This document shows, piece after piece, positions 1-64,000 of a stretch of DNA of 64,000 nt. Numbering within the stretch: the stretch's first letter is position 1; every line of letters begins with the position of its first letter. Source of the DNA: an uncultured Clostridia bacterium. GTDB taxonomy: Bacteria; Bacillota; Clostridia; UBA1381. The DNA lies in NCBI GenBank assembly GCA_947591315.1, contig CANQDD010000012.1, positions 1-64,000 on the forward strand, in the 5' to 3' direction. Under the pieces are notes generated by a model. That model was not told where the DNA came from and did not search any database. It was given only the letters and a program-made list of their open reading frames with translations. Position numbers and translations under genes: made by a program.

Positions 1-1346
1 CCCGTAACATCTATCTCACTGCCCGACGGAAGCGGGGGAAGCGTAGGTTCGGGTGTCGGCTCTGCAGTCGGCTCGGGAGTGGGTTCCGGTGTTGCTTCCG
101 GTGCAGGCTCGTCGCCCGGCGTCGGGATTTCCGACGGATATTCTCTCAGCTTATCGGGATCATAAAGGATTCTGCCCCAGCCTTCCATTTTGAGAGTGTC
201 TGTGTAAAGCTGACCGATAATCGTACCGCTCTGAGCTACATACGAATCTGCATAAGGAGCCATTACAACGCCTCTGAAGAATGCGGAGTCATTTACGTTG
301 AACGTTTCCGCGTTTGTTGTGATATGACCGTTAAACAAGCTTGCGCCCGCAAAGTCGAGCGAATTTGTGTTGAAGTATACATCACCCGAAACGTGGCAAG
401 CGCCTACCTTCGTATCTTCAAGCGTTACGAACATCTTTAATCTGTCAGGCGAAGCCGCTTCGTCCATATAAGCCTCGGCGGTAGCTGTGTCGCCCGTTGT
501 GTAGAATCTGTTCGGTGCATCGTTGAAGTTGGCGATAATCTGGAACATATTATCGTTCGGATTTTCAAATCCGTTTATATAAATCCATGCCTGATTATCA
601 TTGCCTTCCGTGCCGACAATTCTGAACTCGGGAGTACCTGAACCGAGCACCATATTGTCGATTACAACAACTACGTCACCCTTTGAAACGTCGATCGTAA
701 CCGAGTCGCCCATAGGATAGAGCGTATTGAAACGCGTGCTCTCCGAAATCGTTATGGGAAGATTGCCCGCAGCTTCGTTGCCCCACTGATTGGCTTCCTT
801 GTACTCTACAACATTGCTAACCTCGGGAGTTGTGTAAACGCCCTCGGGCAGAGTGTAATCGAAGCTCGTTTCTTTATCTGTGATCGAGCCTTCATATTTC
901 GGCTTGCCCATATACTGTATATTGCCTGTATTTGTTACAGGAGAGCCGTCCTGCTCCAGCATTACATACGGTAAAGTTACAGTCTCGGTTGTGCTTTCCC
1001 AATTCCATGTGGTAGTATTCTGCACCCAGTTTTCCACATCGTACTTATACTCTGTTCCGGAAATAAGCAGACCGTTTACAATATTGTAATCGCCGCTGCT
1101 TCTCTGATAAATAGTACCGTTTGAATAAATACTGCCCTGAACTTCCATGCTTCCGCCGATGTTAACATCGCCGTTAGCTATTACGGCAAGGTTGATTTCG
1201 CCGTCGGGATCGTCATCCGACGAATAACCAACGCTCTCGTACGGCTGACCGTCATACGCCGACGGAGCCGCCGCGAATGCCGGTACTGCGGTTACTGCCA
1301 GCATCGATACCGCCAGCAGCCACGAAATAATTTTACTCTTTCTCAT
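1..1346 (-). CDS. Secreted surface protein, choice-of-anchor/bactofilin-like (3' end outside window)
   Basis: About 448 codons are visible and the reading frame is open to the left edge, so the C-terminus is missing. The start at 1346 has an AAGGAG site 8 bases upstream. Residues 1-25 form a signal peptide ending VPAFA. The body (about 35-400) begins with an IANGDVNIGGSMEVQGSIYS stretch typical of beta-helical polymer-forming or choice-of-anchor A surface proteins, and ends with another repeat-like stretch (TFNVNDSAFFRGVVMAPYAD). From about residue 407 there is a Pro/Glu/Thr linker (repeated PEPT), the usual spacer before a wall-anchoring or carbohydrate-binding module. The family call is by resemblance only. 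Export and surface location are well supported; the ligand is unknown. Confidence 0.75.
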   Translation of the reverse strand, partial: MRKSKIISWLLAVSMLAVTAVPAFAAAPSAYDGQPYESVGYSSDDDPDGEINLAVIANGDVNIGGSMEVQGSIYSNGTIYQRSSGDYNIVNGLLISGTEYKYDVENWVQNTTTWNWESTTETVTLPYVMLEQDGSPVTNTGNIQYMGKPKYEGSITDKETSFDYTLPEGVYTTPEVSNVVEYKEANQWGNEAAGNLPITISESTRFNTLYPMGDSVTIDVSKGDVVVVIDNMVLGSGTPEFRIVGTEGNDNQAWIYINGFENPNDNMFQIIANFNDAPNRFYTTGDTATAEAYMDEAASPDRLKMFVTLEDTKVGACHVSGDVYFNTNSLDFAGASLFNGHITTNAETFNVNDSAFFRGVVMAPYADSYVAQSGTIIGQLYTDTLKMEGWGRILYDPDKLREYPSEIPTPGDEPAPEATPEPTPEPTAEPTPEPTLPPLPSGSEIDVT

Positions 1347-1394
1347 TTTGCACTCCTTTTCTTTAACGCAGATGGATATTTTATTCTAATAATA

Positions 1395-1423
1395 ATTATA
1401 TATTAAAGTTGATATTATGTCAA
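1395..1423 (-). promoter_or_regulatory. Sigma-A promoter of the secreted surface protein
   Basis: On the minus strand TTGACA (1423-1418) and TATAAT (1400-1395) are separated by exactly 17 bases, a perfect consensus. The predicted transcript starts near 1388, about 40 bases upstream of the start codon at 1346. Confidence 0.8.
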
Positions 1424-1484
1424 CATTTTTCATTGCGGATATTTATAAAATTTTAACAATATTTAGTAAATTTTTTTGTCTATA

Positions 1485-2117
1485 TTACATAAGTGATACC
1501 CGCACAGCTATATTTTCAAAATATGGCGATTTGCCGCATACGGCGTATGCGTATCCGTCACTTATATAATATTCCTTAAAATGGTATCCGTTCACGTTTT
1601 CCCCTGTCGTTACGGAGAAGCTCCCGAGCGGCGTTTTCAGTCCTGTGCCGACAGCCTTTACATAGCTTTCCTTAAGCGTCCACAGCCGGTAAAACATTTT
1701 GATTTTCTCACTTTCGTCTCCTGCGGCGTTAAGCATCTTACATTCGGACGGGCTGAAAAACCTGTCCGCGATTTTGAGATTCGCCTCTCCTATTTTCTGC
1801 ACATCACAGCCGACCTCCATGTCCGACACAGAGCACATTGCGCGCTCGCCGGAGTGAGACAGATTAAAGAAAACCGCGCCGTTTGCGAGATACGGCTTGC
1901 CGTTGTCGCCGATACGTATTTCACGGCCGCTTATCCCGATGTTGTCAAACGCCTTTTCGAGCAGCAAACCTGCGGCAAGCGACCGTATTTTATCATCGTG
2001 CTTTGCGTACCGATTTATCTTATTTATGCGTTCTCCGCTCACGAGGGTAAGGCAGCGGCTGAACACCTCACCGTCGCGAAGCGCGCTCGTGTCGGCAATA
2101 TACACCTTTGTTTTCAT
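1485..2117 (-). CDS. 4'-phosphopantetheinyl transferase (Sfp superfamily)
   Basis: Transfers the phosphopantetheine arm of CoA to a serine of a carrier protein, turning apo-ACP into holo-ACP. In 210 residues the family motifs appear in order: GDNGKPYL (70-77), NLSHSG (85-90), VGCDVQ (102-107) and WTLKESYVKAVGTGL (146-160). D105 and E150 match the magnesium ligands and K154 the CoA-contacting lysine. Q107 stands where Sfp-type enzymes usually carry a second acid. The start overlaps the end of the tsaC gene by four bases (ATGA), so the two are translationally coupled. No polyketide or peptide synthetase lies nearby, and the only carrier protein in the window is the fatty-acid ACP at 38943-39173, a likely substrate if no separate AcpS exists. 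Family certain, substrate inferred. Confidence 0.9.
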   Translation of the reverse strand: MKTKVYIADTSALRDGEVFSRCLTLVSGERINKINRYAKHDDKIRSLAAGLLLEKAFDNIGISGREIRIGDNGKPYLANGAVFFNLSHSGERAMCSVSDMEVGCDVQKIGEANLKIADRFFSPSECKMLNAAGDESEKIKMFYRLWTLKESYVKAVGTGLKTPLGSFSVTTGENVNGYHFKEYYISDGYAYAVCGKSPYFENIAVRVSLM

Positions 2118-3133
2118 ACATGTATCACCCTCTGTGCCGCGGCTTTGTAAAGGCGGTTTTTTACGGCAAGACCGTAACCGTCCTTTTCGCAGAACTCCGC
2201 GTACACCTTTTCCACGCCGAGACGGTCGAACTCGCGGAGTGCGGAAAAGAGATTCTTCGCGTACTCCTTGTTGCTCTCCCCCGCCGACAGAATCACGGCG
2301 TTGTCGTAGTCCGCTCCGTACATGGCGAGCACGCCCGCAATTTTACCGTCGTTATCGCTTAAAAGCTCCTTTATCTTCCTCTGCACGTTTTCCTTCTCGC
2401 CCTCGATAACCGTCACCTCGGCGTTAGGCGCGTAGTGCTTGTATTTCATGCCCGGCGACTTCGGAACTTCGTCCGCGCCGATCGAGCGTAGAATATTTTT
2501 GTCTATCTTAACCGTCGGGACAACGCTTTTTAGCTCGTCGAATGTGACACCTCCGGGACGGAGTATCACAGGGGTTTCGTCGGTAAAATCGACTATCGTC
2601 GACTCAACGCCCACGTCGCACCTTCCGCCGTCTATGATAGCGTCAATTCTGCCCGTCATGTCCTCAATCACGTGCGACACGTCCGTGGGGCTGGGCTTGC
2701 CCGACAAGTTTGCGCTCGGCGCGGCTATCGGTACTCCGGCGGCGCGTATAAGGCGGCATGCCGTTTCGTTCAGCGGATAGCGCACTGCCACAGTGTTAAG
2801 TCCCGCCGTTACATCATTGGGTACAATCAACTTTTTTTTGAGTATTATCGTAATCGGTCCGGGCATGAACGCGTCTATGACGCTCCGTGCCTGCGGCGTA
2901 ATATCCTCGGCTATCTCGCCTATCTGCGTCTTATCACATATATGCACGATAAGCGGATTGTCGGACGGTCTGCCCTTCGCGGCGTATATTTTACGCGCCG
3001 CGTCGGGATTAAACGCCGACGCTCCGAGCCCGTACACCGTTTCTGTCGGGAACGCGACAAGTCCGCCGTTTTTTATGATTTCACCCGCAAGAGCAATGTC
3101 TGTATCGCTTGCGGTAAGTAATTTCGTTTCCAT
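2114..3133 (-). CDS. tsaC: L-threonylcarbamoyladenylate synthase (TsaC/Sua5)
   Basis: Makes threonylcarbamoyl-AMP from threonine, bicarbonate and ATP, the first step of the t6A37 modification of ANN-decoding tRNAs. Residues 1-200 are the YrdC fold, with PTETVYGLG, KGRPSDNPLIVH and SANLSGKPSPT visible. The C-terminal 120 residues are the extra Sua5 domain, so this is the long Sua5/YwlC form (339 residues) rather than short TsaC. GAGGT lies ahead of the ATG at 3133. It follows the nicotinate phosphoribosyltransferase gene after 15 bases and overlaps the phosphopantetheinyl transferase gene, so the three are probably co-transcribed. Confidence 0.95.
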   Translation of the reverse strand: METKLLTASDTDIALAGEIIKNGGLVAFPTETVYGLGASAFNPDAARKIYAAKGRPSDNPLIVHICDKTQIGEIAEDITPQARSVIDAFMPGPITIILKKKLIVPNDVTAGLNTVAVRYPLNETACRLIRAAGVPIAAPSANLSGKPSPTDVSHVIEDMTGRIDAIIDGGRCDVGVESTIVDFTDETPVILRPGGVTFDELKSVVPTVKIDKNILRSIGADEVPKSPGMKYKHYAPNAEVTVIEGEKENVQRKIKELLSDNDGKIAGVLAMYGADYDNAVILSAGESNKEYAKNLFSALREFDRLGVEKVYAEFCEKDGYGLAVKNRLYKAAAQRVIHV

Positions 3134-3148
3134 TTTAACCTCTGTTCC

Positions 3149-4594
3149 TTAATTCTGGTATTCTTCAAGCATGGTATGCTTCATGTTCCACAGCTTATCC
3201 GACAGGTCGACGTAGTAGGTATGCGGATTTTCAAAACGTTTTACCTCGTCCCACAAGCCGTCAACCTCCATTTTGCAGTATTCGCGCAGCACTTCGATTC
3301 CGGGACTTTCGTACACGCACTCGCCTTTTACGAATATCGGCTTTAGCAGCTCACGAGAGTAAAAGTCGGTAACCGTTTTCTTCTTCCACGTGTGCTCGGG
3401 GTCGAATATGTTTATCGGCTTTTCGCTGTCTATTGTTTCACCGTGGAGCGTTATAACGTCTGCTATCGCTTTTGAGTCCTTGCGAGAGTACAGACGGTGT
3501 ACCTGCTTAAAGCCGGGCGTTGTAATTTTTGCCACGTTTTCGCTTATCTTTATTTTCGGTATGATATTGCCCTCGCCGTCCTCAACCGCGACAAGCTTGT
3601 ATACGCCGCCGAATACGGGTTCGGATTTTGACGTTATAAGCCGTTCGCCCACGCCGAAGCTGTCTATTTTCGCGCCCTGAAGCAGCATATCGCGGATAAT
3701 GTACTCGTCAAGCGAATTCGACGCGACGATTTTACAGTCATCATAGCCCGCCGCGTCAAGCATTTCGCGGCACTTTTTGGACAGGTACGTTATGTCGCCC
3801 GAATCTATCCTCACGCCTGCGGGACGTGCTCCGAGCGGCTTCAGCACCTCGTCGAATACGCGTATCGCGTTCGGTATGCCCGACTTTATGACGTTGTACG
3901 TGTCTATGAGGAGCGTGCAGCTGTGCGGGTATGTTTCAGCGTATGCCCTGAACGCCTCGTACTCGCTGTCAAACATCTGCACCCAGCTATGAGCCATTGT
4001 GCCAAGCGCCGTTATACTGTAAAGCTCGTCGGATATGGTGCACGCCGTACCGTCCACGCCGCCGATATACGCCGCTCTCGCGCCTATCACCGCGCCGGTA
4101 TAGCCCTGCGCTCTGCGCGAGCCGAACTCCATAACCGTTCTGCCCTGCGCGGCGCGCACTATCCTGTTTGCCTTTGTAGCGATAAGGCTTTGGTGGTTTA
4201 CTGTGAGCAGTATCATCGTTTCAACAAACTGCGCCTGTATAGCAGGTCCGCGCACCGTTACGCACGGTTCGCCGGGAAATATCGGCGTGCCTTCGGGTAT
4301 TGCCCACACGTCGCACTCGAATTTGAACGTGCGCAAATACTCCAGAAATCCTTCGGAAAATATACCCTTACCGCGCAGAAATTCAATATCGGCGTCGGTA
4401 AACTCAATCTCCTTAATGTACTCTATAAGCTGCTCCACGCCCGCCATTATCGCAAAGCCGCCGTCGTCCGGCACGCGTCTGAAAAACATATCGAAATATG
4501 CGATCTTATCCTTCTCGCCCTTCTCAAAAAAGCCGTTCATCATCGTAAACTCGTAAAAATCCGCGAGCATTGTCATATTTCTTTCACTTTTCAT
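3149..4594 (-). CDS. pncB: Nicotinate phosphoribosyltransferase
   Basis: Converts nicotinate and PRPP to nicotinate mononucleotide with ATP hydrolysis, entering the Preiss-Handler route to NAD; cytoplasmic. Over 481 residues the family motifs are clear: an N-terminal YEFTMMNG, EFGSRRAQG (156-164) and GTMAHSWV (198-205), whose H202 corresponds to the histidine phosphorylated during catalysis. IDSGDI later in the chain is the phosphate-binding region. Length fits the long bacterial form. The start at 4594 has AAGGAAG eight bases upstream. Only 23 bases separate it from the membrane-protein gene on its right, so it may be read from the same message. Confidence 0.95.
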   Translation of the reverse strand: MKSERNMTMLADFYEFTMMNGFFEKGEKDKIAYFDMFFRRVPDDGGFAIMAGVEQLIEYIKEIEFTDADIEFLRGKGIFSEGFLEYLRTFKFECDVWAIPEGTPIFPGEPCVTVRGPAIQAQFVETMILLTVNHQSLIATKANRIVRAAQGRTVMEFGSRRAQGYTGAVIGARAAYIGGVDGTACTISDELYSITALGTMAHSWVQMFDSEYEAFRAYAETYPHSCTLLIDTYNVIKSGIPNAIRVFDEVLKPLGARPAGVRIDSGDITYLSKKCREMLDAAGYDDCKIVASNSLDEYIIRDMLLQGAKIDSFGVGERLITSKSEPVFGGVYKLVAVEDGEGNIIPKIKISENVAKITTPGFKQVHRLYSRKDSKAIADVITLHGETIDSEKPINIFDPEHTWKKKTVTDFYSRELLKPIFVKGECVYESPGIEVLREYCKMEVDGLWDEVKRFENPHTYYVDLSDKLWNMKHTMLEEYQN

Positions 4595-4617
4595 GATTTT
4601 ACTTCCTTTTCCCAGTC

Positions 4618-6696
4618 CTATTGCGGACTGATTTTTATTACCGCGCGCACTCCCCTTACGTTGTCCACATTGGTGTGAAGCACAAAGCCGTCGTTTTTCA
4701 TGTACCGCTGCATCTTTTCATTGTAGCCGTACGGACAAAGTATCCAGTAAGAGCCGTTCACATCGATTGTGCTCATCATGTCGAGCGTCGGAATGTATAC
4801 CATGTCGTCAACGGTATACTTATACGCCGTTTCGCTTAAATCGGCAGCAGCGTCTCTCGTCGCGCTCCATATATGCGTGTGGTCGCCGCTCTCAGCCATG
4901 TAACGATCGTTATACGTAAGCATGACCTCGTTTTGCACGGGCTGTATGCGCGAAAGCTCTTCAAGCGAAAACTCTCGCACAAAATCACTGTTGAGCCACT
5001 CTCTTAAATCACTCGTCTCCCACATATTGTCGTTTGTATCAAACGCGAGCTGCTCTATACAATGCTTTGTAACGAGCGTGCGTGAACCGTCGTCGTCGGT
5101 TGACATGACCTCCCATTGTATCGGTTTGCCGTTGTATGTTCCGAACTCCAAAGTCTCCTTCGGTTTGCCTATCTGCAGAGCCGCGATTACAGCCGCAATC
5201 GCTGTAACCGATATAATCGCGTTACGGCGGTGCATGCTTACTATGCCTATTATTATTCCTGCGGTCAGCACGTCCATGCAGTTTTCAAACAGGAACATGT
5301 GTTTCATTATATCCGCTTCGCCGTTGCCTATTATCGGCAGACACATATTTATCCACAGTCCCGCAAGAAGGATATACATTGCCATGATTATGTAAAGACG
5401 CTTTTCGTTCGTTTCCCGCTTTTCCTTGACAAGGAACACGTTTACAAGCACGACGTACGCCGTTAAAAACAGAGCCATAAGGAACACTATAATCGGATTA
5501 TACAAAAATTTGGTAGCGACGCGCAGGTTGCTCCAAAGGCTGTATCGGTTTGTGTTGTCCATTATGACCGTTTCGGACGTGCCGAGGTTTAGCGGTCTCA
5601 GGCACGACGCGTTTTCTATAGCGAACGCGACCTTGCAGCAAAACCTTATCGGGTGGCGCATATAGAAAAATACGACGTCAAGCTTGTTTACCTTTTCGTA
5701 AAAATCCTCGCGGAACTCGTCCGTTTTTATATCGAGCGGATATTCGTCCTCCTGCATGTACGCGTGAGTGTTTATAAGAGGCATATACTTTTCGTCTATA
5801 CCAAACTCCATCAAATCCTGCTCCGGCGTTTCAGTCTCCTTGAGCGCGCCGAAAAATACGGACTGGTATGTTGTATCGTCGTGCATCCAGTCCGGTATGC
5901 TGACGTACAGGTTGGCTATGCATGCGGCGGCTGCAAGAACCGATACCGCCACGCCTATCCTGTACCCTCTCCCCTTTCTCAAAAAAGCGAACGAAAGCGC
6001 CAGAACCGACGCGATTACGGCGTAAGGAACGTTTGCGAGCTTCGATCCCGCGAAGAAGTAAAGAGATATGAAAAAGCATGCGACCTTCGGGATTGTAGGC
6101 CGTTTGTATATTAACATTCCGAGCGCGACGAGCATCATAAGCGACACGTATTGAAGCGGTTCTCCGTAAAATGAATTGAAGTACAGCACGTAACCCGCGT
6201 CGCAGAACATCACAATAAAAATTATAAACACGGCTATCCGTATTCGTTTTTTCGAGTCGGCGAAAAACGTGAAAATTCCCCATGCCGCAAGCGACAGCAT
6301 AAGAGTGTATATGAACGCGAGACAGCCTATATCGTAATGGCTCTCATCGCGGCGGAATACCGTATTTATAAGGAAATTCATAAGCTTTGATGCTTTTATT
6401 ATGACGAAATGCGGCGACGAGTATATTTCCTCGGCATCGTTGTTGCGGCACAGGTACGCCATTTTTTCGCCGAAGGTGTCACCCTCTATTTTCATTTTGT
6501 AATCGCGCTTGAAAAGGTAATAGTAGTTGTCGTCATTCTCGTATTCAAGGTTATTTACAAGCAGTACGCGGCGAAAATCGCCGTTGTCGCTCAGTCCGAT
6601 GTTTTTGCCGAGGTAGAGCACACAAAAAACAAGCACAAACACTATGATTGCGCCTATGAGCGGGAATGTTCTTTTGTTTTCCTTTAGTGCTCTCAT
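4618..6696 (-). CDS. Polytopic membrane protein with C-terminal DUF6273-like domain
   Basis: About 692 residues. The first roughly 510 contain some ten hydrophobic segments and an early SDNGDFRRV motif after the first segment, followed by a long loop, an arrangement reminiscent of GT-C-type lipid-linked sugar transferases; this resemblance is weak and no catalytic residue can be assigned. The last 178 residues (FGTYNGKPIQW, WETSDLREWLNS, and a terminal GVRAVIKI) match the DUF6273 type, a module usually found in secreted clostridial proteins. The start at 6696 is preferred over the ATG at 6708 because GGAG lies six bases before it. The tail is probably outside the membrane. The same module recurs in the secreted protein at 57927-59342. 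Confidence 0.7.
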   Translation of the reverse strand: MRALKENKRTFPLIGAIIVFVLVFCVLYLGKNIGLSDNGDFRRVLLVNNLEYENDDNYYYLFKRDYKMKIEGDTFGEKMAYLCRNNDAEEIYSSPHFVIIKASKLMNFLINTVFRRDESHYDIGCLAFIYTLMLSLAAWGIFTFFADSKKRIRIAVFIIFIVMFCDAGYVLYFNSFYGEPLQYVSLMMLVALGMLIYKRPTIPKVACFFISLYFFAGSKLANVPYAVIASVLALSFAFLRKGRGYRIGVAVSVLAAAACIANLYVSIPDWMHDDTTYQSVFFGALKETETPEQDLMEFGIDEKYMPLINTHAYMQEDEYPLDIKTDEFREDFYEKVNKLDVVFFYMRHPIRFCCKVAFAIENASCLRPLNLGTSETVIMDNTNRYSLWSNLRVATKFLYNPIIVFLMALFLTAYVVLVNVFLVKEKRETNEKRLYIIMAMYILLAGLWINMCLPIIGNGEADIMKHMFLFENCMDVLTAGIIIGIVSMHRRNAIISVTAIAAVIAALQIGKPKETLEFGTYNGKPIQWEVMSTDDDGSRTLVTKHCIEQLAFDTNDNMWETSDLREWLNSDFVREFSLEELSRIQPVQNEVMLTYNDRYMAESGDHTHIWSATRDAAADLSETAYKYTVDDMVYIPTLDMMSTIDVNGSYWILCPYGYNEKMQRYMKNDGFVLHTNVDNVRGVRAVIKISPQ

Positions 6697-6734
6697 ACTT
6701 TTCTCCATACCGGATTTATTGTTTTTTATGCAAG

Positions 6735-6771
6735 AAAACAGGCGGAAACAACTTTCCGCCCGGCTTGTTTT
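6735..6771 (-). terminator. Intrinsic terminator after yabR
   Basis: Minus-strand stem GGCGGAAA / TTTCCGCC (8 bp, GTTG loop, 6741-6760) followed by TGTTTTCTTG. It closes the divIC-yabR run just inside 6773. Confidence 0.6.
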
Positions 6772-6772
6772 A

Positions 6773-7225
6773 TCAATATGAATGGCTGCTCTTTCTGCTG
6801 TATCCGCCGCTGCGTTTAGAGTCGTTGCTGCGTCTTAACGACTGCATCTTCTCGTCGCTGTCCTGCTTGAATTTGGATAGCATATCGTCAAGCGACATGC
6901 CCTCTGATGACGTGCTCCAGTCGAGCTCTGCGGGACGTACAAATTCTTTTTTCTCATGCGGAGCTTTTTTTGCGCGGCCGGTCTTTTCCTTCTTTTCCTC
7001 AGCCTGTTTAATTGAAAGGCTTATTTTGCCGTCGTCGTCTATTTTGATAACCTTTACCTTTACCGAGTCGCCTTTTTTGATATACTCGTTTATATCCTTG
7101 ACATATCTTGACGACAGTTCCGAAATATGAACAAGTCCCGACTGCTTGCCGGGCAAATCTATAAATGCCCCGAACGGCATTACGCTTGTGACCTTTCCCT
7201 CTACTATATTACCTAATTCTACCAT
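6773..7225 (-). CDS. yabR: S1-domain RNA-binding protein, YabR/GSP13-like
   Basis: 150 residues with one S1 RNA-binding domain at about 5-72 (GNIVEGKVTSVMPFGAFIDL, SGLVHISEL, and KISLSIKQ closing the fold), then a charged lysine-rich and Ser/Arg-rich tail. The start at 7225 is chosen over an upstream in-frame start at 7327 because AAAGGA lies six bases before it and the upstream part would overlap divIC. The gene directly follows divIC, as yabR does in Bacillus subtilis. Homologues are ribosome-associated or stress-linked; the precise role is not settled. Confidence 0.88.
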   Translation of the reverse strand: MVELGNIVEGKVTSVMPFGAFIDLPGKQSGLVHISELSSRYVKDINEYIKKGDSVKVKVIKIDDDGKISLSIKQAEEKKEKTGRAKKAPHEKKEFVRPAELDWSTSSEGMSLDDMLSKFKQDSDEKMQSLRRSNDSKRSGGYSRKSSHSY

Positions 7226-7253
7226 TCTATCCTTTATTACCTTTCTTGTTTCA

Positions 7254-7574
7254 TTACTGTTGTTCGCCGGAAACATCAACAAAAATCTTGGCGTTGCTCG
7301 GAATAAGTCCGAGCTTTTCCGTGGCAATTTTCTTTATGTATTCGTCGGAGTTTACCTTGCTTTCCAAATCCTCGACTTCCTTCTGGCGTTCTTCTTCATA
7401 TTCAATTTTGCTGTTTAATTCCGCTATTTCCTTTTTCTGCGCGCCGAGCCTCGGATACTGCATGACGCCTCTTAAAAGCATTGAACCCGCCAATACCGCG
7501 ACGAGGGCGATTATAAGACCCTTTTTGTGAGCGTTTATATATTTTGCTACCTGATTTTTCAGTTTGTTCAGCAT
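7254..7574 (-). CDS. divIC: Cell-division protein DivIC/FtsB
   Basis: A 106-residue bitopic protein: short basic N-terminus, one membrane span at about 18-36, a coiled coil at 43-75 (EIAELNSKIEYEEERQKEVE) and a C-terminal segment with EKLGLI typical of septum-formation initiators. DivIC forms the FtsL-DivIB complex that activates septal wall synthesis. AAGGAG lies 11 bases before the ATG. The gene starts 173 bases inside the 3' end of the yabQ reading frame (see findings). The order yabQ-divIC-yabR matches B. subtilis. Confidence 0.9.
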   Translation of the reverse strand: MLNKLKNQVAKYINAHKKGLIIALVAVLAGSMLLRGVMQYPRLGAQKKEIAELNSKIEYEEERQKEVEDLESKVNSDEYIKKIATEKLGLIPSNAKIFVDVSGEQQ

Positions 7575-7998
7575 TTGAGTTTCTACTCCTTCGTTTAATG
7601 CTTTCCGCGCATTTTTTTATCGGTACTCTTAAAATTTTATACAAAAACAGCAGCGGTGTCAAGAGTATTTTGAAAATAAATATCGTTATTTTCAAAATTT
7701 TTTTTACACAGAAGAGAAAAAACTTGTATACCACGCCGCTGAAAGCCGCGAAATAGAAAACCGCTCCGAGTAAAAGACCTATGACTTCATAAATCCTCAG
7801 CCTGCCGTTCCCGAAGCTTAAGACGCACCATGACGCCGCGGCAAACGAAACGAAAGCGAATATTACATCCGTTACAGCAGTCACCGCCGCACCGGATTTT
7901 ACCGCGCCGCGTACTGCCCGCATGAAATCATACAGTACGGACACCGCCAAACCGCACGCAGTCATGGCAAGGAACAGAGCCGTCTCATCCGAAATCAT
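7402..7998 (-). CDS. yabQ: Spore cortex biosynthesis protein YabQ
   Basis: 198 residues as read. Four hydrophobic segments occupy roughly residues 7-125, followed by a strongly basic tail. YabQ sits in the forespore outer membrane and is needed for cortex peptidoglycan in B. subtilis; the assignment rests on size, topology and position between yabP and divIC. The start overlaps the yabP stop by four bases. The last 57 residues are read through the beginning of divIC in another frame, an overlap far longer than normal, so either the tail is overprinted or a frame error moved the stop. The basic Ser/Arg/Lys-rich composition of the tail fits either explanation. Confidence 0.8.
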   Translation of the reverse strand: MISDETALFLAMTACGLAVSVLYDFMRAVRGAVKSGAAVTAVTDVIFAFVSFAAASWCVLSFGNGRLRIYEVIGLLLGAVFYFAAFSGVVYKFFLFCVKKILKITIFIFKILLTPLLFLYKILRVPIKKCAESIKRRSRNSNAEQTEKSGSKIYKRSQKGSYNRPRRGIGGFNAFKRRHAVSEARRAEKGNSGIKQQN

Positions 7999-8252
7999 TT
8001 GAAAAGTCCCTCGATTATTCCGCCGCCGGCGGGTGACGAGTATTTTATCATATCAATTTCGCCGTTTACGCTCAGTATCCCCGTATCGGTGTCGAGGCGG
8101 CTTATCGTGAGCTTTCTGCCGCGCACGCACATGTCGCCCATCTGTGTTTTAAGCGTTACTCTGTTTTCCGAAAACTCCTTCACGTCCGTTATGCCGGTAA
8201 GCGACATATTTTTTCTGCCGTTCATAGTCAGGCTGTGTTCCTTCTCCGCCAT
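7995..8252 (-). CDS. yabP: Sporulation protein YabP
   Basis: 85 residues of the YabP/YqfC family, a small beta-rich protein: NGRKNMSLTGITDVKEF near the start, then LKTQMGDMCVRGRKL and LSVNGEIDMIKYS. YabP is made in the mother cell and is required for late spore development. Translational coupling to yabQ (four-base overlap) supports the assignment. A 45-base gap separates it from the S4 protein gene upstream. Confidence 0.9.
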   Translation of the reverse strand: MAEKEHSLTMNGRKNMSLTGITDVKEFSENRVTLKTQMGDMCVRGRKLTISRLDTDTGILSVNGEIDMIKYSSPAGGGIIEGLFK

Positions 8253-8297
8253 ACTATCCCCTCCCGCAATATATCTATGACGGGAGTGCGGCGAATA

Positions 8298-8540
8298 TTA
8301 CTCAACCTGTTCGTACAGCGATGAGGCGTCGTTCTTTAACACATGCTCCGCCACAGCCTTTACGCGCACCTTTATAACGCGCTCGCCCATCGTTATTTCT
8401 ATTATATCGTTTTCCTTAACATCGTATGACGCTTTAACCACGCGTCCGTTCACCGTTATTCTGCCTTGGTCGCACGCTTCGTTTGCAATCGTGCGTCTCT
8501 TTATGAGCCGAGCGACCTTTAAGTATTTATCTATTCTCAT
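8298..8540 (-). CDS. rqcP: S4-domain RNA-binding protein, RqcP/YabO-like
   Basis: An 80-residue protein that is essentially one S4 domain: MRIDKYLKVARLIKRR, ACDQGRITVNGR, then VKENDIIEI. RqcP (YabO) is a ribosome-associated quality-control factor that works with RqcH and peptidyl-tRNA on obstructed 50S subunits to add alanine tails; Hsp15 is the proteobacterial relative. GAGG lies before the ATG at 8540. Its position next to mazG, yabP and yabQ matches yabO. Confidence 0.9.
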   Translation of the reverse strand: MRIDKYLKVARLIKRRTIANEACDQGRITVNGRVVKASYDVKENDIIEITMGERVIKVRVKAVAEHVLKNDASSLYEQVE

Positions 8541-8576
8541 ATAATTATATCCTCAAATATGCTCTTATTTAATGAA

Positions 8577-8608
8577 ACAAGGCGCCGCATAAAAGCGACG
8601 CCCTTGTA
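8577..8608 (-). terminator. Hairpin after hup, probable terminator
   Basis: Minus-strand inverted repeat ACAAGGGCGTCGC / GCGGCGCCTTGT with one bulge, followed by TTTCATT. The T run is short, so partial readthrough into rqcP is plausible. Confidence 0.5.
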
Positions 8609-8616
8609 TTTGTGTA

Positions 8617-8889
8617 TTAGTTAACTGTATCTTTAAGTGCCTTACCAGCCTTGAATGCGGGAACCTTGGAAGCCTTAATCTTGATGCTCTCGCCCGTTCT
8701 GGGGTTCTTGCCTGTTCTTGCGTTGCGCTTTCTTACCTCGAATGTACCGAAGCCAACGAGCTGAACCTTGTCGCCCTTCTTAAGAGCTTCAGAAATCGAA
8801 GCTGTTACAGCCGAAACTGCCTTTTCAGCATCCTTCTTCGAGAGCTCGGCCTTTGCAGCTACTGCTGCGACTAACTCTGTCTTGTTCAT
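8617..8889 (-). CDS. hup: HU family nucleoid protein
   Basis: A 90-residue DNA-binding, bending histone-like protein. It starts MNKTELV, carries the [20 protein letters not shown] arm that inserts into the minor groove, and ends FKAGKALKD. The start at 8889 has AGGAGG seven bases upstream; an in-frame start at 8916 would put that site inside the gene. It has its own strong promoter and a leader hairpin, consistent with high expression. It lies between mazG and rqcP. Confidence 0.96.
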
Positions 8890-8951
8890 GTTTTTTCCTC
8901 CTAATCTTTTTTTCAAACGTTACAGGCTTACAAGTGCCTGTCCAATTATTT

Positions 8952-8980
8952 ATTTTAGTACATTTTCCCCGATATGTCAA
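8952..8980 (-). promoter_or_regulatory. Sigma-A promoter of hup
   Basis: Minus-strand TTGACA (8980-8975), 17-base spacer, TAAAAT (8957-8952). The leader carries a six-base-pair hairpin (ACAGGC/GCCTGT, 8922-8941) ahead of the AGGAGG ribosome site. Confidence 0.8.
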
Positions 8981-9032
8981 GGGTTTTACAGCATTTTAAG
9001 CCATTATTTCCTAAAAAAGTATATTTTAATGG

Positions 9033-9800
9033 TTATTTTACTTCATTCCAGAGCGCGTCAAGCTCGGAAATATCACATTCGTCAAGATTTTTACCCCGTT
9101 CCTTCGACAGCGTTTCCATTTTTTCAAAGCGGCGTATAAACTTCTCCGTCGCGCCCGAAAGGGCAATCTCCGGCGTAAGCTTTAAATGCCTTCCCAAATT
9201 TACGACGCTGAAAAGAAGGTCGCCGTACTCCTCCTCTATGTTGCTGCCTTTCTCGATCGCCTCTTTAAGCTCTTCAGTTTCCTCGGATATTTTGTCGTAT
9301 ATGCCGTCCGTGCTGTCCCAGTCGAAGCCCGCGGCGGCGGCTTTTTTCTGCACCTTCGCGCTGCGCATAAGCGCCGGAAGATAACCCGGTACGTCCTTGA
9401 GCATGGCGGTATAGGTGTCGAGATGCTTTTCCTTCTTCTTGTTCTTCTCCCAGTTGCCGAGCGCTTCCTCCGCCGTGACAGCCTTGTCCTTGCCGAAAAC
9501 GTGCGTGTGGCGCGTTATGAGCTTCGTGCATATCTCGTTAAGCACATCGTCAAACGTGAACGCGCCGCGTTCCTCCGCGAGACGCGAATGGAACACTACC
9601 TGCAGAAGCACGTCGCCGAGCTCATTCGCGAAATCGTGGTCGCTGCCGTTGTCGAGCGCGTCAATCGCCTCGTAGCACTCTTCTATCATGTCCTTTTTAA
9701 GGCTCTGGTGTGTCTGTACTTTGTCCCATGGGCAGCCGTTCTCGCCGCGGAGCGTCACTATAATATCGCGCAAATCGTCTATCGTATACTGCTTGTTCAT
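9033..9800 (-). CDS. mazG: Nucleoside triphosphate pyrophosphohydrolase MazG
   Basis: 255 residues with two MazG folds. The first has GCPWDKVQTHQSL, then EECYEAIDA and ELGDVLLQVVFHS, the EExxE/ExxD magnesium-binding residues; the second has EETEELKEAI and EYGDLLFSVVN. It hydrolyses aberrant nucleoside triphosphates to monophosphate and pyrophosphate. The B. subtilis counterpart (C-terminal part of yabN) sits in the same gene order, but there YabN carries an N-terminal methylase domain that is absent here. The start at 9800 follows GGGAG and is preferred to an in-frame start at 9902, which would run through the terminator of the neighbouring gene. Confidence 0.95.
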   Translation of the reverse strand: MNKQYTIDDLRDIIVTLRGENGCPWDKVQTHQSLKKDMIEECYEAIDALDNGSDHDFANELGDVLLQVVFHSRLAEERGAFTFDDVLNEICTKLITRHTHVFGKDKAVTAEEALGNWEKNKKKEKHLDTYTAMLKDVPGYLPALMRSAKVQKKAAAAGFDWDSTDGIYDKISEETEELKEAIEKGSNIEEEYGDLLFSVVNLGRHLKLTPEIALSGATEKFIRRFEKMETLSKERGKNLDECDISELDALWNEVK

Positions 9801-9865
9801 ATTTATCTCCCTTTTTGATTTATAGTATGTATATAATTCTACCATTAAATCCGTAATTTTGCAAG

Positions 9866-9900
9866 CAAAAAAGCATACCGCGCGAACGATATGCTTTTTC
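9866..9900 (-). terminator. Terminator of the pyruvate:ferredoxin oxidoreductase gene
   Basis: Inverted repeat AAAAAGCATA / TATGCTTTTT around a GC-rich loop, ending in a T run on the minus strand; nearly symmetrical. It separates the oxidoreductase gene (ends 9920) from mazG. Confidence 0.75.
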
Positions 9901-9919
9901 ATGCCGTATTAAGCTTTAA

Positions 9920-12900
9920 TTACTTTGCAAGTTCTACAAGATGCGCGTACTTTTCTTCCGCCGTCTTCTTAGCCTTTGCAAACAATTCCTTAGCTCTTTC
10001 GGGGTTGGAGCGAGCAAGCGAGTTGTAACGAACTTCGCCCATGATGAACTCCTCGTAATCCATTGTCGGAGCCTTAGAGTCAAGCTGGAACGGGTTCTTG
10101 CCTTCCATAGCAAGTCTCGGGTCATATCTGAACAGGTGCCAGTAGCCCGCCTGTACAGCCTTCTTTTCCTCGGTCTGTGCAATCGTCATACCGCCCTTGA
10201 TACCGTGGTTGATACACGGAGCGTAAGCGATGATGATCGAAGGGCCGTTATAGCTTTCAGCCTCGATCATAGCCTTAAGGAGCTGGTTCTGGTCTGCACC
10301 CTGCGCTACCTGTGCAACGTATACGTAGCCGTAGCTCATAGCGATAGCCGCGAGATCCTTTTTCTTAACTTCCTTACCCGCAGCAGCGAACTGTGCGATA
10401 GCGCCGGTCGGTGTAGCCTTTGATGACTGACCGCCCGTGTTCGAGTAAACCTCCGTATCGAATACGAGAATGTTTATATCCTCGCCCGAAGCGATAGCGT
10501 GGTCAACGCCGCCGAAGCCGATGTCGTATGCCCAGCCGTCACCGCCGAATATCCAGCAGGACTTCTTTGAAAGAAATTCCTTGTCGGCGATTACATTCTT
10601 AGCTTCCTCCGAGTTAATGTTCGCGATAGCCTTAAGAAGCTCGTCTGTCGCAACCTTGTTAGCCTCGCCGTCGTTCTTCGTTTCGATAAATTTGTCAACA
10701 GCCGGCTTAACGTCAGCGTTTTCAGCCGCGATCTTCTCAAGTCTTGCAATGTTTGCTTCTCTCAATGTATTCTGAGCGATGTACATACCGAGACCGAACT
10801 CCGCGTTATCCTCGAACAGCGAGTTTGCCCAGGCGGGGCCGTGACCGTCGCTGTTTGTGGTGTACGGTGTCGACGGGCATGAACCGCCCCAAATCGACGA
10901 GCAGCCCGTTGCGTTTGCAAGGTACATTCTGTCGCCGAAGAGCTGTGTGACGAGCTTTGCGTACGGAGTTTCGCCGCAGCCCGCGCAAGCGCCGGAGAAT
11001 TCAAGGTAAGGCATTCTAAACTGGCTGCCCTTAACCGTTGAAGCCTTGAACTTGTCAAGAACCTCCTGCTTTTCCGCAAGAGTTACGAGATAGTCATAGC
11101 CCTTCTGCTCGTCAAGGTTGTCGTCGAGCGGCTTCATAACGAGAGCCGGATCCTTCTTACCCGCGTTGTTTACGGGACATACGTTAGCGCAGCTTCCGCA
11201 GCCGGTACAGTCGAGTACCGATATAGCCATCGCGTAGTAAAGTCCGTCGAGCTGCATAGCGTTCTGATACTTGATACCCTCGGGAGCGTTGTCAAGCTCC
11301 TCCTTCGTGAGTACAACGGGACGGATACAAGCGTGAGGACATACGTACGAGCAGTTTCCGCACTGGATACATGTTTCGTTGTTCCATACGGGAACGTCGA
11401 TAGCGATACCTCTCTTTTCAAACGCCGCGCTGCCCAGGGGCACTTCGCCTCTCTGGTACTTCTCGAACGCCGAAACGGGAAGGCTTGCGCCTCTGAACTG
11501 ATTTATCGGAACGAGAATGTCGTTTACAAAGTCAACGAGCTTGCCTTCGCCCTCGTGCTTAATCGCGAGATCCTCATATTCAGCGTTCTTCCAATCTTCG
11601 GGAACGTCAACCTTGACAACCTGCTGTGCGCCCGCGTCGATAGCGTCGTGGTTCATCTTAACTACCGCGTCGCCCTTCTTTGAATAGGAAGCGGTAGCAG
11701 CGTCCTTCATGTACTGAATAGCGTCAGCCTCGGGGAGTATGCCCGACAGCTTGAAGAATGCCGACTGGAGAACGGTGTTGATTCTGTTGCCGAGACCGAT
11801 TTCCTTACCTATCTTAACGCCGTCTATCGTATAGAACTGAATGTTGTTGTCAGCGATGTACTTCTTAACCTGTCCGGGGAGATGCTCGGAAAGCTCGTCA
11901 ACATTCCATGAGCAGTTTAAGAGGAATACGCCGCCCGGCTTAACGTCCTGTACCATATCGTACTGTCTTACGTATGAAGCCTTGTGGCACGCAACGAAGT
12001 CAGCCTTGTTGATAAGATATGTCGATGTGATTTTCGGATGACCGAAACGGAGGTGCGAGCATGTGAGACCGCCCGACTTCTTTGAGTCGTAGTCGAAATA
12101 TGCCTGTACGTTCATTTCGGTGTGGTCGCCTATAATCTTAACGGAGTTCTTGTTTGCGCCTACCGTACCGTCCGCGCCGAGACCCCAGAACTTACAGCTT
12201 GTGATACCCTCCGGCGTTGTATCGGGGTTCTCGTCAAGCGGCAGTGAGAGGTTTGTAAGGTCGTCGTTAATGCCTACGGTAAATCTTCTCTTTTCAGTGT
12301 TCTTGTATACAGCGATAATGCAAGCCGGAGTCGTGTCCTTTGAACCAAGACCGTAACGACCCGCGTAAATGTCAACGCCCGCGAACTTGCTGTTCTGGAG
12401 AGCTGCTACAACGTCGAGGTAGAGCGGCTCGCCGATTGAACCGGCTTCCTTCGTTCTGTCGAGAACGGAAATCTTCTTAACAGTGTCGGGGATAGCGTCG
12501 ATAAGGTGCTTAGCCGAGAACGGTCTGTACAGTCTTACCTTTACAAGACCGACCTTCTGACCGTTCTTGTTGAGGTAGTCAACAGTTTCCTCGATAGTGT
12601 CGCAAACACTGCCCATAGCAACGATTACCTGCTCCGCGTCGGGCGCGCCGTAGTAGTTAAAGAGCTTGTAGTCCGAGCCGATCGCGGCGTTAACCTTGTT
12701 CATGTACTCCTCTACAACCTCGGGAACAGCGTCATACGTCTTGTTGCACGACTCTCTCGCCTGGAAGAATACGTCGCCGTTCTGCGCCGTACCGCGCTGA
12801 GCCGGATGCTCGGGGCTTAACGAGCCTCTTCTGAAGTCGTTTATAGCGTCCCAGTCTACCATCTTCGCAAGCTCGTCATAATCCCAGCAAGCTACCTTCT

Positions 12901-13441
12901 GATACTCGTGCGACGTTCTGAAGCCGTCGAAGAAGTGAAGGAACGGTATTCTCGACTTAATTGTAGAAAGATGCGCTACCGCGCCGAGATCCATAGCCTC
13001 CTGCGGGTTTGTCGATGCGAGCATGGCGAAGCCTGTCTGACGGCATGCCATAACGTCGCTGTGATCGCCGAAGATTGAAAGTGCGTGTGAAGCGATAGCT
13101 CTTGCCGATACGTTGAACACGCACGGAAGCTGCTCGCCCGCGATCTTATACATGTTCGGGATCATAAGGAGAAGTCCCTGTGAAGCGGTGTATGTTGTTG
13201 TAAGAGCGCCCGCCGTAAGCGAGCCGTGAACAGCGCCCGCTGCGCCCGCCTCCGACTGCATTTCAACAACCTTTACCGTACGTCCGAAGATATTCTTCTG
13301 ACCTGCGGCAGCCCACTTATCGGTGACCTCCGCCATTGTTGATGATGGTGTGATGGGGTAGATGGCAGCAACATCGGTAAACGCGTATGATGCGTATGCC
13401 GCGGCGTTGTTGCCGTCCATTGTTTTCATTTTCCTTGCCAT
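9920..13441 (-). CDS. nifJ: Pyruvate:ferredoxin (flavodoxin) oxidoreductase, single-chain
   Basis: Oxidises pyruvate with CoA to acetyl-CoA, CO2 and reduced ferredoxin, the central oxygen-sensitive step of clostridial fermentation. At 1173 residues it is the full-length homodimeric type. Order: N-terminal pyrimidine-binding domain (NAAAYASYAFTDVAAIYPIT), transketolase C-like domain II, a gamma-type domain (FWGLGADGTVGANKNS), a two-cluster ferredoxin domain (CIQCGNCSYVCPHAC and CTGCGSCANVCPV), then the C-terminal TPP domain with CAGCGETPYAKL, which also supplies ligands for the proximal cluster. AAAGGAGGA precedes the ATG. Its own promoter and terminator mark it as an independent unit inside the yab cluster. 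Confidence 0.97.
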   Translation of the reverse strand: MARKMKTMDGNNAAAYASYAFTDVAAIYPITPSSTMAEVTDKWAAAGQKNIFGRTVKVVEMQSEAGAAGAVHGSLTAGALTTTYTASQGLLLMIPNMYKIAGEQLPCVFNVSARAIASHALSIFGDHSDVMACRQTGFAMLASTNPQEAMDLGAVAHLSTIKSRIPFLHFFDGFRTSHEYQKVACWDYDELAKMVDWDAINDFRRGSLSPEHPAQRGTAQNGDVFFQARESCNKTYDAVPEVVEEYMNKVNAAIGSDYKLFNYYGAPDAEQVIVAMGSVCDTIEETVDYLNKNGQKVGLVKVRLYRPFSAKHLIDAIPDTVKKISVLDRTKEAGSIGEPLYLDVVAALQNSKFAGVDIYAGRYGLGSKDTTPACIIAVYKNTEKRRFTVGINDDLTNLSLPLDENPDTTPEGITSCKFWGLGADGTVGANKNSVKIIGDHTEMNVQAYFDYDSKKSGGLTCSHLRFGHPKITSTYLINKADFVACHKASYVRQYDMVQDVKPGGVFLLNCSWNVDELSEHLPGQVKKYIADNNIQFYTIDGVKIGKEIGLGNRINTVLQSAFFKLSGILPEADAIQYMKDAATASYSKKGDAVVKMNHDAIDAGAQQVVKVDVPEDWKNAEYEDLAIKHEGEGKLVDFVNDILVPINQFRGASLPVSAFEKYQRGEVPLGSAAFEKRGIAIDVPVWNNETCIQCGNCSYVCPHACIRPVVLTKEELDNAPEGIKYQNAMQLDGLYYAMAISVLDCTGCGSCANVCPVNNAGKKDPALVMKPLDDNLDEQKGYDYLVTLAEKQEVLDKFKASTVKGSQFRMPYLEFSGACAGCGETPYAKLVTQLFGDRMYLANATGCSSIWGGSCPSTPYTTNSDGHGPAWANSLFEDNAEFGLGMYIAQNTLREANIARLEKIAAENADVKPAVDKFIETKNDGEANKVATDELLKAIANINSEEAKNVIADKEFLSKKSCWIFGGDGWAYDIGFGGVDHAIASGEDINILVFDTEVYSNTGGQSSKATPTGAIAQFAAAGKEVKKKDLAAIAMSYGYVYVAQVAQGADQNQLLKAMIEAESYNGPSIIIAYAPCINHGIKGGMTIAQTEEKKAVQAGYWHLFRYDPRLAMEGKNPFQLDSKAPTMDYEEFIMGEVRYNSLARSNPERAKELFAKAKKTAEEKYAHLVELAK

Positions 13442-13500
13442 CTGAAAAAAATCCTCCTTTTATTTTTGTCATTTTGTGTATCTTTTATATACATAAAGGT

Positions 13501-13529
13501 ATTGTATCACTTTTTCACGTTAAAATCAA
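13501..13529 (-). promoter_or_regulatory. Sigma-A promoter of the pyruvate:ferredoxin oxidoreductase gene
   Basis: Minus-strand TTGATT (13529-13524), 17 bases, TACAAT (13506-13501), leaving a leader of about 50 bases before the AGGAGG site. Confidence 0.75.
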
Positions 13530-13585
13530 GGAATAATATTAAATTTTTAGACGCTTTTTTAAATTTTTATTCAGCAGCCGCCGTG

Positions 13586-15109
13586 TCACCTAACGACAAG
13601 CCGTATATCCTCGCGCGAGACCGTTCCCGTCACGAGTAATGTGAGCGCGTACGCGGCGCATGATATTGCCGATACAGCCGCGGTGTAAGCAAATATTCCC
13701 AGTCCCGAAAACGGCGGCTGTATTATTTGTATGACGAACAGCATAGCAACGCCGCAGAATATCGGTTTTACAAGCGTGTTCATGAGGTTGAGGCGTATAT
13801 TGAGCTTTCTCCGGAGCGATATAAAGTTGAGCGCCATGACCGCGCCGTTTGCCGCAATCGCGCCTATCGCGCTGCCGTATATGTTAATTTCGGGATTTCC
13901 TATTAAAATGTAGCCAAGCGCGAGCTTTATGCCGATTCCGATGAGCGAGTTAAAAAACGGCGTCATTATCTTCCCCGCCGACTGCAGCACCGCCGCCGAC
14001 ATCTGCGCGGCGCACATAAGCACGGCGCACGGCGCGACAGTTTTGAGCATAAGCGCGGACGTGTCATTCCTGAAAAGGAGCGTGAGTATTTCGCCGCTTA
14101 GCGTATACATAAGCACCGCGCACGGCACCGACAGCGCGACCGATATTTTCACGCCCATTTCCGTAGCCTTCCCCGCTACCTTTTCGTTACCCGACGCGTA
14201 AGCGCCGGCTATCACAGGAAGTATGCTCACTCCGAGCGTCGCGAGTATTCCGACGGGGAGGTGAAAAACAGTGAGCGCGTAGCCCGTGTACGCACCGTAG
14301 AGGAAGCGCGCGTCGTCAGGCGTAAGCCCTGCGTCGAGAAGGCGTACTCTCGTAAGCGTTGTGTCGGCTGTGCCGAGCGCGTTTGATACCACCGACGCGC
14401 ACAAAAGCGGCAGGGCGAGCGACATAAGGTCGCGCAGTATTTCCCGTCGGCTTGCGTTTTCCGATTTTATGTAAACCTCTTTTTTACGGAAAATATATCC
14501 GAACGCAAGTATTGCCGTCGCGACTATCTCGCCCGCCGTCACACCCATAATCGCGCCGCCGGCTGTTTTCTCCGTACCGGCGTGTATGAAAAGCAGAGCA
14601 AGTCCGTAACCCGCGATGAGCTTTACAAAGCTTTCCGCGACCTGTGACGCGGCGACGGGCACCATGCGTGAAACGCCCTGAAAATAGCTTTTGTATCCCG
14701 TTCCGAGCGCGACGAAGAAGATTGACGGCGAAATCATGCGTATCGCGTACACCGCCTTTTCCTCTTTCATGGCGAGTGCGAAAAACGGCGCGGCGAAGTA
14801 AAGTATGACCGATCCTGCCGCGCCTATCGCGATAAGCAGCCACGTTGACAGCGATACTATTCTGCGCTCCCTAAGCCGCTGACCGCGCGACGAGGCTTCC
14901 GCCGACAGCTTTGATATTGCGAACGGCAGTCCCGATATTATGAACGAGAGGAACATTATGTAAACCTCAAAGGCGATGTTGTATACCGCCATGCCCTCTT
15001 CGCGCAGTATGTACGCGAGCGGTATTTTAAGCACCGCGCCGAGTATTTTCGATACGGCGTTCGCAGCCATGAGTATTACCGCGCCCGTTATTATGCTTCT
15101 TTTTTCCAT
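13586..15109 (-). CDS. SpoVB/YabM-type polysaccharide flippase (MOP superfamily)
   Basis: 507 residues with about 14 membrane spans. It begins with the family pattern GAVILMAANAVSKILGAVLKIP and continues with GLPFAISKL, FFVALGTGYKSYFQG and VLQSAGKIMTPF. Members move lipid-linked wall precursors across the membrane; SpoVB supports spore cortex synthesis and YabM/Amj relatives can substitute for MurJ. Position next to the yabN-yabR group points to YabM/SpoVB. AAGGTGG lies before the ATG. A second MOP flippase of MurJ type is encoded at 53952-55493, so this copy is more likely dedicated to sporulation or a special polymer. The gene is divergent from aroA. Confidence 0.85.
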   Translation of the reverse strand: MEKRSIITGAVILMAANAVSKILGAVLKIPLAYILREEGMAVYNIAFEVYIMFLSFIISGLPFAISKLSAEASSRGQRLRERRIVSLSTWLLIAIGAAGSVILYFAAPFFALAMKEEKAVYAIRMISPSIFFVALGTGYKSYFQGVSRMVPVAASQVAESFVKLIAGYGLALLFIHAGTEKTAGGAIMGVTAGEIVATAILAFGYIFRKKEVYIKSENASRREILRDLMSLALPLLCASVVSNALGTADTTLTRVRLLDAGLTPDDARFLYGAYTGYALTVFHLPVGILATLGVSILPVIAGAYASGNEKVAGKATEMGVKISVALSVPCAVLMYTLSGEILTLLFRNDTSALMLKTVAPCAVLMCAAQMSAAVLQSAGKIMTPFFNSLIGIGIKLALGYILIGNPEINIYGSAIGAIAANGAVMALNFISLRRKLNIRLNLMNTLVKPIFCGVAMLFVIQIIQPPFSGLGIFAYTAAVSAISCAAYALTLLVTGTVSREDIRLVVR

Positions 15110-15140
15110 GCCGCACCACCTTGTATTTAATATGAAAGTA

Positions 15141-15169
15141 TTGTCTTTTTATTTTATTTGTGGTATAAT
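15141..15169 (+). promoter_or_regulatory. Sigma-A promoter of aroA
   Basis: TTGTCT (15141-15146), 17 bases, TATAAT (15164-15169). Transcription should begin near 15176, which rules out the in-frame start codons upstream of 15198. Confidence 0.8.
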
Positions 15170-15197
15170 TGATTTAGAATACATCGGAGGAACAAGA

Positions 15198-16460
15198 ATG
15201 GAGATAAAAAAGATAAAAAGAGCGCGCGGCACTCTTACCGTGTCGGGCGACAAGTCAATATCGCACCGCGCCGTAATGCTCGGCTCGCTCGCGGACGGTG
15301 TTACTGAAATTACGGGATTTTTGCCCGGGGCTGACTGTCTTTCCACAATAGACTGCTTCCGCAGCATGGGCGTGGAAATAGACGAGCGCGGTGACAGGGT
15401 GACGGTGCGCGGCAACGGTATGCGCGGTCTCGCAAAGCCCGAAAAAACGCTTTACACCGGTAACAGCGGCACGACTACGCGTCTTTTGTGCGGAATACTG
15501 TCAGCGCAGCCGTTCGACACGGAGATTACGGGCGACGCGTCGATATGCAAGCGTCCTATGGGGCGCGTCACGAAGCCGCTCGCGCTTATGGGAGCAAATA
15601 TCGAGAACGAATACTGTCCTCTATATATACACGGCTCACATCTGCACGGCATTGACTACAAAATGTCCGTGGCGTCGGCACAGGTTAAAACGGCTATCAT
15701 TCTCGCCGGACTGTACGCCGAGGGTGAGACAGTTGTGAGGGAAATTGAAAAATCGCGCGACCATACAGAGCTTATGCTCGGCGCTATGGGCGCGGATATA
15801 AGCGTTGACGGGCTTGATATTATGGTAAAACCGACGTACAGGCTGTCGGCTGTAAACGTCGTTGTTCCCGGCGATATTTCGTCGGCGGCGTTTTTCATGG
15901 TTCTCGGCTCGATTATGCCCAGCAGTGAAATTACGATAAAAAATGTCGGCACAAATCCGACCAGAACGGGTATTATTGACGTTTTGAAGGATATGGGTGC
16001 GGATATAACCGTTGAAAACGAACGTGTGAGCGCGGGTGAAAGCGCGGCGGATATAACGGTAAGGTCAAGCACGCTGCGCGCTGTAACGATAGGCGGCGAT
16101 ATTATACCGAGGCTTATCGACGAACTTCCTATAATAGCAGTCGCGGCGGTTTTTGCCGAAGGTACGACGGTTATAAAGGACGCGCAGGAATTAAAGGTTA
16201 AGGAAACGAACAGAATACGCGCCGTTGTCGATGAGTTCAAAAAGTGCGGCGTGGATATTACGGAAACGGACGACGGCATGATTATAAACGGCGGCAAGTC
16301 TGTTCACGGCGCTGACTTTAAGACCTACGGCGACCACAGAATGGCTATGAGCTTAACCGTTTTGTCGCAGCTTGCCGACGGCGTTTCAACGCTTGACGAC
16401 GAAGCATGCGCGAGGGTGTCGTACCCGTCGTTCTTCGACGATTTCTACAGCTTGGGATAA
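15198..16460 (+). CDS. aroA: 3-phosphoshikimate 1-carboxyvinyltransferase (EPSP synthase)
   Basis: Joins shikimate-3-phosphate and phosphoenolpyruvate to EPSP, sixth step of the shikimate pathway to chorismate and aromatic amino acids. 420 residues; motifs include SGDKSISHRAVMLGSLADG, TGNSGTTTRLL (substrate site), KRPMGRVTKPLALMGA, RDHTELML and GDHRMAMS. The start at 15198 has GGAGG seven bases upstream and lies just downstream of the promoter; an apparent 74-residue extension back to 14976 would run through the promoter and into the divergent flippase gene. No other shikimate gene is in the window. Confidence 0.97.
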   Translation: MEIKKIKRARGTLTVSGDKSISHRAVMLGSLADGVTEITGFLPGADCLSTIDCFRSMGVEIDERGDRVTVRGNGMRGLAKPEKTLYTGNSGTTTRLLCGILSAQPFDTEITGDASICKRPMGRVTKPLALMGANIENEYCPLYIHGSHLHGIDYKMSVASAQVKTAIILAGLYAEGETVVREIEKSRDHTELMLGAMGADISVDGLDIMVKPTYRLSAVNVVVPGDISSAAFFMVLGSIMPSSEITIKNVGTNPTRTGIIDVLKDMGADITVENERVSAGESAADITVRSSTLRAVTIGGDIIPRLIDELPIIAVAAVFAEGTTVIKDAQELKVKETNRIRAVVDEFKKCGVDITETDDGMIINGGKSVHGADFKTYGDHRMAMSLTVLSQLADGVSTLDDEACARVSYPSFFDDFYSLG

Positions 16461-16500
16461 ACCGAAATGCTGAACAAATATAACATACGAGGTGAGTGGA

Positions 16501-19275
16501 ATGAAGAAGCGCGGAGTTGCAATACTGTTTTCGGCTGTTATTTTTGCACTGTTTTTTTCGTTTTCGGCGAACGCGGAGGATTTGCCGAAATTTGATGACA
16601 GCTCGGTTATTGTTGTTACAAAACCCGAGCGCTCGTCCATCGGTCTTTTCAGTATCGGCGAAAGCTTTGACGATGTTCTCGCGAAGCTCGGAATAACTGA
16701 GACAAAGGAGCTTATGGACTTGTCCAGCAACACGAGCTCTATATCGCTGTTTTCCGCGTCGGACGAACGTATAGTAAAACTGACATTGCCCGAAGCCGGC
16801 GAGGACAAGGTGCTTGAAGCCGTTAATATGCTCAACGCGTCCGGTACGGTAAAATATGCCGAGCCGAATTATTATTACTACCTTGACGCCATGCCCGACG
16901 ACTCTGAATACGTGTCTGAAGATGAAGCCAAAACATATCGCTTTCACATGATAGACGCGGAAGCGGTGTGGGAAACAGATATAAACTGTTCCAATGTCAC
17001 GGTTGCTGTGCTTGACTCGGGTATTTTCGCGGAGCATGAGGATTTAAAGGACAACATTTGGACAAATCCCAACGAGATACCGAATAACAATTATGACGAC
17101 GACGACAACGGTTACAAAGATGATGTACACGGCTGGGACTTTACTGGAAGCGGTGACAACGATCCCGACGACGGCTACAACCCGGAATACAACATGCAGG
17201 GACATGGCACGCACATTTCCGGAATAATAAGCGCGGTAACGGGTAATGACAAAGGAATTGCATCACTCGCCGGAAACATTAAAACGGGCAGCGCGAAGAT
17301 AGTGCCGTTAAAAATTTTCTTTGACTACAATGGCGGGAAATCCACCCGTGTCGATATGATTGTGGCTGCGATAGACTATGTAAAGAAAATGAATATACCT
17401 ATTGCAAACTGCAGTTGGGGCGGTTCAAACAATGAGCCGCTTATGCAAGCGATACAGTCCTGTACCGACACACTGTTTGTTGCGGCTGCGGGAAACGGAA
17501 ATAACAATGTTGGAATTGATATGGACAACGCCGCGGCATATCCCGCAAGATACAAATTTGATAACGTCATCTCCGTAGGCGCAAGTAACTCGGATAATAA
17601 GCTCGCGGGTTTCTCAAATTACGGCACGTCGGTCGATATAGCCGCGCCGGGAGTAAATATTTGGAGTACGTGTAATACAGACTTAAAAAAAGACTCATAT
17701 AAATATATTTCCGGCACATCTCAGGCAACACCGCTCGTCGCAAGCATGGCCGCGGTATTAAAAGGAAAATACCCGTCGCTCACTCCTGCTGAAATAAAAG
17801 ATTGTCTGAAGGAGGGCGCAACTATCGCGACCAATCCGGGCAATCATGAAGTGAACGCCAACCGAAGGCTTAACGCCGAAGGCGCGTTAATACGCGCGCA
17901 GTCGCTTTACTGTGAAGTAAAATGGGAGGACGACAAGGGTAATGTTATAGACAGGACATCTGTGCAATACGGTTCCGTTCCGAGCCACGATCCCATCGAA
18001 AAGCAAAAGGACGAGTACGAGTATACATTTGAGCGTTGGGAACCCGAGCCGTCGTATGTAACCGAGGACACAGTATACAGAGCCGTTTTCTCAAAGCAGG
18101 TGGCGCATTATACAGTCACATGGTACGTTGACGGCGTTTCCACGGTCGAAGAATATACATACAATGACACTCCCGTTTACAAGGGCAATACGCCTTCCCG
18201 TGAAGAAACTGATGAATATACGTATGTTTTTAGAGGTTGGATACCCGATATTGAGCCTGTAACGGAGGATGCCGAATATATCGCGGGGTTTGACTCAGAA
18301 ACCAAAACCTACCCCATCACATGGCGCGATGAGGACGGCAGCGTGCTTGCAGAATCCGAAGCCGAATACGGTTCATTACCGGTATACCCCGAGGAAGCCG
18401 AAGAGCCGTCAAAGGAACCCACAGATGAGCTTGAATATATTTTTGACGGGTGGAGCCCCGAGCCGAACATCGTCACGGGGCCTGCTGAATACACCGCAAA
18501 ATACCGTGAGAAGAAGCGCGAATATACCATTATATGGAAGAATTACGACGGAGAGGAAATAGTGCGTGAAAACATTGAGTACGGCGTAACGCCTTATTAC
18601 CTCTATGAAACGCCCGTAAGAGACGACACCGACAGCACTCACTATACGTTTTCGGGTTGGTACCCCGAACCTGTGCCTGTTACCGGTAACGCGGAATATA
18701 CCGCACAGTTTACCGAAACGCAGAAGAAATATACTATCACGTGGAAAGACGAGAACGGTAACATAATCAGAACGGATATGGCCGCAGACGGTGAAATTCC
18801 GAAATACAAGGGCGAATACAATAAAAAGCCGCCGGAGGGATATTATGTGTATATTCCCGACTGGGATCCCGAAATTACGGAAGCTGTCGGTAATGCCGAG
18901 TACACAATGAAATACACCCGCGCCGATATGCTCGAAACATCCGTTATGCTCACGGACGGAGACGGTTATGCCGTCAGAAAGGGCGGCAGCGCGAAGCAGA
19001 TAAACGCGCGTGTCGAATTTCCTAATGCCGTCAAAGGTCTAAGTGAAGCCGATGCTGCGAATGTAGAGCCGTATACGCTTATTGCAGCCGTATACGACGA
19101 GAGCTGCGCTCTTATGGGCATTGCGGAAAAGAATGTAAGAGGCAATGATATGCTGAACTCCGTAACGCTTACGGCTAATTCGGACAAGAATAAAACAATC
19201 GGCTCAATAAAGCTGTTTATGTGGAAAACAACAGGCTCCATGATCCCCATAAGAAACGCAAAAGACGTTCTGTAG
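16501..19275 (+). CDS. Secreted subtilisin-family (S8) serine protease with C-terminal repeats
   Basis: 924 residues. Signal peptide 1-25 (ending FSANA), a propeptide-like segment to about 145, then the catalytic domain with D172 (VAVLDSG), H235 (GHGTHISG), oxyanion N332 (AAAGNGN) and S407 (SGTSQATP). From about 470 to 810 there are five repeats of about 68 residues, each with a W near the start, an FxGW-PEP-like core and a closing AEY-x-A-x-F, similar to bacterial surface B-repeats. The last 115 residues resemble a module in the GH2 protein (see findings). No LPXTG or SLH anchor is visible. GAGGTG six bases before ATG 16501 argues against GTG 16492. The gene follows aroA by 40 bases and may be read from the same promoter. 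Confidence 0.92.
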   Translation: MKKRGVAILFSAVIFALFFSFSANAEDLPKFDDSSVIVVTKPERSSIGLFSIGESFDDVLAKLGITETKELMDLSSNTSSISLFSASDERIVKLTLPEAGEDKVLEAVNMLNASGTVKYAEPNYYYYLDAMPDDSEYVSEDEAKTYRFHMIDAEAVWETDINCSNVTVAVLDSGIFAEHEDLKDNIWTNPNEIPNNNYDDDDNGYKDDVHGWDFTGSGDNDPDDGYNPEYNMQGHGTHISGIISAVTGNDKGIASLAGNIKTGSAKIVPLKIFFDYNGGKSTRVDMIVAAIDYVKKMNIPIANCSWGGSNNEPLMQAIQSCTDTLFVAAAGNGNNNVGIDMDNAAAYPARYKFDNVISVGASNSDNKLAGFSNYGTSVDIAAPGVNIWSTCNTDLKKDSYKYISGTSQATPLVASMAAVLKGKYPSLTPAEIKDCLKEGATIATNPGNHEVNANRRLNAEGALIRAQSLYCEVKWEDDKGNVIDRTSVQYGSVPSHDPIEKQKDEYEYTFERWEPEPSYVTEDTVYRAVFSKQVAHYTVTWYVDGVSTVEEYTYNDTPVYKGNTPSREETDEYTYVFRGWIPDIEPVTEDAEYIAGFDSETKTYPITWRDEDGSVLAESEAEYGSLPVYPEEAEEPSKEPTDELEYIFDGWSPEPNIVTGPAEYTAKYREKKREYTIIWKNYDGEEIVRENIEYGVTPYYLYETPVRDDTDSTHYTFSGWYPEPVPVTGNAEYTAQFTETQKKYTITWKDENGNIIRTDMAADGEIPKYKGEYNKKPPEGYYVYIPDWDPEITEAVGNAEYTMKYTRADMLETSVMLTDGDGYAVRKGGSAKQINARVEFPNAVKGLSEADAANVEPYTLIAAVYDESCALMGIAEKNVRGNDMLNSVTLTANSDKNKTIGSIKLFMWKTTGSMIPIRNAKDVL

Positions 19276-19300
19276 GAGGCATGGAGCCTTCTTTATTTCT
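19276..19300. terminator. Weak hairpin between converging genes
   Basis: GGAGGC / GCCTTC stem with one G-T pair and a five-base loop directly after the protease stop, followed by TTTATTTC on the plus strand. It lies where the protease and HAD-GtrA genes converge. Confidence 0.35.
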
Positions 19301-20258
19301 CTTCTTTCTTTTTCCCGAACGCGAATATTTTCATAAGCACAAACGTGACTGGCACGCCGATAACCGCCGCTATAGCGTAAGCTATTATCGGGCTTCCGCC
19401 TATAAATCGGCTGTAAAGCCATACTATCACGGTCTGAATTATAAAATTCGGGATATATGATATGAAGAATTTTATAAACTTCACAACGCCGAGCTTTTCC
19501 TTGAACGTGAGGAAGCTGTTTAACAGGTACGATACCACGTTCGACGTTATATACCCGGGTATGAACGCAAGCGTCGTATTCGGTATAAATAGTGAGTATA
19601 CAGTGGAGAAAATCACGTTGCTCAAGGTGTTTATGCCGCCGACTATCACGAACGACAAAAACTCGCGCGTGAAGAACATGCTCAGTTTTGACGGCTTGTA
19701 CTCATTCCACGGAATAAGTCTGTCACCCTTTATTATTATCGCCTTGTCCGCAATTTCGGCAAGCGGCGCGTCGGAGAGTGAGTCGGAGTAAAATTCTTCG
19801 CAGTGCGCGTCTGGCATAACCTCGTTAAGACGCGCAACCTTTTCGGTGTCGTGACAGTTTTTACCCGTGTACTTCCCCGTTTTCTTGTCCACGCGCGAGG
19901 CTATAAGATGCTTTATGCCGAGACGCGCACATATTGGCGCGAGCAGGAACTCCGGCGACGCGGAAATTATAACGTCGTCCACGCGCTGTCTGCCCTTGTA
20001 CCACGGCTTTATTTTATGCTCGTTTTTGTTCCAGAAGTCCTCGATATCCGCGTCAGCGTCGGGAATGTGACACAAAAAGCGGTACATTATTTCCTTTGCG
20101 CGCGTTTTTTCTATTGCGCCAATTACATAGAGAAAAAAACCCCATGCCATATACGGAACAGTCAGCAGTATCGACGGGTGCTTTTTAAGGCTGTAAAAGT
20201 AGAAATCCCTCGTGCTGTCGCCGTCGTAAATCGTTTCGTCAAAATCGTATATATTCAA
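19293..20258 (-). CDS. HAD-superfamily phosphatase fused to GtrA-like membrane domain
   Basis: 321 residues from a TTG start. Residues 1-190 are a HAD phosphatase of the phosphoserine-phosphatase-like type: DFDETIYDGDST (D5, D7) as motif I, ISASPEF as motif II and SDSLSDAPL as the acidic motif. About 195-321 form a four-span GtrA-like domain (FLSFVIVGGINTLSNVIFST and LNSFLTF), a family linked to movement of lipid-linked sugars. The TTG at 20258 has GGAGG eight bases upstream; an in-frame ATG at 20324 would run back into ispF. The fusion suggests dephosphorylation of a prenyl-phosphate or sugar-phosphate carrier at the membrane (inference), consistent with isoprenoid genes alongside. Confidence 0.82.
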   Translation of the reverse strand: MNIYDFDETIYDGDSTRDFYFYSLKKHPSILLTVPYMAWGFFLYVIGAIEKTRAKEIMYRFLCHIPDADADIEDFWNKNEHKIKPWYKGRQRVDDVIISASPEFLLAPICARLGIKHLIASRVDKKTGKYTGKNCHDTEKVARLNEVMPDAHCEEFYSDSLSDAPLAEIADKAIIIKGDRLIPWNEYKPSKLSMFFTREFLSFVIVGGINTLSNVIFSTVYSLFIPNTTLAFIPGYITSNVVSYLLNSFLTFKEKLGVVKFIKFFISYIPNFIIQTVIVWLYSRFIGGSPIIAYAIAAVIGVPVTFVLMKIFAFGKKKEEK

Positions 20259-20271
20259 AAACCGTTCCTCC

Positions 20272-20739
20272 TTAATCGAGCAGCACGACCGCCATAGCAG
20301 AAATACCCTCGCCGCGTCCTTCAAATCCGAGCTTTTCGGTGGTGGTTGCCTTTACGCTCACCACGTCAATATCAACATTCAAATCTGCGGCAACATTCGC
20401 GCGCATCTCGTCAATGTACGGCGACATTTTCGGTCGCTGCGCCACTATTGTTACATCGGCGTTTACGACCTTATATCCCCTGCGTCCCACAATTTTCATA
20501 ACCTCTCGCAGAAGCGCGCGGCTCGAAGCGCCTTTATACTTCGGATCGGTGTCGGGGAAATGCTTGCCTATATCGCCCATCGCCGCCGCGCCGAGTATCG
20601 CGTCCGACAGCGCGTGAAGCGCGACGTCCGCGTCACTGTGACCGAGCAGCCCTTTTTCGTACGGTATTTTTACGCCACAGATTATGCAGTCGCGTCCCTC
20701 GACGAGCTTGTGTACGTCGTAACCCTGTCCTACTCTCAT
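20272..20739 (-). CDS. ispF: 2-C-methyl-D-erythritol 2,4-cyclodiphosphate synthase
   Basis: Cyclises CDP-ME 2-phosphate to MEcPP with loss of CMP, in the MEP route to isoprenoids. 155 residues, normal for the family, with GYDVHKL (zinc-binding D and H), [20 protein letters not shown] and the C-terminal [15 protein letters not shown]. The start overlaps the end of ispD by four bases, so the two are coupled. Confidence 0.97.
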
Positions 20740-21425
20740 TCTATCTCTCCCCTGCCTCTTAAAATTTCCTCCGCAACAATCATATCTATCGGAGTTGTCA
20801 GCTTTATATTGTCGTAGCTGCCTTCGCTTATTTTCACCCTTTTGCCGAAGTGTTCAGCTATCATGCAGTCGTCGGTCGCTTCAAAGCCCTCGTTTGCCGC
20901 CCTCTCGTGCATAGCGAGTATATCGGCGGTGTAAAACGCCTGCGGAGTCTGGATCAAATACGTGCTATCACGGTCGACCGTGCCCGTGATATACCCCTTG
21001 TTATCGGCAGTTTTAAGCGTGTCCTTGCATTTTACGCCCACGGCTGCCGCGCCGAAGTGTATACAGCCCTCCAAAGCCGCGTTGATTTCCATATCGGTCA
21101 CAAGCGCGCGCGCGGCGTCGTGGATAAGTACAATATCGCCCGTCGCTTTTTTAAGACCGTTATATACGGATTCGCGGCGTGTCGCGCCGCCTTCCGTTAT
21201 ACACATAACCTTCTTAAAACCGCTTCCTCGCACTATTTCCCTGCACGCTTCAATATCGTCCGCGCCCGTTACGACCACTATCTCGTCTATATTTTTATTC
21301 CATTCAAACGCCGACAGCGTAAAATGTATTACCTCGCGTCCGCCGATTGTGAGAAAGACCTTGTTCCGTCCCGCGCCCATGCGCGTGCCCTTGCCTCCGG
21401 CAACGATTACCGCCGTAATTTTCAT
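20736..21425 (-). CDS. ispD: 2-C-methyl-D-erythritol 4-phosphate cytidylyltransferase
   Basis: Activates MEP with CTP to CDP-ME. 229 residues; [18 protein letters not shown] is the nucleotide-binding loop, followed by HDAARALVT and QTPQAF, all diagnostic. AGGATAA-type purines precede the ATG at 21425. It is followed directly by ispF, a common pairing. carD lies upstream in the same direction across a hairpin. Confidence 0.96.
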
Positions 21426-21458
21426 TTTATCCTCCCGTTTTTACCGCAACATAAATCA

Positions 21459-21483
21459 GCACATTTCCGATTAAGAAATGTGC
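21459..21483 (-). terminator. Hairpin between carD and ispD
   Basis: Perfect nine-base-pair stem GCACATTTC / GAAATGTGC with a seven-base loop, followed on the minus strand by TGATTTATGTTG. The weak T tract makes partial readthrough into ispD-ispF likely. Confidence 0.4.
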
Positions 21484-21492
21484 CGAAAATCA

Positions 21493-21978
21493 CTATATAA
21501 GCGCCTCAACCGTATCGTTCATAATGCTTTCGATGTCCCCTATATCCGCAACCTCCGAAAGCACAAGCTCGCTTACGACTATCTGCTTTGCGCTGCCGAG
21601 CGTTTTGCGCTCGCTCGTGGAAAGTCCTTTTGTTTTATCACGATACATAAGCTCCTTCACTACCGCGAGCACCTGATATATATCGCCCGATTTTACTTTT
21701 ACGAGATTGTCGCGCTGGCGTTTGTTCCAGTTGCTGTCATCCTCCACGTCCGCGTCACGGAACGACTGGAGAGCCTTTTTCGCCTCCGCCTTGTCAATAA
21801 CGGGACGTATGCCTATACCGTCCGCGCTTTCAATGGGTATGTTTGTCACCATGTTACCGATAGCAAAACGAACAACGTAATACTGACGCTTTACGCCGAC
21901 AATTTCCATCTCTTTGATTTCTTCAACTGTGCCTGCGCCGTGCATGGGGTGCACAACCTTATCGCCGACGAAATACAT
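21493..21978 (-). CDS. carD: CarD-family RNA polymerase-binding transcription factor
   Basis: 161 residues. The N-terminal RNA-polymerase-interacting Tudor-like domain is clear (MYFVGDKVVHPMHGAGTVEE and the following YYVV strand), followed by a helical C-terminal domain. CarD binds the polymerase beta subunit and stabilises the open complex at many promoters, including rRNA promoters in actinobacteria; clostridial members are less studied. The start at 21978 follows AAAGGCGG; a TTG at 21996 that overlaps this site is rejected. It has a strong promoter of its own. Confidence 0.93.
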   Translation of the reverse strand: MYFVGDKVVHPMHGAGTVEEIKEMEIVGVKRQYYVVRFAIGNMVTNIPIESADGIGIRPVIDKAEAKKALQSFRDADVEDDSNWNKRQRDNLVKVKSGDIYQVLAVVKELMYRDKTKGLSTSERKTLGSAKQIVVSELVLSEVADIGDIESIMNDTVEALI

Positions 21979-22022
21979 CTTTTTACCGCCTTTCAATATA
22001 TGCCGAAATTTCCCTTGATTAT

Positions 22023-22051
22023 ATTATATCACCTTTTTGTGAAAAAGTCAA
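22023..22051 (-). promoter_or_regulatory. Sigma-A promoter of carD
   Basis: Minus-strand TTGACT (22051-22046), 17 bases, TATAAT (22028-22023), about 40 bases upstream of the carD start. Confidence 0.8.
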
Positions 22052-22077
22052 TTTTACTTTATAAAAATTTTTCCATT

Positions 22078-22109
22078 AAAAAACCGCTCCGATTTACGGA
22101 GCGGTTTTT
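22078..22109 (-). terminator. Terminator of the GH2 gene
   Basis: AAAAACCGCTCCG / CGGAGCGGTTTTT, 13 bp including the A/T ends, short loop, T run on both strands. It lies just past the GH2 stop at 22147. Confidence 0.9.
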
Positions 22110-22146
22110 CGGAAGTGAGAGATTTGTGCTGAAATCCGCACACTCT

Positions 22147-25100
22147 TTATTTTGTAACTTTGCCGGTCTTGATTGCCGATATGCCGTCTATCTTGCCTGC
22201 CATCTTGATGATATAGTCTCCCGACGCGGCATTCGGAATATCTATTGATGTAAGATTTGCAAGGTCTACACCGTTTATTTGCTTGATGTAAACAACATCC
22301 TCATCTCTGACGCTCGTCGTTACCGTACCGGGCTTGACAACCATTACGATAACCGGCTTTGATGTATCGAATGTAGGTTTCGCTGTAAACGCCAGTGCAT
22401 CGCTGCTGAATGCAGCCGTTATCGTGCCGTCAGCCTCAGTTACCGCTTCGTTCTCGCTGTTCGAGGTAATCGCGTAGACGTAGAGAACATCGCTGGTCTT
22501 ATCAAAGCCGTCCGGCATCGGCGCGTCCATAGCTATCGCCGACATTTCCTCACGCGCTATGCTCTTCGCCGACATCTTCCTTGTCGTAACGCTCTTAAGA
22601 GTCGTTTCCGTGTTGTCGTATACGGCTACGATAAACGTTACTGTATCGGAGTACGCGAAGTTCTTCGTAACCTTGAGCTGCGTTACCTTCGAGTAATCGT
22701 CATTAAATCCAATCTTATTTATCGTGAATATGTCGCCGGACTGGATCGTAATCTTAACCTCATCGTGAAGTGATCCGTCAAGAGTCTGCGCTCTGAGATA
22801 TACCGTCTGAGGTTCAGCCATTGCGTCGACCGTCATCTTACCCGACGCGTCAACCTTGATAAGATCTGAACCGAGAGGATCGGTGTTGTCCGCGTTGTAT
22901 ACGACCCATCTGATAAGTCCCGCGAGAGTGTTTCCAAACTTAACGCCCTTACGAAGCGCCGTCGCCGTACCCTGTATCGACTGTCCGGCAAACATAGTGT
23001 CCTTATCAACGCTTGCCGTAAGCGCATCGGGAACAATCTTCGCGCAGTATACGTTATCAACGCAGGTGTTCGGATTTATTGCGATATGGTTCGCCTGGCT
23101 TGCACCGAGGTTTCTCATCGGAACGCCTTCCGAAACATACGGTTTGCCCGCTTCACCCGTTTCGGGGTTCACGCGCTCACCGTTAACATACTTATACACG
23201 ATAAGGTTAGCGTACGCGTTATCTACTCCGGTTGCGCACATAATCTGAACATTGTACCATGATTCGGTGTCAACATTACAGTATGTGGGTGCTTTGCTGC
23301 TGTCCTGCTGTATAGCAAGTTTTCCGTCGGCATATTTAACCTGCAAGCCCTGCTTTCCTTTATCGTTGTTATAGACAGTCCAGCCTGCGCCGTTGCCGCC
23401 GAATTTCATATCGGCGCTATAGAGAACATTATTGCCGTTGTCACTTGGGAAGCCGACAAAGTCTGTGGCGGCAGTTATGCTATAATAGCCCGAACCGTCC
23501 CATGAACCTTCCTTAAGCTCGCGTCCGGTCACGATTTCCTCGCACGCGTCGCCGGAAACAAATTCGTCCTTGTTTCCTTCCTCGCCGTCGAGAATCATTG
23601 TTCCGGGCTTAACGGTAAGCTTAATATCGCCGTAAGCGCTGCCCGATATGTTTGCGGCTCTTACCGTTATCTTCTGCGGAATTACGTCCTCGGTTACCTC
23701 TACCTTGCCGTTTGTAACCGTAATGCCGGTATTGCCTGTTTCGCGTATTCCCGCTTCGTTAAGAACAGTCCATACTATATCGTCATTCGCGGGCGTGACA
23801 GCCGTGTCGTTCATCTTTGCCGATACGGTAATTTGAGCCGGCTCATTAAGACGAACATACTCCTTCTCGCTTGCAAGCTCAATGCTGTTAAACGTATCGT
23901 GCGATGTATCTATGGCGGTTATATTGATTCTTACCTCGCCGTACGGGTTGCCCTTTGTCTGTGCCGTTGCTCTTACAACGATAGACTGAGTTTGCGTATC
24001 GGCTGTTGTGAACAGCATATTGTTCTCGATCTTTATTGTGTCATCATTAAGAGGATTGCCCTCCATGTCAAGGATCGACCATTCAAACTCCGGTATCGTT
24101 ACCGTATTGCCGTTTCTCTTGGCAATAGCCGAGAGCATTACGCTTTCATTCGCTTTTATGTCGGTCTTTACAGCCGAAACGTCGACCGTGTTTGCATATA
24201 GCGACGTAACAGTTAGATTATCAATACTTATTCCCGGATTTACCTCAAGCCAATCAGCCACGCCGTTGTTGGTGCTTCCGTAATTTCTCAGATTCATTCC
24301 GGGCGTCTCTTTAATCAGAACAGGCTCGCCGCTTTCAAGGCTGTACAGTCTGCCTACAGCCGAAGGATTAGTGGTCGCCATTGTACCTTCAATTACAAAT
24401 CTGTACCACTTGTTAAGCTCTATCGCACCTAAATCCTGATAGTCATTATCACCGCCGCCCGTCTGTGTCCTGAAACTAGTACCGTTGAACGACATGTTCG
24501 GACCGGTTTTATTATTCTTGTTGGTAAACCTAATGCTTCCCGTCGCTTCATCAAATCGGAAGTCAAACGAAATACGGCTTTCCTTCTGGAGCGTCGCACC
24601 CATGTCTTTTCCAAACGCATTTGATACTTTTGTATCTGATACTGTAAGAACGCCGTCTGTTTCGTCGTCATATGTGAGATTGAGGACTTGTTCCTCACAT
24701 TCTGCGGGATCCATTACCTGAACAGGCACTATGGGCTGCGGCTCACATATAGGCGTCATTCCTTTTAATGAATCCCATAGCATCGCCTTCTGCGTTGTAC
24801 CGCTCGACAAAATTTCCTCCGGAACCGTCACATACTTTGCCGTATTCGCTTCAAGGTCAACATTCTGCGGAGTTACCTTTACAAGTCTGCCATTGTCATC
24901 GTAAGCCGCGAATATAAGGCACGCGCCGGTGACTGCTTCGGGGACGGTGATTGTCACTGTTTTGTGGTCATAAGTCATTTCGCCCTGAACCGACGTAAGA
25001 GAGAAATCTCCGTCAACAGACGCGGGTGAAACGGGAGTATAGTTTATCGCACACGTTTTTGCTTCCGCGTCTTTTGTAAAGGTTACGCCGGGGATGTAAG

Positions 25101-28100
25101 ATCTTCCGAATACTGCGCTGTAATTCACGAACAAATCTCCGCCGATTTCCATTGCGTTTTCGATTATCTCGGTTCCGTTCGTTTCCTCGTCCTTATATAT
25201 TGCATTCGTATCGGCTGTAACTTTATACGTGTGTTCTCCTGCGGTAAATGTCATTGCAAGAGGACTGCCGCCAACGGTGTAGTCACTAATCGCGCCCAAA
25301 GTCTTAAGCTTTTCAAGTACAGGTGTAACAGGTCCGAATACACCATTACTTGCCGAACCGTCTCTCGCGCGAAGCTCATCAGTAAGATTAAGATCTTCAC
25401 CGTTTACTTTTACAGTATAATAAACGTTTGTATCGACCTCTTCAACAACCTCGGTGTTGCCGTCTTCGCTGAAATCAGCCTTTAAGGGAGCAGCCAGCGG
25501 CTTAAACGCTTCAACATTCTGCTCGATAACGGGAGGCTGTTCGTTAGCCTTATACGCGCGCTGCATGGTTGTTGAAAGACCTGTTGAAGCGCCAACGCTG
25601 TTGTCAAACGCAACGGAATCAATACTTGCCTCCACTGTGCCAAGTGTCGCGTGAGTAACCGCCAATGTTATCTTGCCCGCATCTCTCGTTGAGCGTACGA
25701 ATATTCTGTTCGTTCCGCACTCGGCGTATGTGTAGTCCTTATGCGTTGTGTTCAAATCGCCTACGCCGCTCGTGTAACCGCCGAGAAGAACGCCGTTGCC
25801 GTTGAGTTCAAGGTCAAGTCTGCTGTAATCGAGAGGACATACGTTGCCGTCCTCGTCCAAAACCTCAACATCGAAGTACATAACATCCGAGCCGTCCGCG
25901 ATAAGTCCGTCAGGACCTGTTACCGGAGTGAGCTTAACCTCAGCCGGCTTGCCTGTTCTTACTATATCGTCCTCGGCAACCACAGTATCGCTTTCGTCAT
26001 ACGCCTTTACGCTTACCTTGTTGCCCTTTGTAACGTCGATTTCCGTAAATTTATATACAAAATTGTCGTCGGGATTCAGGTCTGTTTTTACAAGCGCATC
26101 GTCTATGTAAAGCTCTACCTTAATTATGTCAGGAGAGCCGATCACATATACGTCCTTCTTGGTAGGATCTCTCTGGAGGAAATTGCCGTTAGGCTCCCAA
26201 TGAACGGGGGTGCCGTCTTTTAACGTTCTGTCCTCGTACCAGTAATTTCCTTTTTCTCTGTCGTCCTTTATGTATTCGGGATAGCTCCAGTGACCGATGA
26301 TGTGTACCGCCGGTTCATCGGACTGAACAGCCTGCAGCGCGTAGAAGGCTTCCTTCTTCTGTCTTACAGGGTCAACTTTACCCGATGTACGGCAGTTTTC
26401 CGAATATGTGTTTCTGTTGTGCATGTTCGAGTCTGACCATACCATTATGGCAGCGCCCGCGTAAAGCTCGCTTCCGCCGCCTCCGACTCTGCCTGCCCAG
26501 AACTCGTTATACGCCGACGCGTTTATTCGCGCGAAGTCCTCGGACGTTTCGTCCCACATATCGTAACCGTCTTCCTTGTCGGCACCGTTGAGCCACCGGT
26601 TCTTATAATCGTAGTCCGGCGGCGAGAAGTCGTCCCAAACACGTCTGGGCGCTTCGTCACGCGCGTACTCCGTTTCCATGATAGGCATATACTTGCCGTC
26701 TGCCGACGCCATTGAGGTCTTAGCTGTCGAGGCGTTTCTGTTAAGCATCGTGCCGACATACTCGGCGGCCTTAATCTGGTCAACGCTCGAAATTGTACGG
26801 CTGCCCGCAAAGCGTCCGCCGTCGGGATCAAGCTCAGCCTTTAGGTCGGTCATTTCCTGCATATGTGCGGGAGTTATCGCGTTGTTGCCCGCTTCCCAGA
26901 AGAGTACGGACGGGTTGTTTCTGAAGTAAATCATAACGTCGCGCATAGCCTCGACACGTTGATCCCACGATCTTCCGTCAGTGTCGCCTTCCTTGTCACC
27001 TGCGGGACAGGTTACAAGTATGCCGTATTTGTCGGTGCTTCGTACCTCGACAGGCTTCGGAGCGACGTGCATCCAACGAATGTGGTTGCCGTTTGACTCC
27101 TTAAGAAGCCGCATATCCATATCGGTGAGCCAGTCGTTGGCAGTACCGATAACAGCCCACTCATTTGTCGACCTCTGCGCGTAGCCCTTTAAGTAAGTGC
27201 TCTTGTCGTTTATAAGCAGACCCTCGTCTATATTATAGTCAACCTTTCTGAAGCCCGTAACCGTTTTCTGAACGTCAATGGCATTGCCGTCGCTATCCTT
27301 AAGGATTGTGTAAACGGTGTAAAGGTACGGATCCTTGTCGCTCCAGAAACGCATATTTTCCGCTTTGAACGACGCGGTTATGTATGATACGTCAACCGTG
27401 CTTATATCGGTCGGCTCGGGCGTTTCCCCTGACGTTTCCTCGGTCGTTCCCAAGTAAGCATCCTCGGGAACCATGTTCATGAAATGAGCGTCTGCGTCTG
27501 TAGCCTTAACCGCTTTGCCGGTCTGAGTACCGCTGTAAGCGAGCTTGCCGTCCATGCCGACTACGTCTACCTGAAGCGTTAAATCCGCGTCGGCAGCGGT
27601 TTCGTTGCGGATCTCGGATTTGACATTTATAGTTGCGGATTTCGCGTCTATGTCGTAGTTTGAGCCGTAGATGTAGTTACCCGTTGTCTTTAAGTTGTTG
27701 TAAAGCGGAAGCGTCTGGTAAACCTTACCCTTTGCGTAAAGATTTACATTACCCGTAATACCGCCCTGAACCTCGTTAAAGTCCGCCGTGTTCCACTGAT
27801 AGCCGTTGCCGTCAGCCGCGCCCGGAGTGCTGCCGGGTTTGGTTTCCCTTGTATCGTTGTTGTTGCCGCGCGACGCGCTGTTATCCGTCGCGACCGCGAT
27901 AACGTTGTCGTCACCGGCAGTTACATATTTGGTAATATCAAAGCCTATAGGCGCGATACCGGCTTCGTAGTAGCCGACCATTTGTCCGTTTACCCACAGG
28001 TAAACCGATTGTCTTACCGCCTCAAATTCGAGGAACATTTTTTTGCCCGCGTCGGTTTCGGGAATTGTCACGTGCTTTCTGTAGAACATAAAGCCGCGGT

Positions 28101-28455
28101 AATAATTCTGTTCTCCCGAATCCATAGCCGCGCCGTCAAACGTGTCCTCCGCGTTGATCGGGTGCGGAACGGAAACGGTTTCCCATTCGGCATCGTCATA
28201 GTCGATATCGTAGAATTGTTTATCTCCCTGCGCCACGCTCTCCTGAGCCTTCGCGAGCGGATAAACCGTTCCCGACGCCTTCTTGAACTTCCAGTCAACG
28301 TTCATGTTGTACGTAACAGCCGGACTGTCCGGCGCGGTGTACGTATCGCCGCCTTCGCCGCCGGTATCGCCTGCAGGATCGGCGTATACGGGAAGCGCGG
28401 TGAACATTGACGCAATCATAGCAAGAGTTATGATTGCAGAAATAATTTTCTTCAT
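22147..28455 (-). CDS. Very large secreted GH2-type glycoside hydrolase (beta-galactosidase/mannosidase-like)
   Basis: 2102 residues. Signal peptide 1-25 (ALPVYA). The GH2 core spans about 30-700: sugar-binding jelly roll (YYRGFMFYRKHVTIP), Ig-like domain and TIM barrel (NGNHIRWMHV). The nucleophile matches E596 (ETEYARDE); the usual acid/base site (GNE) reads GNN with N525. Then come a GH2 C-terminal Ig-like region, a copper-amine-oxidase-N-like stalk (about 1010-1140), a module shared with the secreted protease (about 1150-1235), two LamG-like beta-sandwiches (about 1250-1405, 1620-1800) interleaved with Ig-like repeats, and a C-terminal region. No anchor motif is seen. AAGGAGGAG precedes ATG 28455. 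It diverges from an AraC gene, its likely regulator. The substrate cannot be read from sequence. Confidence 0.9.
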   Translation of the reverse strand: MKKIISAIITLAMIASMFTALPVYADPAGDTGGEGGDTYTAPDSPAVTYNMNVDWKFKKASGTVYPLAKAQESVAQGDKQFYDIDYDDAEWETVSVPHPINAEDTFDGAAMDSGEQNYYRGFMFYRKHVTIPETDAGKKMFLEFEAVRQSVYLWVNGQMVGYYEAGIAPIGFDITKYVTAGDDNVIAVATDNSASRGNNNDTRETKPGSTPGAADGNGYQWNTADFNEVQGGITGNVNLYAKGKVYQTLPLYNNLKTTGNYIYGSNYDIDAKSATINVKSEIRNETAADADLTLQVDVVGMDGKLAYSGTQTGKAVKATDADAHFMNMVPEDAYLGTTEETSGETPEPTDISTVDVSYITASFKAENMRFWSDKDPYLYTVYTILKDSDGNAIDVQKTVTGFRKVDYNIDEGLLINDKSTYLKGYAQRSTNEWAVIGTANDWLTDMDMRLLKESNGNHIRWMHVAPKPVEVRSTDKYGILVTCPAGDKEGDTDGRSWDQRVEAMRDVMIYFRNNPSVLFWEAGNNAITPAHMQEMTDLKAELDPDGGRFAGSRTISSVDQIKAAEYVGTMLNRNASTAKTSMASADGKYMPIMETEYARDEAPRRVWDDFSPPDYDYKNRWLNGADKEDGYDMWDETSEDFARINASAYNEFWAGRVGGGGSELYAGAAIMVWSDSNMHNRNTYSENCRTSGKVDPVRQKKEAFYALQAVQSDEPAVHIIGHWSYPEYIKDDREKGNYWYEDRTLKDGTPVHWEPNGNFLQRDPTKKDVYVIGSPDIIKVELYIDDALVKTDLNPDDNFVYKFTEIDVTKGNKVSVKAYDESDTVVAEDDIVRTGKPAEVKLTPVTGPDGLIADGSDVMYFDVEVLDEDGNVCPLDYSRLDLELNGNGVLLGGYTSGVGDLNTTHKDYTYAECGTNRIFVRSTRDAGKITLAVTHATLGTVEASIDSVAFDNSVGASTGLSTTMQRAYKANEQPPVIEQNVEAFKPLAAPLKADFSEDGNTEVVEEVDTNVYYTVKVNGEDLNLTDELRARDGSASNGVFGPVTPVLEKLKTLGAISDYTVGGSPLAMTFTAGEHTYKVTADTNAIYKDEETNGTEIIENAMEIGGDLFVNYSAVFGRSYIPGVTFTKDAEAKTCAINYTPVSPASVDGDFSLTSVQGEMTYDHKTVTITVPEAVTGACLIFAAYDDNGRLVKVTPQNVDLEANTAKYVTVPEEILSSGTTQKAMLWDSLKGMTPICEPQPIVPVQVMDPAECEEQVLNLTYDDETDGVLTVSDTKVSNAFGKDMGATLQKESRISFDFRFDEATGSIRFTNKNNKTGPNMSFNGTSFRTQTGGGDNDYQDLGAIELNKWYRFVIEGTMATTNPSAVGRLYSLESGEPVLIKETPGMNLRNYGSTNNGVADWLEVNPGISIDNLTVTSLYANTVDVSAVKTDIKANESVMLSAIAKRNGNTVTIPEFEWSILDMEGNPLNDDTIKIENNMLFTTADTQTQSIVVRATAQTKGNPYGEVRINITAIDTSHDTFNSIELASEKEYVRLNEPAQITVSAKMNDTAVTPANDDIVWTVLNEAGIRETGNTGITVTNGKVEVTEDVIPQKITVRAANISGSAYGDIKLTVKPGTMILDGEEGNKDEFVSGDACEEIVTGRELKEGSWDGSGYYSITAATDFVGFPSDNGNNVLYSADMKFGGNGAGWTVYNNDKGKQGLQVKYADGKLAIQQDSSKAPTYCNVDTESWYNVQIMCATGVDNAYANLIVYKYVNGERVNPETGEAGKPYVSEGVPMRNLGASQANHIAINPNTCVDNVYCAKIVPDALTASVDKDTMFAGQSIQGTATALRKGVKFGNTLAGLIRWVVYNADNTDPLGSDLIKVDASGKMTVDAMAEPQTVYLRAQTLDGSLHDEVKITIQSGDIFTINKIGFNDDYSKVTQLKVTKNFAYSDTVTFIVAVYDNTETTLKSVTTRKMSAKSIAREEMSAIAMDAPMPDGFDKTSDVLYVYAITSNSENEAVTEADGTITAAFSSDALAFTAKPTFDTSKPVIVMVVKPGTVTTSVRDEDVVYIKQINGVDLANLTSIDIPNAASGDYIIKMAGKIDGISAIKTGKVTK

Positions 28456-28658
28456 GCTTTCTCTCTCCTCCTTAAAATTTCTATCCGCCTTGTACGTCCG
28501 CGGCGGATTATGCACCTTGCATAATTATTCTTTTGAATAATTGCATATTTCTGTTATAATTATATCACTGCAAAAAAATCTTTTACATGATTATTCTTGC
28601 GAAATATATTGCAAATCTTGCTGTCATGTGGTAAAATGATATAAAGGAGGCGGTAGGT
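28456..28658. promoter_or_regulatory. Divergent control region between the GH2 and araC genes
   Basis: For araC (plus): TTGCAA (28609-28614), 17 bases, TAAAAT (28632-28637), then AAAGGAGG at 28643-28650. For the GH2 gene (minus): TATAAT (28564-28559) without a good -35, as expected for an activated promoter. In the GH2 leader lie an 8-bp palindrome ATTATGCA/TGCATAAT (28507-28525) and a hairpin AATTATTC/GAATAATT (28523-28542). Several TTGCA/TTGCG motifs recur from 28540 to 28620 and are candidate AraC half-sites. Confidence 0.6.
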
Positions 28659-29500
28659 ATGGCTAAGCTGTCATTTCGGCGTGCGCATTTTATGTACAGT
28701 TACAACAGATTCCCGCCGCAAAATCTGACATTTCAGATACATCATTACTGCGAGGTGCTGTATTTCGTAAGCGGCAGCGCGCGTTACATTATCGACGGCG
28801 TTGAATACGAGGCTGACGCGGGCGACGTGTTTATAACAAAGCCGAACGAGCTGCACTCCATTGTGTTCACCGGCGATGAAATGTACGAGCGTCATTTTGT
28901 GCAGTTCGATTACGAGTTTACGAATTTGCTTTCCGCGTCGCTTGCGGAGAGAATAGCCGATGCCGCCGGTAAGCATAAAATAGCCGCCGACGATGTGAAA
29001 AAATACGGCATAGATAAGCTGTTCGGCAATATTCACGATTGTGTCGCTAAGCGTCCGGCGGAATATGAAATGCTCATGCAGACGTACATATTGCAGATGA
29101 TTGCCGCGATATGCGAGTGTATGAGTACGACGCTGCAGACACCCGCCGAAAACTCGTCAAAAACGCTGAAAATAAAGGGATATATAAATAAAAACTTCGC
29201 CCGTTCGCTCACGCTCGACGAAATCGCGGACGCGGTATTTTTCAACAAGTATTACATGTGCCACATTTTTAAGTCGGAAACGGGTATGACGATAAAGGAG
29301 TACATCGAGCTTCTGCGGTTCATGTATGCGCGCAAGCTGTACCAGGAGGGTAAGAAAATGGCTGATATTGCCGCCCTGTGCGGGTACAGCGACTACTCCC
29401 TGTTCTATAAAAACTTCACAAAGTACAGCGGAGGCGTGTCGCCGAAGGAATTTTTCAGAAATAGCTTAAACTACACGACCCCCCCCATAAAAATATACGC
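28659..29500 (+). CDS. AraC-family regulator beside the GH2 gene
   Basis: N-terminal cupin-like sensor (about 1-100: HHYCEVLYFVSGSARYIIDG, then KPNELHSI) and C-terminal double helix-turn-helix (about 170-268: SLTLDEIADAVFFNKYYMCH, then IAALCGYSDYSLFYKNFTKY and GVSPKEFF). It starts at 28659 after AAAGGAGG. Divergence from the GH2 gene suggests it activates that gene in response to a sugar. The conserved domain ends near 29455. At 29479-29486 an eight-C run falls in frame and the frame then stays open to 29726, across the terminator and antisense to lepA. With seven Cs it would stop at once, with nine after about ten codons. The end given (29500) is therefore a working estimate. Confidence 0.85.
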
Positions 29501-29502
29501 AA

Positions 29503-29532
29503 AGAGCCGCTATAAAGCGGCTCTTCATTTTT
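29503..29532. terminator. Bidirectional terminator between araC and lepA
   Basis: Perfect stem AGAGCCGC / GCGGCTCT with a TATAAA loop (29503-29524), then TCATTTTTT on the plus strand; the minus strand has a weaker T-rich tail. Confidence 0.8.
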
Positions 29533-29534
29533 TA

Positions 29535-31343
29535 CTATTCATCGAGCTTAAGCACCGACATAAACGCCTCCTGCGGCACTTCCACGCTGCCGACCTGACG
29601 CATGCGTTTTTTGCCTTCCTTCTGCTTTTCGAGCAGTTTCTTTTTTCGCGTTATGTCGCCGCCGTAGCATTTGGCAAGCACGTCCTTACGCATGGCGCGA
29701 ACAGTTTCACGCGCGATAATTTTTGAGCCTATCGCGGCTTGTATCGGCACTTCAAAAAGCTGGCGCGGTATTGCGTCCTTAAGTTTTTCCGCCATTCTCC
29801 TTCCGCGGTTGTACGCTCTGTCCTTATGGACTATGAACGACAGCGCGTCCACCATTTCACCGTTCAGGAGTATGTCGAGCTTTACAAGGCTCGACTCGCG
29901 GTAGCCGCAAAGCTCGTAGTCAAACGACGCGTAGCCTTTTGTGCGCGATTTCAGCGCGTCGAAAAAGTCATATATTATTTCGTTCAGCGGCAGCTCGTAA
30001 AATAGCTCCGCGCGGCTCTCGTCCATGTACGTCATATCCTTATATATGCCGCGCCGTTCCTGACAAAGCTCCATGACGTTGCCGACATAATCCTTCGGCA
30101 CCATTATCGAAGCCTTTACCATCGGTTCCTCCATGTACTCTATCTCACCGGCAGGCGGCAGATTCGCAGGATTGTCCACCCATACCATTTCGCCGTCGGT
30201 TTTGTAGACCTTGTATATAACGCTCGGCGCAGTCGTCACGAGGTCGAGATTGTATTCGCGTTCAAGGCGTTCCTGTATTATCTCCATGTGCAGAAGTCCC
30301 AGAAATCCGCATCTGAACCCAAATCCGAGCGCCACAGACGTTTCCGGCTCGAACATAAGAGCCGCGTCGTTAAGCTGCAGCTTCGACAGCGCGTCTTTTA
30401 AGTCCTCGTACTGCGCGCCGTCGGCTGGGTAAATGCCGCAGTAAACCATCGGATTTACCTTTTTGTATCCCGGCAGAGGCTTGGACGCGGGCTTGTTTAC
30501 GGTCGTAACCGTATCACCGACGCGCGTGTCCTGTATGTTTTTAATGCTTGCCGCGATATATCCGACATCACCGGCACAAAGCTCCTTAGCCGGAATAAGA
30601 CCATTCGGGTGCATTATTCCTACCTCTACAACGTCAAATTCAGCGTTCGTAGCCATCATGCGTATTCTGTCGCTCGCGCGGAGCGAGCCCTCCTTGACGC
30701 GCACATACACGATTACGCCGCGGTAGCTGTCATAATAGCTGTCGAAAATAAGCGCTTTGAGCGGCGCGGTCGCGTCGCCAGACGGCGCGGGTATCTTCTC
30801 AACTATTTCCTCAAGCACCTCGGCTACGTTCTGACCCGTTTTAGCCGACACTCTCGGCGCGTCCTCGGCGGGTATGCCGATTACGTCCTCGATTTCACGT
30901 ATAACCATGTCGGGGTTCGCCGAGGGGAGGTCGATTTTGTTTATCACGGGCACAACTTCAAGGTCGTGGTCAATCGCGAGGTACGTGTTCGCAAGCGTCT
31001 GCGCCTCTATTCCCTGCGACGCGTCCACGATAAGAATTGCTCCCTCGCACGCCGCGAGCGAGCGCGATACCTCATAGTTAAAGTCCACGTGCCCCGGAGT
31101 GTCGATGAGGTTAAGCGTGTATATGCCGTCCGCGCGCTCATATTTGAGTGTTACGGCGTGCGCCTTTATCGTTATGCCGCGCTCGCGTTCAAGATCCATG
31201 TTGTCCAGAAGCTGCTCCTCCATGTCACGCTCGCTGACCTCGCCCGTAAGCTCCAAAAGTCGGTCGGCAAGCGTGGACTTGCCGTGGTCGATATGCGCTA
31301 TTATGCAAAAATTTCTTATCTTTTCCTGTCTACTATCCGGCAT
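29535..31343 (-). CDS. lepA: Elongation factor 4 (LepA)
   Basis: 602 residues of the translational GTPase EF4, a ribosome back-translocase or biogenesis factor. G1 [13 protein letters not shown], switch region [10 protein letters not shown]3 DTPGHVDF, G4 NKIDLP, and the LepA-specific C-terminal domain with [20 protein letters not shown] near the end. It is the last gene of the rnc-smc-ftsY group and ends at a bidirectional terminator. Length and motifs are complete. Confidence 0.98.
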
Positions 31344-31367
31344 TTGTACCTTCTCCAGTCTGCTTTA

Positions 31368-32279
31368 TTAGTCCTCAAAAAGCGCTTTCGCAAAATCCGC
31401 GCTGTCAAATTCGCGCAGGTCGTCTATCCCCTCGCCCACGCCGATAAACTTGACGGGCAGTGACTGCTCCTTTGATATTGTTATCACTATGCCGCCCTTT
31501 GCCGTGCCGTCGAGTTTTGTAAGAATTATGCCCGTTATGTTCGCCGCCTCTGAGAACAGCTTCGCCTGACTTACGGCGTTCTGTCCCGTCGACGCGTCAA
31601 GCACGAGCAGCGTTTCTCTCGCGCAGCCACCAAGCTCGCGCTCTATCACGCGGTTTATCTTTTCAAGCTCCGCCATGAGGTTTTTCTTGTTGTGCAATCG
31701 TCCGGCTGTGTCGCATATAAGCAAGTCCGCGCCGCGCGCCTTTGCCGCGCCGCAAGCGTCAAACACAACAGCCGCGGGATCGGTGCCTTCTGTGTTCTTT
31801 ATTATCTCCACGCCCGCGCGTTTAGCCCATATATCAAGCTGGTCGATCGCGGCGGCTCGGAACGTGTCGGCAGCCGCGAGCATTACCTTCTTGCCCATAC
31901 CGGCATAGTACGCGGCTATCTTGCCTATACTCGTCGTTTTTCCCACGCCGTTTACGCCTATTATAAGCATTACCGACGGTTTTGTCGATACGTTGACGCT
32001 TGTGTCGCGCTCGGAAAGTATTTCGCTTATAATGTCTTTAAGTTCCTCTTTTACGACGTTGCCGTCCGTGATACGCTTGTACGTTACGCGGTCGCGCAGC
32101 TCGTCTATTATATACTCGGTCGTTTCAACGCCGATGTCAGCCATAATGAGCGCTTCCTCAAGGCTGTCGAACAAGTCCTCGTCAACCTTGACGAAGTTGC
32201 TGAACACGTTGTTGAACTGCTCCGAAAGGCTCTCGCGCGTTTTTGTAAGCCCCTGCTTCAGCTTGTCAAAAAATCCCAT
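31368..32279 (-). CDS. ftsY: Signal recognition particle receptor FtsY
   Basis: 303 residues consisting of the NG domain with almost no acidic A domain, the compact Gram-positive form. GVNGVGKTTSIGKIA is G1, AADTFRAAAIDQL follows, then CDTAGRLHNK (G3) and TKLDGTAKGG (G4). It docks SRP-ribosome complexes at the membrane for co-translational insertion. It starts 27 bases after smc; the smc-ftsY order is widely conserved in Bacillota. Confidence 0.98.
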   Translation of the reverse strand: MGFFDKLKQGLTKTRESLSEQFNNVFSNFVKVDEDLFDSLEEALIMADIGVETTEYIIDELRDRVTYKRITDGNVVKEELKDIISEILSERDTSVNVSTKPSVMLIIGVNGVGKTTSIGKIAAYYAGMGKKVMLAAADTFRAAAIDQLDIWAKRAGVEIIKNTEGTDPAAVVFDACGAAKARGADLLICDTAGRLHNKKNLMAELEKINRVIERELGGCARETLLVLDASTGQNAVSQAKLFSEAANITGIILTKLDGTAKGGIVITISKEQSLPVKFIGVGEGIDDLREFDSADFAKALFED

Positions 32280-32306
32280 GATCTACCGTTCCTTTCATGT
32301 ATGTTG

Positions 32307-35300
32307 TCAGCTTGCCATTTCCTCGCTCACGTCGTCTATGTGCAGCGACAAAAGCTTTGAAACACCCTTCTCCTGCATCGTTACGCCGTAAAGAATGTTA
32401 GCCGCCTCCATTGTGCCGCGGCGGTGCGTTATTACTATAAACTGCGTGCGTTCGGTGTAGTTTTTAAGGTATGTCGCGAAACGCGATACGTTTACGTCGT
32501 CGAGCGCCGCGTCTATTTCGTCGAGTATGCAGAACGGCGCGGGCTTTACGCGGAGTATCGCGAACAGCAGCGCTATCGCGATAAACGATTTTTCGCCGCC
32601 GGAGTAAAGGTTCAAATTCTGTAAGCCCTTGCCCGGCAGCTGTACCTCTATTTCTATGCCGCTTTCAAGCATATCGTCCGGCTCGGACAGGTAAAGCCTA
32701 CCGCGTCCGCCGCCGAACAGCTCACGGAATACCTCGCCGAAGCTCTTGTTTATCTCCGCGAACTGCTTTTCAAAATGCTCGCGCATAAGCTCCTCCATCG
32801 AGTTTATTATACCCGTGAGGTCTGACTTCGATTTCTCCAGATCCGCTTTCTGCTCTGACAGGAATTTGAAGCGTTCCTCGACGGCTATGTATTCCTCGAT
32901 TGAATCCACGTTTACGCTGCCGAGGGCTTTGATCGCGTTTTTGAGCTCGTTAAGTCTTGCCGAAGCCGCCTTTTCGTTTTCCACCTCGGTACGTATCTCC
33001 TCCGCGCCCGATACCGTGAGCTCGTAGTTGTCCCAAAGACGCGATATTATGCTGTCGTTGTCGGTTTCAAGCTTTTCGGCGCGGTTTTCGAGACGCGTAA
33101 GCTCCTGCTGCAAATTCAAAAGCTTGTCGGTCAAATCCTTGTTGCTGTTCTGTATTTCCTTCAGTGTGTCGGTTATGGACTGTCTGTGTTTTTCCGTTTC
33201 GGCTATGTCCGCGCGGATTTCCTCCGACCTCGCTTTAAGCTCGTCCGAAATAGCGTTCGCGTCGGCTATGGCTTTGTACAGTTCGTCGTTCGATTTGTGT
33301 ATGCGCGTAAGCTCATCCTCGGCGGATTTTATCTGCGACTCGGTTTCCTTTATCTCGTTTTCAGCCGCTTCTGCGGCGTTTTCTATCACGTTTATATCCT
33401 TCTGCAGCGCGCCCAAGGACATCATTTTTTCGGTTACGCTCTGCGAGTTTTCCTCGCTTTCGGCGTTTACGCGGTCGTACTCGTCGGTAAGCGTTTCTGT
33501 CTGCTCCTGCAGCGCGGCGGCTGCGTTTTCAAGCGACCGCACCTCGCCGAGCAGCGACGCGATACCGTCGGACGACTCCTTTAACCGTTCCTCTATGCTC
33601 AAAAGCTCCGTTTCGTAGCCCTGCTGTGTGCCGCCGCCCGCGTCAAGCGTTTCCTCAAGGTGGGCCTTTGTCGCCTCAAGACGCAGAAGCTCGTCCTCGT
33701 ACTCTCTCACAAGCGGCACGTATGACGACATCTGATTGTCTATACGCCTTATATCTTCCTCTTTGCCGCTCTTTTCCTCGCCAAGGGCGCGTATCTCGTT
33801 TGTGAGAGTGTGTATTTCGGCTGTGAGCGTCTTTATCTCCGACGCGCGCGACAAAAATCCGCTCTGCTTGTTGACGCTGCCGCCCGACATCGAGCCGCCC
33901 GCGTTAAGTATATCACCCTCCAATGTAACGGTCTTGAATTTATAGCCGTACTCGCGGCTGAGCGCTATGGCGTTGTCAATGGTGTCGGCGACAATGACGC
34001 GTCCGAGAAGGTTTTTCATAACGCCGTCGTAGCGTCTGTCGTATTTTACGAGTTCGCTCGCGATACCGATTACGCCGCTGTGGTTCATGATTTCCTTTGC
34101 GTTGTCGAGCTCTCTGCCCTTTACCGAGCTTATCGGGAGGAATGTGGCTCTGCCGCCGCCGGTGCGCCGTAAATACTCGATCGCCGCCTTCGCGTCCTCT
34201 TCATTTTCAACGACTATGTTCTGCATCGCGCCGCCGAGCGCGTTCTCTATCGCGGTCACGTACTTTTTATCCGTCTCAATAAGTCCCGACACCGTGCCGT
34301 ATATTGCCGCGCGCTTTAACGCGTCGGCTTTCAGCACGGCTTTTACGCTTTTCGCGTAACCGGCGTAGTCGTTTTCCATACCTTCAAGGATTTTCTTCTT
34401 CGAGGTTTTTGCCTGGCAGTCCGCGTTTTTTCGTGACAGCTTTTCATTTATAGCGTCGTAATCACGTTTTAACGCTTCCATACTGCGCGTGTGCTTTTCG
34501 ACCGTCGAGCGCATCTTGTCGAGCTTAGCGCTTTTTTCCGCAATATCCCTTTCGCAGTCCTCGATGCTCTTTTTTATATCAGACACGTTTTCCTTAAAGC
34601 TCTTTATTTCGCCCTCGATTACCTCGCGGCGCTCGATAAAGCTGCGGCGAAGCGTTTCCATGCCCTCAATCTGCGCCTTTTTCGCCGCCACATCGTTGAG
34701 CTTTTCAACGGCTTCGGCGCGCTTGCTTTCTATTTCGGCTGTCAGTTCGTCCTTTTTCATGCTCAAATCCGTCTGCACGTTCTGAACGCTGTCAAATTCC
34801 TTGAGTATAGCCTGTGCCTCGGTTTCCTTCGCGCTCATTTCAGCTTTGTACTTTTCGATATTCGCGGCGCGTTCCGCGTTCTTGTCTTTGAGCGATTTTA
34901 TATCGTCCTGTACCCTGCCTATCATGCGGCTGTTGTTTTTAATGTTGTTTTCGGCTATGGTGATCTCGTTTTTCGCCGCCATTGCCGAGCTTTCGTTATC
35001 TCTTAAGAGCGCGTTTTTTTCGGCTATCAAATCGTCGGCTGCGCGGCTTTCGTCGTAGAGCGCGGTGATTTTCTTTTCCGTTTCGCTTTCCGCGCTGCGC
35101 TGCGCGTCAAGCTCCGATTTTACATTTTCGTATAGCTCCTTCGTTTCCTCGGCGCGGCGGTTGTTGTTTTCAATCGTTATAAGGCTGAGATTTACATCGA
35201 GACGCTTAAACTCGTCGTACAGTCCGAGATATTTCCGCGCCTTTTCCGACTGTCTTTTGAGCGGCGCGCGCTGTGATTCAAGTTCAGCCGTTATGTCGCC

Positions 35301-35873
35301 TATCCGCACAAGGTTCTCGTCCACGCCGCGCAGCTTTCTTTCGGCTTCCTCGCGGCGGTACTTGTACTTCGACACACCCGCCGCTTCCTCGAACAGACTG
35401 CGCCTGTCCTCGGCTTTTGTGGAAAGTATCTGCGCGACGTTGCCCTGACCGATGATCGAATAGCCGTCGCGTCCGAGACCTGTATCCATGAAAAGCTCAT
35501 GCACGTCCTTAAGGCGGCACGGAGCGCGGTTTATTTTATACACGCTCTCGCCGCTGCGGAAAAGCTGACGCGTCACCACAACCTCGTCAAAATCTATGTC
35601 AAAAATACGCGAGCTGTTGTCAAGCACAAGGCTGACCTCCGCGTAGTTTACCCGGTTTCTGTCCTCTGTTCCGGCGAAAATAACGTCCTGCATATTAGAA
35701 CCTCTAAGCTGCTTCGCACTCATTTCACCTATAACCCAGCGTATCGCGTCGGAGATGTTGCTCTTGCCGCTACCGTTGGGACCTACGACCGCTGTCGAAC
35801 CTTCCGTAAAGTCAAGCACGGTTTTGTCCGCAAATGATTTAAAACCCTGTAGTTCAAGTCTTTTTAACAGCAA
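32307..35873 (-). CDS. smc: Chromosome segregation ATPase SMC
   Basis: 1188 residues. Walker A GPNGSGKSN (about 32-40), a long coiled coil, the hinge around 500-680 (YGTVSGLIETDKKYVTAIEN), the return coiled coil, then the ABC signature LYSGGEKSFIAIALLFA and Walker B FCILDEIDAALDD. SMC with ScpA and ScpB extrudes loops from parS sites. The start overlaps the end of the radical SAM gene by ten bases. Complete. Confidence 0.98.
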   Translation of the reverse strand: MLLKRLELQGFKSFADKTVLDFTEGSTAVVGPNGSGKSNISDAIRWVIGEMSAKQLRGSNMQDVIFAGTEDRNRVNYAEVSLVLDNSSRIFDIDFDEVVVTRQLFRSGESVYKINRAPCRLKDVHELFMDTGLGRDGYSIIGQGNVAQILSTKAEDRRSLFEEAAGVSKYKYRREEAERKLRGVDENLVRIGDITAELESQRAPLKRQSEKARKYLGLYDEFKRLDVNLSLITIENNNRRAEETKELYENVKSELDAQRSAESETEKKITALYDESRAADDLIAEKNALLRDNESSAMAAKNEITIAENNIKNNSRMIGRVQDDIKSLKDKNAERAANIEKYKAEMSAKETEAQAILKEFDSVQNVQTDLSMKKDELTAEIESKRAEAVEKLNDVAAKKAQIEGMETLRRSFIERREVIEGEIKSFKENVSDIKKSIEDCERDIAEKSAKLDKMRSTVEKHTRSMEALKRDYDAINEKLSRKNADCQAKTSKKKILEGMENDYAGYAKSVKAVLKADALKRAAIYGTVSGLIETDKKYVTAIENALGGAMQNIVVENEEDAKAAIEYLRRTGGGRATFLPISSVKGRELDNAKEIMNHSGVIGIASELVKYDRRYDGVMKNLLGRVIVADTIDNAIALSREYGYKFKTVTLEGDILNAGGSMSGGSVNKQSGFLSRASEIKTLTAEIHTLTNEIRALGEEKSGKEEDIRRIDNQMSSYVPLVREYEDELLRLEATKAHLEETLDAGGGTQQGYETELLSIEERLKESSDGIASLLGEVRSLENAAAALQEQTETLTDEYDRVNAESEENSQSVTEKMMSLGALQKDINVIENAAEAAENEIKETESQIKSAEDELTRIHKSNDELYKAIADANAISDELKARSEEIRADIAETEKHRQSITDTLKEIQNSNKDLTDKLLNLQQELTRLENRAEKLETDNDSIISRLWDNYELTVSGAEEIRTEVENEKAASARLNELKNAIKALGSVNVDSIEEYIAVEERFKFLSEQKADLEKSKSDLTGIINSMEELMREHFEKQFAEINKSFGEVFRELFGGGRGRLYLSEPDDMLESGIEIEVQLPGKGLQNLNLYSGGEKSFIAIALLFAILRVKPAPFCILDEIDAALDDVNVSRFATYLKNYTERTQFIVITHRRGTMEAANILYGVTMQEKGVSKLLSLHIDDVSEEMAS

Positions 35874-36865
35874 TCGTATCTCACCTCTCTTTTTTTCAAG
35901 CTGTCGTCGGGGCGGATTTTTATGTCCCTGCCCGTGTCCTTCTTTATCCTTAGTATATTTCGTCTTTTGTTACCGACCGCTTTTGACATTTCGCGCGGAT
36001 TTACATATATTACGCCGTCCCTGCCGCCCATAGCGTCCATGATAAGACCGTAATATATTTCGTTTTCGACAAGCTCGCCGAACGCGCTGTGTACGGGTCC
36101 GGCGACAACGCTTTCGCCGCTTTCGCTTATCTCGTCCGTTGACTGCAGGCCGACGCGTATCACCGTTATGTCCGCCGCCTCAAACTTCAATACAAGCTCG
36201 GCGCAAAGCTCTGCCGCCTCGTCGAGCGTTTCGGGCGTATAGCTGCCGTCACGGTACATTTCTTCAAGTTTAGTGTCCCTAATCGTAAGCGTCGGATATA
36301 TGCGCACCATGTCGGGCTTTAATGCTATGATTGCGTCTGCGGTGCGGAGCGATTTTAGTTTAGTGTCCCCCGGAAGTCCCGTCATCATCTGCAAACCCAA
36401 AGTGAACGGATATTTTCTGATTAACTTCACGGCGTTAATAACATCTAAGCTTTTGTGTCCCCGATTCGACCGTAAAAGCACCTCGTCGTCCATCGACTGC
36501 ACGCCGATCTCTATCGTTGTCACGCCGTATTTTTGAAGGTTGTCCAGTATTTCTACGCCGATGTAATCGGGGCGCGTTGAAAGGCGTATGCCGTTTATGC
36601 GCCCGTCTTTGACATACTCATATGCCGCGCTTAAAAGCTCGGTCTGTTCCTTGATTGGTATACCCGTAAAGCTGCCGCCGAAAAACGCGGCTTCGATATG
36701 TGCGTCCTTTTCGGGGAGCGTAACGAGGTATCTTTCAATCGTTTTCCTTACGTCCGCCGCTTTGACGCTCTTTTGCGAGCCGGTAATGCGCTTTTGGTTG
36801 CAGAATACGCAGTCATACGGGCAGCCGCGGTGCGGTACGAATATAGGTATGTTGTATGTTTTCAT
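35864..36865 (-). CDS. Radical SAM protein, Elp3-like (COG1243 type)
   Basis: 333 residues. The 4Fe-4S cluster motif is C15-x3-C19-x2-C22 (GCPYDCVFC), followed by FFGGSFTG, STRPDYI, EIGVQSMDDEVL and GLQMMTGLPGDT, the pattern of the bacterial Elp3-related family without the acetyltransferase half. Genes of this kind commonly sit between rnc and smc in Clostridia. The target is not established; a tRNA or other RNA is a reasonable guess from the Elp3 link. It overlaps rnc by four bases and smc by ten. Confidence 0.88.
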   Translation of the reverse strand: MKTYNIPIFVPHRGCPYDCVFCNQKRITGSQKSVKAADVRKTIERYLVTLPEKDAHIEAAFFGGSFTGIPIKEQTELLSAAYEYVKDGRINGIRLSTRPDYIGVEILDNLQKYGVTTIEIGVQSMDDEVLLRSNRGHKSLDVINAVKLIRKYPFTLGLQMMTGLPGDTKLKSLRTADAIIALKPDMVRIYPTLTIRDTKLEEMYRDGSYTPETLDEAAELCAELVLKFEAADITVIRVGLQSTDEISESGESVVAGPVHSAFGELVENEIYYGLIMDAMGGRDGVIYVNPREMSKAVGNKRRNILRIKKDTGRDIKIRPDDSLKKREVRYDCC

Positions 36866-37539
36866 GCTTTTTTGCCGAGGGAAACATAGAGCTTTTGCGC
36901 GGCGTCCTGCTCCGCTTCCTTTTTGCTGTGTCCCTCGCCTCTGCCGCGCGGCGCGCCGTCAACGAGAACCTCAACCTCAAACGTCTTGTTGTGATCCATG
37001 CCCTTCTCGGCGATTGTGCGGTACGTCACCTTGCCCGTGTTGCCCTTCTGGAACGCTTCCTGGAGCATTGTCTTATAGTCGTTGCTCCTGTGACCCTCGG
37101 CGACGTCCTCTATTGAGTCGCGCATGAGATTTATTACCCATTTCCGAGCCGCTTCCATACCGCCGTCAAGGTATATGGCGGCGATTACCGCCTCAAACGC
37201 GTCGGAAACAATCGAGTGACGCTTTCTGCCGCCCGTCATTTCCTCGCCCCTGCCGAGATATATAAGCTCGCTCAGGTTTATCTGCTTCGATATTTCATAA
37301 AGCGACTGTTCGCACACAAGCGAAGCGCGGTATTTTGAGAGCGTACCCTCCGCGACGTTTTTAAGACGCTTGAAAAGGTATTCGCTCACAATAATACTTA
37401 GTACCGAGTCGCCGAGAAATTCAAGGCGCTCATTGCTTTCCGTTCTCGCTTCGTTTGCGTACGAGCTGTGCGTAAGCGCCGTTTTAAGCAGCTTCGCATT
37501 ATTAAATTTATAGCCGATTTTTGCTTCGATCTCTTTCAT
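36862..37539 (-). CDS. rnc: Ribonuclease III
   Basis: 225 residues: endonuclease domain 1-150 with ERLEFLGDSVLS (catalytic E and D) and SDAFEAVIAAIYLDGG, then a double-stranded-RNA-binding domain (MLQEAFQKGNTGKVTY through EGHSKKEAEQDAA). It processes rRNA precursors and structured mRNA. The start at 37539 follows GAGGTT and is preferred to an in-frame start at 37563 that would cover the hairpin upstream. Confidence 0.97.
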   Translation of the reverse strand: MKEIEAKIGYKFNNAKLLKTALTHSSYANEARTESNERLEFLGDSVLSIIVSEYLFKRLKNVAEGTLSKYRASLVCEQSLYEISKQINLSELIYLGRGEEMTGGRKRHSIVSDAFEAVIAAIYLDGGMEAARKWVINLMRDSIEDVAEGHRSNDYKTMLQEAFQKGNTGKVTYRTIAEKGMDHNKTFEVEVLVDGAPRGRGEGHSKKEAEQDAAQKLYVSLGKKA

Positions 37540-37552
37540 AGTCAACCTCACC

Positions 37553-37590
37553 GAAAAAAGCAAGGAGCGGGAGCGCGCACGCTCCCTACT
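37553..37590 (-). terminator. Terminator-like hairpin between fabF and rnc
   Basis: Minus-strand GGGAGCG / CGCTCCC (7 bp, four-base loop, 37569-37586) with weaker outer pairing, followed within ten bases by a six-T run (37559-37554). It may end or attenuate the fatty-acid message before rnc. Confidence 0.6.
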
Positions 37591-37605
37591 CCCGTATGCA
37601 TTGGT

Positions 37606-38844
37606 TTAACCTTCGTACTTCTTCAATACGACCGACGCGTTGTGACCGCCGAAGCCGAGAGAATTGGACATGGCGGCTTTAACCTCCTGCTCTCTGCCAT
37701 TATTCGGCACAATGTCGAGGTCGCAGTCGGGGTCGGGTGTTTCGTAATTTATTGTGGCGGGAATGTAGCCGTCTTTTATCGCAAGCGCGCATACTATTGT
37801 TTCAACGCCGCCCGCGGCGCCCAAAAGGTGTCCCGTCATAGACTTTGTGGAGCTTACGGCAACGCTCTTCGCCGCGTCGCCGAACACCTTCTTTATCGCG
37901 TCCGTTTCAAAGTGGTCGTTGTACTTCGTGGACGTGCCGTGAGCGTTGATGTACGTTATGTCCTCCGGCGTGAGTCCCGCGTCCTTTATCGCGAGCTCCA
38001 TAGCCTTCGCGCCGCCTTCGCCGCCCGGCACGGGGCTGGTGATGTGGTAAGCGTCATCGGTCGCGCCGTAACCGGCAAGCTCTGCGTATATCTTCGCGCC
38101 GCGCTTTTTCGCGTGTTCAAGCTCCTCAAGCACTACAAATCCAGCGCCCTCGCTGAGTACAAAGCCGTCACGGTCAGCATCGAACGGTCTTGACGCGTGA
38201 GCGGGATCGTCGTTGCGCGTCGACATCGCCTTCATGTTGCAGAAGCCCGCGAACGCGAGACGCGTACAAGCCGCCTCGCAGCCGCCCGCGATTATAACGT
38301 CGTTCGCGCCGTACTGTATGTGGCGGAACGCGTCGCCTATGGCGTTCGTACCCGACGCGCAGGCGGTTACTATGTTTTCGTTAATACCCTTCGCGCCGAA
38401 TTTAATCGCGATCTGCGCCGGAGCGATATTGCCTATCATCATCGGGATAAAGAACGGGCTTATGCGTCCGGGACCTTTTTCGGCAAGGTTCGTGTGCTGT
38501 TCCTCGAGAGTTCTTATGCCGCCTATGCCGCTGCCCGTGATAACGCCGACGCGCCACGCGTCCTCCTTCTCCATGTCAAGCCCGCTGTCCTTTACCGCCT
38601 CGCTTGCCGCGACCATGGCAAACTGCGTGAAGCGATCCATTTTACGCGCTTCCTTTTTGTCGATAAACTCGGTGGGATCGAAATTCTTGACCTCGCCGGC
38701 TATCTGTGTTTTAAGGTCGGACGCGTCGAACATGGTAACGGTGTCTATACCGTTTCTGCCCTCTCTGATGCCTTCCCAGAAGGATTTTACATCATTACCG
38801 ATAGGCGTTACCGCGCCCAGACCGGTTATAACTACTCTTCTCAT
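37606..38844 (-). CDS. fabF: 3-oxoacyl-ACP synthase II
   Basis: Elongating condensing enzyme of FASII. 412 residues with the Cys-His-His triad in [26 protein letters not shown] and [13 protein letters not shown], and the N-terminal [15 protein letters not shown]. It is the last fab gene of the operon, separated from acpP by 98 bases containing a very stable hairpin. Confidence 0.98.
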
Positions 38845-38903
38845 AACTGCCTCCAGTGTATTTATATAAAAAACTATTTTCTTCCTTTGACAAAAAGCCG
38901 TGT

Positions 38904-38929
38904 ATCTCCGCGCCCGAAGGCGCGGAGAT
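38904..38929 (-). other. 11-bp RNA hairpin with UUCG loop between acpP and fabF
   Basis: On the minus strand ATCTCCGCGCC / GGCGCGGAGAT pair perfectly around TTCG, giving the ultra-stable C(UUCG)G tetraloop. The next T run is about seven bases away, so this looks more like an mRNA-stabilising or processing element at the 3' end of acpP than a full terminator. Confidence 0.65.
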
Positions 38930-38942
38930 TACGCCTTTATAA

Positions 38943-39173
38943 TTACGAATGGCTCTTGATATACTCAACAGCGTCGCCTACCGTGCTGATTTTTTCAGCC
39001 TCCTCATCGGGTATCTCAATGTCAAATGCCGTTTCAAGTCCCATGATGAGTTCAACAACGTCAAGAGAATCCGCGCCCAAATCGTCCACGAACGACGACT
39101 CCATTGTAACCTCGTCCTCGTCAACGCTGAGCTGGTCTACAATGACCGCCTTTACCTTCTCAAATTCCTCCAT
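38943..39173 (-). CDS. acpP: Acyl carrier protein
   Basis: 76 residues, strongly acidic, with the phosphopantetheine attachment serine S36 in [13 protein letters not shown]. It carries growing acyl chains between the Fab enzymes here and probably to PlsX. AAAGGGGG precedes the ATG. The phosphopantetheinyl transferase that would activate it is encoded at 1485-2117, far away. Confidence 0.98.
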
Positions 39174-39260
39174 TGATTTACTGCACCCCCTTTCGGTGAA
39201 ATATTATTGGTTTTCTTTTTTATATGTGTAAGGCTTTTTGAGCCGTACATCCGTATTGTA

Positions 39261-40001
39261 TTACATTACGAGTCCGCCGTCAACATTTATTACCTGACCT
39301 GTCACGTATGACGACATATCCGACGCAAGGAACGCCACAACGTCCGCTATCTGCTCCGTCTCGCCGAATTTTGCGAGCGGGATCGCGTCAAGGTACTTCT
39401 GCTTAACGTCATCGGCAAGAACGTCTGTCATCGCGCTTCTTATAAAGCCGGGCGCAACGGCGTTGCAGCGTATGCCGCGTGAGGAAAGCTCCTTTGCGGT
39501 CGTTTTCGTAAGACCGATAAGTCCCGCCTTTGACGCGACGTAGTTCGCCTGTCCCGGGTTGCCCATAACGCCGACGATCGAAGCAATATTTACAATCGCG
39601 CCGCTTCTCTGCTTCATCATCGGTCTTGCGACCGCCTTAATGCAGTTGAACGCGCCTTTAAGATTTATATCGAGCACGAGATCCCAGTCCTCCTCGGACA
39701 TTCTTATCATAAGACCGTCGCGCGTGATACCGGCGTTATTTACGAATATGTCTATTTTGCCGAATTTGTCGAGCGTGCCCTTTATGAGCGCGTCAACGTC
39801 GTCCTTGTTTCTCACGTCGCCCTTTATCACTATGCTGTCAACGCCGAGAGCCTTGATTTCCCCGCACGTGTCGTCCGCGTAGTCAGACTGCGGTATGTCG
39901 TTTATAACGATGTTCGCGCCGTATGACGCGAGCTTTAACGCTATCGCCTTGCCTATGCCGCGTCCCGAGCCTGTTATTATCGCCGTCTTTCCCTTTAACA
40001 T
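39261..40001 (-). CDS. fabG: 3-oxoacyl-ACP reductase
   Basis: 246-residue short-chain dehydrogenase that reduces 3-oxoacyl-ACP with NADPH. Cofactor loop TGSGRGIGKA, NNAG motif (VNNAGITRDGLMIRM), catalytic Ser in NIASIVG and YVASK, and GFIRSAMTDVL. It follows fabD after 13 bases. Confidence 0.98.
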   Translation of the reverse strand: MLKGKTAIITGSGRGIGKAIALKLASYGANIVINDIPQSDYADDTCGEIKALGVDSIVIKGDVRNKDDVDALIKGTLDKFGKIDIFVNNAGITRDGLMIRMSEEDWDLVLDINLKGAFNCIKAVARPMMKQRSGAIVNIASIVGVMGNPGQANYVASKAGLIGLTKTTAKELSSRGIRCNAVAPGFIRSAMTDVLADDVKQKYLDAIPLAKFGETEQIADVVAFLASDMSSYVTGQVINVDGGLVM

Positions 40002-40014
40002 TTCCTTATCCTCC

Positions 40015-40950
40015 TTACGCTCCGAGTCCCGCGAGAGTTTTTTCGAGCGACGCCATGTCCTCGACGTTATACACTCCCGCTTCCTTTGTAATCTTCTTTA
40101 TAAAACCGCTTAAAGCCTTACCCGGTCCGACCTCGACGAATGTGTCGACGCCGTCCGCGAGCATTCTGCGTATCGAGTCCTCCCACCGTACGGAGTTCGA
40201 TACCTGCTTTATGAGCAGCGGTTTAATGTCGTCCTTCGAGGGTACGTAGTCGGCGGTGACATTTGTTATCACGGGTATGTTCATGTCGCGTACCTCTACG
40301 TTTTCAAGCTCCTTCGCAAGCTTTTCACCCGCTCCGACGAGCATCGAGCAGTGGAACGGCGCGCTTACGTCGAGCTTTAACGCTCTTTTCGCGCCCTTTG
40401 CCTTGGCAAGCTCGCAGCACCTTTCGACAGCCGCGATCTCTCCCGACACAACTATCTGACCGGGGCAGTTGAAGTTCGCGGGCGAGCATACGCCTATCTT
40501 CGACGCTTCCTCGCAGCAGTTTATAACCTCTTGTGTGTCAAGCGCGATTATCGCAGCCATTGCGCCAACGCCTACGGGTACTTCCTCCTGCATATATTTG
40601 CCGCGCTTTTTTACAAGACGCACTCCGTCGGCGTAATCCATCGAACCCGACGCTATGTGCGCCGTATATTCACCGAGGCTAAGTCCGGCGACCACGTCGG
40701 GCTTTATACCCTTTTCCTCAAGTACGCGCAGCGCGGCGACGCTCATTGTCACGATAGTGGGCTGCGTGTTTTCCGTTATCATCAGCGTTTCCTTGTCGCC
40801 GTTCCATATCATGTCCTTTATGTCGAAGCCGAGAGCCTCGCTCGCCTCGTCAAACGCCCTGTCCGCAACGGGGAAGTTTTCCGCAAGCTCTCTGCCCATT
40901 CCGACAGCCTGCGCTCCCTGTCCGGCAAATACAAATGCTAATTTACCCAT
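40015..40950 (-). CDS. fabD: Malonyl-CoA:ACP transacylase
   Basis: 311 residues. FAGQGAQAVGMG opens the domain; the nucleophile serine is in GLSLGEYTA; the catalytic histidine is in SAPFHCSML; the C-terminal part contains VEVGPGKALSGF. It loads malonate onto ACP for chain extension. Confidence 0.98.
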   Translation of the reverse strand: MGKLAFVFAGQGAQAVGMGRELAENFPVADRAFDEASEALGFDIKDMIWNGDKETLMITENTQPTIVTMSVAALRVLEEKGIKPDVVAGLSLGEYTAHIASGSMDYADGVRLVKKRGKYMQEEVPVGVGAMAAIIALDTQEVINCCEEASKIGVCSPANFNCPGQIVVSGEIAAVERCCELAKAKGAKRALKLDVSAPFHCSMLVGAGEKLAKELENVEVRDMNIPVITNVTADYVPSKDDIKPLLIKQVSNSVRWEDSIRRMLADGVDTFVEVGPGKALSGFIKKITKEAGVYNVEDMASLEKTLAGLGA

Positions 40951-40962
40951 TGTTTTCTTCTC

Positions 40963-41904
40963 CTATTTTAATTGGTTTGAAATATTGTCCAGTATTTCAT
41001 CTGTGCCGTCAAAGTAGCTTCTGATTATATCCGCCGCCGGCTCGATTTTCGTTACCATAGCAGCCGACTGCCCCGCCATGAGCGAGCCTGTCTGAACGTC
41101 GCCCTCCTGGAACGCGCGTCTCAGACCGCCCACGCCGAGCTGTTCGATTTCCTCAAATGACGCGCCCGACTTTTCAAGTCTGTCATACTCGCGCGTGAGC
41201 TTGTTTTTGAGTGCTCTTACGGGTGCGCCGGTCGTTCTGCCGGTGACTACCGCGTCGCGGTCTTTAGCCTTTATTACGGCTTGCTTGTAGTTGTCGTGAG
41301 CGATACATTCCTCCGCGCAGATAAAACGCGTGCCTACCTGTATGCCGTCCGCGCCGAGTGCGAACGCCGCGACCGCGCCGCGTCTGTCGGCTATGCCGCC
41401 CGCCGCTACAATGGGGATTTCAACCGCGTCAGCAACCTGCGGCACGAGTACCATTGTAGTGAGCTCGCCTATATGTCCGCCGGCTTCCGTGCCTTCGGCT
41501 ATTACCGCGTCGGCGCCGTCCTTTTCCATTTTCTTAGCCATGGCGACGCTCGCGATTACGGGCATAATCTTTATACCCGCCGCCTTGAGGTCAGCCATGT
41601 ACTTTCCGGGATTGCCCGCGCCCGTTATAACAACGTCGGGCTTTTCCTCGATTACCACGTTCATTACCTCGTCGGCGAACGGTGACATGAGCATCACGTT
41701 TACGCCGAAAGGCTTGTCAGTGAGAGTGCGCGCCTTTTTGATCTGTTCGCGCACAAAGTCCGCGGGCGCACCGCCGGCGGCTATTATACCGATACCGCCG
41801 CCGTTCGATACAGCAGCGGCAAGCTCGGCTGTGGCGACCCATGCCATGCCGCCCTGTATTATCGGGTATTCTATGCCGAGCAGGTCTGTTAATCTTGTTT
41901 TCAT
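40963..41904 (-). CDS. fabK: Enoyl-ACP reductase II (FabK, FMN-dependent)
   Basis: 313 residues of the nitronate-monooxygenase-like TIM barrel: LLGIEYPIIQGGMAWVA at the start, PFGVNVML, AEGTEAGGHIG, VAAGGIADRRG and LGADGIQVGTRF for FMN phosphate. It catalyses the last reduction of each FASII cycle in place of FabI. The start at 41904 has GGGAG seven bases upstream; the open frame continues to 42027 only because it crosses GC-rich hairpin repeats, and that extension is rejected. Confidence 0.96.
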   Translation of the reverse strand: MKTRLTDLLGIEYPIIQGGMAWVATAELAAAVSNGGGIGIIAAGGAPADFVREQIKKARTLTDKPFGVNVMLMSPFADEVMNVVIEEKPDVVITGAGNPGKYMADLKAAGIKIMPVIASVAMAKKMEKDGADAVIAEGTEAGGHIGELTTMVLVPQVADAVEIPIVAAGGIADRRGAVAAFALGADGIQVGTRFICAEECIAHDNYKQAVIKAKDRDAVVTGRTTGAPVRALKNKLTREYDRLEKSGASFEEIEQLGVGGLRRAFQEGDVQTGSLMAGQSAAMVTKIEPAADIIRSYFDGTDEILDNISNQLK

Positions 41905-41934
41905 GTTTATTCTCCCTTCGTTATGATTATTGAA

Positions 41935-42041
41935 CGGGCGACCGCAAGGGTCGCCCCTACGGAGTTGTTTTTTGACGGGCGGCCGATGACCGCCCCTACG
42001 ATGTTTTTGTTTTAAGCAGGCGAACACGGTTCGCCCCTACG
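41935..42041. repeat. Three GC-rich palindromic repeats between fabK and fabH
   Basis: Copies at 41935-41961, 41976-42000 and 42017-42041 each form a hairpin and all end in CGCCCCTACG on the plus strand. Stem arms differ but pair: GACC/GGTC, GG-C/GACC with one mismatch, and GAAC/GTTC. Copies 2 and 3 are preceded by T-rich spacers. Confidence 0.85.
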
Positions 42042-42044
42042 ATG

Positions 42045-43022
42045 TCACCACTCCAGAAGCGCCGCGCCCCAGGTGAGACCGCCGCCGAAGCCGACGAGTA
42101 TAAGCTTGTCGCCCTTTTTGATTCTGCCTTCCTCTACCGCCTGCGCGAGTGACGATGGTATACATGACGCGGAGGTGTTGCCGTATTTTTCGAGGTTTAG
42201 GAACACCTTGTCCTCGGTTATACCCATACGCTTTATCGCCGCGTCCACTATTCTGTAATTTGCCTGGTGCGGTATTACGAGCGCGATGTCGTCATATGTA
42301 AGCCCCGCCTTTTCAAGCACTCTGCCGCTCGCGTCCGCCATTGCCTTTACCGCGAATTTCATAACGGTCTGACCCGCCATCCATATTGAGCTTTTATTGT
42401 GGCTTACGCGCTTCTCCGTTTCCTCCGCGTCCTCTCTGTACGCAAGCTGCGTTATCGCGGTCGCGCCCGTGCCGTCCGCGCCTATATCAACGGCTATAAT
42501 GCCCGTTTCCTCGCTTGCCGAAACGACAGCCGCACCCGCCGCGTCGCCGAACAGTATGCAGGTCGAGCGGTCGGCGTAATCGGTAGCCTTTGTGAGAACG
42601 TCGGCGCACACCACGAGGACGTGCTTATACATCCCGTTCTCTATAAACTGCTTCGCTATAGTAAGTCCCGTTATAAATCCCGAACAAGCCGCGTTATAGT
42701 CGAACGCCGCCGCGTTTACCGCGCCGAGAGCCGCCTGTACGACGCATGCGCCAGCCGGTGTGAAATAGTCGGGCGTAACGGAGCCCAATATTATAAGATC
42801 AAGCTCCTCCGCCGTAATCCCTGCGTTTTCAACAGCCTTTTTCGCGGCTTTTATCGCCATATCGGTCGTAAACTCGTCGGGAGCGGAAACATGTCTTTCC
42901 TTTATTCCCGTGCGGCGCGTTATCCATTCGTCGTTTGTGTCCACAATGCTCTCAAAATACGCGTTGTCGTACACCTTATCGGGAATGTATCTGCCTACGC
43001 CCGTTATTTTCGCATTAGTCAT
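42045..43022 (-). CDS. fabH: 3-oxoacyl-ACP synthase III
   Basis: 325 residues; initiates fatty-acid synthesis by condensing an acyl-CoA with malonyl-ACP. The Cys-His-Asn triad is in NAACSGFITG, IPHQANYRI and YGNTSASCIPS. The start overlaps plsX by eight bases. The order plsX-fabH-fabK-fabD-fabG-acpP-fabF is the classic clostridial arrangement. Confidence 0.98.
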   Translation of the reverse strand: MTNAKITGVGRYIPDKVYDNAYFESIVDTNDEWITRRTGIKERHVSAPDEFTTDMAIKAAKKAVENAGITAEELDLIILGSVTPDYFTPAGACVVQAALGAVNAAAFDYNAACSGFITGLTIAKQFIENGMYKHVLVVCADVLTKATDYADRSTCILFGDAAGAAVVSASEETGIIAVDIGADGTGATAITQLAYREDAEETEKRVSHNKSSIWMAGQTVMKFAVKAMADASGRVLEKAGLTYDDIALVIPHQANYRIVDAAIKRMGITEDKVFLNLEKYGNTSASCIPSSLAQAVEEGRIKKGDKLILVGFGGGLTWGAALLEW

Positions 43023-44019
43023 CTGTTTCTTCCTCCATACTGTCTATATTATTTTTTATACTCTGTATAACGTCGGTGTCAACAAATTTTATCGCCTGCT
43101 TTATCGCGGAGAATACCGCCTTCGCGTCCGACGAGCCGTGTCCCTTTATCACCGGTCTGCGCGTACCGAGAAGCGGCGCGCCGCCGTATTCACGGTAGTC
43201 CATTTTCTGTCTGAAATTCTTTATTCCGTTAAGTACGAACAGCGCTCCTATCTTATGAAGAACGCCGGAGAATATTTCCTTTACGCCGTCGCTTACGACA
43301 TGTCCCATACCCTCGATCGTTTTAAGTATCACGTTGCCGGTAAAGCCGTCCGTTACCATTACGTCAGCCGTACCCTCCATTATGTCTCTGCCCTCTATGT
43401 TGCCGATAAAGTTGAGGTTCGACGCTTTTAAAACGGGATACGTTTCCTTGCAGAGCTCGTCGCCCTTACCCTCCTCCTCGCCGTTCGATATAAGCCCGAC
43501 GGTGGGGTTTTCTATGCCGAGTACGTTTTTCATGTATATGCTGCCCATAATGCCGAATTGAAGGAGATATTCCTTTTTGCATTTCGTGTTCGCGCCCGCG
43601 TCTATTAGCATTTTCGCACCCTTCGCGCTCGGAAGGAGTGTCGCGAGTGCCGGACGGTGAATACCCCTTATGCGTCCGACTATCAGAAGTCCCGACGTCA
43701 AAAGCGCGCCCGTGCTGCCCATTGACAGCATCGCGTCACCCTCGCCGCGCTTGAGCATATTCGCCGCCACCACGACGGAAGCATTTTTCTTTGTCTTTAC
43801 CGCTTTAACGGGTTCTTCCGTGTTTTCTATTACCTCGTCGGCGTTTACAATCTCTATTTTAGACCTGTCACACTTGTATTTTGCAAGCTCTTTTTCGACT
43901 ACGTCCTGCTTTCCCACAAGCACGATATTTGCGTTAAGCTCCGTCGCCGCTCTCGCAGCCGCCGCGATCGGCGCGGAGGGTGCGTGGTCGCCGCCCATGG
44001 CGTCAATTATAATTTTCAT
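43015..44019 (-). CDS. plsX: Phosphate acyltransferase PlsX
   Basis: Converts acyl-ACP to acyl phosphate for PlsY in phosphatidic acid synthesis. 334 residues; IIIDAMGGDHAP at the N-terminus, then SMGSTGALLTSGLL and GRRPV-like segments, all typical. It follows fapR after 15 bases, a conserved pair. Confidence 0.97.
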   Translation of the reverse strand: MKIIIDAMGGDHAPSAPIAAAARAATELNANIVLVGKQDVVEKELAKYKCDRSKIEIVNADEVIENTEEPVKAVKTKKNASVVVAANMLKRGEGDAMLSMGSTGALLTSGLLIVGRIRGIHRPALATLLPSAKGAKMLIDAGANTKCKKEYLLQFGIMGSIYMKNVLGIENPTVGLISNGEEEGKGDELCKETYPVLKASNLNFIGNIEGRDIMEGTADVMVTDGFTGNVILKTIEGMGHVVSDGVKEIFSGVLHKIGALFVLNGIKNFRQKMDYREYGGAPLLGTRRPVIKGHGSSDAKAVFSAIKQAIKFVDTDVIQSIKNNIDSMEEETDD

Positions 44020-44034
44020 ATATAATCCCCTTTG

Positions 44035-44571
44035 TCAGCAAGTTACTATAAGGCTGAATTTGCCGCGGAACACCTCGTTCATATTCGCCTTTATCACGAC
44101 ACGCACGACGTACTCGTTTTCCTCGACGCGCATAACGTCCGATTTCGCGATAAGTCTTTCGCCGGAGTGCGCCTCGTGGCTGTATTTAACGTTCGCGACC
44201 TTCACGAGCGCGGCTTTCGCGTCTATAACGCTAAGTGCCAGATCCTCGGCGAACGCGTATATGTGCTGTCCCTTAACAATGTCCGTGCCTTCAAACGTCA
44301 TTGACGAATCTGTTTTGAGTACCGATATGCCGTCATGGTAAAGGTTTATGTCGAGTACCTCTCCCGTATTTTGCGCGTTCATGACCTCCTCCGCCGCCGA
44401 CTTTACGCGCTCGCGGTACTCCGCTATGCCAAGCTCCGCCCTGTCGAAGCGTATGGTCGAAACGCTCACGTGACACGCTTTCGCAAGCTCCTCATCCTTC
44501 CAGAACGGGTTTTGCTTTATCTGTTCGAGCAAAAAATCCTGACGCTGTTTTTTCAGCGCTGTTCTCGTCAT
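44035..44571 (-). CDS. fapR: Fatty-acid biosynthesis repressor FapR
   Basis: 178 residues: N-terminal helix-turn-helix (DEELAKACHVSVSTIRFDRA) and a C-terminal hot-dog ligand domain that senses malonyl-CoA in Bacillus. It heads the operon plsX-fabH-fabK-fabD-fabG-acpP-fabF. A near-consensus FapR operator lies between its own promoter and its start, so it should repress itself and the operon, with release when malonyl-CoA rises. AAAGGAG precedes the ATG. Confidence 0.95.
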   Translation of the reverse strand: MTRTALKKQRQDFLLEQIKQNPFWKDEELAKACHVSVSTIRFDRAELGIAEYRERVKSAAEEVMNAQNTGEVLDINLYHDGISVLKTDSSMTFEGTDIVKGQHIYAFAEDLALSVIDAKAALVKVANVKYSHEAHSGERLIAKSDVMRVEENEYVVRVVIKANMNEVFRGKFSLIVTC

Positions 44572-44616
44572 TTTTGAGCGCTCCTTTCCATGGTTTTACT
44601 GTTTTGACAATTATTG

Positions 44617-44633
44617 TTGGTATCTGGTACTAA
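44617..44633 (-). promoter_or_regulatory. FapR operator
   Basis: Minus strand TTAGTACCAGATACCAA, differing at one position from the Bacillus palindrome TTAGTACCAGATACTAA. It lies just downstream of the predicted transcription start near 44641, where bound FapR would block polymerase. Confidence 0.85.
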
Positions 44634-44647
44634 ATCACTTAACAAAA

Positions 44648-44676
44648 ATTATATAACAGGCTCGTCACCAATGCAA
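44648..44676 (-). promoter_or_regulatory. Sigma-A promoter of the fapR-fab operon
   Basis: Minus-strand TTGCAT (44676-44671), 17 bases, TATAAT (44653-44648). Confidence 0.8.
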
Positions 44677-44775
44677 TATATATTTATGTTTTGGGGAAAA
44701 CATTGTATAAATTGTAGGAAATATTAAGTAAAAGTCTGTGCAAAATATGGTTATATTTACCTTGATAAATACAAA

Positions 44776-44821
44776 ATATGGTGTCGATATTTGTCTTTAC
44801 GACCTCATATCAACACCATAT
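44776..44821 (-). terminator. Long imperfect inverted repeat after iscU
   Basis: Fifteen-base arms (44776-44790 and 44807-44821) that pair at 14 of 15 positions around a 16-base loop. AT-rich, with A/T-rich flanks but no clean T run; probably the 3' end of the iscS-iscU message. Confidence 0.4.
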
Positions 44822-44826
44822 AGTAT

Positions 44827-45234
44827 TTAATGCTCACACGTGTATTCCTTATCCTCCGGCACGTCCTCACCGTTGCGGCGGCGGTAATCGTTTATCGCCG
44901 ACTGTATAGCCTCCTCTGCAAGCACCGAGCAGTGTATCTTTTCCTTCGGAAGTCCGTCGAGAGCCTCCATAACAGCTTTGTTCGTAAGCTGAAGCGCCTC
45001 GTCAACCGTCTTGCCCTTTACCATTTCCGTTGCCATCGAGCTTGTGGCGATCGCCGCGCCGCAGCCGAAGGTTTTGAATTTAACGTCCTTTATAACGTTA
45101 TCCTCTATCTTCATATACATTTTCATTATATCGCCGCACTTCGCGTTGCCAACCTGACCGACGGCGTTCGCGTCGGGTATCTCACCGACGTTCCTCGGAT
45201 TTGCGAAATGCTCCATTACCTTTTCACTGTACAT
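44827..45234 (-). CDS. iscU: Iron-sulfur cluster scaffold protein (IscU/NifU N-terminal type)
   Basis: 135 residues. The three cluster-binding cysteines are in AKCGD, TFGCGAAIA and IHCSVLAEEAI, with the ligand-region aspartate after the first cysteine. It assembles 2Fe-2S or 4Fe-4S clusters using sulfur from the cysteine desulfurase encoded immediately upstream (20-base gap). The extra C-terminal Cys in EYTCEH is common in clostridial forms. Confidence 0.95.
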   Translation of the reverse strand: MYSEKVMEHFANPRNVGEIPDANAVGQVGNAKCGDIMKMYMKIEDNVIKDVKFKTFGCGAAIATSSMATEMVKGKTVDEALQLTNKAVMEALDGLPKEKIHCSVLAEEAIQSAINDYRRRNGEDVPEDKEYTCEH

Positions 45235-45253
45235 TCTAAAAACACCCTTTCTG

Positions 45254-46432
45254 TTATTCTACACCCTCGTAAAGCGGCGACATATCGCGCAGTCTTTGTA
45301 TTATGGACGGCAGCACGCTCACCACGTAATCAACGTCCTCCTCGGTCGTGTCCTCCCCAACGCTGAGTCTTAACGAGCCGTGCGCTATTTCGTGAGGAAG
45401 TCCTATCGCCATAAGAACATGCGACGGATCGAGCGAGCCCGACGCGCACGCGCTTCCCGACGAGGCGGCTATTCCGTTCATGTCGAGCATCATAAGAATT
45501 GATTCGCCCTCGACGTACTGGAACGAGAAATTCGCGTTGTTGCACATTCTTCCCTCGTCCTCGGGGCCGTTTAAGCGGCAGTACGGGATATTGTCACGTA
45601 TGCCCTTAATCAGTCTGTCGCGCATTTTTTTGCAGTGCGCGACGTTTTTGTCAAGGTCGGCTACCGCGATTTCGAGAGCCTTCGCAAGTCCCGCTATACC
45701 TGCGAGATTTTCCGTCGCGGCTCTTTTGCCGCGCTCCTGCCCTCCGCCGTGGATAAGGTTGTCTATGCGTACGCCGTTTCGTATATACAGCATACCGACG
45801 CCCTTCGGTCCGTGGAACTTGTGTGCCGACAGCGACAGCATGTCCACGCCGAGTTCCTTGACGTCAATCTTCATATGACCTATCGCCTGCACCGCGTCGG
45901 TGTGGAAAATGACCTTGTGCTTTTTCGCAACCTCGGCTATTTCCTTTATCGGCTCAATCGTGCCTATCTCGTTGTTCGCGGTCATTATCGTTATAAGGAT
46001 TGTCGTGTCCTTGATCGCCGCCTCGACCTGCTCCGGCGTTACAAAGCCGTACTCGTCAACGTCGAGATACGTTACCTCAAAGCCGTGCCGTTCAAGATAT
46101 TCGCATGTGTTCAAAATCGCGTGATGCTCTATCTTTGTCGTGATAATATGGTTTCCCTTTTTGCGGTTCGCCATTGCCGCGCCCTTTACAGCCCAGTTGT
46201 CAGCCTCGCAGCCCGAGCCCGTGAAATAAATCTCGTTTACGTTCGGCGCGTTTATGCTTTTCGCCACGCTCTCGCGCATTTTGTAAAGCGCCTGCTCCGC
46301 ATCTCTGCCGACCTTGTAAAACTTTGACGACGCGTTGCCGTATATGTCAGTGTAATACGGAAGCATCGCGTCAAGAACCTCTTTTTTGAGCGAAGTTGTC
46401 GCGTTATTGTCCATATATACCGATTTTGTCAA
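45254..46432 (-). CDS. iscS: Cysteine desulfurase (NifS/IscS)
   Basis: 392-residue PLP enzyme that takes sulfur from cysteine for iron-sulfur assembly and thiolation. YMDNNATT at the N-terminus, PLP lysine in SAHKFHGPKGVGML, HGGGQERGKRAATEN, and the active cysteine in SSGSACASGSLDPSHV. Translation probably begins at TTG 46432, giving the usual spacing to DNNATT, with AAGGGATG upstream; the ATG six codons later has no ribosome site. No iscR-type regulator adjoins. With iscU it forms a two-gene unit supplying cofactors for enzymes such as the pyruvate:ferredoxin oxidoreductase at 9920-13441. Confidence 0.96.
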   Translation of the reverse strand: MTKSVYMDNNATTSLKKEVLDAMLPYYTDIYGNASSKFYKVGRDAEQALYKMRESVAKSINAPNVNEIYFTGSGCEADNWAVKGAAMANRKKGNHIITTKIEHHAILNTCEYLERHGFEVTYLDVDEYGFVTPEQVEAAIKDTTILITIMTANNEIGTIEPIKEIAEVAKKHKVIFHTDAVQAIGHMKIDVKELGVDMLSLSAHKFHGPKGVGMLYIRNGVRIDNLIHGGGQERGKRAATENLAGIAGLAKALEIAVADLDKNVAHCKKMRDRLIKGIRDNIPYCRLNGPEDEGRMCNNANFSFQYVEGESILMMLDMNGIAASSGSACASGSLDPSHVLMAIGLPHEIAHGSLRLSVGEDTTEEDVDYVVSVLPSIIQRLRDMSPLYEGVE

Positions 46433-46522
46433 TTAAATCATCCCTTCCGACTGTATGTTAACGCGCGTTTCCGCGCGGTTTTGATTGAACGTTTGAATAA
46501 CTGTTCATGTATTGTCTTATAT

Positions 46523-46551
46523 ATTTTACTACCTATTTCCCACTTTGTCAA
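46523..46551 (-). promoter_or_regulatory. Sigma-A promoter of iscS-iscU
   Basis: Minus-strand TTGACA (46551-46546), 17 bases, TAAAAT (46528-46523). The leader of about 85 bases holds a short hairpin CGCGCG / CGCGCG with a GAAA tetraloop at 46462-46477. Confidence 0.75.
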
Positions 46552-46614
46552 TAGGTGTTATTCGTTTATTTTATACTTTTTAAGTATGGATTTTCAGCCG
46601 CCGCACCGTTCCGC

Positions 46615-46643
46615 TTTACTTTTCCCAAAATATGTGATAAAAT
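46615..46643 (+). promoter_or_regulatory. Probable promoter of tmcAL
   Basis: TTTACT (46615-46620), 17 bases, TAAAAT (46638-46643). The -35 is weak; the -10 and position are good. GGGAGA follows ahead of ATG 46675. Confidence 0.5.
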
Positions 46644-46674
46644 TACTTAAATGTATTAAACGGGAGAGATTATA

Positions 46675-47823
46675 ATGGTCAGCGGCGTAATTGCGGAGTT
46701 TAACATATTTCATAACGGTCACAAATACCTTATAGACGAGGCGCGCAGGGAAGCGGACGCGGTGGTCGCCGTAATGAGCGGCTCGTTCGTGCAGCGCGGC
46801 GACGCGGCTGTTACGGATAAATGGTCGCGCGCAAAAGCCGCGCTGATGTGCGGCGTTGACCTTGTGATAGAACTGCCTGTATGCTACGCGCTTAACGCCG
46901 CGCCGCGTTTTGCCGAAGGCGGCGTTAACACGCTTGCCGCGCTCGGCATTGCGGACACGCTCTTTTTCGGCAGTGAGTGCGGCGATACGGAAACGCTCAC
47001 GCGCGCGGCGGATATGCTTGAAAACGAGAGTGCGGACACGGCGGGCAAAATCAAAGCGTATATGGCAGAGGGCATGAGTTACCCGTCGGCGGTGAGCAAA
47101 GCATATAGCGGCAAAATACCCGACGGACTTCTCGATAAGCCCAACAACATTCTTGCGCTCGAATATATAAGAGCCGTTACGCGGTCGGGGCGCGGCATGA
47201 ATGTAAAGACGGTTAAACGCATCGGCGCGGAGCATGACGGCTCGGAGATAAATGACGGCTTCACGAGCGCGTCGGTTATACGCGAAATGCTCACGCGCGG
47301 TGAGGACATTTCGGAGCTTACCCCCTACACGCCCGACATTATAGGTGAAGCGCCGTATATGCTGTCACGGCTGGACAGCGCGTTCGCGGCTAAACTTCGC
47401 TCTATGAGCGCGTGGGAGATAAGCGAAATAAGCGAGGTAAGCGAGGGCATTGAAAACAGAATACTTACTGCTGCGGCAGAGGAAAGCACGTTTGACGCAA
47501 TAGCCGAAAAGGTAAAAAGCAAGCGTTACACCATGAGCCGTATACGGCGTATACTTATCGCGTCGCTTATCGGGTTCATGAAGGATATTTACTCGCCGAT
47601 GCCCGAATATATACGCGTTCTCGGCATGAATAAAACGGGTGCGGTGCTGCTAAAAAAAGCGAAGAAAAATTGCCCTGTCCCGATTATCACAAAAACAGCC
47701 GACTTTAAGGGCGACAGTAAAATGCTGCGGCTCGATTTGCGCGCCACCGATATGCACGCGCTGTGTGCTCCCGCAAGCAGACGGGGCGGCGCGGATTTTA
47801 CACACTCGCCCGTTATTATGTAA
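46675..47823 (+). CDS. tmcAL: tRNA(Met) cytidine acetate ligase TmcAL
   Basis: 382 residues of the nucleotidyltransferase-like family that makes N4-acetylcytidine at the wobble base of elongator tRNA-Met using acetate and ATP. GVIAEFNIFHNGHKYLI holds the HxGH nucleotide motif, followed by VMSGSFVQRGD, DKWSRAKAAL and IELPVCYA, all typical. GGGAGA lies eight bases before the ATG. The barnase gene follows 12 bases after the stop. Confidence 0.93.
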   Translation: MVSGVIAEFNIFHNGHKYLIDEARREADAVVAVMSGSFVQRGDAAVTDKWSRAKAALMCGVDLVIELPVCYALNAAPRFAEGGVNTLAALGIADTLFFGSECGDTETLTRAADMLENESADTAGKIKAYMAEGMSYPSAVSKAYSGKIPDGLLDKPNNILALEYIRAVTRSGRGMNVKTVKRIGAEHDGSEINDGFTSASVIREMLTRGEDISELTPYTPDIIGEAPYMLSRLDSAFAAKLRSMSAWEISEISEVSEGIENRILTAAAEESTFDAIAEKVKSKRYTMSRIRRILIASLIGFMKDIYSPMPEYIRVLGMNKTGAVLLKKAKKNCPVPIITKTADFKGDSKMLRLDLRATDMHALCAPASRRGGADFTHSPVIM

Positions 47824-47835
47824 GGGGGAAATTAC

Positions 47836-48351
47836 ATGAAAAGAATACTGTCACTTTTATGCGTACTGTTCACGGCGTTTACGCTGATTGCCGGCTGTGA
47901 CGCGGACATGACGATCAGCGATACGTCCGGCTCGCAATCAGCCATGACCGATCCCGCGGAGATAGGCAAGCATGACGTGTCACAGGACGCGCTCAAAAAA
48001 GCAAAAGAGCTTGTTGACGAGGACGGCGTGTACGTAACTCCCGCGATGGTCGCGGCGTATATTGACACGTTTAACAAGCTGCCGCAGAATTTCATCACAA
48101 AAAAAGAGGCGCAGCGGCTCGGCTGGGACAGCAGCAAAAACCACGTTTCCGATGTCGCGCCGGACAAGTCGATTGGCGGCGACAGGTTCGGCAATTACGA
48201 AAACAAGCTGCCCAAAGGAAATTACCGCGAATGTGATATTAACTACAACGGCGGCAAGCGCGGAGCGGAGCGTATTATTTACAGCAATGACGGTGACGTG
48301 TATTACACAAACGACCATTACAACACATTCACACAGCTTTTCGGGGAGTGA
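47836..48351 (+). CDS. Barnase-family ribonuclease, predicted lipoprotein
   Basis: 171 residues. Residues 1-20 are a signal peptide with lipobox LIAG before C21, so the mature enzyme is probably lipid-anchored outside the membrane. Residues 48-170 align by eye with barnase: FNKLPQNFITKKEAQRLGW, DVAPDKSIGGD, RECDINY (E132, equal to catalytic E73), R142 and R146 (equal to R83 and R87), and NDHYNTFTQLF (H161, equal to H102). All catalytic residues are present, so an active RNase is expected. It is followed by its barstar six bases downstream. Classical barnases are released rather than anchored, so the lipobox is notable. Confidence 0.93.
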   Translation: MKRILSLLCVLFTAFTLIAGCDADMTISDTSGSQSAMTDPAEIGKHDVSQDALKKAKELVDEDGVYVTPAMVAAYIDTFNKLPQNFITKKEAQRLGWDSSKNHVSDVAPDKSIGGDRFGNYENKLPKGNYRECDINYNGGKRGAERIIYSNDGDVYYTNDHYNTFTQLFGE

Positions 48352-48357
48352 TATATT

Positions 48358-48633
48358 ATGAAGATACGTGATATAAGAAGGATTGACCTTGACGGCGAAG
48401 AAATAAAGAGCGTCAGTGATTTTCATGACATTATAAGCGAGATTACGTATATTGTCGGCTACGGACGAAATCTCGACGCGCTGTATGACGAGCTTACCTC
48501 GTCCGACGATTTAATCGTGATACACAACGCGGATTTGCTCAAAAAAAATCTCGGCGCGCACGCCGAGAAGATTTTTGAAGTTTTTGACGACGCGTTAAAA
48601 GTAAACGACGCACTCACAATAATTTACAGGTAA
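48358..48633 (+). CDS. Barstar-family ribonuclease inhibitor
   Basis: 91 residues, cytoplasmic. Matches barstar: YGRNLDALYDELT carries D40 and D44 in the places of barstar D35 and D39, which plug the barnase active site, and LTIIYR closes the fold. It protects the cell from barnase before export. It follows the barnase gene by six bases in the same direction, the expected enzyme-inhibitor pair. Confidence 0.92.
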   Translation: MKIRDIRRIDLDGEEIKSVSDFHDIISEITYIVGYGRNLDALYDELTSSDDLIVIHNADLLKKNLGAHAEKIFEVFDDALKVNDALTIIYR

Positions 48634-48636
48634 CAT

Positions 48637-49500
48637 TTAAGCGCCGGTAAAGTCGCGGCGGTATTGCAGCGGCTTCTGCGACGTGTGCTTCTTAAACTGC
48701 ACGATAAAGTTACTCGCGTCCTGAAAACCGCATAAAGCCGATATCTCACCCACGGTGAGATTGGTTGTGCGAAGGTAAATTTTCGCGTTGTTTATGCGGC
48801 AGTTTGTGAGATAATTGTACGGCGTCGTACCCATAATACGCTTGAACACGCGTATGAAATGATACTTTGACAGCGGCACATCCTCGGTGATATCGTCTAT
48901 CGCTATCGGCTCGCAGTACCTTTTATGTATCATATCCACTGCCGCCCGCACGTATTCACTGTGAAGTCCGTTGTTTTTCTCGCGCTCGTTTTCGTAGCCG
49001 TTTTTAAATAATATGCAGAGAAGCTCATGTAAATCCGCGGACGTGTCCAAAGCGTTCATCATACCGTTACCGCCTGTCTTTTTTATAATATCTTCGGTCA
49101 TTGTTGTGAGCTTGTTACTGTCAAGAACCTTGATTGAAAAAACACCATTCGGATAAAGCATATCAAAAAATGACTGTGCGGCGCTGCCGTTTATATGAAT
49201 CCACATAAACTCCCAGTCACCGCCGCTTGAAAAATAACTGTGATTTCTGTGGCAGTCAATAATCGTCGAACAATTTTCGTCCAACTCAATGCGTGTGCCG
49301 TCGCTTACTATGCGTCCGCATCCTTTTATTGTGTATAGGAAAAGATAACTGTCGTGCTCTCTTCGGCTGACACCGTAATCGGGTTTCGCGTAAAAATGCC
49401 CCGCTTCCATAACACAAAAAGGAAGCGTAAGAACATTCTGCGACGGCGTAGCCGTAATCCACACCGATTTGTCACCGATGCTCTCATTGTATTTCCCCAT
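48637..49500 (-). CDS. AraC-family transcriptional regulator
   Basis: About 287 residues: N-terminal cupin sensor (YLFLYTIKGCGRIVSDG, ENCSTIIDCHRNHSYF) and C-terminal double helix-turn-helix (PIAIDDITEDVPLSKYHFIR, TVGEISALCGFQDASNFIVQ). The start at 49500 is chosen because AAAGGA lies eight bases upstream; the ATG at 49509 is too close to that site. It converges tail to tail with barstar (three-base gap). No structural target gene is adjacent, so its regulon lies elsewhere or is itself. Confidence 0.88.
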   Translation of the reverse strand: MGKYNESIGDKSVWITATPSQNVLTLPFCVMEAGHFYAKPDYGVSRREHDSYLFLYTIKGCGRIVSDGTRIELDENCSTIIDCHRNHSYFSSGGDWEFMWIHINGSAAQSFFDMLYPNGVFSIKVLDSNKLTTMTEDIIKKTGGNGMMNALDTSADLHELLCILFKNGYENEREKNNGLHSEYVRAAVDMIHKRYCEPIAIDDITEDVPLSKYHFIRVFKRIMGTTPYNYLTNCRINNAKIYLRTTNLTVGEISALCGFQDASNFIVQFKKHTSQKPLQYRRDFTGA

Positions 49501-49509
49501 TGTTATCAT

Positions 49510-49824
49510 CCTTTCTCATTTTATATATTATACCACATTAGTATAAAAAAATCAATAAACGAAAATTTTATAGCAATTATACATGATACTAACAGTCAAA
49601 ACATGGTATAACACGGCTGATTAAATAAAAAAAACTTATATGATGTAAAATTTGCACAAAATCTATATAATTTTGCGCAATACCTTAACGCACAATATAA
49701 AAGCAATAACTTTTTTATGGTTTTTCTTACGTAAAAATAAAAGCGGACGGTAAAGCGATTTCATTTTACAAAAAACTTGACTTTACACCCGTAATGTGGT
49801 ATAGTATAAAAGCTGTGAATAAGC
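49510..49824. other. AT-rich intergenic region with two divergent promoters
   Basis: Minus strand: araC promoter TTGATT (49555-49550), 17 bases, TATAAT (49532-49527). Plus strand: tRNA promoter TTGACT (49777-49782), 17 bases, TATAGT (49800-49805). Between them lies a near-perfect inverted repeat TTGCACAAAAT / ATTTTGCGCAA (49652-49680, one mismatch). No gene was seen here. Confidence 0.75.
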
Positions 49825-49913
49825 GCCGATGTGGCGGAACTGGCAGACGCCCGGGACTTAAAATCCCGTGGGAAGTGATTCCCGTACCGGTTCGATCCCG
49901 GTCATCGGCACCA
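49825..49913 (+). tRNA. tRNA-Leu (UAA)
   Basis: Acceptor stem GCCGATG pairs with CATCGGC, discriminator A and an encoded CCA (49911-49913). The anticodon loop CTTAAAA sits on a CGGGA/TCCCG stem, anticodon TAA. The long variable arm (GTGGGAAGTGATTCCCG) and GGTTCGATCC T loop fit a class II leucine tRNA. It has a strong promoter upstream and a terminator directly after. Confidence 0.97.
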
Positions 49914-49951
49914 AAAAAAAGACCCGAAACACATGTTTTGGGTCTTTTTTG
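49914..49951. terminator. Bidirectional terminator after tRNA-Leu
   Basis: AAAAAGACCC / GGGTCTTTTT stem with A and T runs on either side. It serves the tRNA on plus and the glycan operon (last gene ends 49969) on minus. Confidence 0.85.
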
Positions 49952-49968
49952 TCTTTGGTACGTCGTTT

Positions 49969-50454
49969 TTATTCCATTATCCGCACACTTTCTATCGTGC
50001 CGGAGGTTTTAACGTATTTTGAGTAGAGGTCAATATTTCTGCCCACGGACAGCTCCGTGCTGTCGTCCAGGACGTAATTATCATCGGACTCTCTTCCGAC
50101 AGCCTGAATTGTAACATAGCATGTGTAGCGGTCGGGAAGCTCCGGCTTTACAACATGGCCGTCAGCCGTCGTTGACTGCTGTGTTGCGTTTTCATAGCGC
50201 ACGTCAACGATTTCACCGAGATCCTTTTCGCTCTTTTTATCGGTTATTTTACCCATTTTTTTAAGCGCGTTAACAGTATAGCCTCGTACGCTCTCCACGC
50301 GCAGCACATACTCGAATTTTTCACTCGACCTTACCGCACCCGTTATCCTGCTGCCGTAGCGCACGCATATACCGCCTATTACAGCCGCAATCAATATGAT
50401 AACAAGTATATCTATAATACTTACCTTACCGCCGATTTTTCCGTTCTTATCCAT
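49969..50454 (-). CDS. DUF4330-like membrane-anchored protein (second of pair)
   Basis: 161 residues. A short polar N-terminus is followed by one membrane span (about 14-34, IIDILVIILIAAVIGGICV) and an extracytoplasmic domain with beta-strand character (YVLRVESVRGYTV, YTCYVTIQAVG, ELSVGRNIDLYSK). The pattern matches proteins annotated DUF4330; function unknown. It is the last gene of the glycan operon, 16 bases after its paralogue. The two proteins share the same plan and a related TxxGxIxSVRI/GYVIEI-type ending. Confidence 0.75.
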   Translation of the reverse strand: MDKNGKIGGKVSIIDILVIILIAAVIGGICVRYGSRITGAVRSSEKFEYVLRVESVRGYTVNALKKMGKITDKKSEKDLGEIVDVRYENATQQSTTADGHVVKPELPDRYTCYVTIQAVGRESDDNYVLDDSTELSVGRNIDLYSKYVKTSGTIESVRIME

Positions 50455-50470
50455 TACCGTCGTCCTCCCC

Positions 50471-50938
50471 TCAATCGTTTATCTCGATAACGTAACCCGT
50501 AGACGCGTAACCTTTGCCGCGCACAGGTACCTCCGCGCCGACCTTAATGGGCGTTCCGCCCGTCTTGAGAGCCAAGTCGTTTGTTTTAACGTCCGCCTCT
50601 ATTGTCACATACACGTCGGTTTTACCCTCTATTACCTCATTCGCATAAACGCCTTCTATACTGTTGAAGGCAATCGCCGTAGCGGGTTCGGAGCGTGTTG
50701 ATTTGACTATTCCGCCGTCCTTTTCGGTAAGGCTTATCGTAACCTTGTCACCCTCGTGAACCGCGTCGGCAAAATTCTGATCCTGCTGCTGAAGCATAAC
50801 GGTAAATGTGATGTGCTCTGTACCTGACGGGTTCATGATTGACGGAAGCAGCTTGTACGCGCCGAAAGCGACGGCAGCAGCCAGTATCAGCACGATTATA
50901 ACGTCAATCACCGTGAATTTCCTTTTACTTTCTGACAT
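50471..50938 (-). CDS. DUF4330-like membrane-anchored protein (first of pair)
   Basis: 155 residues. One membrane span at about 9-30 (TVIDVIIVLILAAAVAFGAY), then an outer domain with FTVMLQQQDQNFADAVHEGD, VYVTIEADVKTN and PVRGKGYASTGYVIEI. Same layout as the next gene. The dimer-like tandem arrangement and position after the polymerase and glycosyltransferase suggest an accessory role in glycan assembly or attachment; this is inference from neighbourhood only. Confidence 0.75.
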   Translation of the reverse strand: MSESKRKFTVIDVIIVLILAAAVAFGAYKLLPSIMNPSGTEHITFTVMLQQQDQNFADAVHEGDKVTISLTEKDGGIVKSTRSEPATAIAFNSIEGVYANEVIEGKTDVYVTIEADVKTNDLALKTGGTPIKVGAEVPVRGKGYASTGYVIEIND

Positions 50939-50951
50939 TTCTTTATCCTCC

Positions 50952-52070
50952 TTATCCTTGTATGAGACTGCGGTACACGTCCTCTGTACGCCGCGTCATC
51001 GCCGCAGCCGTAAAGGTTCGGCGAAATATTTTTCTTGCTCCGTCCGACATTTTATCGTAGGTATCGTTATCCTTTAAGAGCGTCTCAATCTTGTCGGCAA
51101 GGCTTTTCGCGTCGCGCTTCGGTACGACAAAGCCGTTTACACCGTCCTCTATAACGCCGGGGTTGCCGCCGAAATCGCTCACAACAGCCGGTATGCCGAG
51201 GCTCATTCCCTCCAGCAGCGCAAGCGACGTAGCTTCCGTGCCGTACGAGGCGTTTACCTGAATATCCGTAATCGCCATAAGACGGTCTATATCGCTTATA
51301 AATCCCGTAAATATAATCTGTTCCTGACGGCTTAGAGTTCTTACCTTTTCCTTTAGCTTTTCCTCGCACGAGCCTGTTCCCGCAATGTAGAACTTCGCGT
51401 TTACGCCGCGCCGAAACAGCATATCCGCCGCATCTATAAAGTACTCGTGACCTTTAACCTCCTCAAGCCGCGCGACTATCGAAACAGCCTTTGTGCCCTC
51501 GGGAAGGTTGAACCGTTCGGCTATCAGACGTTTCTCGTCGCTCGACACGGGCGCGAGACCGTCAACGCCGTTCAGTATGACGCTTATTTTACCCGCGTTT
51601 ACGCCGGTGTCGGTAAGGTTTTCCTTAGCCGCGTCCGCGACGGCTATTATAGCGTCGGCGTAGTGGTTGTTTACCGCGCCGTTTATAAGCTTGCCTATGC
51701 CGCGCGAAATTTTCTTTGAAGGCGGAAATACGCTGTGGCGCGTGTATACGACCTTGCACCGCGCGCGTTTCGCGGCTATGCGCGCCGACATGCTCGCGTG
51801 CGTGTGGACAATGTCGGGTTTTTCCTTTTTGAATATCCGCGTAAGCTCCTTTACCGCCTTTAGGTCAAGCGATTTGTCGGCTATGCCGCCAACCTCCGTC
51901 ACCTTCACGCCGAGCTTTTCAATCTCGGGTTTTAACAGGCTGTTTTCCGGTAAAATCACGTCAACGTCAAATTCTCCGCGGTTTATGTTTTCAAGCAGCG
52001 TCAAAAGGCACTTGCCCGCACCGCCTATATTCGTGTCGGAGGATACCTCCGTAACCTTTATCCTGCTCAT
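50952..52070 (-). CDS. Glycosyltransferase family 4 protein
   Basis: 372 residues, GT-B fold. N-terminal acceptor half has GGAGKCLLTLLENI and KPDIVHTHASMSARIA; C-terminal donor half has VSIVARLEEVKGHEYFI, FISDIDRLMAITDIQV and the E-x7-E element in ATSLALLEGMSLGIPAV. It transfers an activated sugar, probably to a lipid-linked surface glycan. The start overlaps the polymerase gene by four bases. Confidence 0.92.
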   Translation of the reverse strand: MSRIKVTEVSSDTNIGGAGKCLLTLLENINRGEFDVDVILPENSLLKPEIEKLGVKVTEVGGIADKSLDLKAVKELTRIFKKEKPDIVHTHASMSARIAAKRARCKVVYTRHSVFPPSKKISRGIGKLINGAVNNHYADAIIAVADAAKENLTDTGVNAGKISVILNGVDGLAPVSSDEKRLIAERFNLPEGTKAVSIVARLEEVKGHEYFIDAADMLFRRGVNAKFYIAGTGSCEEKLKEKVRTLSRQEQIIFTGFISDIDRLMAITDIQVNASYGTEATSLALLEGMSLGIPAVVSDFGGNPGVIEDGVNGFVVPKRDAKSLADKIETLLKDNDTYDKMSDGARKIFRRTFTAAAMTRRTEDVYRSLIQG

Positions 52071-53947
52071 GACCGCACCTCCCTCTCGTACGGCACTTTT
52101 ATATGCCGGAGCGCCATACCGAGCGCCAGAACCATGAAGAACACAGCCATCACGCGGTAATTGTAAAATGTGTAGTCAAACATGCTCTGCACAAGGAACG
52201 CGGCGACGCCGCTTGCGAGCGCGAGCGCCGTGACGGAGTCCGTGCTCTTTTTATTGTCCGCGCGGTACACAACAGACATCTGCTTTAGGAATACTCCCTG
52301 CATAACCACGAATGTGCCAAGTCCCGCTATGCCCGCCTCAACGAGAAGCTGCAGGAAAGTGTTATGTGAGTGCGGCGCGATTATCGCGTTGTAGGAAAAG
52401 AACGGGTACACCTTCGCGAACGCCGCCTCACCCATGCCGATACCGCCGAGCCAGTAATGTTTCATCATGCCGAGAGTACCCATCCATATAAACACACGGT
52501 AAGACGTCGAGCTGTCCTCCATATTGCCTATACTCAAAAACCTGTCAACCATAGTTTCGGGCATTATGAACGGTATTATAAGCAGCACAAGCGGCAGAAG
52601 CCCCCACAGTTTACCCTCATAAAATGTGACAAATATCACACACGCCGCGACAAAGCCTATCCAGCAGCCGCGTGACTGTGTAAGAATAAGGCACAGGGCG
52701 CATACGAGGAACATCGCCGCATACGCGTATTTTGCGAGTGATTTCCAGTTGAATTTAAGCATAAACACCGCCGCGACGGGCAGTACCAAAAGCAAATATT
52801 CGCCGAGTACGTTCGGGTTGCCCAAGGTTGAGTAAACACGCATGGTGAAGTCCTCGAACATTTCCTCGTCTATCCATGAATTGGAGGTCGTCCAGCCGAA
52901 TACGTACTGTGCTATGCCGTAAAGCGCGACAAGCGCTCCCGATATCGCGAGCAGCTTCAAAAGTCCGTACAGCTCTTCACGCGTCTTGACCGTGTTTATT
53001 ATTACAAAATAGAAGCCTACAAATACAAGGTACATTGCCCATACCTTCAGGCTCGCTTTAGGCGCGAACGACAGTGCCGACGAAACAAACAGTACTGCAA
53101 GGAAAAGCAGCACGCACAGTCCCACGCCGTCAAACCGCCAGCGAAAGTCCGCCTTGCTTACCGATTTTATAAGAAGTGCCAAAAGCGTCCATATGCAAAT
53201 GCCCGCGAGTGCCATTGTAGGCGCAAACGGCGCTGCGAATACTGCAAGGAACACGCCCGTAACGGGCGCGTACATCACAAGCAGCATAAAGAACAGCGCA
53301 AACGGTACAACAACTCCATAAATAATACTCATGCTCATTGCCGCGCCCGTGACAACGCCGACAAGCAGCGCGAGCAGCAGTCTTATTTTGTCATGCGCTC
53401 TTTTTTCGTCGAAGAAGTCAAAGCTGATCTCCTTAAATCCGGCTATGCTTTTTACAATATCAACAGCCTTGCTTGGGTTCATGAACGACATTATATCGTA
53501 GTTAAACACGCACATAACCGCGCCCACAACTCCTGCGGCAATCGCTATTTTTGATATGTGTCCGCCGACCGCACAGTACGCAAGCGCGCACGATACGAGT
53601 ATCACGCCGAAAAAGCGCGTGTTAAGAGCCATAAAGCTGTGAATATACGTCTTTGACCACGAGCATATAAAGCTTCCGGCGATGTTTCTTTCAAAGAAGC
53701 CGCTCGTCTTTTCGCGTATAAGCGCCATAAGCGCGAACGGCGAGGACATAACCTTTGCCGTTTTGCTGTTTTGAAGGCTGCTGCCGTTACCCTCGCTGCG
53801 TGCGCGCGTCATGATAGCGCTTTTATTCCACGACGCGGATATGCCGCCGTAAATCTTCATAAGCAGCGCGTACAGACCGCTGCCGCGCCAGAGGTTCATA
53901 AACCACCGTCCGAACGTCGCGAGCGACGATAAAATCAAGCTGTTCAT
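52067..53947 (-). CDS. O-antigen ligase/polymerase family protein (Wzy/WaaL-like)
   Basis: 626 residues with about 12-14 membrane spans. The ligase-type motif region is clear: LTQSRGCWIGFVAAC and, in the large outer loop, PHSHNTFLQLLVEAGIAGL, where the histidine is characteristic. An extra N-terminal segment of about 230 residues with further spans makes it longer than the usual 400-450. It polymerises or ligates lipid-linked glycan outside the membrane. It follows the MurJ-type flippase by four bases. Confidence 0.88.
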   Translation of the reverse strand: MNSLILSSLATFGRWFMNLWRGSGLYALLMKIYGGISASWNKSAIMTRARSEGNGSSLQNSKTAKVMSSPFALMALIREKTSGFFERNIAGSFICSWSKTYIHSFMALNTRFFGVILVSCALAYCAVGGHISKIAIAAGVVGAVMCVFNYDIMSFMNPSKAVDIVKSIAGFKEISFDFFDEKRAHDKIRLLLALLVGVVTGAAMSMSIIYGVVVPFALFFMLLVMYAPVTGVFLAVFAAPFAPTMALAGICIWTLLALLIKSVSKADFRWRFDGVGLCVLLFLAVLFVSSALSFAPKASLKVWAMYLVFVGFYFVIINTVKTREELYGLLKLLAISGALVALYGIAQYVFGWTTSNSWIDEEMFEDFTMRVYSTLGNPNVLGEYLLLVLPVAAVFMLKFNWKSLAKYAYAAMFLVCALCLILTQSRGCWIGFVAACVIFVTFYEGKLWGLLPLVLLIIPFIMPETMVDRFLSIGNMEDSSTSYRVFIWMGTLGMMKHYWLGGIGMGEAAFAKVYPFFSYNAIIAPHSHNTFLQLLVEAGIAGLGTFVVMQGVFLKQMSVVYRADNKKSTDSVTALALASGVAAFLVQSMFDYTFYNYRVMAVFFMVLALGMALRHIKVPYEREVRS

Positions 53948-53951
53948 TTCA

Positions 53952-55493
53952 TCACCCTTTCTTTTTTCCGAGTAAATTCTTTATATCTTTCGAGCCTGTC
54001 GCTATAAGCATAAGCGCGTAAGCGATAACGCCCGCGCCTCCGCACGACAGAGCGAGTATTATATTGCCAGTGAGTGAATCGAGCCGCAGCGACAGTATAA
54101 CGTATACCGACAGCGTAACCGCCGCCGCAACCGCCGCGGACGCGGCAAATTTCAGTATTTCACTCACGCCTATATTCTTCGCGAGCGACGGGTATTTCTT
54201 CTTAAGCAGTACCGCGTTCAGTATAGCGTTTGTAATGCTGCCTATCGCCGTCGCGAGCGCAAGACCGTTTACCTGCATTACGTTAAACAAAATGTACGCG
54301 AGCGCGACGTTTACGACCATGCTTATGACCGACGTGATCATCGGTACACGCGAGTTCTGCAGAGAGAAAAACGTCTTTGACAGCACCTCGTTTACCGCAA
54401 GTCCCGCCATGCCGACCGAGTAAAACTTTAAAAGTGTGGCTATCGCGTCAACGTCCGCCGGTTTCATCGCGCCGTGACCGTAAATTATATCGGCAAACGG
54501 CTCGGACAGTATCATAAATATTGCCATGAGCGGCAGTATCAGCATAAACATCACGCGCACGGACGTTGAAAACAGATTTTTCGCGTCCTCTTTTCGCTTG
54601 TCTGCAATCGCCTGCGCGAGCTTCGGGAAAATCAGATTCGTTACCACAAAGCTGACCACGCCCGTTATTATAAGGTACAGCCTGCTTGACTGCTGAATAT
54701 ACGTCACCGCGCTTGGAATGTTTGAGGCGAGACGCTGATTTACTATCGTGTAAAGCGGCTGCACCCATGTCGCGATAAGCATAGGACCGGCAAGCTTCAC
54801 AGCCTGCAGAACCGATTTGTCCGCGAATCGGAAATCGGGTCGGTATTTTACGCCGAATTTCTTTATCCACGGCACTTCTATTAAAAACTGAAGGCTCCAC
54901 GCTATTATCATCGTGACCGCAAGACCGTATATGCCGAATTTTTTGCCCAATGTCAGGTAGTACGCTATAATAGCGACGTTTGACACAAGGCTTATTACCG
55001 ACGGTATGTTATACTCACCGAACGACTGCAAAAGCCCCACAAATGAAAATGCCAGACCGGTAAATATAATCATCGGGAACATTATCGCGGTAAGGTTCGC
55101 GGCAAGCGTCTGTTTTTCCGCGTTGTACTCCGGCGCCATAAATGCGACAAGCTGCGTGCGGAATATAATTCCGATTATAGATATAAGTATCGTTATGCAG
55201 ACTATGAGCGTCACAAACTTGTTGACAAAGCCCATTGCCTCGTCCTTGCCTCTCTTTGCCTTTATATCGTTAAACACGGGGATAAACGTCGCGCTTATCA
55301 CGCCGCCTATAACGACGTCGAACAGCGTTGTCGGCAGTGTGGACGCGGTAAGGAACGCGTCCGACTCCATTCCCGCGCCGAAGTACGCGGTGAGGAGCGA
55401 GTCGCGCGCCAGTCCCAGCACCTTGCTGAGAAGCGTCGCCGCTACCATGAACACCGCGACGGAAAGCATTTTTTGTCCTTTCTTTTCAGACAT
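53952..55493 (-). CDS. murJ: MurJ-type lipid II flippase (MVF family)
   Basis: 513 residues, about 14 membrane spans. VAATLLSKVLGLARDSLLTA at the start and DAFLTASTLPTTLFDVV are the MurJ hallmarks; FAFSFVGLLQS-like and KTFFSLQNSRVPM segments follow. It flips lipid-linked peptidoglycan or wall-glycan precursors. The stop of the GT4-CsaB gene shares a base with its start, so the two are coupled. In this setting it may handle the operon's own glycan rather than lipid II; the sequence does not decide between these. Confidence 0.9.
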   Translation of the reverse strand: MSEKKGQKMLSVAVFMVAATLLSKVLGLARDSLLTAYFGAGMESDAFLTASTLPTTLFDVVIGGVISATFIPVFNDIKAKRGKDEAMGFVNKFVTLIVCITILISIIGIIFRTQLVAFMAPEYNAEKQTLAANLTAIMFPMIIFTGLAFSFVGLLQSFGEYNIPSVISLVSNVAIIAYYLTLGKKFGIYGLAVTMIIAWSLQFLIEVPWIKKFGVKYRPDFRFADKSVLQAVKLAGPMLIATWVQPLYTIVNQRLASNIPSAVTYIQQSSRLYLIITGVVSFVVTNLIFPKLAQAIADKRKEDAKNLFSTSVRVMFMLILPLMAIFMILSEPFADIIYGHGAMKPADVDAIATLLKFYSVGMAGLAVNEVLSKTFFSLQNSRVPMITSVISMVVNVALAYILFNVMQVNGLALATAIGSITNAILNAVLLKKKYPSLAKNIGVSEILKFAASAAVAAAVTLSVYVILSLRLDSLTGNIILALSCGGAGVIAYALMLIATGSKDIKNLLGKKKG

Positions 55494-57748
55494 TAAAGTT
55501 TTACGCTTCCTTTCTCGTACAATTCAATCGCGAGCTTACCGTTAAGCCGCGCCTTTTCGTTGAGTTCCGTATAACTCTCCTCCAGGGAAGTCTTTATCTT
55601 ATCGTAATTTTCAACACATTCGTCAAGTATCTCTATTATTTTCTCGGCGCACGCGTTCTCGACGTTTAAGTAACGCGTCTGCTTTGTGTACTCCATAAAG
55701 CTTGAAATCTTCGGATCGTACACAAGACCGATAAGCGGCACAGCATTCACGACCGCGTATATAAGCGTGTGAAGGCGCATACCTATACATATATCGAAAC
55801 AATTCATAATCGACATCATTTCGCTGACGTCGACGCGTCTGTCCACTATCGTCGCGTCATGCTTCATAATTCGCTTGACGTTTTGCAGCGACGCAAGATC
55901 GCGGCTCGCCTGCATCGGCAAAAGCACCGTATGGAAGCCGTACGTTTCGTACGCGTAATCGCACACCCACGCGATATTGTCCTCAAATTCGGGGTTTGTG
56001 CTTTTCCAGCGGCGTATTGACACGCCCAAAAGTTTTCTGCCTTCGGGTACGCCGAGCTCCGTCAATATCTGTCTGCCGCGCGAGCTGTCCTCGCGTTTAA
56101 GCTCCAATGCCGGATCTGCCGTCACTATTACATTGTCGTTCTTTACGCCTATATTGTTAAGCTCTCCGAGCGAACGCTCGTCGCGAAGCGTTATCAGGTG
56201 TACCCTGCTCAGTATCTTTCGCGTCTTTTTTATGTTGCTCTTTTTTTCGAGAGGTCCTATACCGTTTGAATACAGCATAACCTTCAGCTTCTTCTTGAGC
56301 GCAAGCGATATTACCGCAAGATAGTACCAGAGCGACTTTGTGCTTGTTCTGTCCTGAATGAGCGTTCCGCCGCCGGAAATAAGCATCTCCGCGTTTTTCA
56401 TGTGCTTCGTTATCGAGAATATATTAAGACGGTTAATCGCCTTTACGCGGTAAACCTGCTTTGTTTCCTTCGGGTTCGCGCTTAAAACAACGATATTCGG
56501 GCTTTCCTTATACTGCTTCAAATCCGCTATAATAGCCTTCAGAAGCGCGTCGTCGCCGCTGTTCTTAAAGCCGTAGTAGCCGGATATAAGTATTTCCTTA
56601 TTCTTTTGCAGCGCCCAGTCATAGACCTTTATGCTGTCGTCAGCCATGCGCGTTACCGAGTAATCGCGTTTAATAAGCTCCCTGCCGTACATTCCGAGGC
56701 TGTGCTGCTCCTCCTTGCCGAGCTTAAAGAAATCGAGTATATCCTTCTCCAACAGTGCGCCCGACGATTGCTCGCAACCACGGCAGCAGAAATTGGTGTC
56801 GATGCCGACCTTTAATTTGCTGTTGTCAAACAGACCTATATATCCCTCGTTACCGGCGATTATGACCGGCTTTTCGGCTGCCATAGCCTCAAGCGCGGCG
56901 CGGCTTACGCCGACAAACAGCGAGCAGGGCGCAATAAGCTCGTTTATGTCAGTTCTCGCGCCTGTAAGCGTAACGGCTTCGCGTCCGAGCTTTTCATTGA
57001 CGCCCTTTGCAAGCGTTTTCACATTTTCAAAATCATCACCCGCGCCGACAACGATAACACGAAGCTTGTCCACCGCCTTGTCAAGCTCCGGCACAATCTC
57101 TATAAGCTGCTTCGCGACAAGGCTTCTCGACTCGTCGAGACGGCTCACGTACGTGATTACCGTTTCGTCGTCCGATATGTTAAGCTCCTTCATAACGCGC
57201 GATTTGTCGGTATCGGGCGAAAATTTATTCGTGTCGATACCGTTTATCGTGACGTTTATGTCGCCCTCGGGGACGTGGTAGTTATCCATGAGGTACGTCT
57301 TTATATCCTCCGACACGGCAACCGTTTTTTCGCCCCAGTCTGTGATGTATTTAAGACCGTAGGACGTGTTAAACACCCAGTGCGCCGTTGTGACGAACGG
57401 GAATTTCATGCGCTTGTGCAGCTTGCCGAGAATAAACGACGGTATACGCGCGTGCGAGTGCACAAGGTCTATCTTTTCTTCCTTTATTATCTTTTTCAAA
57501 AGCCGTGCGGCTTTAAGCATGTTCATCGGATTTTTGTTCTGTAGCGGCACATTGTAATGCTTTATGCCGTAATCCTCCAGCTCCTTGGCATACACGCCGC
57601 CGTTCGATGTGACAATTATATTAAAGCCCTTGCGCTTAAGCTCCTTCGCAAGCTCAACGACGTGCGTCTCCGCGCCGCCGATATTAAGCTGCATAAGTGA
57701 TAACAGTATGTTTGCTCCCTGCTTCAAGCCTCTCACCCGCTCTTTCAA
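55493..57748 (-). CDS. csaB: Glycosyltransferase 4 / CsaB polysaccharide pyruvyl transferase fusion
   Basis: About 750 residues in two halves. Residues 1-385 are a GT4 enzyme (QLNIGGAETHVVELAKELKR, DLVHSHARIPSFIL, and EAMAAEKPVIIAGN). Residues 390-751 are a pyruvyl transferase: ISGYYGFKNSGDDALLKAI, LISGGGTLIQD, SNGIGPLEK and GMRLHTLIYAV. CsaB puts pyruvate ketals on the secondary wall polymer, the docking site for SLH-domain proteins. Both catalytic parts look intact. Start uncertain: TTG 57748 has no ribosome site, while TTG 57727 has GGTGAG four bases upstream and may be the real start. First gene of the glycan operon. Confidence 0.9.
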   Translation of the reverse strand: MKERVRGLKQGANILLSLMQLNIGGAETHVVELAKELKRKGFNIIVTSNGGVYAKELEDYGIKHYNVPLQNKNPMNMLKAARLLKKIIKEEKIDLVHSHARIPSFILGKLHKRMKFPFVTTAHWVFNTSYGLKYITDWGEKTVAVSEDIKTYLMDNYHVPEGDINVTINGIDTNKFSPDTDKSRVMKELNISDDETVITYVSRLDESRSLVAKQLIEIVPELDKAVDKLRVIVVGAGDDFENVKTLAKGVNEKLGREAVTLTGARTDINELIAPCSLFVGVSRAALEAMAAEKPVIIAGNEGYIGLFDNSKLKVGIDTNFCCRGCEQSSGALLEKDILDFFKLGKEEQHSLGMYGRELIKRDYSVTRMADDSIKVYDWALQKNKEILISGYYGFKNSGDDALLKAIIADLKQYKESPNIVVLSANPKETKQVYRVKAINRLNIFSITKHMKNAEMLISGGGTLIQDRTSTKSLWYYLAVISLALKKKLKVMLYSNGIGPLEKKSNIKKTRKILSRVHLITLRDERSLGELNNIGVKNDNVIVTADPALELKREDSSRGRQILTELGVPEGRKLLGVSIRRWKSTNPEFEDNIAWVCDYAYETYGFHTVLLPMQASRDLASLQNVKRIMKHDATIVDRRVDVSEMMSIMNCFDICIGMRLHTLIYAVVNAVPLIGLVYDPKISSFMEYTKQTRYLNVENACAEKIIEILDECVENYDKIKTSLEESYTELNEKARLNGKLAIELYEKGSVKL

Positions 57749-57767
57749 TTTATACTGCGTCTATTAT

Positions 57768-57796
57768 AGTATACCTTATTTTTACTCGAATAGCAA
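57768..57796 (-). promoter_or_regulatory. Promoter of the surface-glycan operon
   Basis: Minus-strand TTGCTA (57796-57791), 17 bases, TATACT (57773-57768). The start near 57760 leaves only about 12 bases before TTG 57748, favouring TTG 57727 as the first codon. Confidence 0.7.
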
Positions 57797-57860
57797 TATT
57801 TTTTATATGACGTTTAGATTACAAACCGCGCTTTTTATATTAAAAGCCTTTCATTCCTCA

Positions 57861-57896
57861 CAAAAAAGGTATATCGTGTGAATTGCGATATACCTT
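57861..57896 (-). terminator. Terminator of the secreted DUF6273 gene
   Basis: Perfect 11-bp stem AAGGTATATCG / CGATATACCTT with a nine-base loop, then TTTTTT on the minus strand. Confidence 0.9.
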
Positions 57897-57926
57897 CTCC
57901 GTATATTTCAATGTCAAGAGTATCTG

Positions 57927-59342
57927 TCACTCTATATATCCGCCCGCGCGCAATGCCTCTTGATACCACTCCGGATTCCAGTCGGATTCAATCCATTCGG
58001 GCTGAACGTCAATTACCACCCGCTGTAAATCCTCAATCCAGTCCACCTTTGCGTTCAGCGCTTCCGATACCGCCCTTAACGGAATCATTGTGTTATCGTT
58101 TATAAGCTTAGCCGGAGCGTCCAATTCTACCGAGGTATCATTCACAAGCATTACATTGCTGCCGATTTGCAATGTTATTGTGCGATCATCCTTTTTAGCT
58201 GTAACGGTCTGCGTTTCGCCGTTCCACTGAATTTCCGCGCCCAACGCCTCAAATACGGCGCGCATGCCGACAAGCGTGCGGTCATTTTCAACGACCGGCG
58301 GCTGCGCGAAATCAACCTGTTCTCCGTTTGCGAACACCGCTATTCCGTCTTGTGCCGTACCGTCAAGCACATACGGGTCATCTTCGGTGCCGCTGCCCGA
58401 TTTTATGTATGCTGTTTTCTCGTTCAGATAAAATGCGGGGCGAATGCCGTTTTCAGCCGAAGTACTGCATTTATTGATTACCGCTCCATAATATACAGTA
58501 TTAAAACAAATGTTATTTGATGTTTCATAAACATTGATATATGGACTTATCAATAAATACGGATAAAAATTACCATAATAACTATTACGGTATGAATTAG
58601 CCGCCTGAGAATTTTCCGGCGGTTCATAGGTGCTTTCAGTTCCGGCAGTACCATACACGTCATATACTTTCTTTAGCTGCTGCTCATTCAGTAGAAATAT
58701 TGTGTCATTTATTCTGTACATTGCACCTTTATACGCATCGGGAAAATCAGAAATTTCGCTTTGTCCGGCGGTTTTTGTCTCTCCCAAATTTTCTGTTATA
58801 TACCACTCTGTAATAAACGGCTCTTTATGTCCGTTCGTATTTAGGTCAATCTTATCTGCGGGCAGCGCCACCCATTGTGAAATTGACTTTAAGATTGCTC
58901 GCTCTGACGGGGTGAAATTTTCGTTTGACAAAAAACCTGCTTCATCAGCATACGGATAGTTTCCATCAAATCCGTTAACGCCTAAATGCTCTTTGTCGGG
59001 CGGATATTTTGCCCATTTCACATAACCCGCCGTTTCGGTTGAGTTCAGCCAAGTCCTGATTGTACTTTCTTCCCAAAAATTACTGCCATAAAGCTCTGAT
59101 TGAGTACCGTCTGTCTTGTTCTCTCCGGCATTTGCCGACTTAAAGCATAAAATTTTATCGCTTACCATTAGCGCGCCGTTTTCATCTTCGCCGACACACC
59201 GCCATATAATGGGCGAATTATTATATTTTCCGAGCTGATAATACGCTCCCGACTTTACCGTATCGTCCGCAGCGATTGCATTGACGGATAAAAGCATTGT
59301 ATACGTCAAAGTCATAAGCGTTATCTTTGCAAATAATTTCAT
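57927..59342 (-). CDS. Secreted DUF6273 protein with copper-amine-oxidase-N-like stalk
   Basis: 471 residues. Signal peptide 1-24 (SVNAIA). DUF6273-like domain about 30-315: YYQLGKYNNSPIIWRCVGED, EESTIRTWLNS and ENGIRPAFYLNE, like the C-terminus of the membrane protein at 4618-6696. Then a stalk domain at about 335-440 with two half-repeats (NDRTLVGMRAVFEALGAEIQ and DNTMIPLRAVSEALNAKVDW), common in clostridial surface proteins and thought to act in protein or wall contact. No anchor. The start at 59342 follows AAGGAG by eight bases. It sits between the tyrS terminator and its own, so it is probably monocistronic. Function unknown. Confidence 0.85.
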   Translation of the reverse strand: MKLFAKITLMTLTYTMLLSVNAIAADDTVKSGAYYQLGKYNNSPIIWRCVGEDENGALMVSDKILCFKSANAGENKTDGTQSELYGSNFWEESTIRTWLNSTETAGYVKWAKYPPDKEHLGVNGFDGNYPYADEAGFLSNENFTPSERAILKSISQWVALPADKIDLNTNGHKEPFITEWYITENLGETKTAGQSEISDFPDAYKGAMYRINDTIFLLNEQQLKKVYDVYGTAGTESTYEPPENSQAANSYRNSYYGNFYPYLLISPYINVYETSNNICFNTVYYGAVINKCSTSAENGIRPAFYLNEKTAYIKSGSGTEDDPYVLDGTAQDGIAVFANGEQVDFAQPPVVENDRTLVGMRAVFEALGAEIQWNGETQTVTAKKDDRTITLQIGSNVMLVNDTSVELDAPAKLINDNTMIPLRAVSEALNAKVDWIEDLQRVVIDVQPEWIESDWNPEWYQEALRAGGYIE

Positions 59343-59375
59343 GTTCGATTCTCCTTCCGCCTTATAAAGATAAAC

Positions 59376-59414
59376 AAAAACCGGCACGAAGCAGCTTTAC
59401 ACTGCTTCGTACCG
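59376..59414 (-). terminator. Terminator of tyrS
   Basis: CGGTACGAAGCAG / CTGCTTCGTGCCG stem with a seven-base loop, then TTTTTGTTT on the minus strand. Confidence 0.88.
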
Positions 59415-59460
59415 TAAAACATACCTGCCGTTTTATTTTCCCTTTCGGGAAGGCTTTATC

Positions 59461-60681
59461 TTACTTCAAAACAACTCTGTGGAAGGTTTTCTTGCCCTTC
59501 TTTATAATTATACCCTCGTCCGTGAGCATATCGGCGGTAACAACGCCGTTGACATCGGTATACTTCGCGTCGTTGATCGAAAGACCGTTCTGCTGAACGA
59601 GCCTTCTCGCCTCGCCCTTCGACGGAAGAAGTCCTGTTTTAACGAGCATATCCAATACACCCATTCCCACGACATCGGGGATAACGCTTGTCGGCATATC
59701 CGCAGACACGCCGCCGCCACCGAAAACAGCCTCGGCGGCAGCCTTAACTTTATCGGCTTCGTCCGCGCCGTGCACGATTTTCGTTATCTCGTACGCGAGT
59801 ATGCGCTTAGCCTCGTTAAGCTTAGCGTCCTTCCATGTTTCCATCTCGCGTATCTGCTCCATCGGCACAAACGTGAGAAGCTTCAGGCATTTTATAACGT
59901 CCGCGTCGTCCACGTTTACCCAATACTGATAAAAATCATACGGCGTAGTCTTTTTCGGGTCGAGCCATACCGCGCCCGCGGCGGTCTTGCCCATTTTCTT
60001 GCCCTCGCTGTTAGTGAGCAGCGTAAACGTCATGCCGTAGGTCTGCGTCTGATCCTTTCTGCGGCAGAGATCGATACCCGCCAAAATATTGCTCCACTGG
60101 TCGTCACCGCCCAGCTCAATTTTACAGTTGTATTTACGGTTGAGCATCAGGAAATCATACGCCTGCATCAGCATATAGTTAAACTCAAGGAATGAAAGTC
60201 CCTTCTCCAGACGCTGCTTAAAGCACTCCGCCGTAAGCATTTTGTTTACCGAGAAGCACGCGCCTATATCGCGGATAAACTCAACATAATTGAGATTTAA
60301 CAGCCAGTCTGCGTTGTTTACCATTATCGCCTTGCCGTCGGAAAAGTCTACTACCTTTGATAACTGCTCCTTAAAGCGTTCGCAGTTGTGATTTATCGTT
60401 TCCGTTGTCATCATTGAGCGCATATCGGTGCGTCCCGAAGGGTCGCCGATATGACCCGTGCCGCCGCCCACAAGGGCGATCGGTCTGTGTCCGTAGTTCT
60501 GCATATGGCGCATAACCACCATCTGCAGGTAATGTCCCACATGGAGGCTGTCCGCCGTCGGATCGAAGCCGATATAGAACGTGACTTTTTCCTTTCCCAA
60601 TAATTCTCTGATTTCCTGCTCGTGCGTCGTCTGAGCGATCAAGCCGCGTTCCAGCAAAACGTCATATACGTTGTCATGCAT
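59461..60681 (-). CDS. tyrS: Tyrosyl-tRNA synthetase
   Basis: 406 residues of the class Ic Tyr[22 protein letters not shown] has the HIGH-type motif, [18 protein letters not shown] binds tyrosine and t[11 protein letters not shown] is the KMSKS-type loop, and a C-terminal S4 domain follows ([20 protein letters not shown]). The start at 60681 has AAGGAGG upstream; an in-frame start at 60756 would cover the promoter. The leader is too short for a T-box. Confidence 0.97.
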
Positions 60682-60727
60682 ATATTTTTCCTCCTTCTTT
60701 AGATTTGCTTTTTTCACAGCGTCACCT

Positions 60728-60756
60728 ATTATACAACATTTCATGCCATATTGCAA
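60728..60756 (-). promoter_or_regulatory. Sigma-A promoter of tyrS
   Basis: Minus-strand TTGCAA (60756-60751), 17 bases, TATAAT (60733-60728). It lies in the 90-base gap after the phosphoesterase gene. Confidence 0.75.
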
Positions 60757-60771
60757 GGTATTTTTTCATAT

Positions 60772-61470
60772 TTATTCCGCTATCATAAGCGGCTCGAATT
60801 TCAGGTAGTCGCCCGACACGAGCGTGTACATTATGCCGTCCTCACTCCCCTGCACCGCGTTTTTGTGCGACGCGGCGTGAAGGTGTCCGTACAGGCACCG
60901 CGTCACTGGGTACTTTTTCATCATAGCCGTAAACTCGTTCTCGGCGCAGCTTTGCGATATGGGCGGGTAATGCGTGAACACGTATATCTCCTCCGCGCCT
61001 TCCGCGCTTTTTAATGACAACTCGAGACGCTGTACCTCGCGGTCGAATATTTTTCTGTCCTCGTCGGTAAAGCCGTCCCACCCGGGATTTATCCAGCCGC
61101 GAGTGCCGCACAGCGCGATACCGTTATAGCTAAAGCTGTTGTTGTGCAGAAAATCAATATCGTCGTAACCGTGAGCCGCCGTAAAGGCGCGGAGCTTGTT
61201 CATCGTCGTCCACCAGTAGTCATGGTTGCCCTTTAACAGTATCTTCCTGCCGTTCAAGCGGTGCAGGAAGTCGAAGTCACGCTCGCTCTGTTCAAGGTAT
61301 GTCGCCCACGAAAAGTCTCCCGGCAGCACAACAAGGTCGTCCGCCTTAACGCTGCTCTGCCAGTTGTCCGCGAGACGCTCCACGTAATTCTCCCATGCCT
61401 TGCCGAATATGTCCATTGGCTTGTCTATTCCGAGCGGCAGGTGTAAGTCCGCTATCGTGTACAGTGCCAT
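60772..61470 (-). CDS. Metallophosphoesterase (COG1768 type)
   Basis: 232 residues with the calcineurin-like metal motifs in order: IADLHLPLG, LPGDFSWATY, LLKGNHDYWW, LCGTRGW, FTHYPP and YGHLHAA. It binds two metal ions and hydrolyses phosphoester bonds; the natural substrate of this family is not established. It follows proC after 22 bases and is probably in the same message. Confidence 0.92.
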   Translation of the reverse strand: MALYTIADLHLPLGIDKPMDIFGKAWENYVERLADNWQSSVKADDLVVLPGDFSWATYLEQSERDFDFLHRLNGRKILLKGNHDYWWTTMNKLRAFTAAHGYDDIDFLHNNSFSYNGIALCGTRGWINPGWDGFTDEDRKIFDREVQRLELSLKSAEGAEEIYVFTHYPPISQSCAENEFTAMMKKYPVTRCLYGHLHAASHKNAVQGSEDGIMYTLVSGDYLKFEPLMIAE

Positions 61471-61492
61471 TCACTCTCTCCTCTGCTATGCG

Positions 61493-62296
61493 TTATTTCC
61501 TGCCCATTCGCCTTGACATTTCGGCGCACTCGTGCATTGCTTCCATGATTGCGTTTCTGAAACCGTTCTTTTCGAGCGCGGCTACCGCCTCGATCGTTGT
61601 GCCGGCAGGAGAGCATACCATATCCTTAAGCTCCGCGACGTGACTTTCCATTTCGAGCGCCATTTTCGCGCTGCCCATAACAGCCTGCGCCGCGAACGTG
61701 TACGCCTGCCTGCGCGGCATACCCTCGCGTACAGCCGCGTCAGCCATAGCCTCTATCATCATAAACACATACGCCGGTGACGATCCCGATACAGCCGTAA
61801 CCGCGTCCATGAGGTGCTCCGGTACGATTTCCGCTTTACCGAGGCTGCCCATAATACTTGCTGACGTTTCAACATCGCTATCGGTTACGTTACTGTTCGG
61901 TGAAAGTGCAGCCATACCCGCTCCGACAAGCGCGGGGGTATTCGGCATTACGCGTACAAGCTTTATTTTCTTGCCGAACGCGTTTTCAATATCCGCTATC
62001 GCCTGACCTGCCGCTATGGATATGATAAGCGTGTCCTCGTCCGTAACTTCCTTTATCTCGTCTATCACTCCGTACAAAATCTGCGGCTTTACGCACAGGA
62101 AAACAACGTCTGAAATACGCACGACCTCCCTGTTGTCGCCGGTCGTATGAACGCCGTACTCGGCATTGAGCGCACGGAGCGCGTCCGCGTTTTTGTCGGA
62201 TACCGAAATGTCCGCGGCATTGGCAGTGCCGGATGCGATAATTCCCTTTATAATCGCGCCGCCCATGTTGCCGCCGCCTATAAATCCTATTTTCAT
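61493..62296 (-). CDS. proC: Pyrroline-5-carboxylate reductase
   Basis: 267 residues; last step of proline synthesis, P5C to proline with NAD(P)H. GFIGGGNMGGAIIKGI is the Rossmann loop, VMPNTPALVGAGM and TAVSGSSPAYVFMMIEAM form the substrate site. AAGGAG precedes the ATG. Other proline genes are not nearby. Confidence 0.97.
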   Translation of the reverse strand: MKIGFIGGGNMGGAIIKGIIASGTANAADISVSDKNADALRALNAEYGVHTTGDNREVVRISDVVFLCVKPQILYGVIDEIKEVTDEDTLIISIAAGQAIADIENAFGKKIKLVRVMPNTPALVGAGMAALSPNSNVTDSDVETSASIMGSLGKAEIVPEHLMDAVTAVSGSSPAYVFMMIEAMADAAVREGMPRRQAYTFAAQAVMGSAKMALEMESHVAELKDMVCSPAGTTIEAVAALEKNGFRNAIMEAMHECAEMSRRMGRK

Positions 62297-62334
62297 ATAA
62301 AAATCTCCTTATCAAAGCTTATATATCGCCTTAA

Positions 62335-62363
62335 ATTATACTACTCTTTCCTTTTTCTGTCAA
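62335..62363 (-). promoter_or_regulatory. Sigma-A promoter of proC
   Basis: Minus-strand TTGACA (62363-62358), 17 bases, TATAAT (62340-62335), a full consensus. Confidence 0.85.
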
Positions 62364-62496
62364 TATTTACAGTGCGCCGCAAATCTCAACCTACAGTTGA
62401 TACGGATTGTCGCAAGAAGGTATGGAATTTTACGTAACGGCGCGCTATAATATAACCATAACGGCGCTGTTAAATAAAATTCTGGAGGATAATAAA

Positions 62497-63576
62497 ATGA
62501 ATATCGGAATTAAAATAAGAGAGCTGCGTAAAAAGCGCGGCATCACGCAGGAGAGGCTCGCGGAGTATCTGACCGTTTCTGCGCAGGCAGTATCAAAGTG
62601 GGAAAACGGTACGGCGCTGCCCGACATTACGCTCGTACCGAAGCTGTCGGCGTTTTTCGGAGTGAGCACGGACGAGCTGTTTTCGACCAAGCCCGAAGTC
62701 ACGGACAAAAAGCTGCTCGAATTTAAGGAAAAGCTTACGGAATACAAGCGCGTTTACGATTACGAATCGGCGGCGGAGCTTATGGAACAGGCTATTGCTG
62801 AATATCCGTCAAATTACGAGTTTATGTGGGAACTTCTTCACGCGCTCTCGCATAAAAGGCGTCGCGACCGTGATTTGTCGCGGATCATACCGCTTTGCGA
62901 GAGGATAGTCGAGGACTGCCATGACGAGACGATACGCCAGTGCGCGATACAGATGCTTTGCATATCATACTCTGACAACGGGCAACAGAGCGAAGCGGTA
63001 AATCTCGCAAACTCGCTGCCGGATTGCACCGTGGAAAGGGATTGGCTTCTTGAAATGATACTCAGCGGCGAGGACAAAATTGTGCAGGCGCAGAAAAATC
63101 TCGCACAGTTGGCTGATCGGATCGTCTCACAGCTTATTCATCTCTCGTCAAACGACTACATGGGGTTGCACGACGATTTTACCTATGCCGAGCAAATTCA
63201 CTTTGCCGAGACCGCGCTTACGGTTTACAGCACTATTTTCACGGGCGGTCACAAATCGCCGTCGAGCGGCGCGTGGCGGCACATTTACGAGCGTATGTCG
63301 GAGCTGTATCTGTGGAACGATGATATTGAAAACGGCATGAAGTATCTGCGTCTTGCCGCCGAGGCGGCGGAATATTACGATAAATTCGCCGCCGAGGGTG
63401 CGCTGTACGAGCCGGTTTTTGTGAACCGCTGCAAAACAGAAATTACCGACGACCACTATATTGACTCGGTGCGTCTGCTGCAGCTTATGGACACGCGCAA
63501 GCCGTTCGACGCCGTTCGCGATACGGCTGAATACAAGGAAATCGAAATGCGGTTAAAGGCTGTCTCGGGAGAATAA
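62497..63576 (+). CDS. XRE-family regulator with helical (TPR-like) C-terminal domain
   Basis: 359 residues. Residues 1-62 are an XRE helix-turn-helix (IRELRKKRGITQERLAEYL, VSAQAVSKWENG, then FFGVSTDELF). The remaining 300 residues are helical with repeats of TPR flavour (YESAAELMEQAIAEYPSNYE, EAVNLANSLPD, IENGMKYLRLAAEAAEYYDK). Such proteins sense a ligand or peptide; no partner peptide gene is seen nearby. The start at 62497 has GGAGG eight bases upstream and a TATAAT at 62446-62451 with a poor -35; an in-frame start at 62407 would include that promoter. Confidence 0.88.
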   Translation: MNIGIKIRELRKKRGITQERLAEYLTVSAQAVSKWENGTALPDITLVPKLSAFFGVSTDELFSTKPEVTDKKLLEFKEKLTEYKRVYDYESAAELMEQAIAEYPSNYEFMWELLHALSHKRRRDRDLSRIIPLCERIVEDCHDETIRQCAIQMLCISYSDNGQQSEAVNLANSLPDCTVERDWLLEMILSGEDKIVQAQKNLAQLADRIVSQLIHLSSNDYMGLHDDFTYAEQIHFAETALTVYSTIFTGGHKSPSSGAWRHIYERMSELYLWNDDIENGMKYLRLAAEAAEYYDKFAAEGALYEPVFVNRCKTEITDDHYIDSVRLLQLMDTRKPFDAVRDTAEYKEIEMRLKAVSGE

Positions 63577-63587
63577 TACGTATTAAG

Positions 63588-63617
63588 AAAGGGTTGCGTA
63601 CGCAACCCTTTCCTTTA
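63588..63617. terminator. Bidirectional terminator
   Basis: Perfect palindrome, AAAGGGTTGCGT / ACGCAACCCTTT (63588-63611), with short T-rich and A-rich flanks, between converging genes. Confidence 0.85.
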
Positions 63618-63619
63618 AT

Positions 63620-64000
63620 TTACTGCACCGGATAAACCTTATTTTCCTCGTCCAATAAGTCCGCGTCAATCTTATATTTCTGCGCGCGTCTGTACTCGAA
63701 GAATTTAACGGCAACCTGCCCGAACAGCGCGTAGGACAATACGTCCTCGTCCTGCTCCGTCCACTCCGCGCACTCCTTGCGCATCTTGTCGAGCTCAGGC
63801 TCCAAAAGATCCGCGGGGCGGCACGTTATGCGCTTCTCGTCGCCGATAACCTTCTTCACAATCTCGTCGCTTATAGGCACGGGCGTTCTGCCGTACTCGC
63901 CTCTTACGATACCCTTTGTTTCCTTTGAAACCATCTTGTATCTCTCGCCCATAAGAACGTTCAGCACCGCCTGTGTGCCGACAATCTGCGATGACGGCGT
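63620..64000 (-). CDS. Oxaloacetate decarboxylase alpha / pyruvate carboxylase subunit B, C-terminal part (5' end outside window)
   Basis: The last 126 residues of a carboxyltransferase: TPSSQIVGTQAVLNVLMGER, VSKETKGIVRGEYGRTP, then RPADLLEPELDKMR and EDVLSYALFGQVAVKFFE are diagnostic. The chain ends without a biotinyl domain, so biotin is carried by another subunit. The complete enzyme moves a carboxyl group between oxaloacetate (or pyruvate) and biotin. The start lies beyond the right edge. Confidence 0.9.
   Translation of the reverse strand, partial: TPSSQIVGTQAVLNVLMGERYKMVSKETKGIVRGEYGRTPVPISDEIVKKVIGDEKRITCRPADLLEPELDKMRKECAEWTEQDEDVLSYALFGQVAVKFFEYRRAQKYKIDADLLDEENKVYPVQ

Follow-up and report, generated by a model that had tools for sequence, protein, structure and literature searches.

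A predicted Ig-like module on a secreted subtilase, a GH2 enzyme and dozens of other exported proteins of a Clostridia bacterium, and its possible role at the cell surface

In an uncultured Clostridia bacterium, an exported protease and an unrelated GH2 enzyme carry similar short stretches of sequence, which raises the question whether these stretches are copies of one domain and, if so, what such a domain may do. The window analysed here, a stretch of 64,000 nucleotides, encodes both proteins. The S8 (subtilase) protease P0001 (16492..19275, + strand, 927 aa) has a signal-peptide-like start and matches PF00082 over residues 168-446 in a Pfam scan (E 9.1e-50); its C-terminal module, residues 822-927 (18955..19272, +), runs up to the stop codon. 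The exported multi-domain GH2 enzyme P0002 (22147..28515, - strand, 2122 aa), in which PF02837, PF00703, PF02836 and PF18565 all score above cut-off, contains an internal copy at residues 1162-1263 (24727..25032, -). The motifs quoted in a preliminary description of this DNA are all present, YTLIAAVYDE at residue 861 and KLFMWKTTGSMIPI at 907 of the protease and CLIFAAYDDNGRL at 1199, KAMLWDSLKGMTPI at 1243 and TFIVAVYDN at 1960 of the GH2 enzyme, where the residue numbers given earlier were about 20 too low. Between the protease domain and the tail module (window about 17935-18924, +) lie about five imperfect beta repeats of about 65 residues, exemplified by TWKDENG...YTFSGWYPEP...AEYTAQF, which resemble List_Bact_rpt/Flg_new at a score below the Pfam cut-off (16.3 vs 27).

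Compared directly, the protease tail and the GH2 enzyme aligned at 25% over 73 columns (BLASTP E 0.025), a similarity so weak that the two window sequences alone are no proof of homology. Genome searches with the GH2 segment and the protease segment returned 24 and 6 places, respectively, at E ≤ 10, the query itself counted in each. The protease tail and 22 of the 24 GH2-segment places made up a 23-row alignment (A1); the two places omitted are L016, which almost duplicates L014, and L025, taken to be a false match at E 0.34. A profile scan of the genome for further secreted carriers, as suggested in the preliminary description, showed the module to recur: the A1 profile matched 47 places at E ≤ 10 and 44 at E ≤ 0.003, 23 of the 44 being sequences already in the profile. 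When named genomes were scanned with a DNA pattern, at least 119 loci were found, with a profile match present at 115 of 119. A second profile comprised 130 copies from other genomes and zero rows from the window or the own genome (E values on a 6000-sequence scale), 7 of 137 matches having been dropped for an E above 1e-3 or a length under 70 residues. This other-genome profile matched the protease tail at E 6.1e-9 and the GH2 copy at E 1.5e-18. In a control on the fetched own-genome stretches, 0 of 2309 reversed ORFs matched, against 42 forward matches with the own-genome profile and 35 with the other-genome profile. Given these matches and the empty reversed control, the two strong window matches are real homologues, and the protease tail and the internal GH2 stretch are copies of one domain of about 90-105 residues, as had been supposed. 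A further, weaker GH2 match had been placed at TFIVAVYDN; the motif is there, and the domain match around it, a degenerate third copy at residues 1917-2003 (22507..22767, -), is marginal (E 0.0071, filters off) and without the conserved Trp motif K-x-[FM]-x-W.

Both window copies were modelled with AlphaFold2 from alignments of 50 (protease) and 31 (GH2) rows, yielding seven strands plus two short helical segments for the protease tail (pLDDT 83.5) and seven strands for the GH2 copy (pLDDT 88.0). VIA-align ranked 6b6l first for the protease tail (Z 9.4, rmsd 3.1, 97 aligned) and 2vqu first for the GH2 copy (Z 10.0, rmsd 7.5, 97 aligned), the latter being fitted more tightly by beta-galactosidase rows such as 7brs (Z 9.5, rmsd 3.2, 98 aligned). 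Chains of GH2 enzymes thus top the lists for both models, and the matched ranges in them are presumably their Ig-like domains. In the comparison of predicted folds proposed earlier, the two segments do not differ: both are predicted to be Ig-like beta-sandwiches, a fold class that the models support, as they do not any specific family, and the fold so predicted is an ordinary one. Foldseek returned zero rows at E ≤ 0.001 for either model, so that no specific homologous structure is claimed, and sequence searches of the PDB gave a best E of 0.72 with the profile and nothing at E ≤ 10 with the consensus. The top Foldseek row for the protease tail was a porphyran-binding carbohydrate-binding module, 8wae (E 5.4e-3, TM 0.48; VIA-align Z 8.0), which is consistent with a module that steers its host enzymes to plant or mucus polysaccharide, as are its conserved aromatic residues and the GH/PL catalytic domains found on 9 of the 41 scanned hosts, though not on most of the others. 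We consider such a role improbable, as no Foldseek row reaches E ≤ 0.001 and the subtilase, LRR, NlpC/P60, CHAP and flavodoxin-fusion hosts have no common glycan substrate.

Searches against named families placed the module close to two of them and inside neither. No Pfam family reached its gathering score over residues 822-927 of P0001 or 1162-1263 of P0002, no best stretch at E ≤ 0.001 fell on the module in 39 further host ORFs, and no family matched more than one member among 23 own-genome copies. The nearest named family is FxLYD (NCBIfam NF038353), which matched 5 of the 23 own copies at E ≤ 1 (best 2.8e-4). A computed consensus of 132 module copies scores 28.8 bits against the NF038353 cut-off of 23 bits; in contrast, none of 10 real copies scored reached it (best 20.7), the matches listed reach no further than positions 2-63 of the model's 71, and that of the consensus ends before the K-x-[FM]-x-W ... 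MKPL part. Likewise, the consensus grazes PF00703 (23.4 vs 23), with no match at E ≤ 1 among the real copies scanned. The Ig-like domains of GH2 enzymes (PF00703, PF17786) resemble the module in that GH2-enzyme chains occupy the top VIA-align rows, at the Z values of 9.4 and 10.0 given above; however, the identity of the VIA-align rows is about 6-17%, and those domains belong to the enzyme body, whereas the module is movable and sits on many hosts. Since only the consensus passes and the real copies scored stay below cut-off, we describe the fold of the module as FxLYD-like or GH2-Ig-like and do not count the module in either family; as far as tested with the Pfam and NCBIfam models tried, it appears to lie outside any named family. 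In open-licence papers, searched by title and the start of the abstract, we found no description of the module and nothing on 'FxLYD domain', which is weak evidence of absence. The predicted Ig-like fold and the weak resemblance to FxLYD and GH2-Ig domains agree with the main rival to the role proposed below, namely that the module is a generic accessory domain or cap which, like Big_2, FN3 or CARDB, stabilises or spaces extracellular multi-domain proteins and has no specific partner.

The pattern of conserved residues points away from a purely generic domain. In the 23 own copies aligned to the model, Tyr, Trp and Lys/Arg were each conserved in 23/23, and Pro in all 19 copies reaching that column; the conserved K-x-[FM]-x-W ... 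P motif that results is a point against a mere cap. Part of the conservation among the other-genome copies is built in, as the DNA pattern that retrieved them prescribes K, W, D, M, K and P. The own-genome copies escape this bias, yet their retrieval relied on resemblance to the window copies. In strands B, D and E, polar residues alternate with hydrophobic ones; in strands C and F, which carry the conserved Y, K, F/M and W, both faces are hydrophobic. From these residue patterns alone, we infer that an interaction surface may lie on the sheet with strands C and F. In 37 of 145 copies (8 of the 17 own copies reaching that column), the M-x-P-L motif is followed by a lone Cys, which alternates with Ser/Ala and could be an exposed thiol. 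An intramolecular isopeptide bond, prompted by the near-invariant Lys, was considered and dropped, as the Asp after the Tyr is too variable (79/153).

We then asked of the own-genome carriers what they are and where the module sits. The set consists of 43 ORFs, 41 in fetched stretches plus the two window proteins; places on C17 and C21 and those at C23:20935 and C2:47257 lie outside it. A signal-peptide-like start was found in 38 of the 43; of the other five, two are truncated by the limits of the fetched stretch. The rule applied is a crude hydrophobicity test of our own, which lets membrane and cytosolic proteins pass as well (13 ORFs of the window). The module, described earlier as C-terminal, does end at most 8 residues from the stop codon in the protease and in 28/43 ORFs altogether, and it is N-terminal or internal in the other 15, the GH2 copy among them. 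Five of these follow the signal-peptide region directly (C10 36310, C4 61913, C18 25261, C14 9496 and C3 98080), and the remaining ten are placed further in. Only one of the 43 ORFs has a second match at E ≤ 0.01, in addition to the marginal one in the GH2 enzyme, so the module is mostly single copy. A Pro/Thr-rich linker precedes just 4 of 36 copies, which shows that a flexible, detached tail is not general.

With 15 of 43 copies away from the C-terminus, the module is no strict C-terminal sorting signal. The C-terminal domain of the type IX secretion system (T9SS) offers an analogy: it is described in Gram-negative Bacteroidetes as a small, Ig-like C-terminal domain on secreted proteins (PMC4804311), and the module resembles it in being small, Ig-like by prediction, often C-terminal and common to unrelated exported proteins. 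A signal of this kind would need a translocation or sortase machine devoted to it. We regard this as very improbable here, since the module, unlike that domain, is not always C-terminal, occurring N-terminally or internally as just described, TIGR04183 stays below threshold on the module consensus (12.1 bits where 23 are required; E 0.15), and there is just one sortase match in the genome (C12:73977). The non-terminal copies speak for a generic accessory domain, as does the presence of Big_2 on five scanned module ORFs (L201:4707, L204, L187:376, L188:5534 and L214:7902). Such a domain would, on the other hand, hardly be expected to be usually single and mostly terminal, as opposed to tandem between other domains.

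Host types were taken from Pfam scans of 41 of the 43 ORFs (all except L188:1-3189 and L191:7439-12613). They include eight BspA-LRR proteins and five subtilases. The nine hosts with GH/PL catalytic domains comprise a GH2 enzyme, an alpha-L-rhamnosidase, GH43, GH53, GH115, GH30/32 and GH59 enzymes and two PL11 lyases, and three hosts are of wall-hydrolase type, one CHAP protein with a ricin lectin and two NlpC/P60 proteins. There are two alpha/beta hydrolases, two flavodoxin fusions and single hosts with a transglutaminase domain, a cohesin, a copper-amine-oxidase-N domain with CBM_X2, Big_2 only, or an AGA-YXIM galactose-binding type domain; seven of the 41, one of them truncated, have no Pfam match. 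The flavodoxin fusions (L210:5262-6959, +, and L211:9718-11532, -), one with an aldo/keto reductase and the other with DUF362, present a redox domain set unusual for exported proteins. In L206:4206-4940 (+), a cohesin-like domain (E 3.1e-9) is followed by the module. This cohesin match prompted a dockerin/cohesin reading, which was rejected because the genome has a single ORF with dockerin matches above cut-off, on C42, and one dockerin ORF cannot explain 40-odd copies.

As a separate observation, the genome search also revealed on C42 (about 24800-124000, -) an open frame of 33070 aa. It was sampled in four stretches (L254, L255, L256 and L257; 31 kb in total, partly beyond the frame), which contain no N and in which the minus-strand frame stays open. 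Its start, near C42:124000, resembles a signal peptide, and by eye its repeats look like those of RCC1. If the assembly is right, this frame would be a gene of about 99 kb for a giant secreted repeat protein.

The distribution of the module was counted with the A1 profile, the own genome being included at each taxon level. It was found in 40 of 41 sampled genomes of the family (E ≤ 1e-5), with 0 to 83 copies per genome and often dozens; in 53 of 61 genomes of the order (E ≤ 1e-6; 35/36 in the own family and 18/25 in other families); in 55 of 196 genomes of the class; and in 5 of 199 of the phylum. Among the matches listed from named genomes are Clostridia-type and other Bacillota, including Monoglobus, Ornithomonoglobus, Oscillospiraceae and Clostridium rectalis, and several Paenibacillus. 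Taken together, the family and phylum counts and the occurrence in Paenibacillus and others make the module lineage-heavy, not lineage-exclusive. The preliminary description suggested that it might define a secreted-protein set in this lineage: an exported set is indeed marked, given the signal-peptide-like starts in 38/43 ORFs, and the module is not confined to the lineage. Position and copy number were also recorded among the at least 119 loci of other genomes, where the module ends at most 8 residues before the stop codon in 87 of the 123 module ORFs that have one, and 3 of 137 carry more than one copy.

Besides the module, the own genome uses the SLH domain (PF00395), a helical domain that is abundant there, with 87 places; a model made from 28 of the genome's own SLH repeats found it in 43 ORFs. 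The two do not meet: 43 SLH ORFs and 41 module ORFs show zero overlap, neither window protein has SLH, and in the 41 of 43 module ORFs scanned no SLH or LPXTG-anchor family was found at E ≤ 0.001. In other genomes, none of 137 module ORFs has SLH, with 14 SLH ORFs among the at least 119 loci, although a model made from own-genome repeats may miss distant SLH there. How significant the zero overlap is depends on the true number of exported proteins, its probability being 7e-6 for an assumed 200, 7e-4 for 300, 0.0056 for 400, 0.036 for 600 and 0.14 for 1000. Moreover, SLH and module often compete for the same protein end, so the lack of overlap is partly structural; the generic-domain explanation likewise attributes it to the tendency of both to be terminal.

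Homologous proteins that differ in what they carry are more telling. A PL11 lyase with a C-terminal SLH (C9 82619-85408, -) shares 33-39% identity, in alignments of 723-782 columns, with three module-bearing PL11-like ORFs, in two of which the module is C-terminal and in one, an ORF cut at its N-terminal side, internal. Two module ORFs on C2 behave similarly: that at 123450 (-) aligns with an SLH ORF on C4 (41% identity, 445 columns) and with another on C25 (37%, 468 columns), and that at 141173 (-) with one on C6 (42%, 359 columns). Both C2 homologies consist of several overlapping matches each, as in repeat-rich proteins, and SLH is internal in the C4 partner of the former, before an M15 peptidase, which makes the C2 cases weaker and leaves the main weight with the PL11 exchange. 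SLH and module are unrelated in sequence and never stand on one ORF among those examined, and SLH is found in the same genome on proteins whose bodies are homologous to module-bearing ones. For the ORFs examined, some homologous bodies thus carry either SLH or the module, and the PL11 exchange is a stronger argument than the overlap statistic. That an anchor replaces the module on such bodies is a further point against a generic cap, and the exchange, together with the lack of SLH on the module ORFs examined, favours a role in surface handling. Surface sorting, oligomerisation and wall binding, the roles suggested earlier, are candidates only. At C4 58745-63562 (+), the gene of an SLH-bearing M15 peptidase lies directly upstream of a module-bearing NlpC/P60 gene, whose module match has just E 0.0095; both products are possible wall hydrolases.

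What emerges is one domain, predicted to be Ig-like, as a rule present once per protein and mostly right at the C-terminus, on dozens of unrelated exported proteins. We tentatively favour, at somewhat less than an even chance, the reading that it serves as a docking or retention tag used instead of SLH and binds a common envelope partner non-covalently. The module would fold after export and then dock non-covalently through the conserved surface around its Y, K-x-[FM]-x-W and M-x-P-L residues. The partner, common to all hosts, would be situated at the cell envelope and might be a wall polymer or a surface receptor; in this way enzymes, LRR proteins and redox proteins would be kept near the cell without an S-layer anchor. 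Flavodoxin fusions and wall hydrolases of the NlpC/P60 type would be wasted if released, which makes retention the more sensible outcome, by way of argument only. A generic stabilising or spacing domain is the competing reading that we take most seriously, a quite possible one on which we would nevertheless not bet.

Carried further, docking of the module would amount to a second, previously undescribed route of surface display in Clostridia and some Paenibacillus, by which exported enzymes, LRR proteins and redox proteins would all dock at a single envelope receptor through an Ig-like tag; the exported proteome would then be split into SLH-anchored and module-tagged parts of similar size, between which tail swaps switch proteins. 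This broader picture we regard as rather unlikely. The domain itself has no name among the Pfam and NCBIfam models tried; with a name for it, the tails of numerous LRR proteins, proteases and carbohydrate-active enzymes could be annotated together. Should the exchange with SLH have a functional basis, it would give a direct handle on how these bacteria settle which of their enzymes stay on the cell, and the PL11 lyases, which occur with either tail in one genome, would be a ready-made natural experiment.
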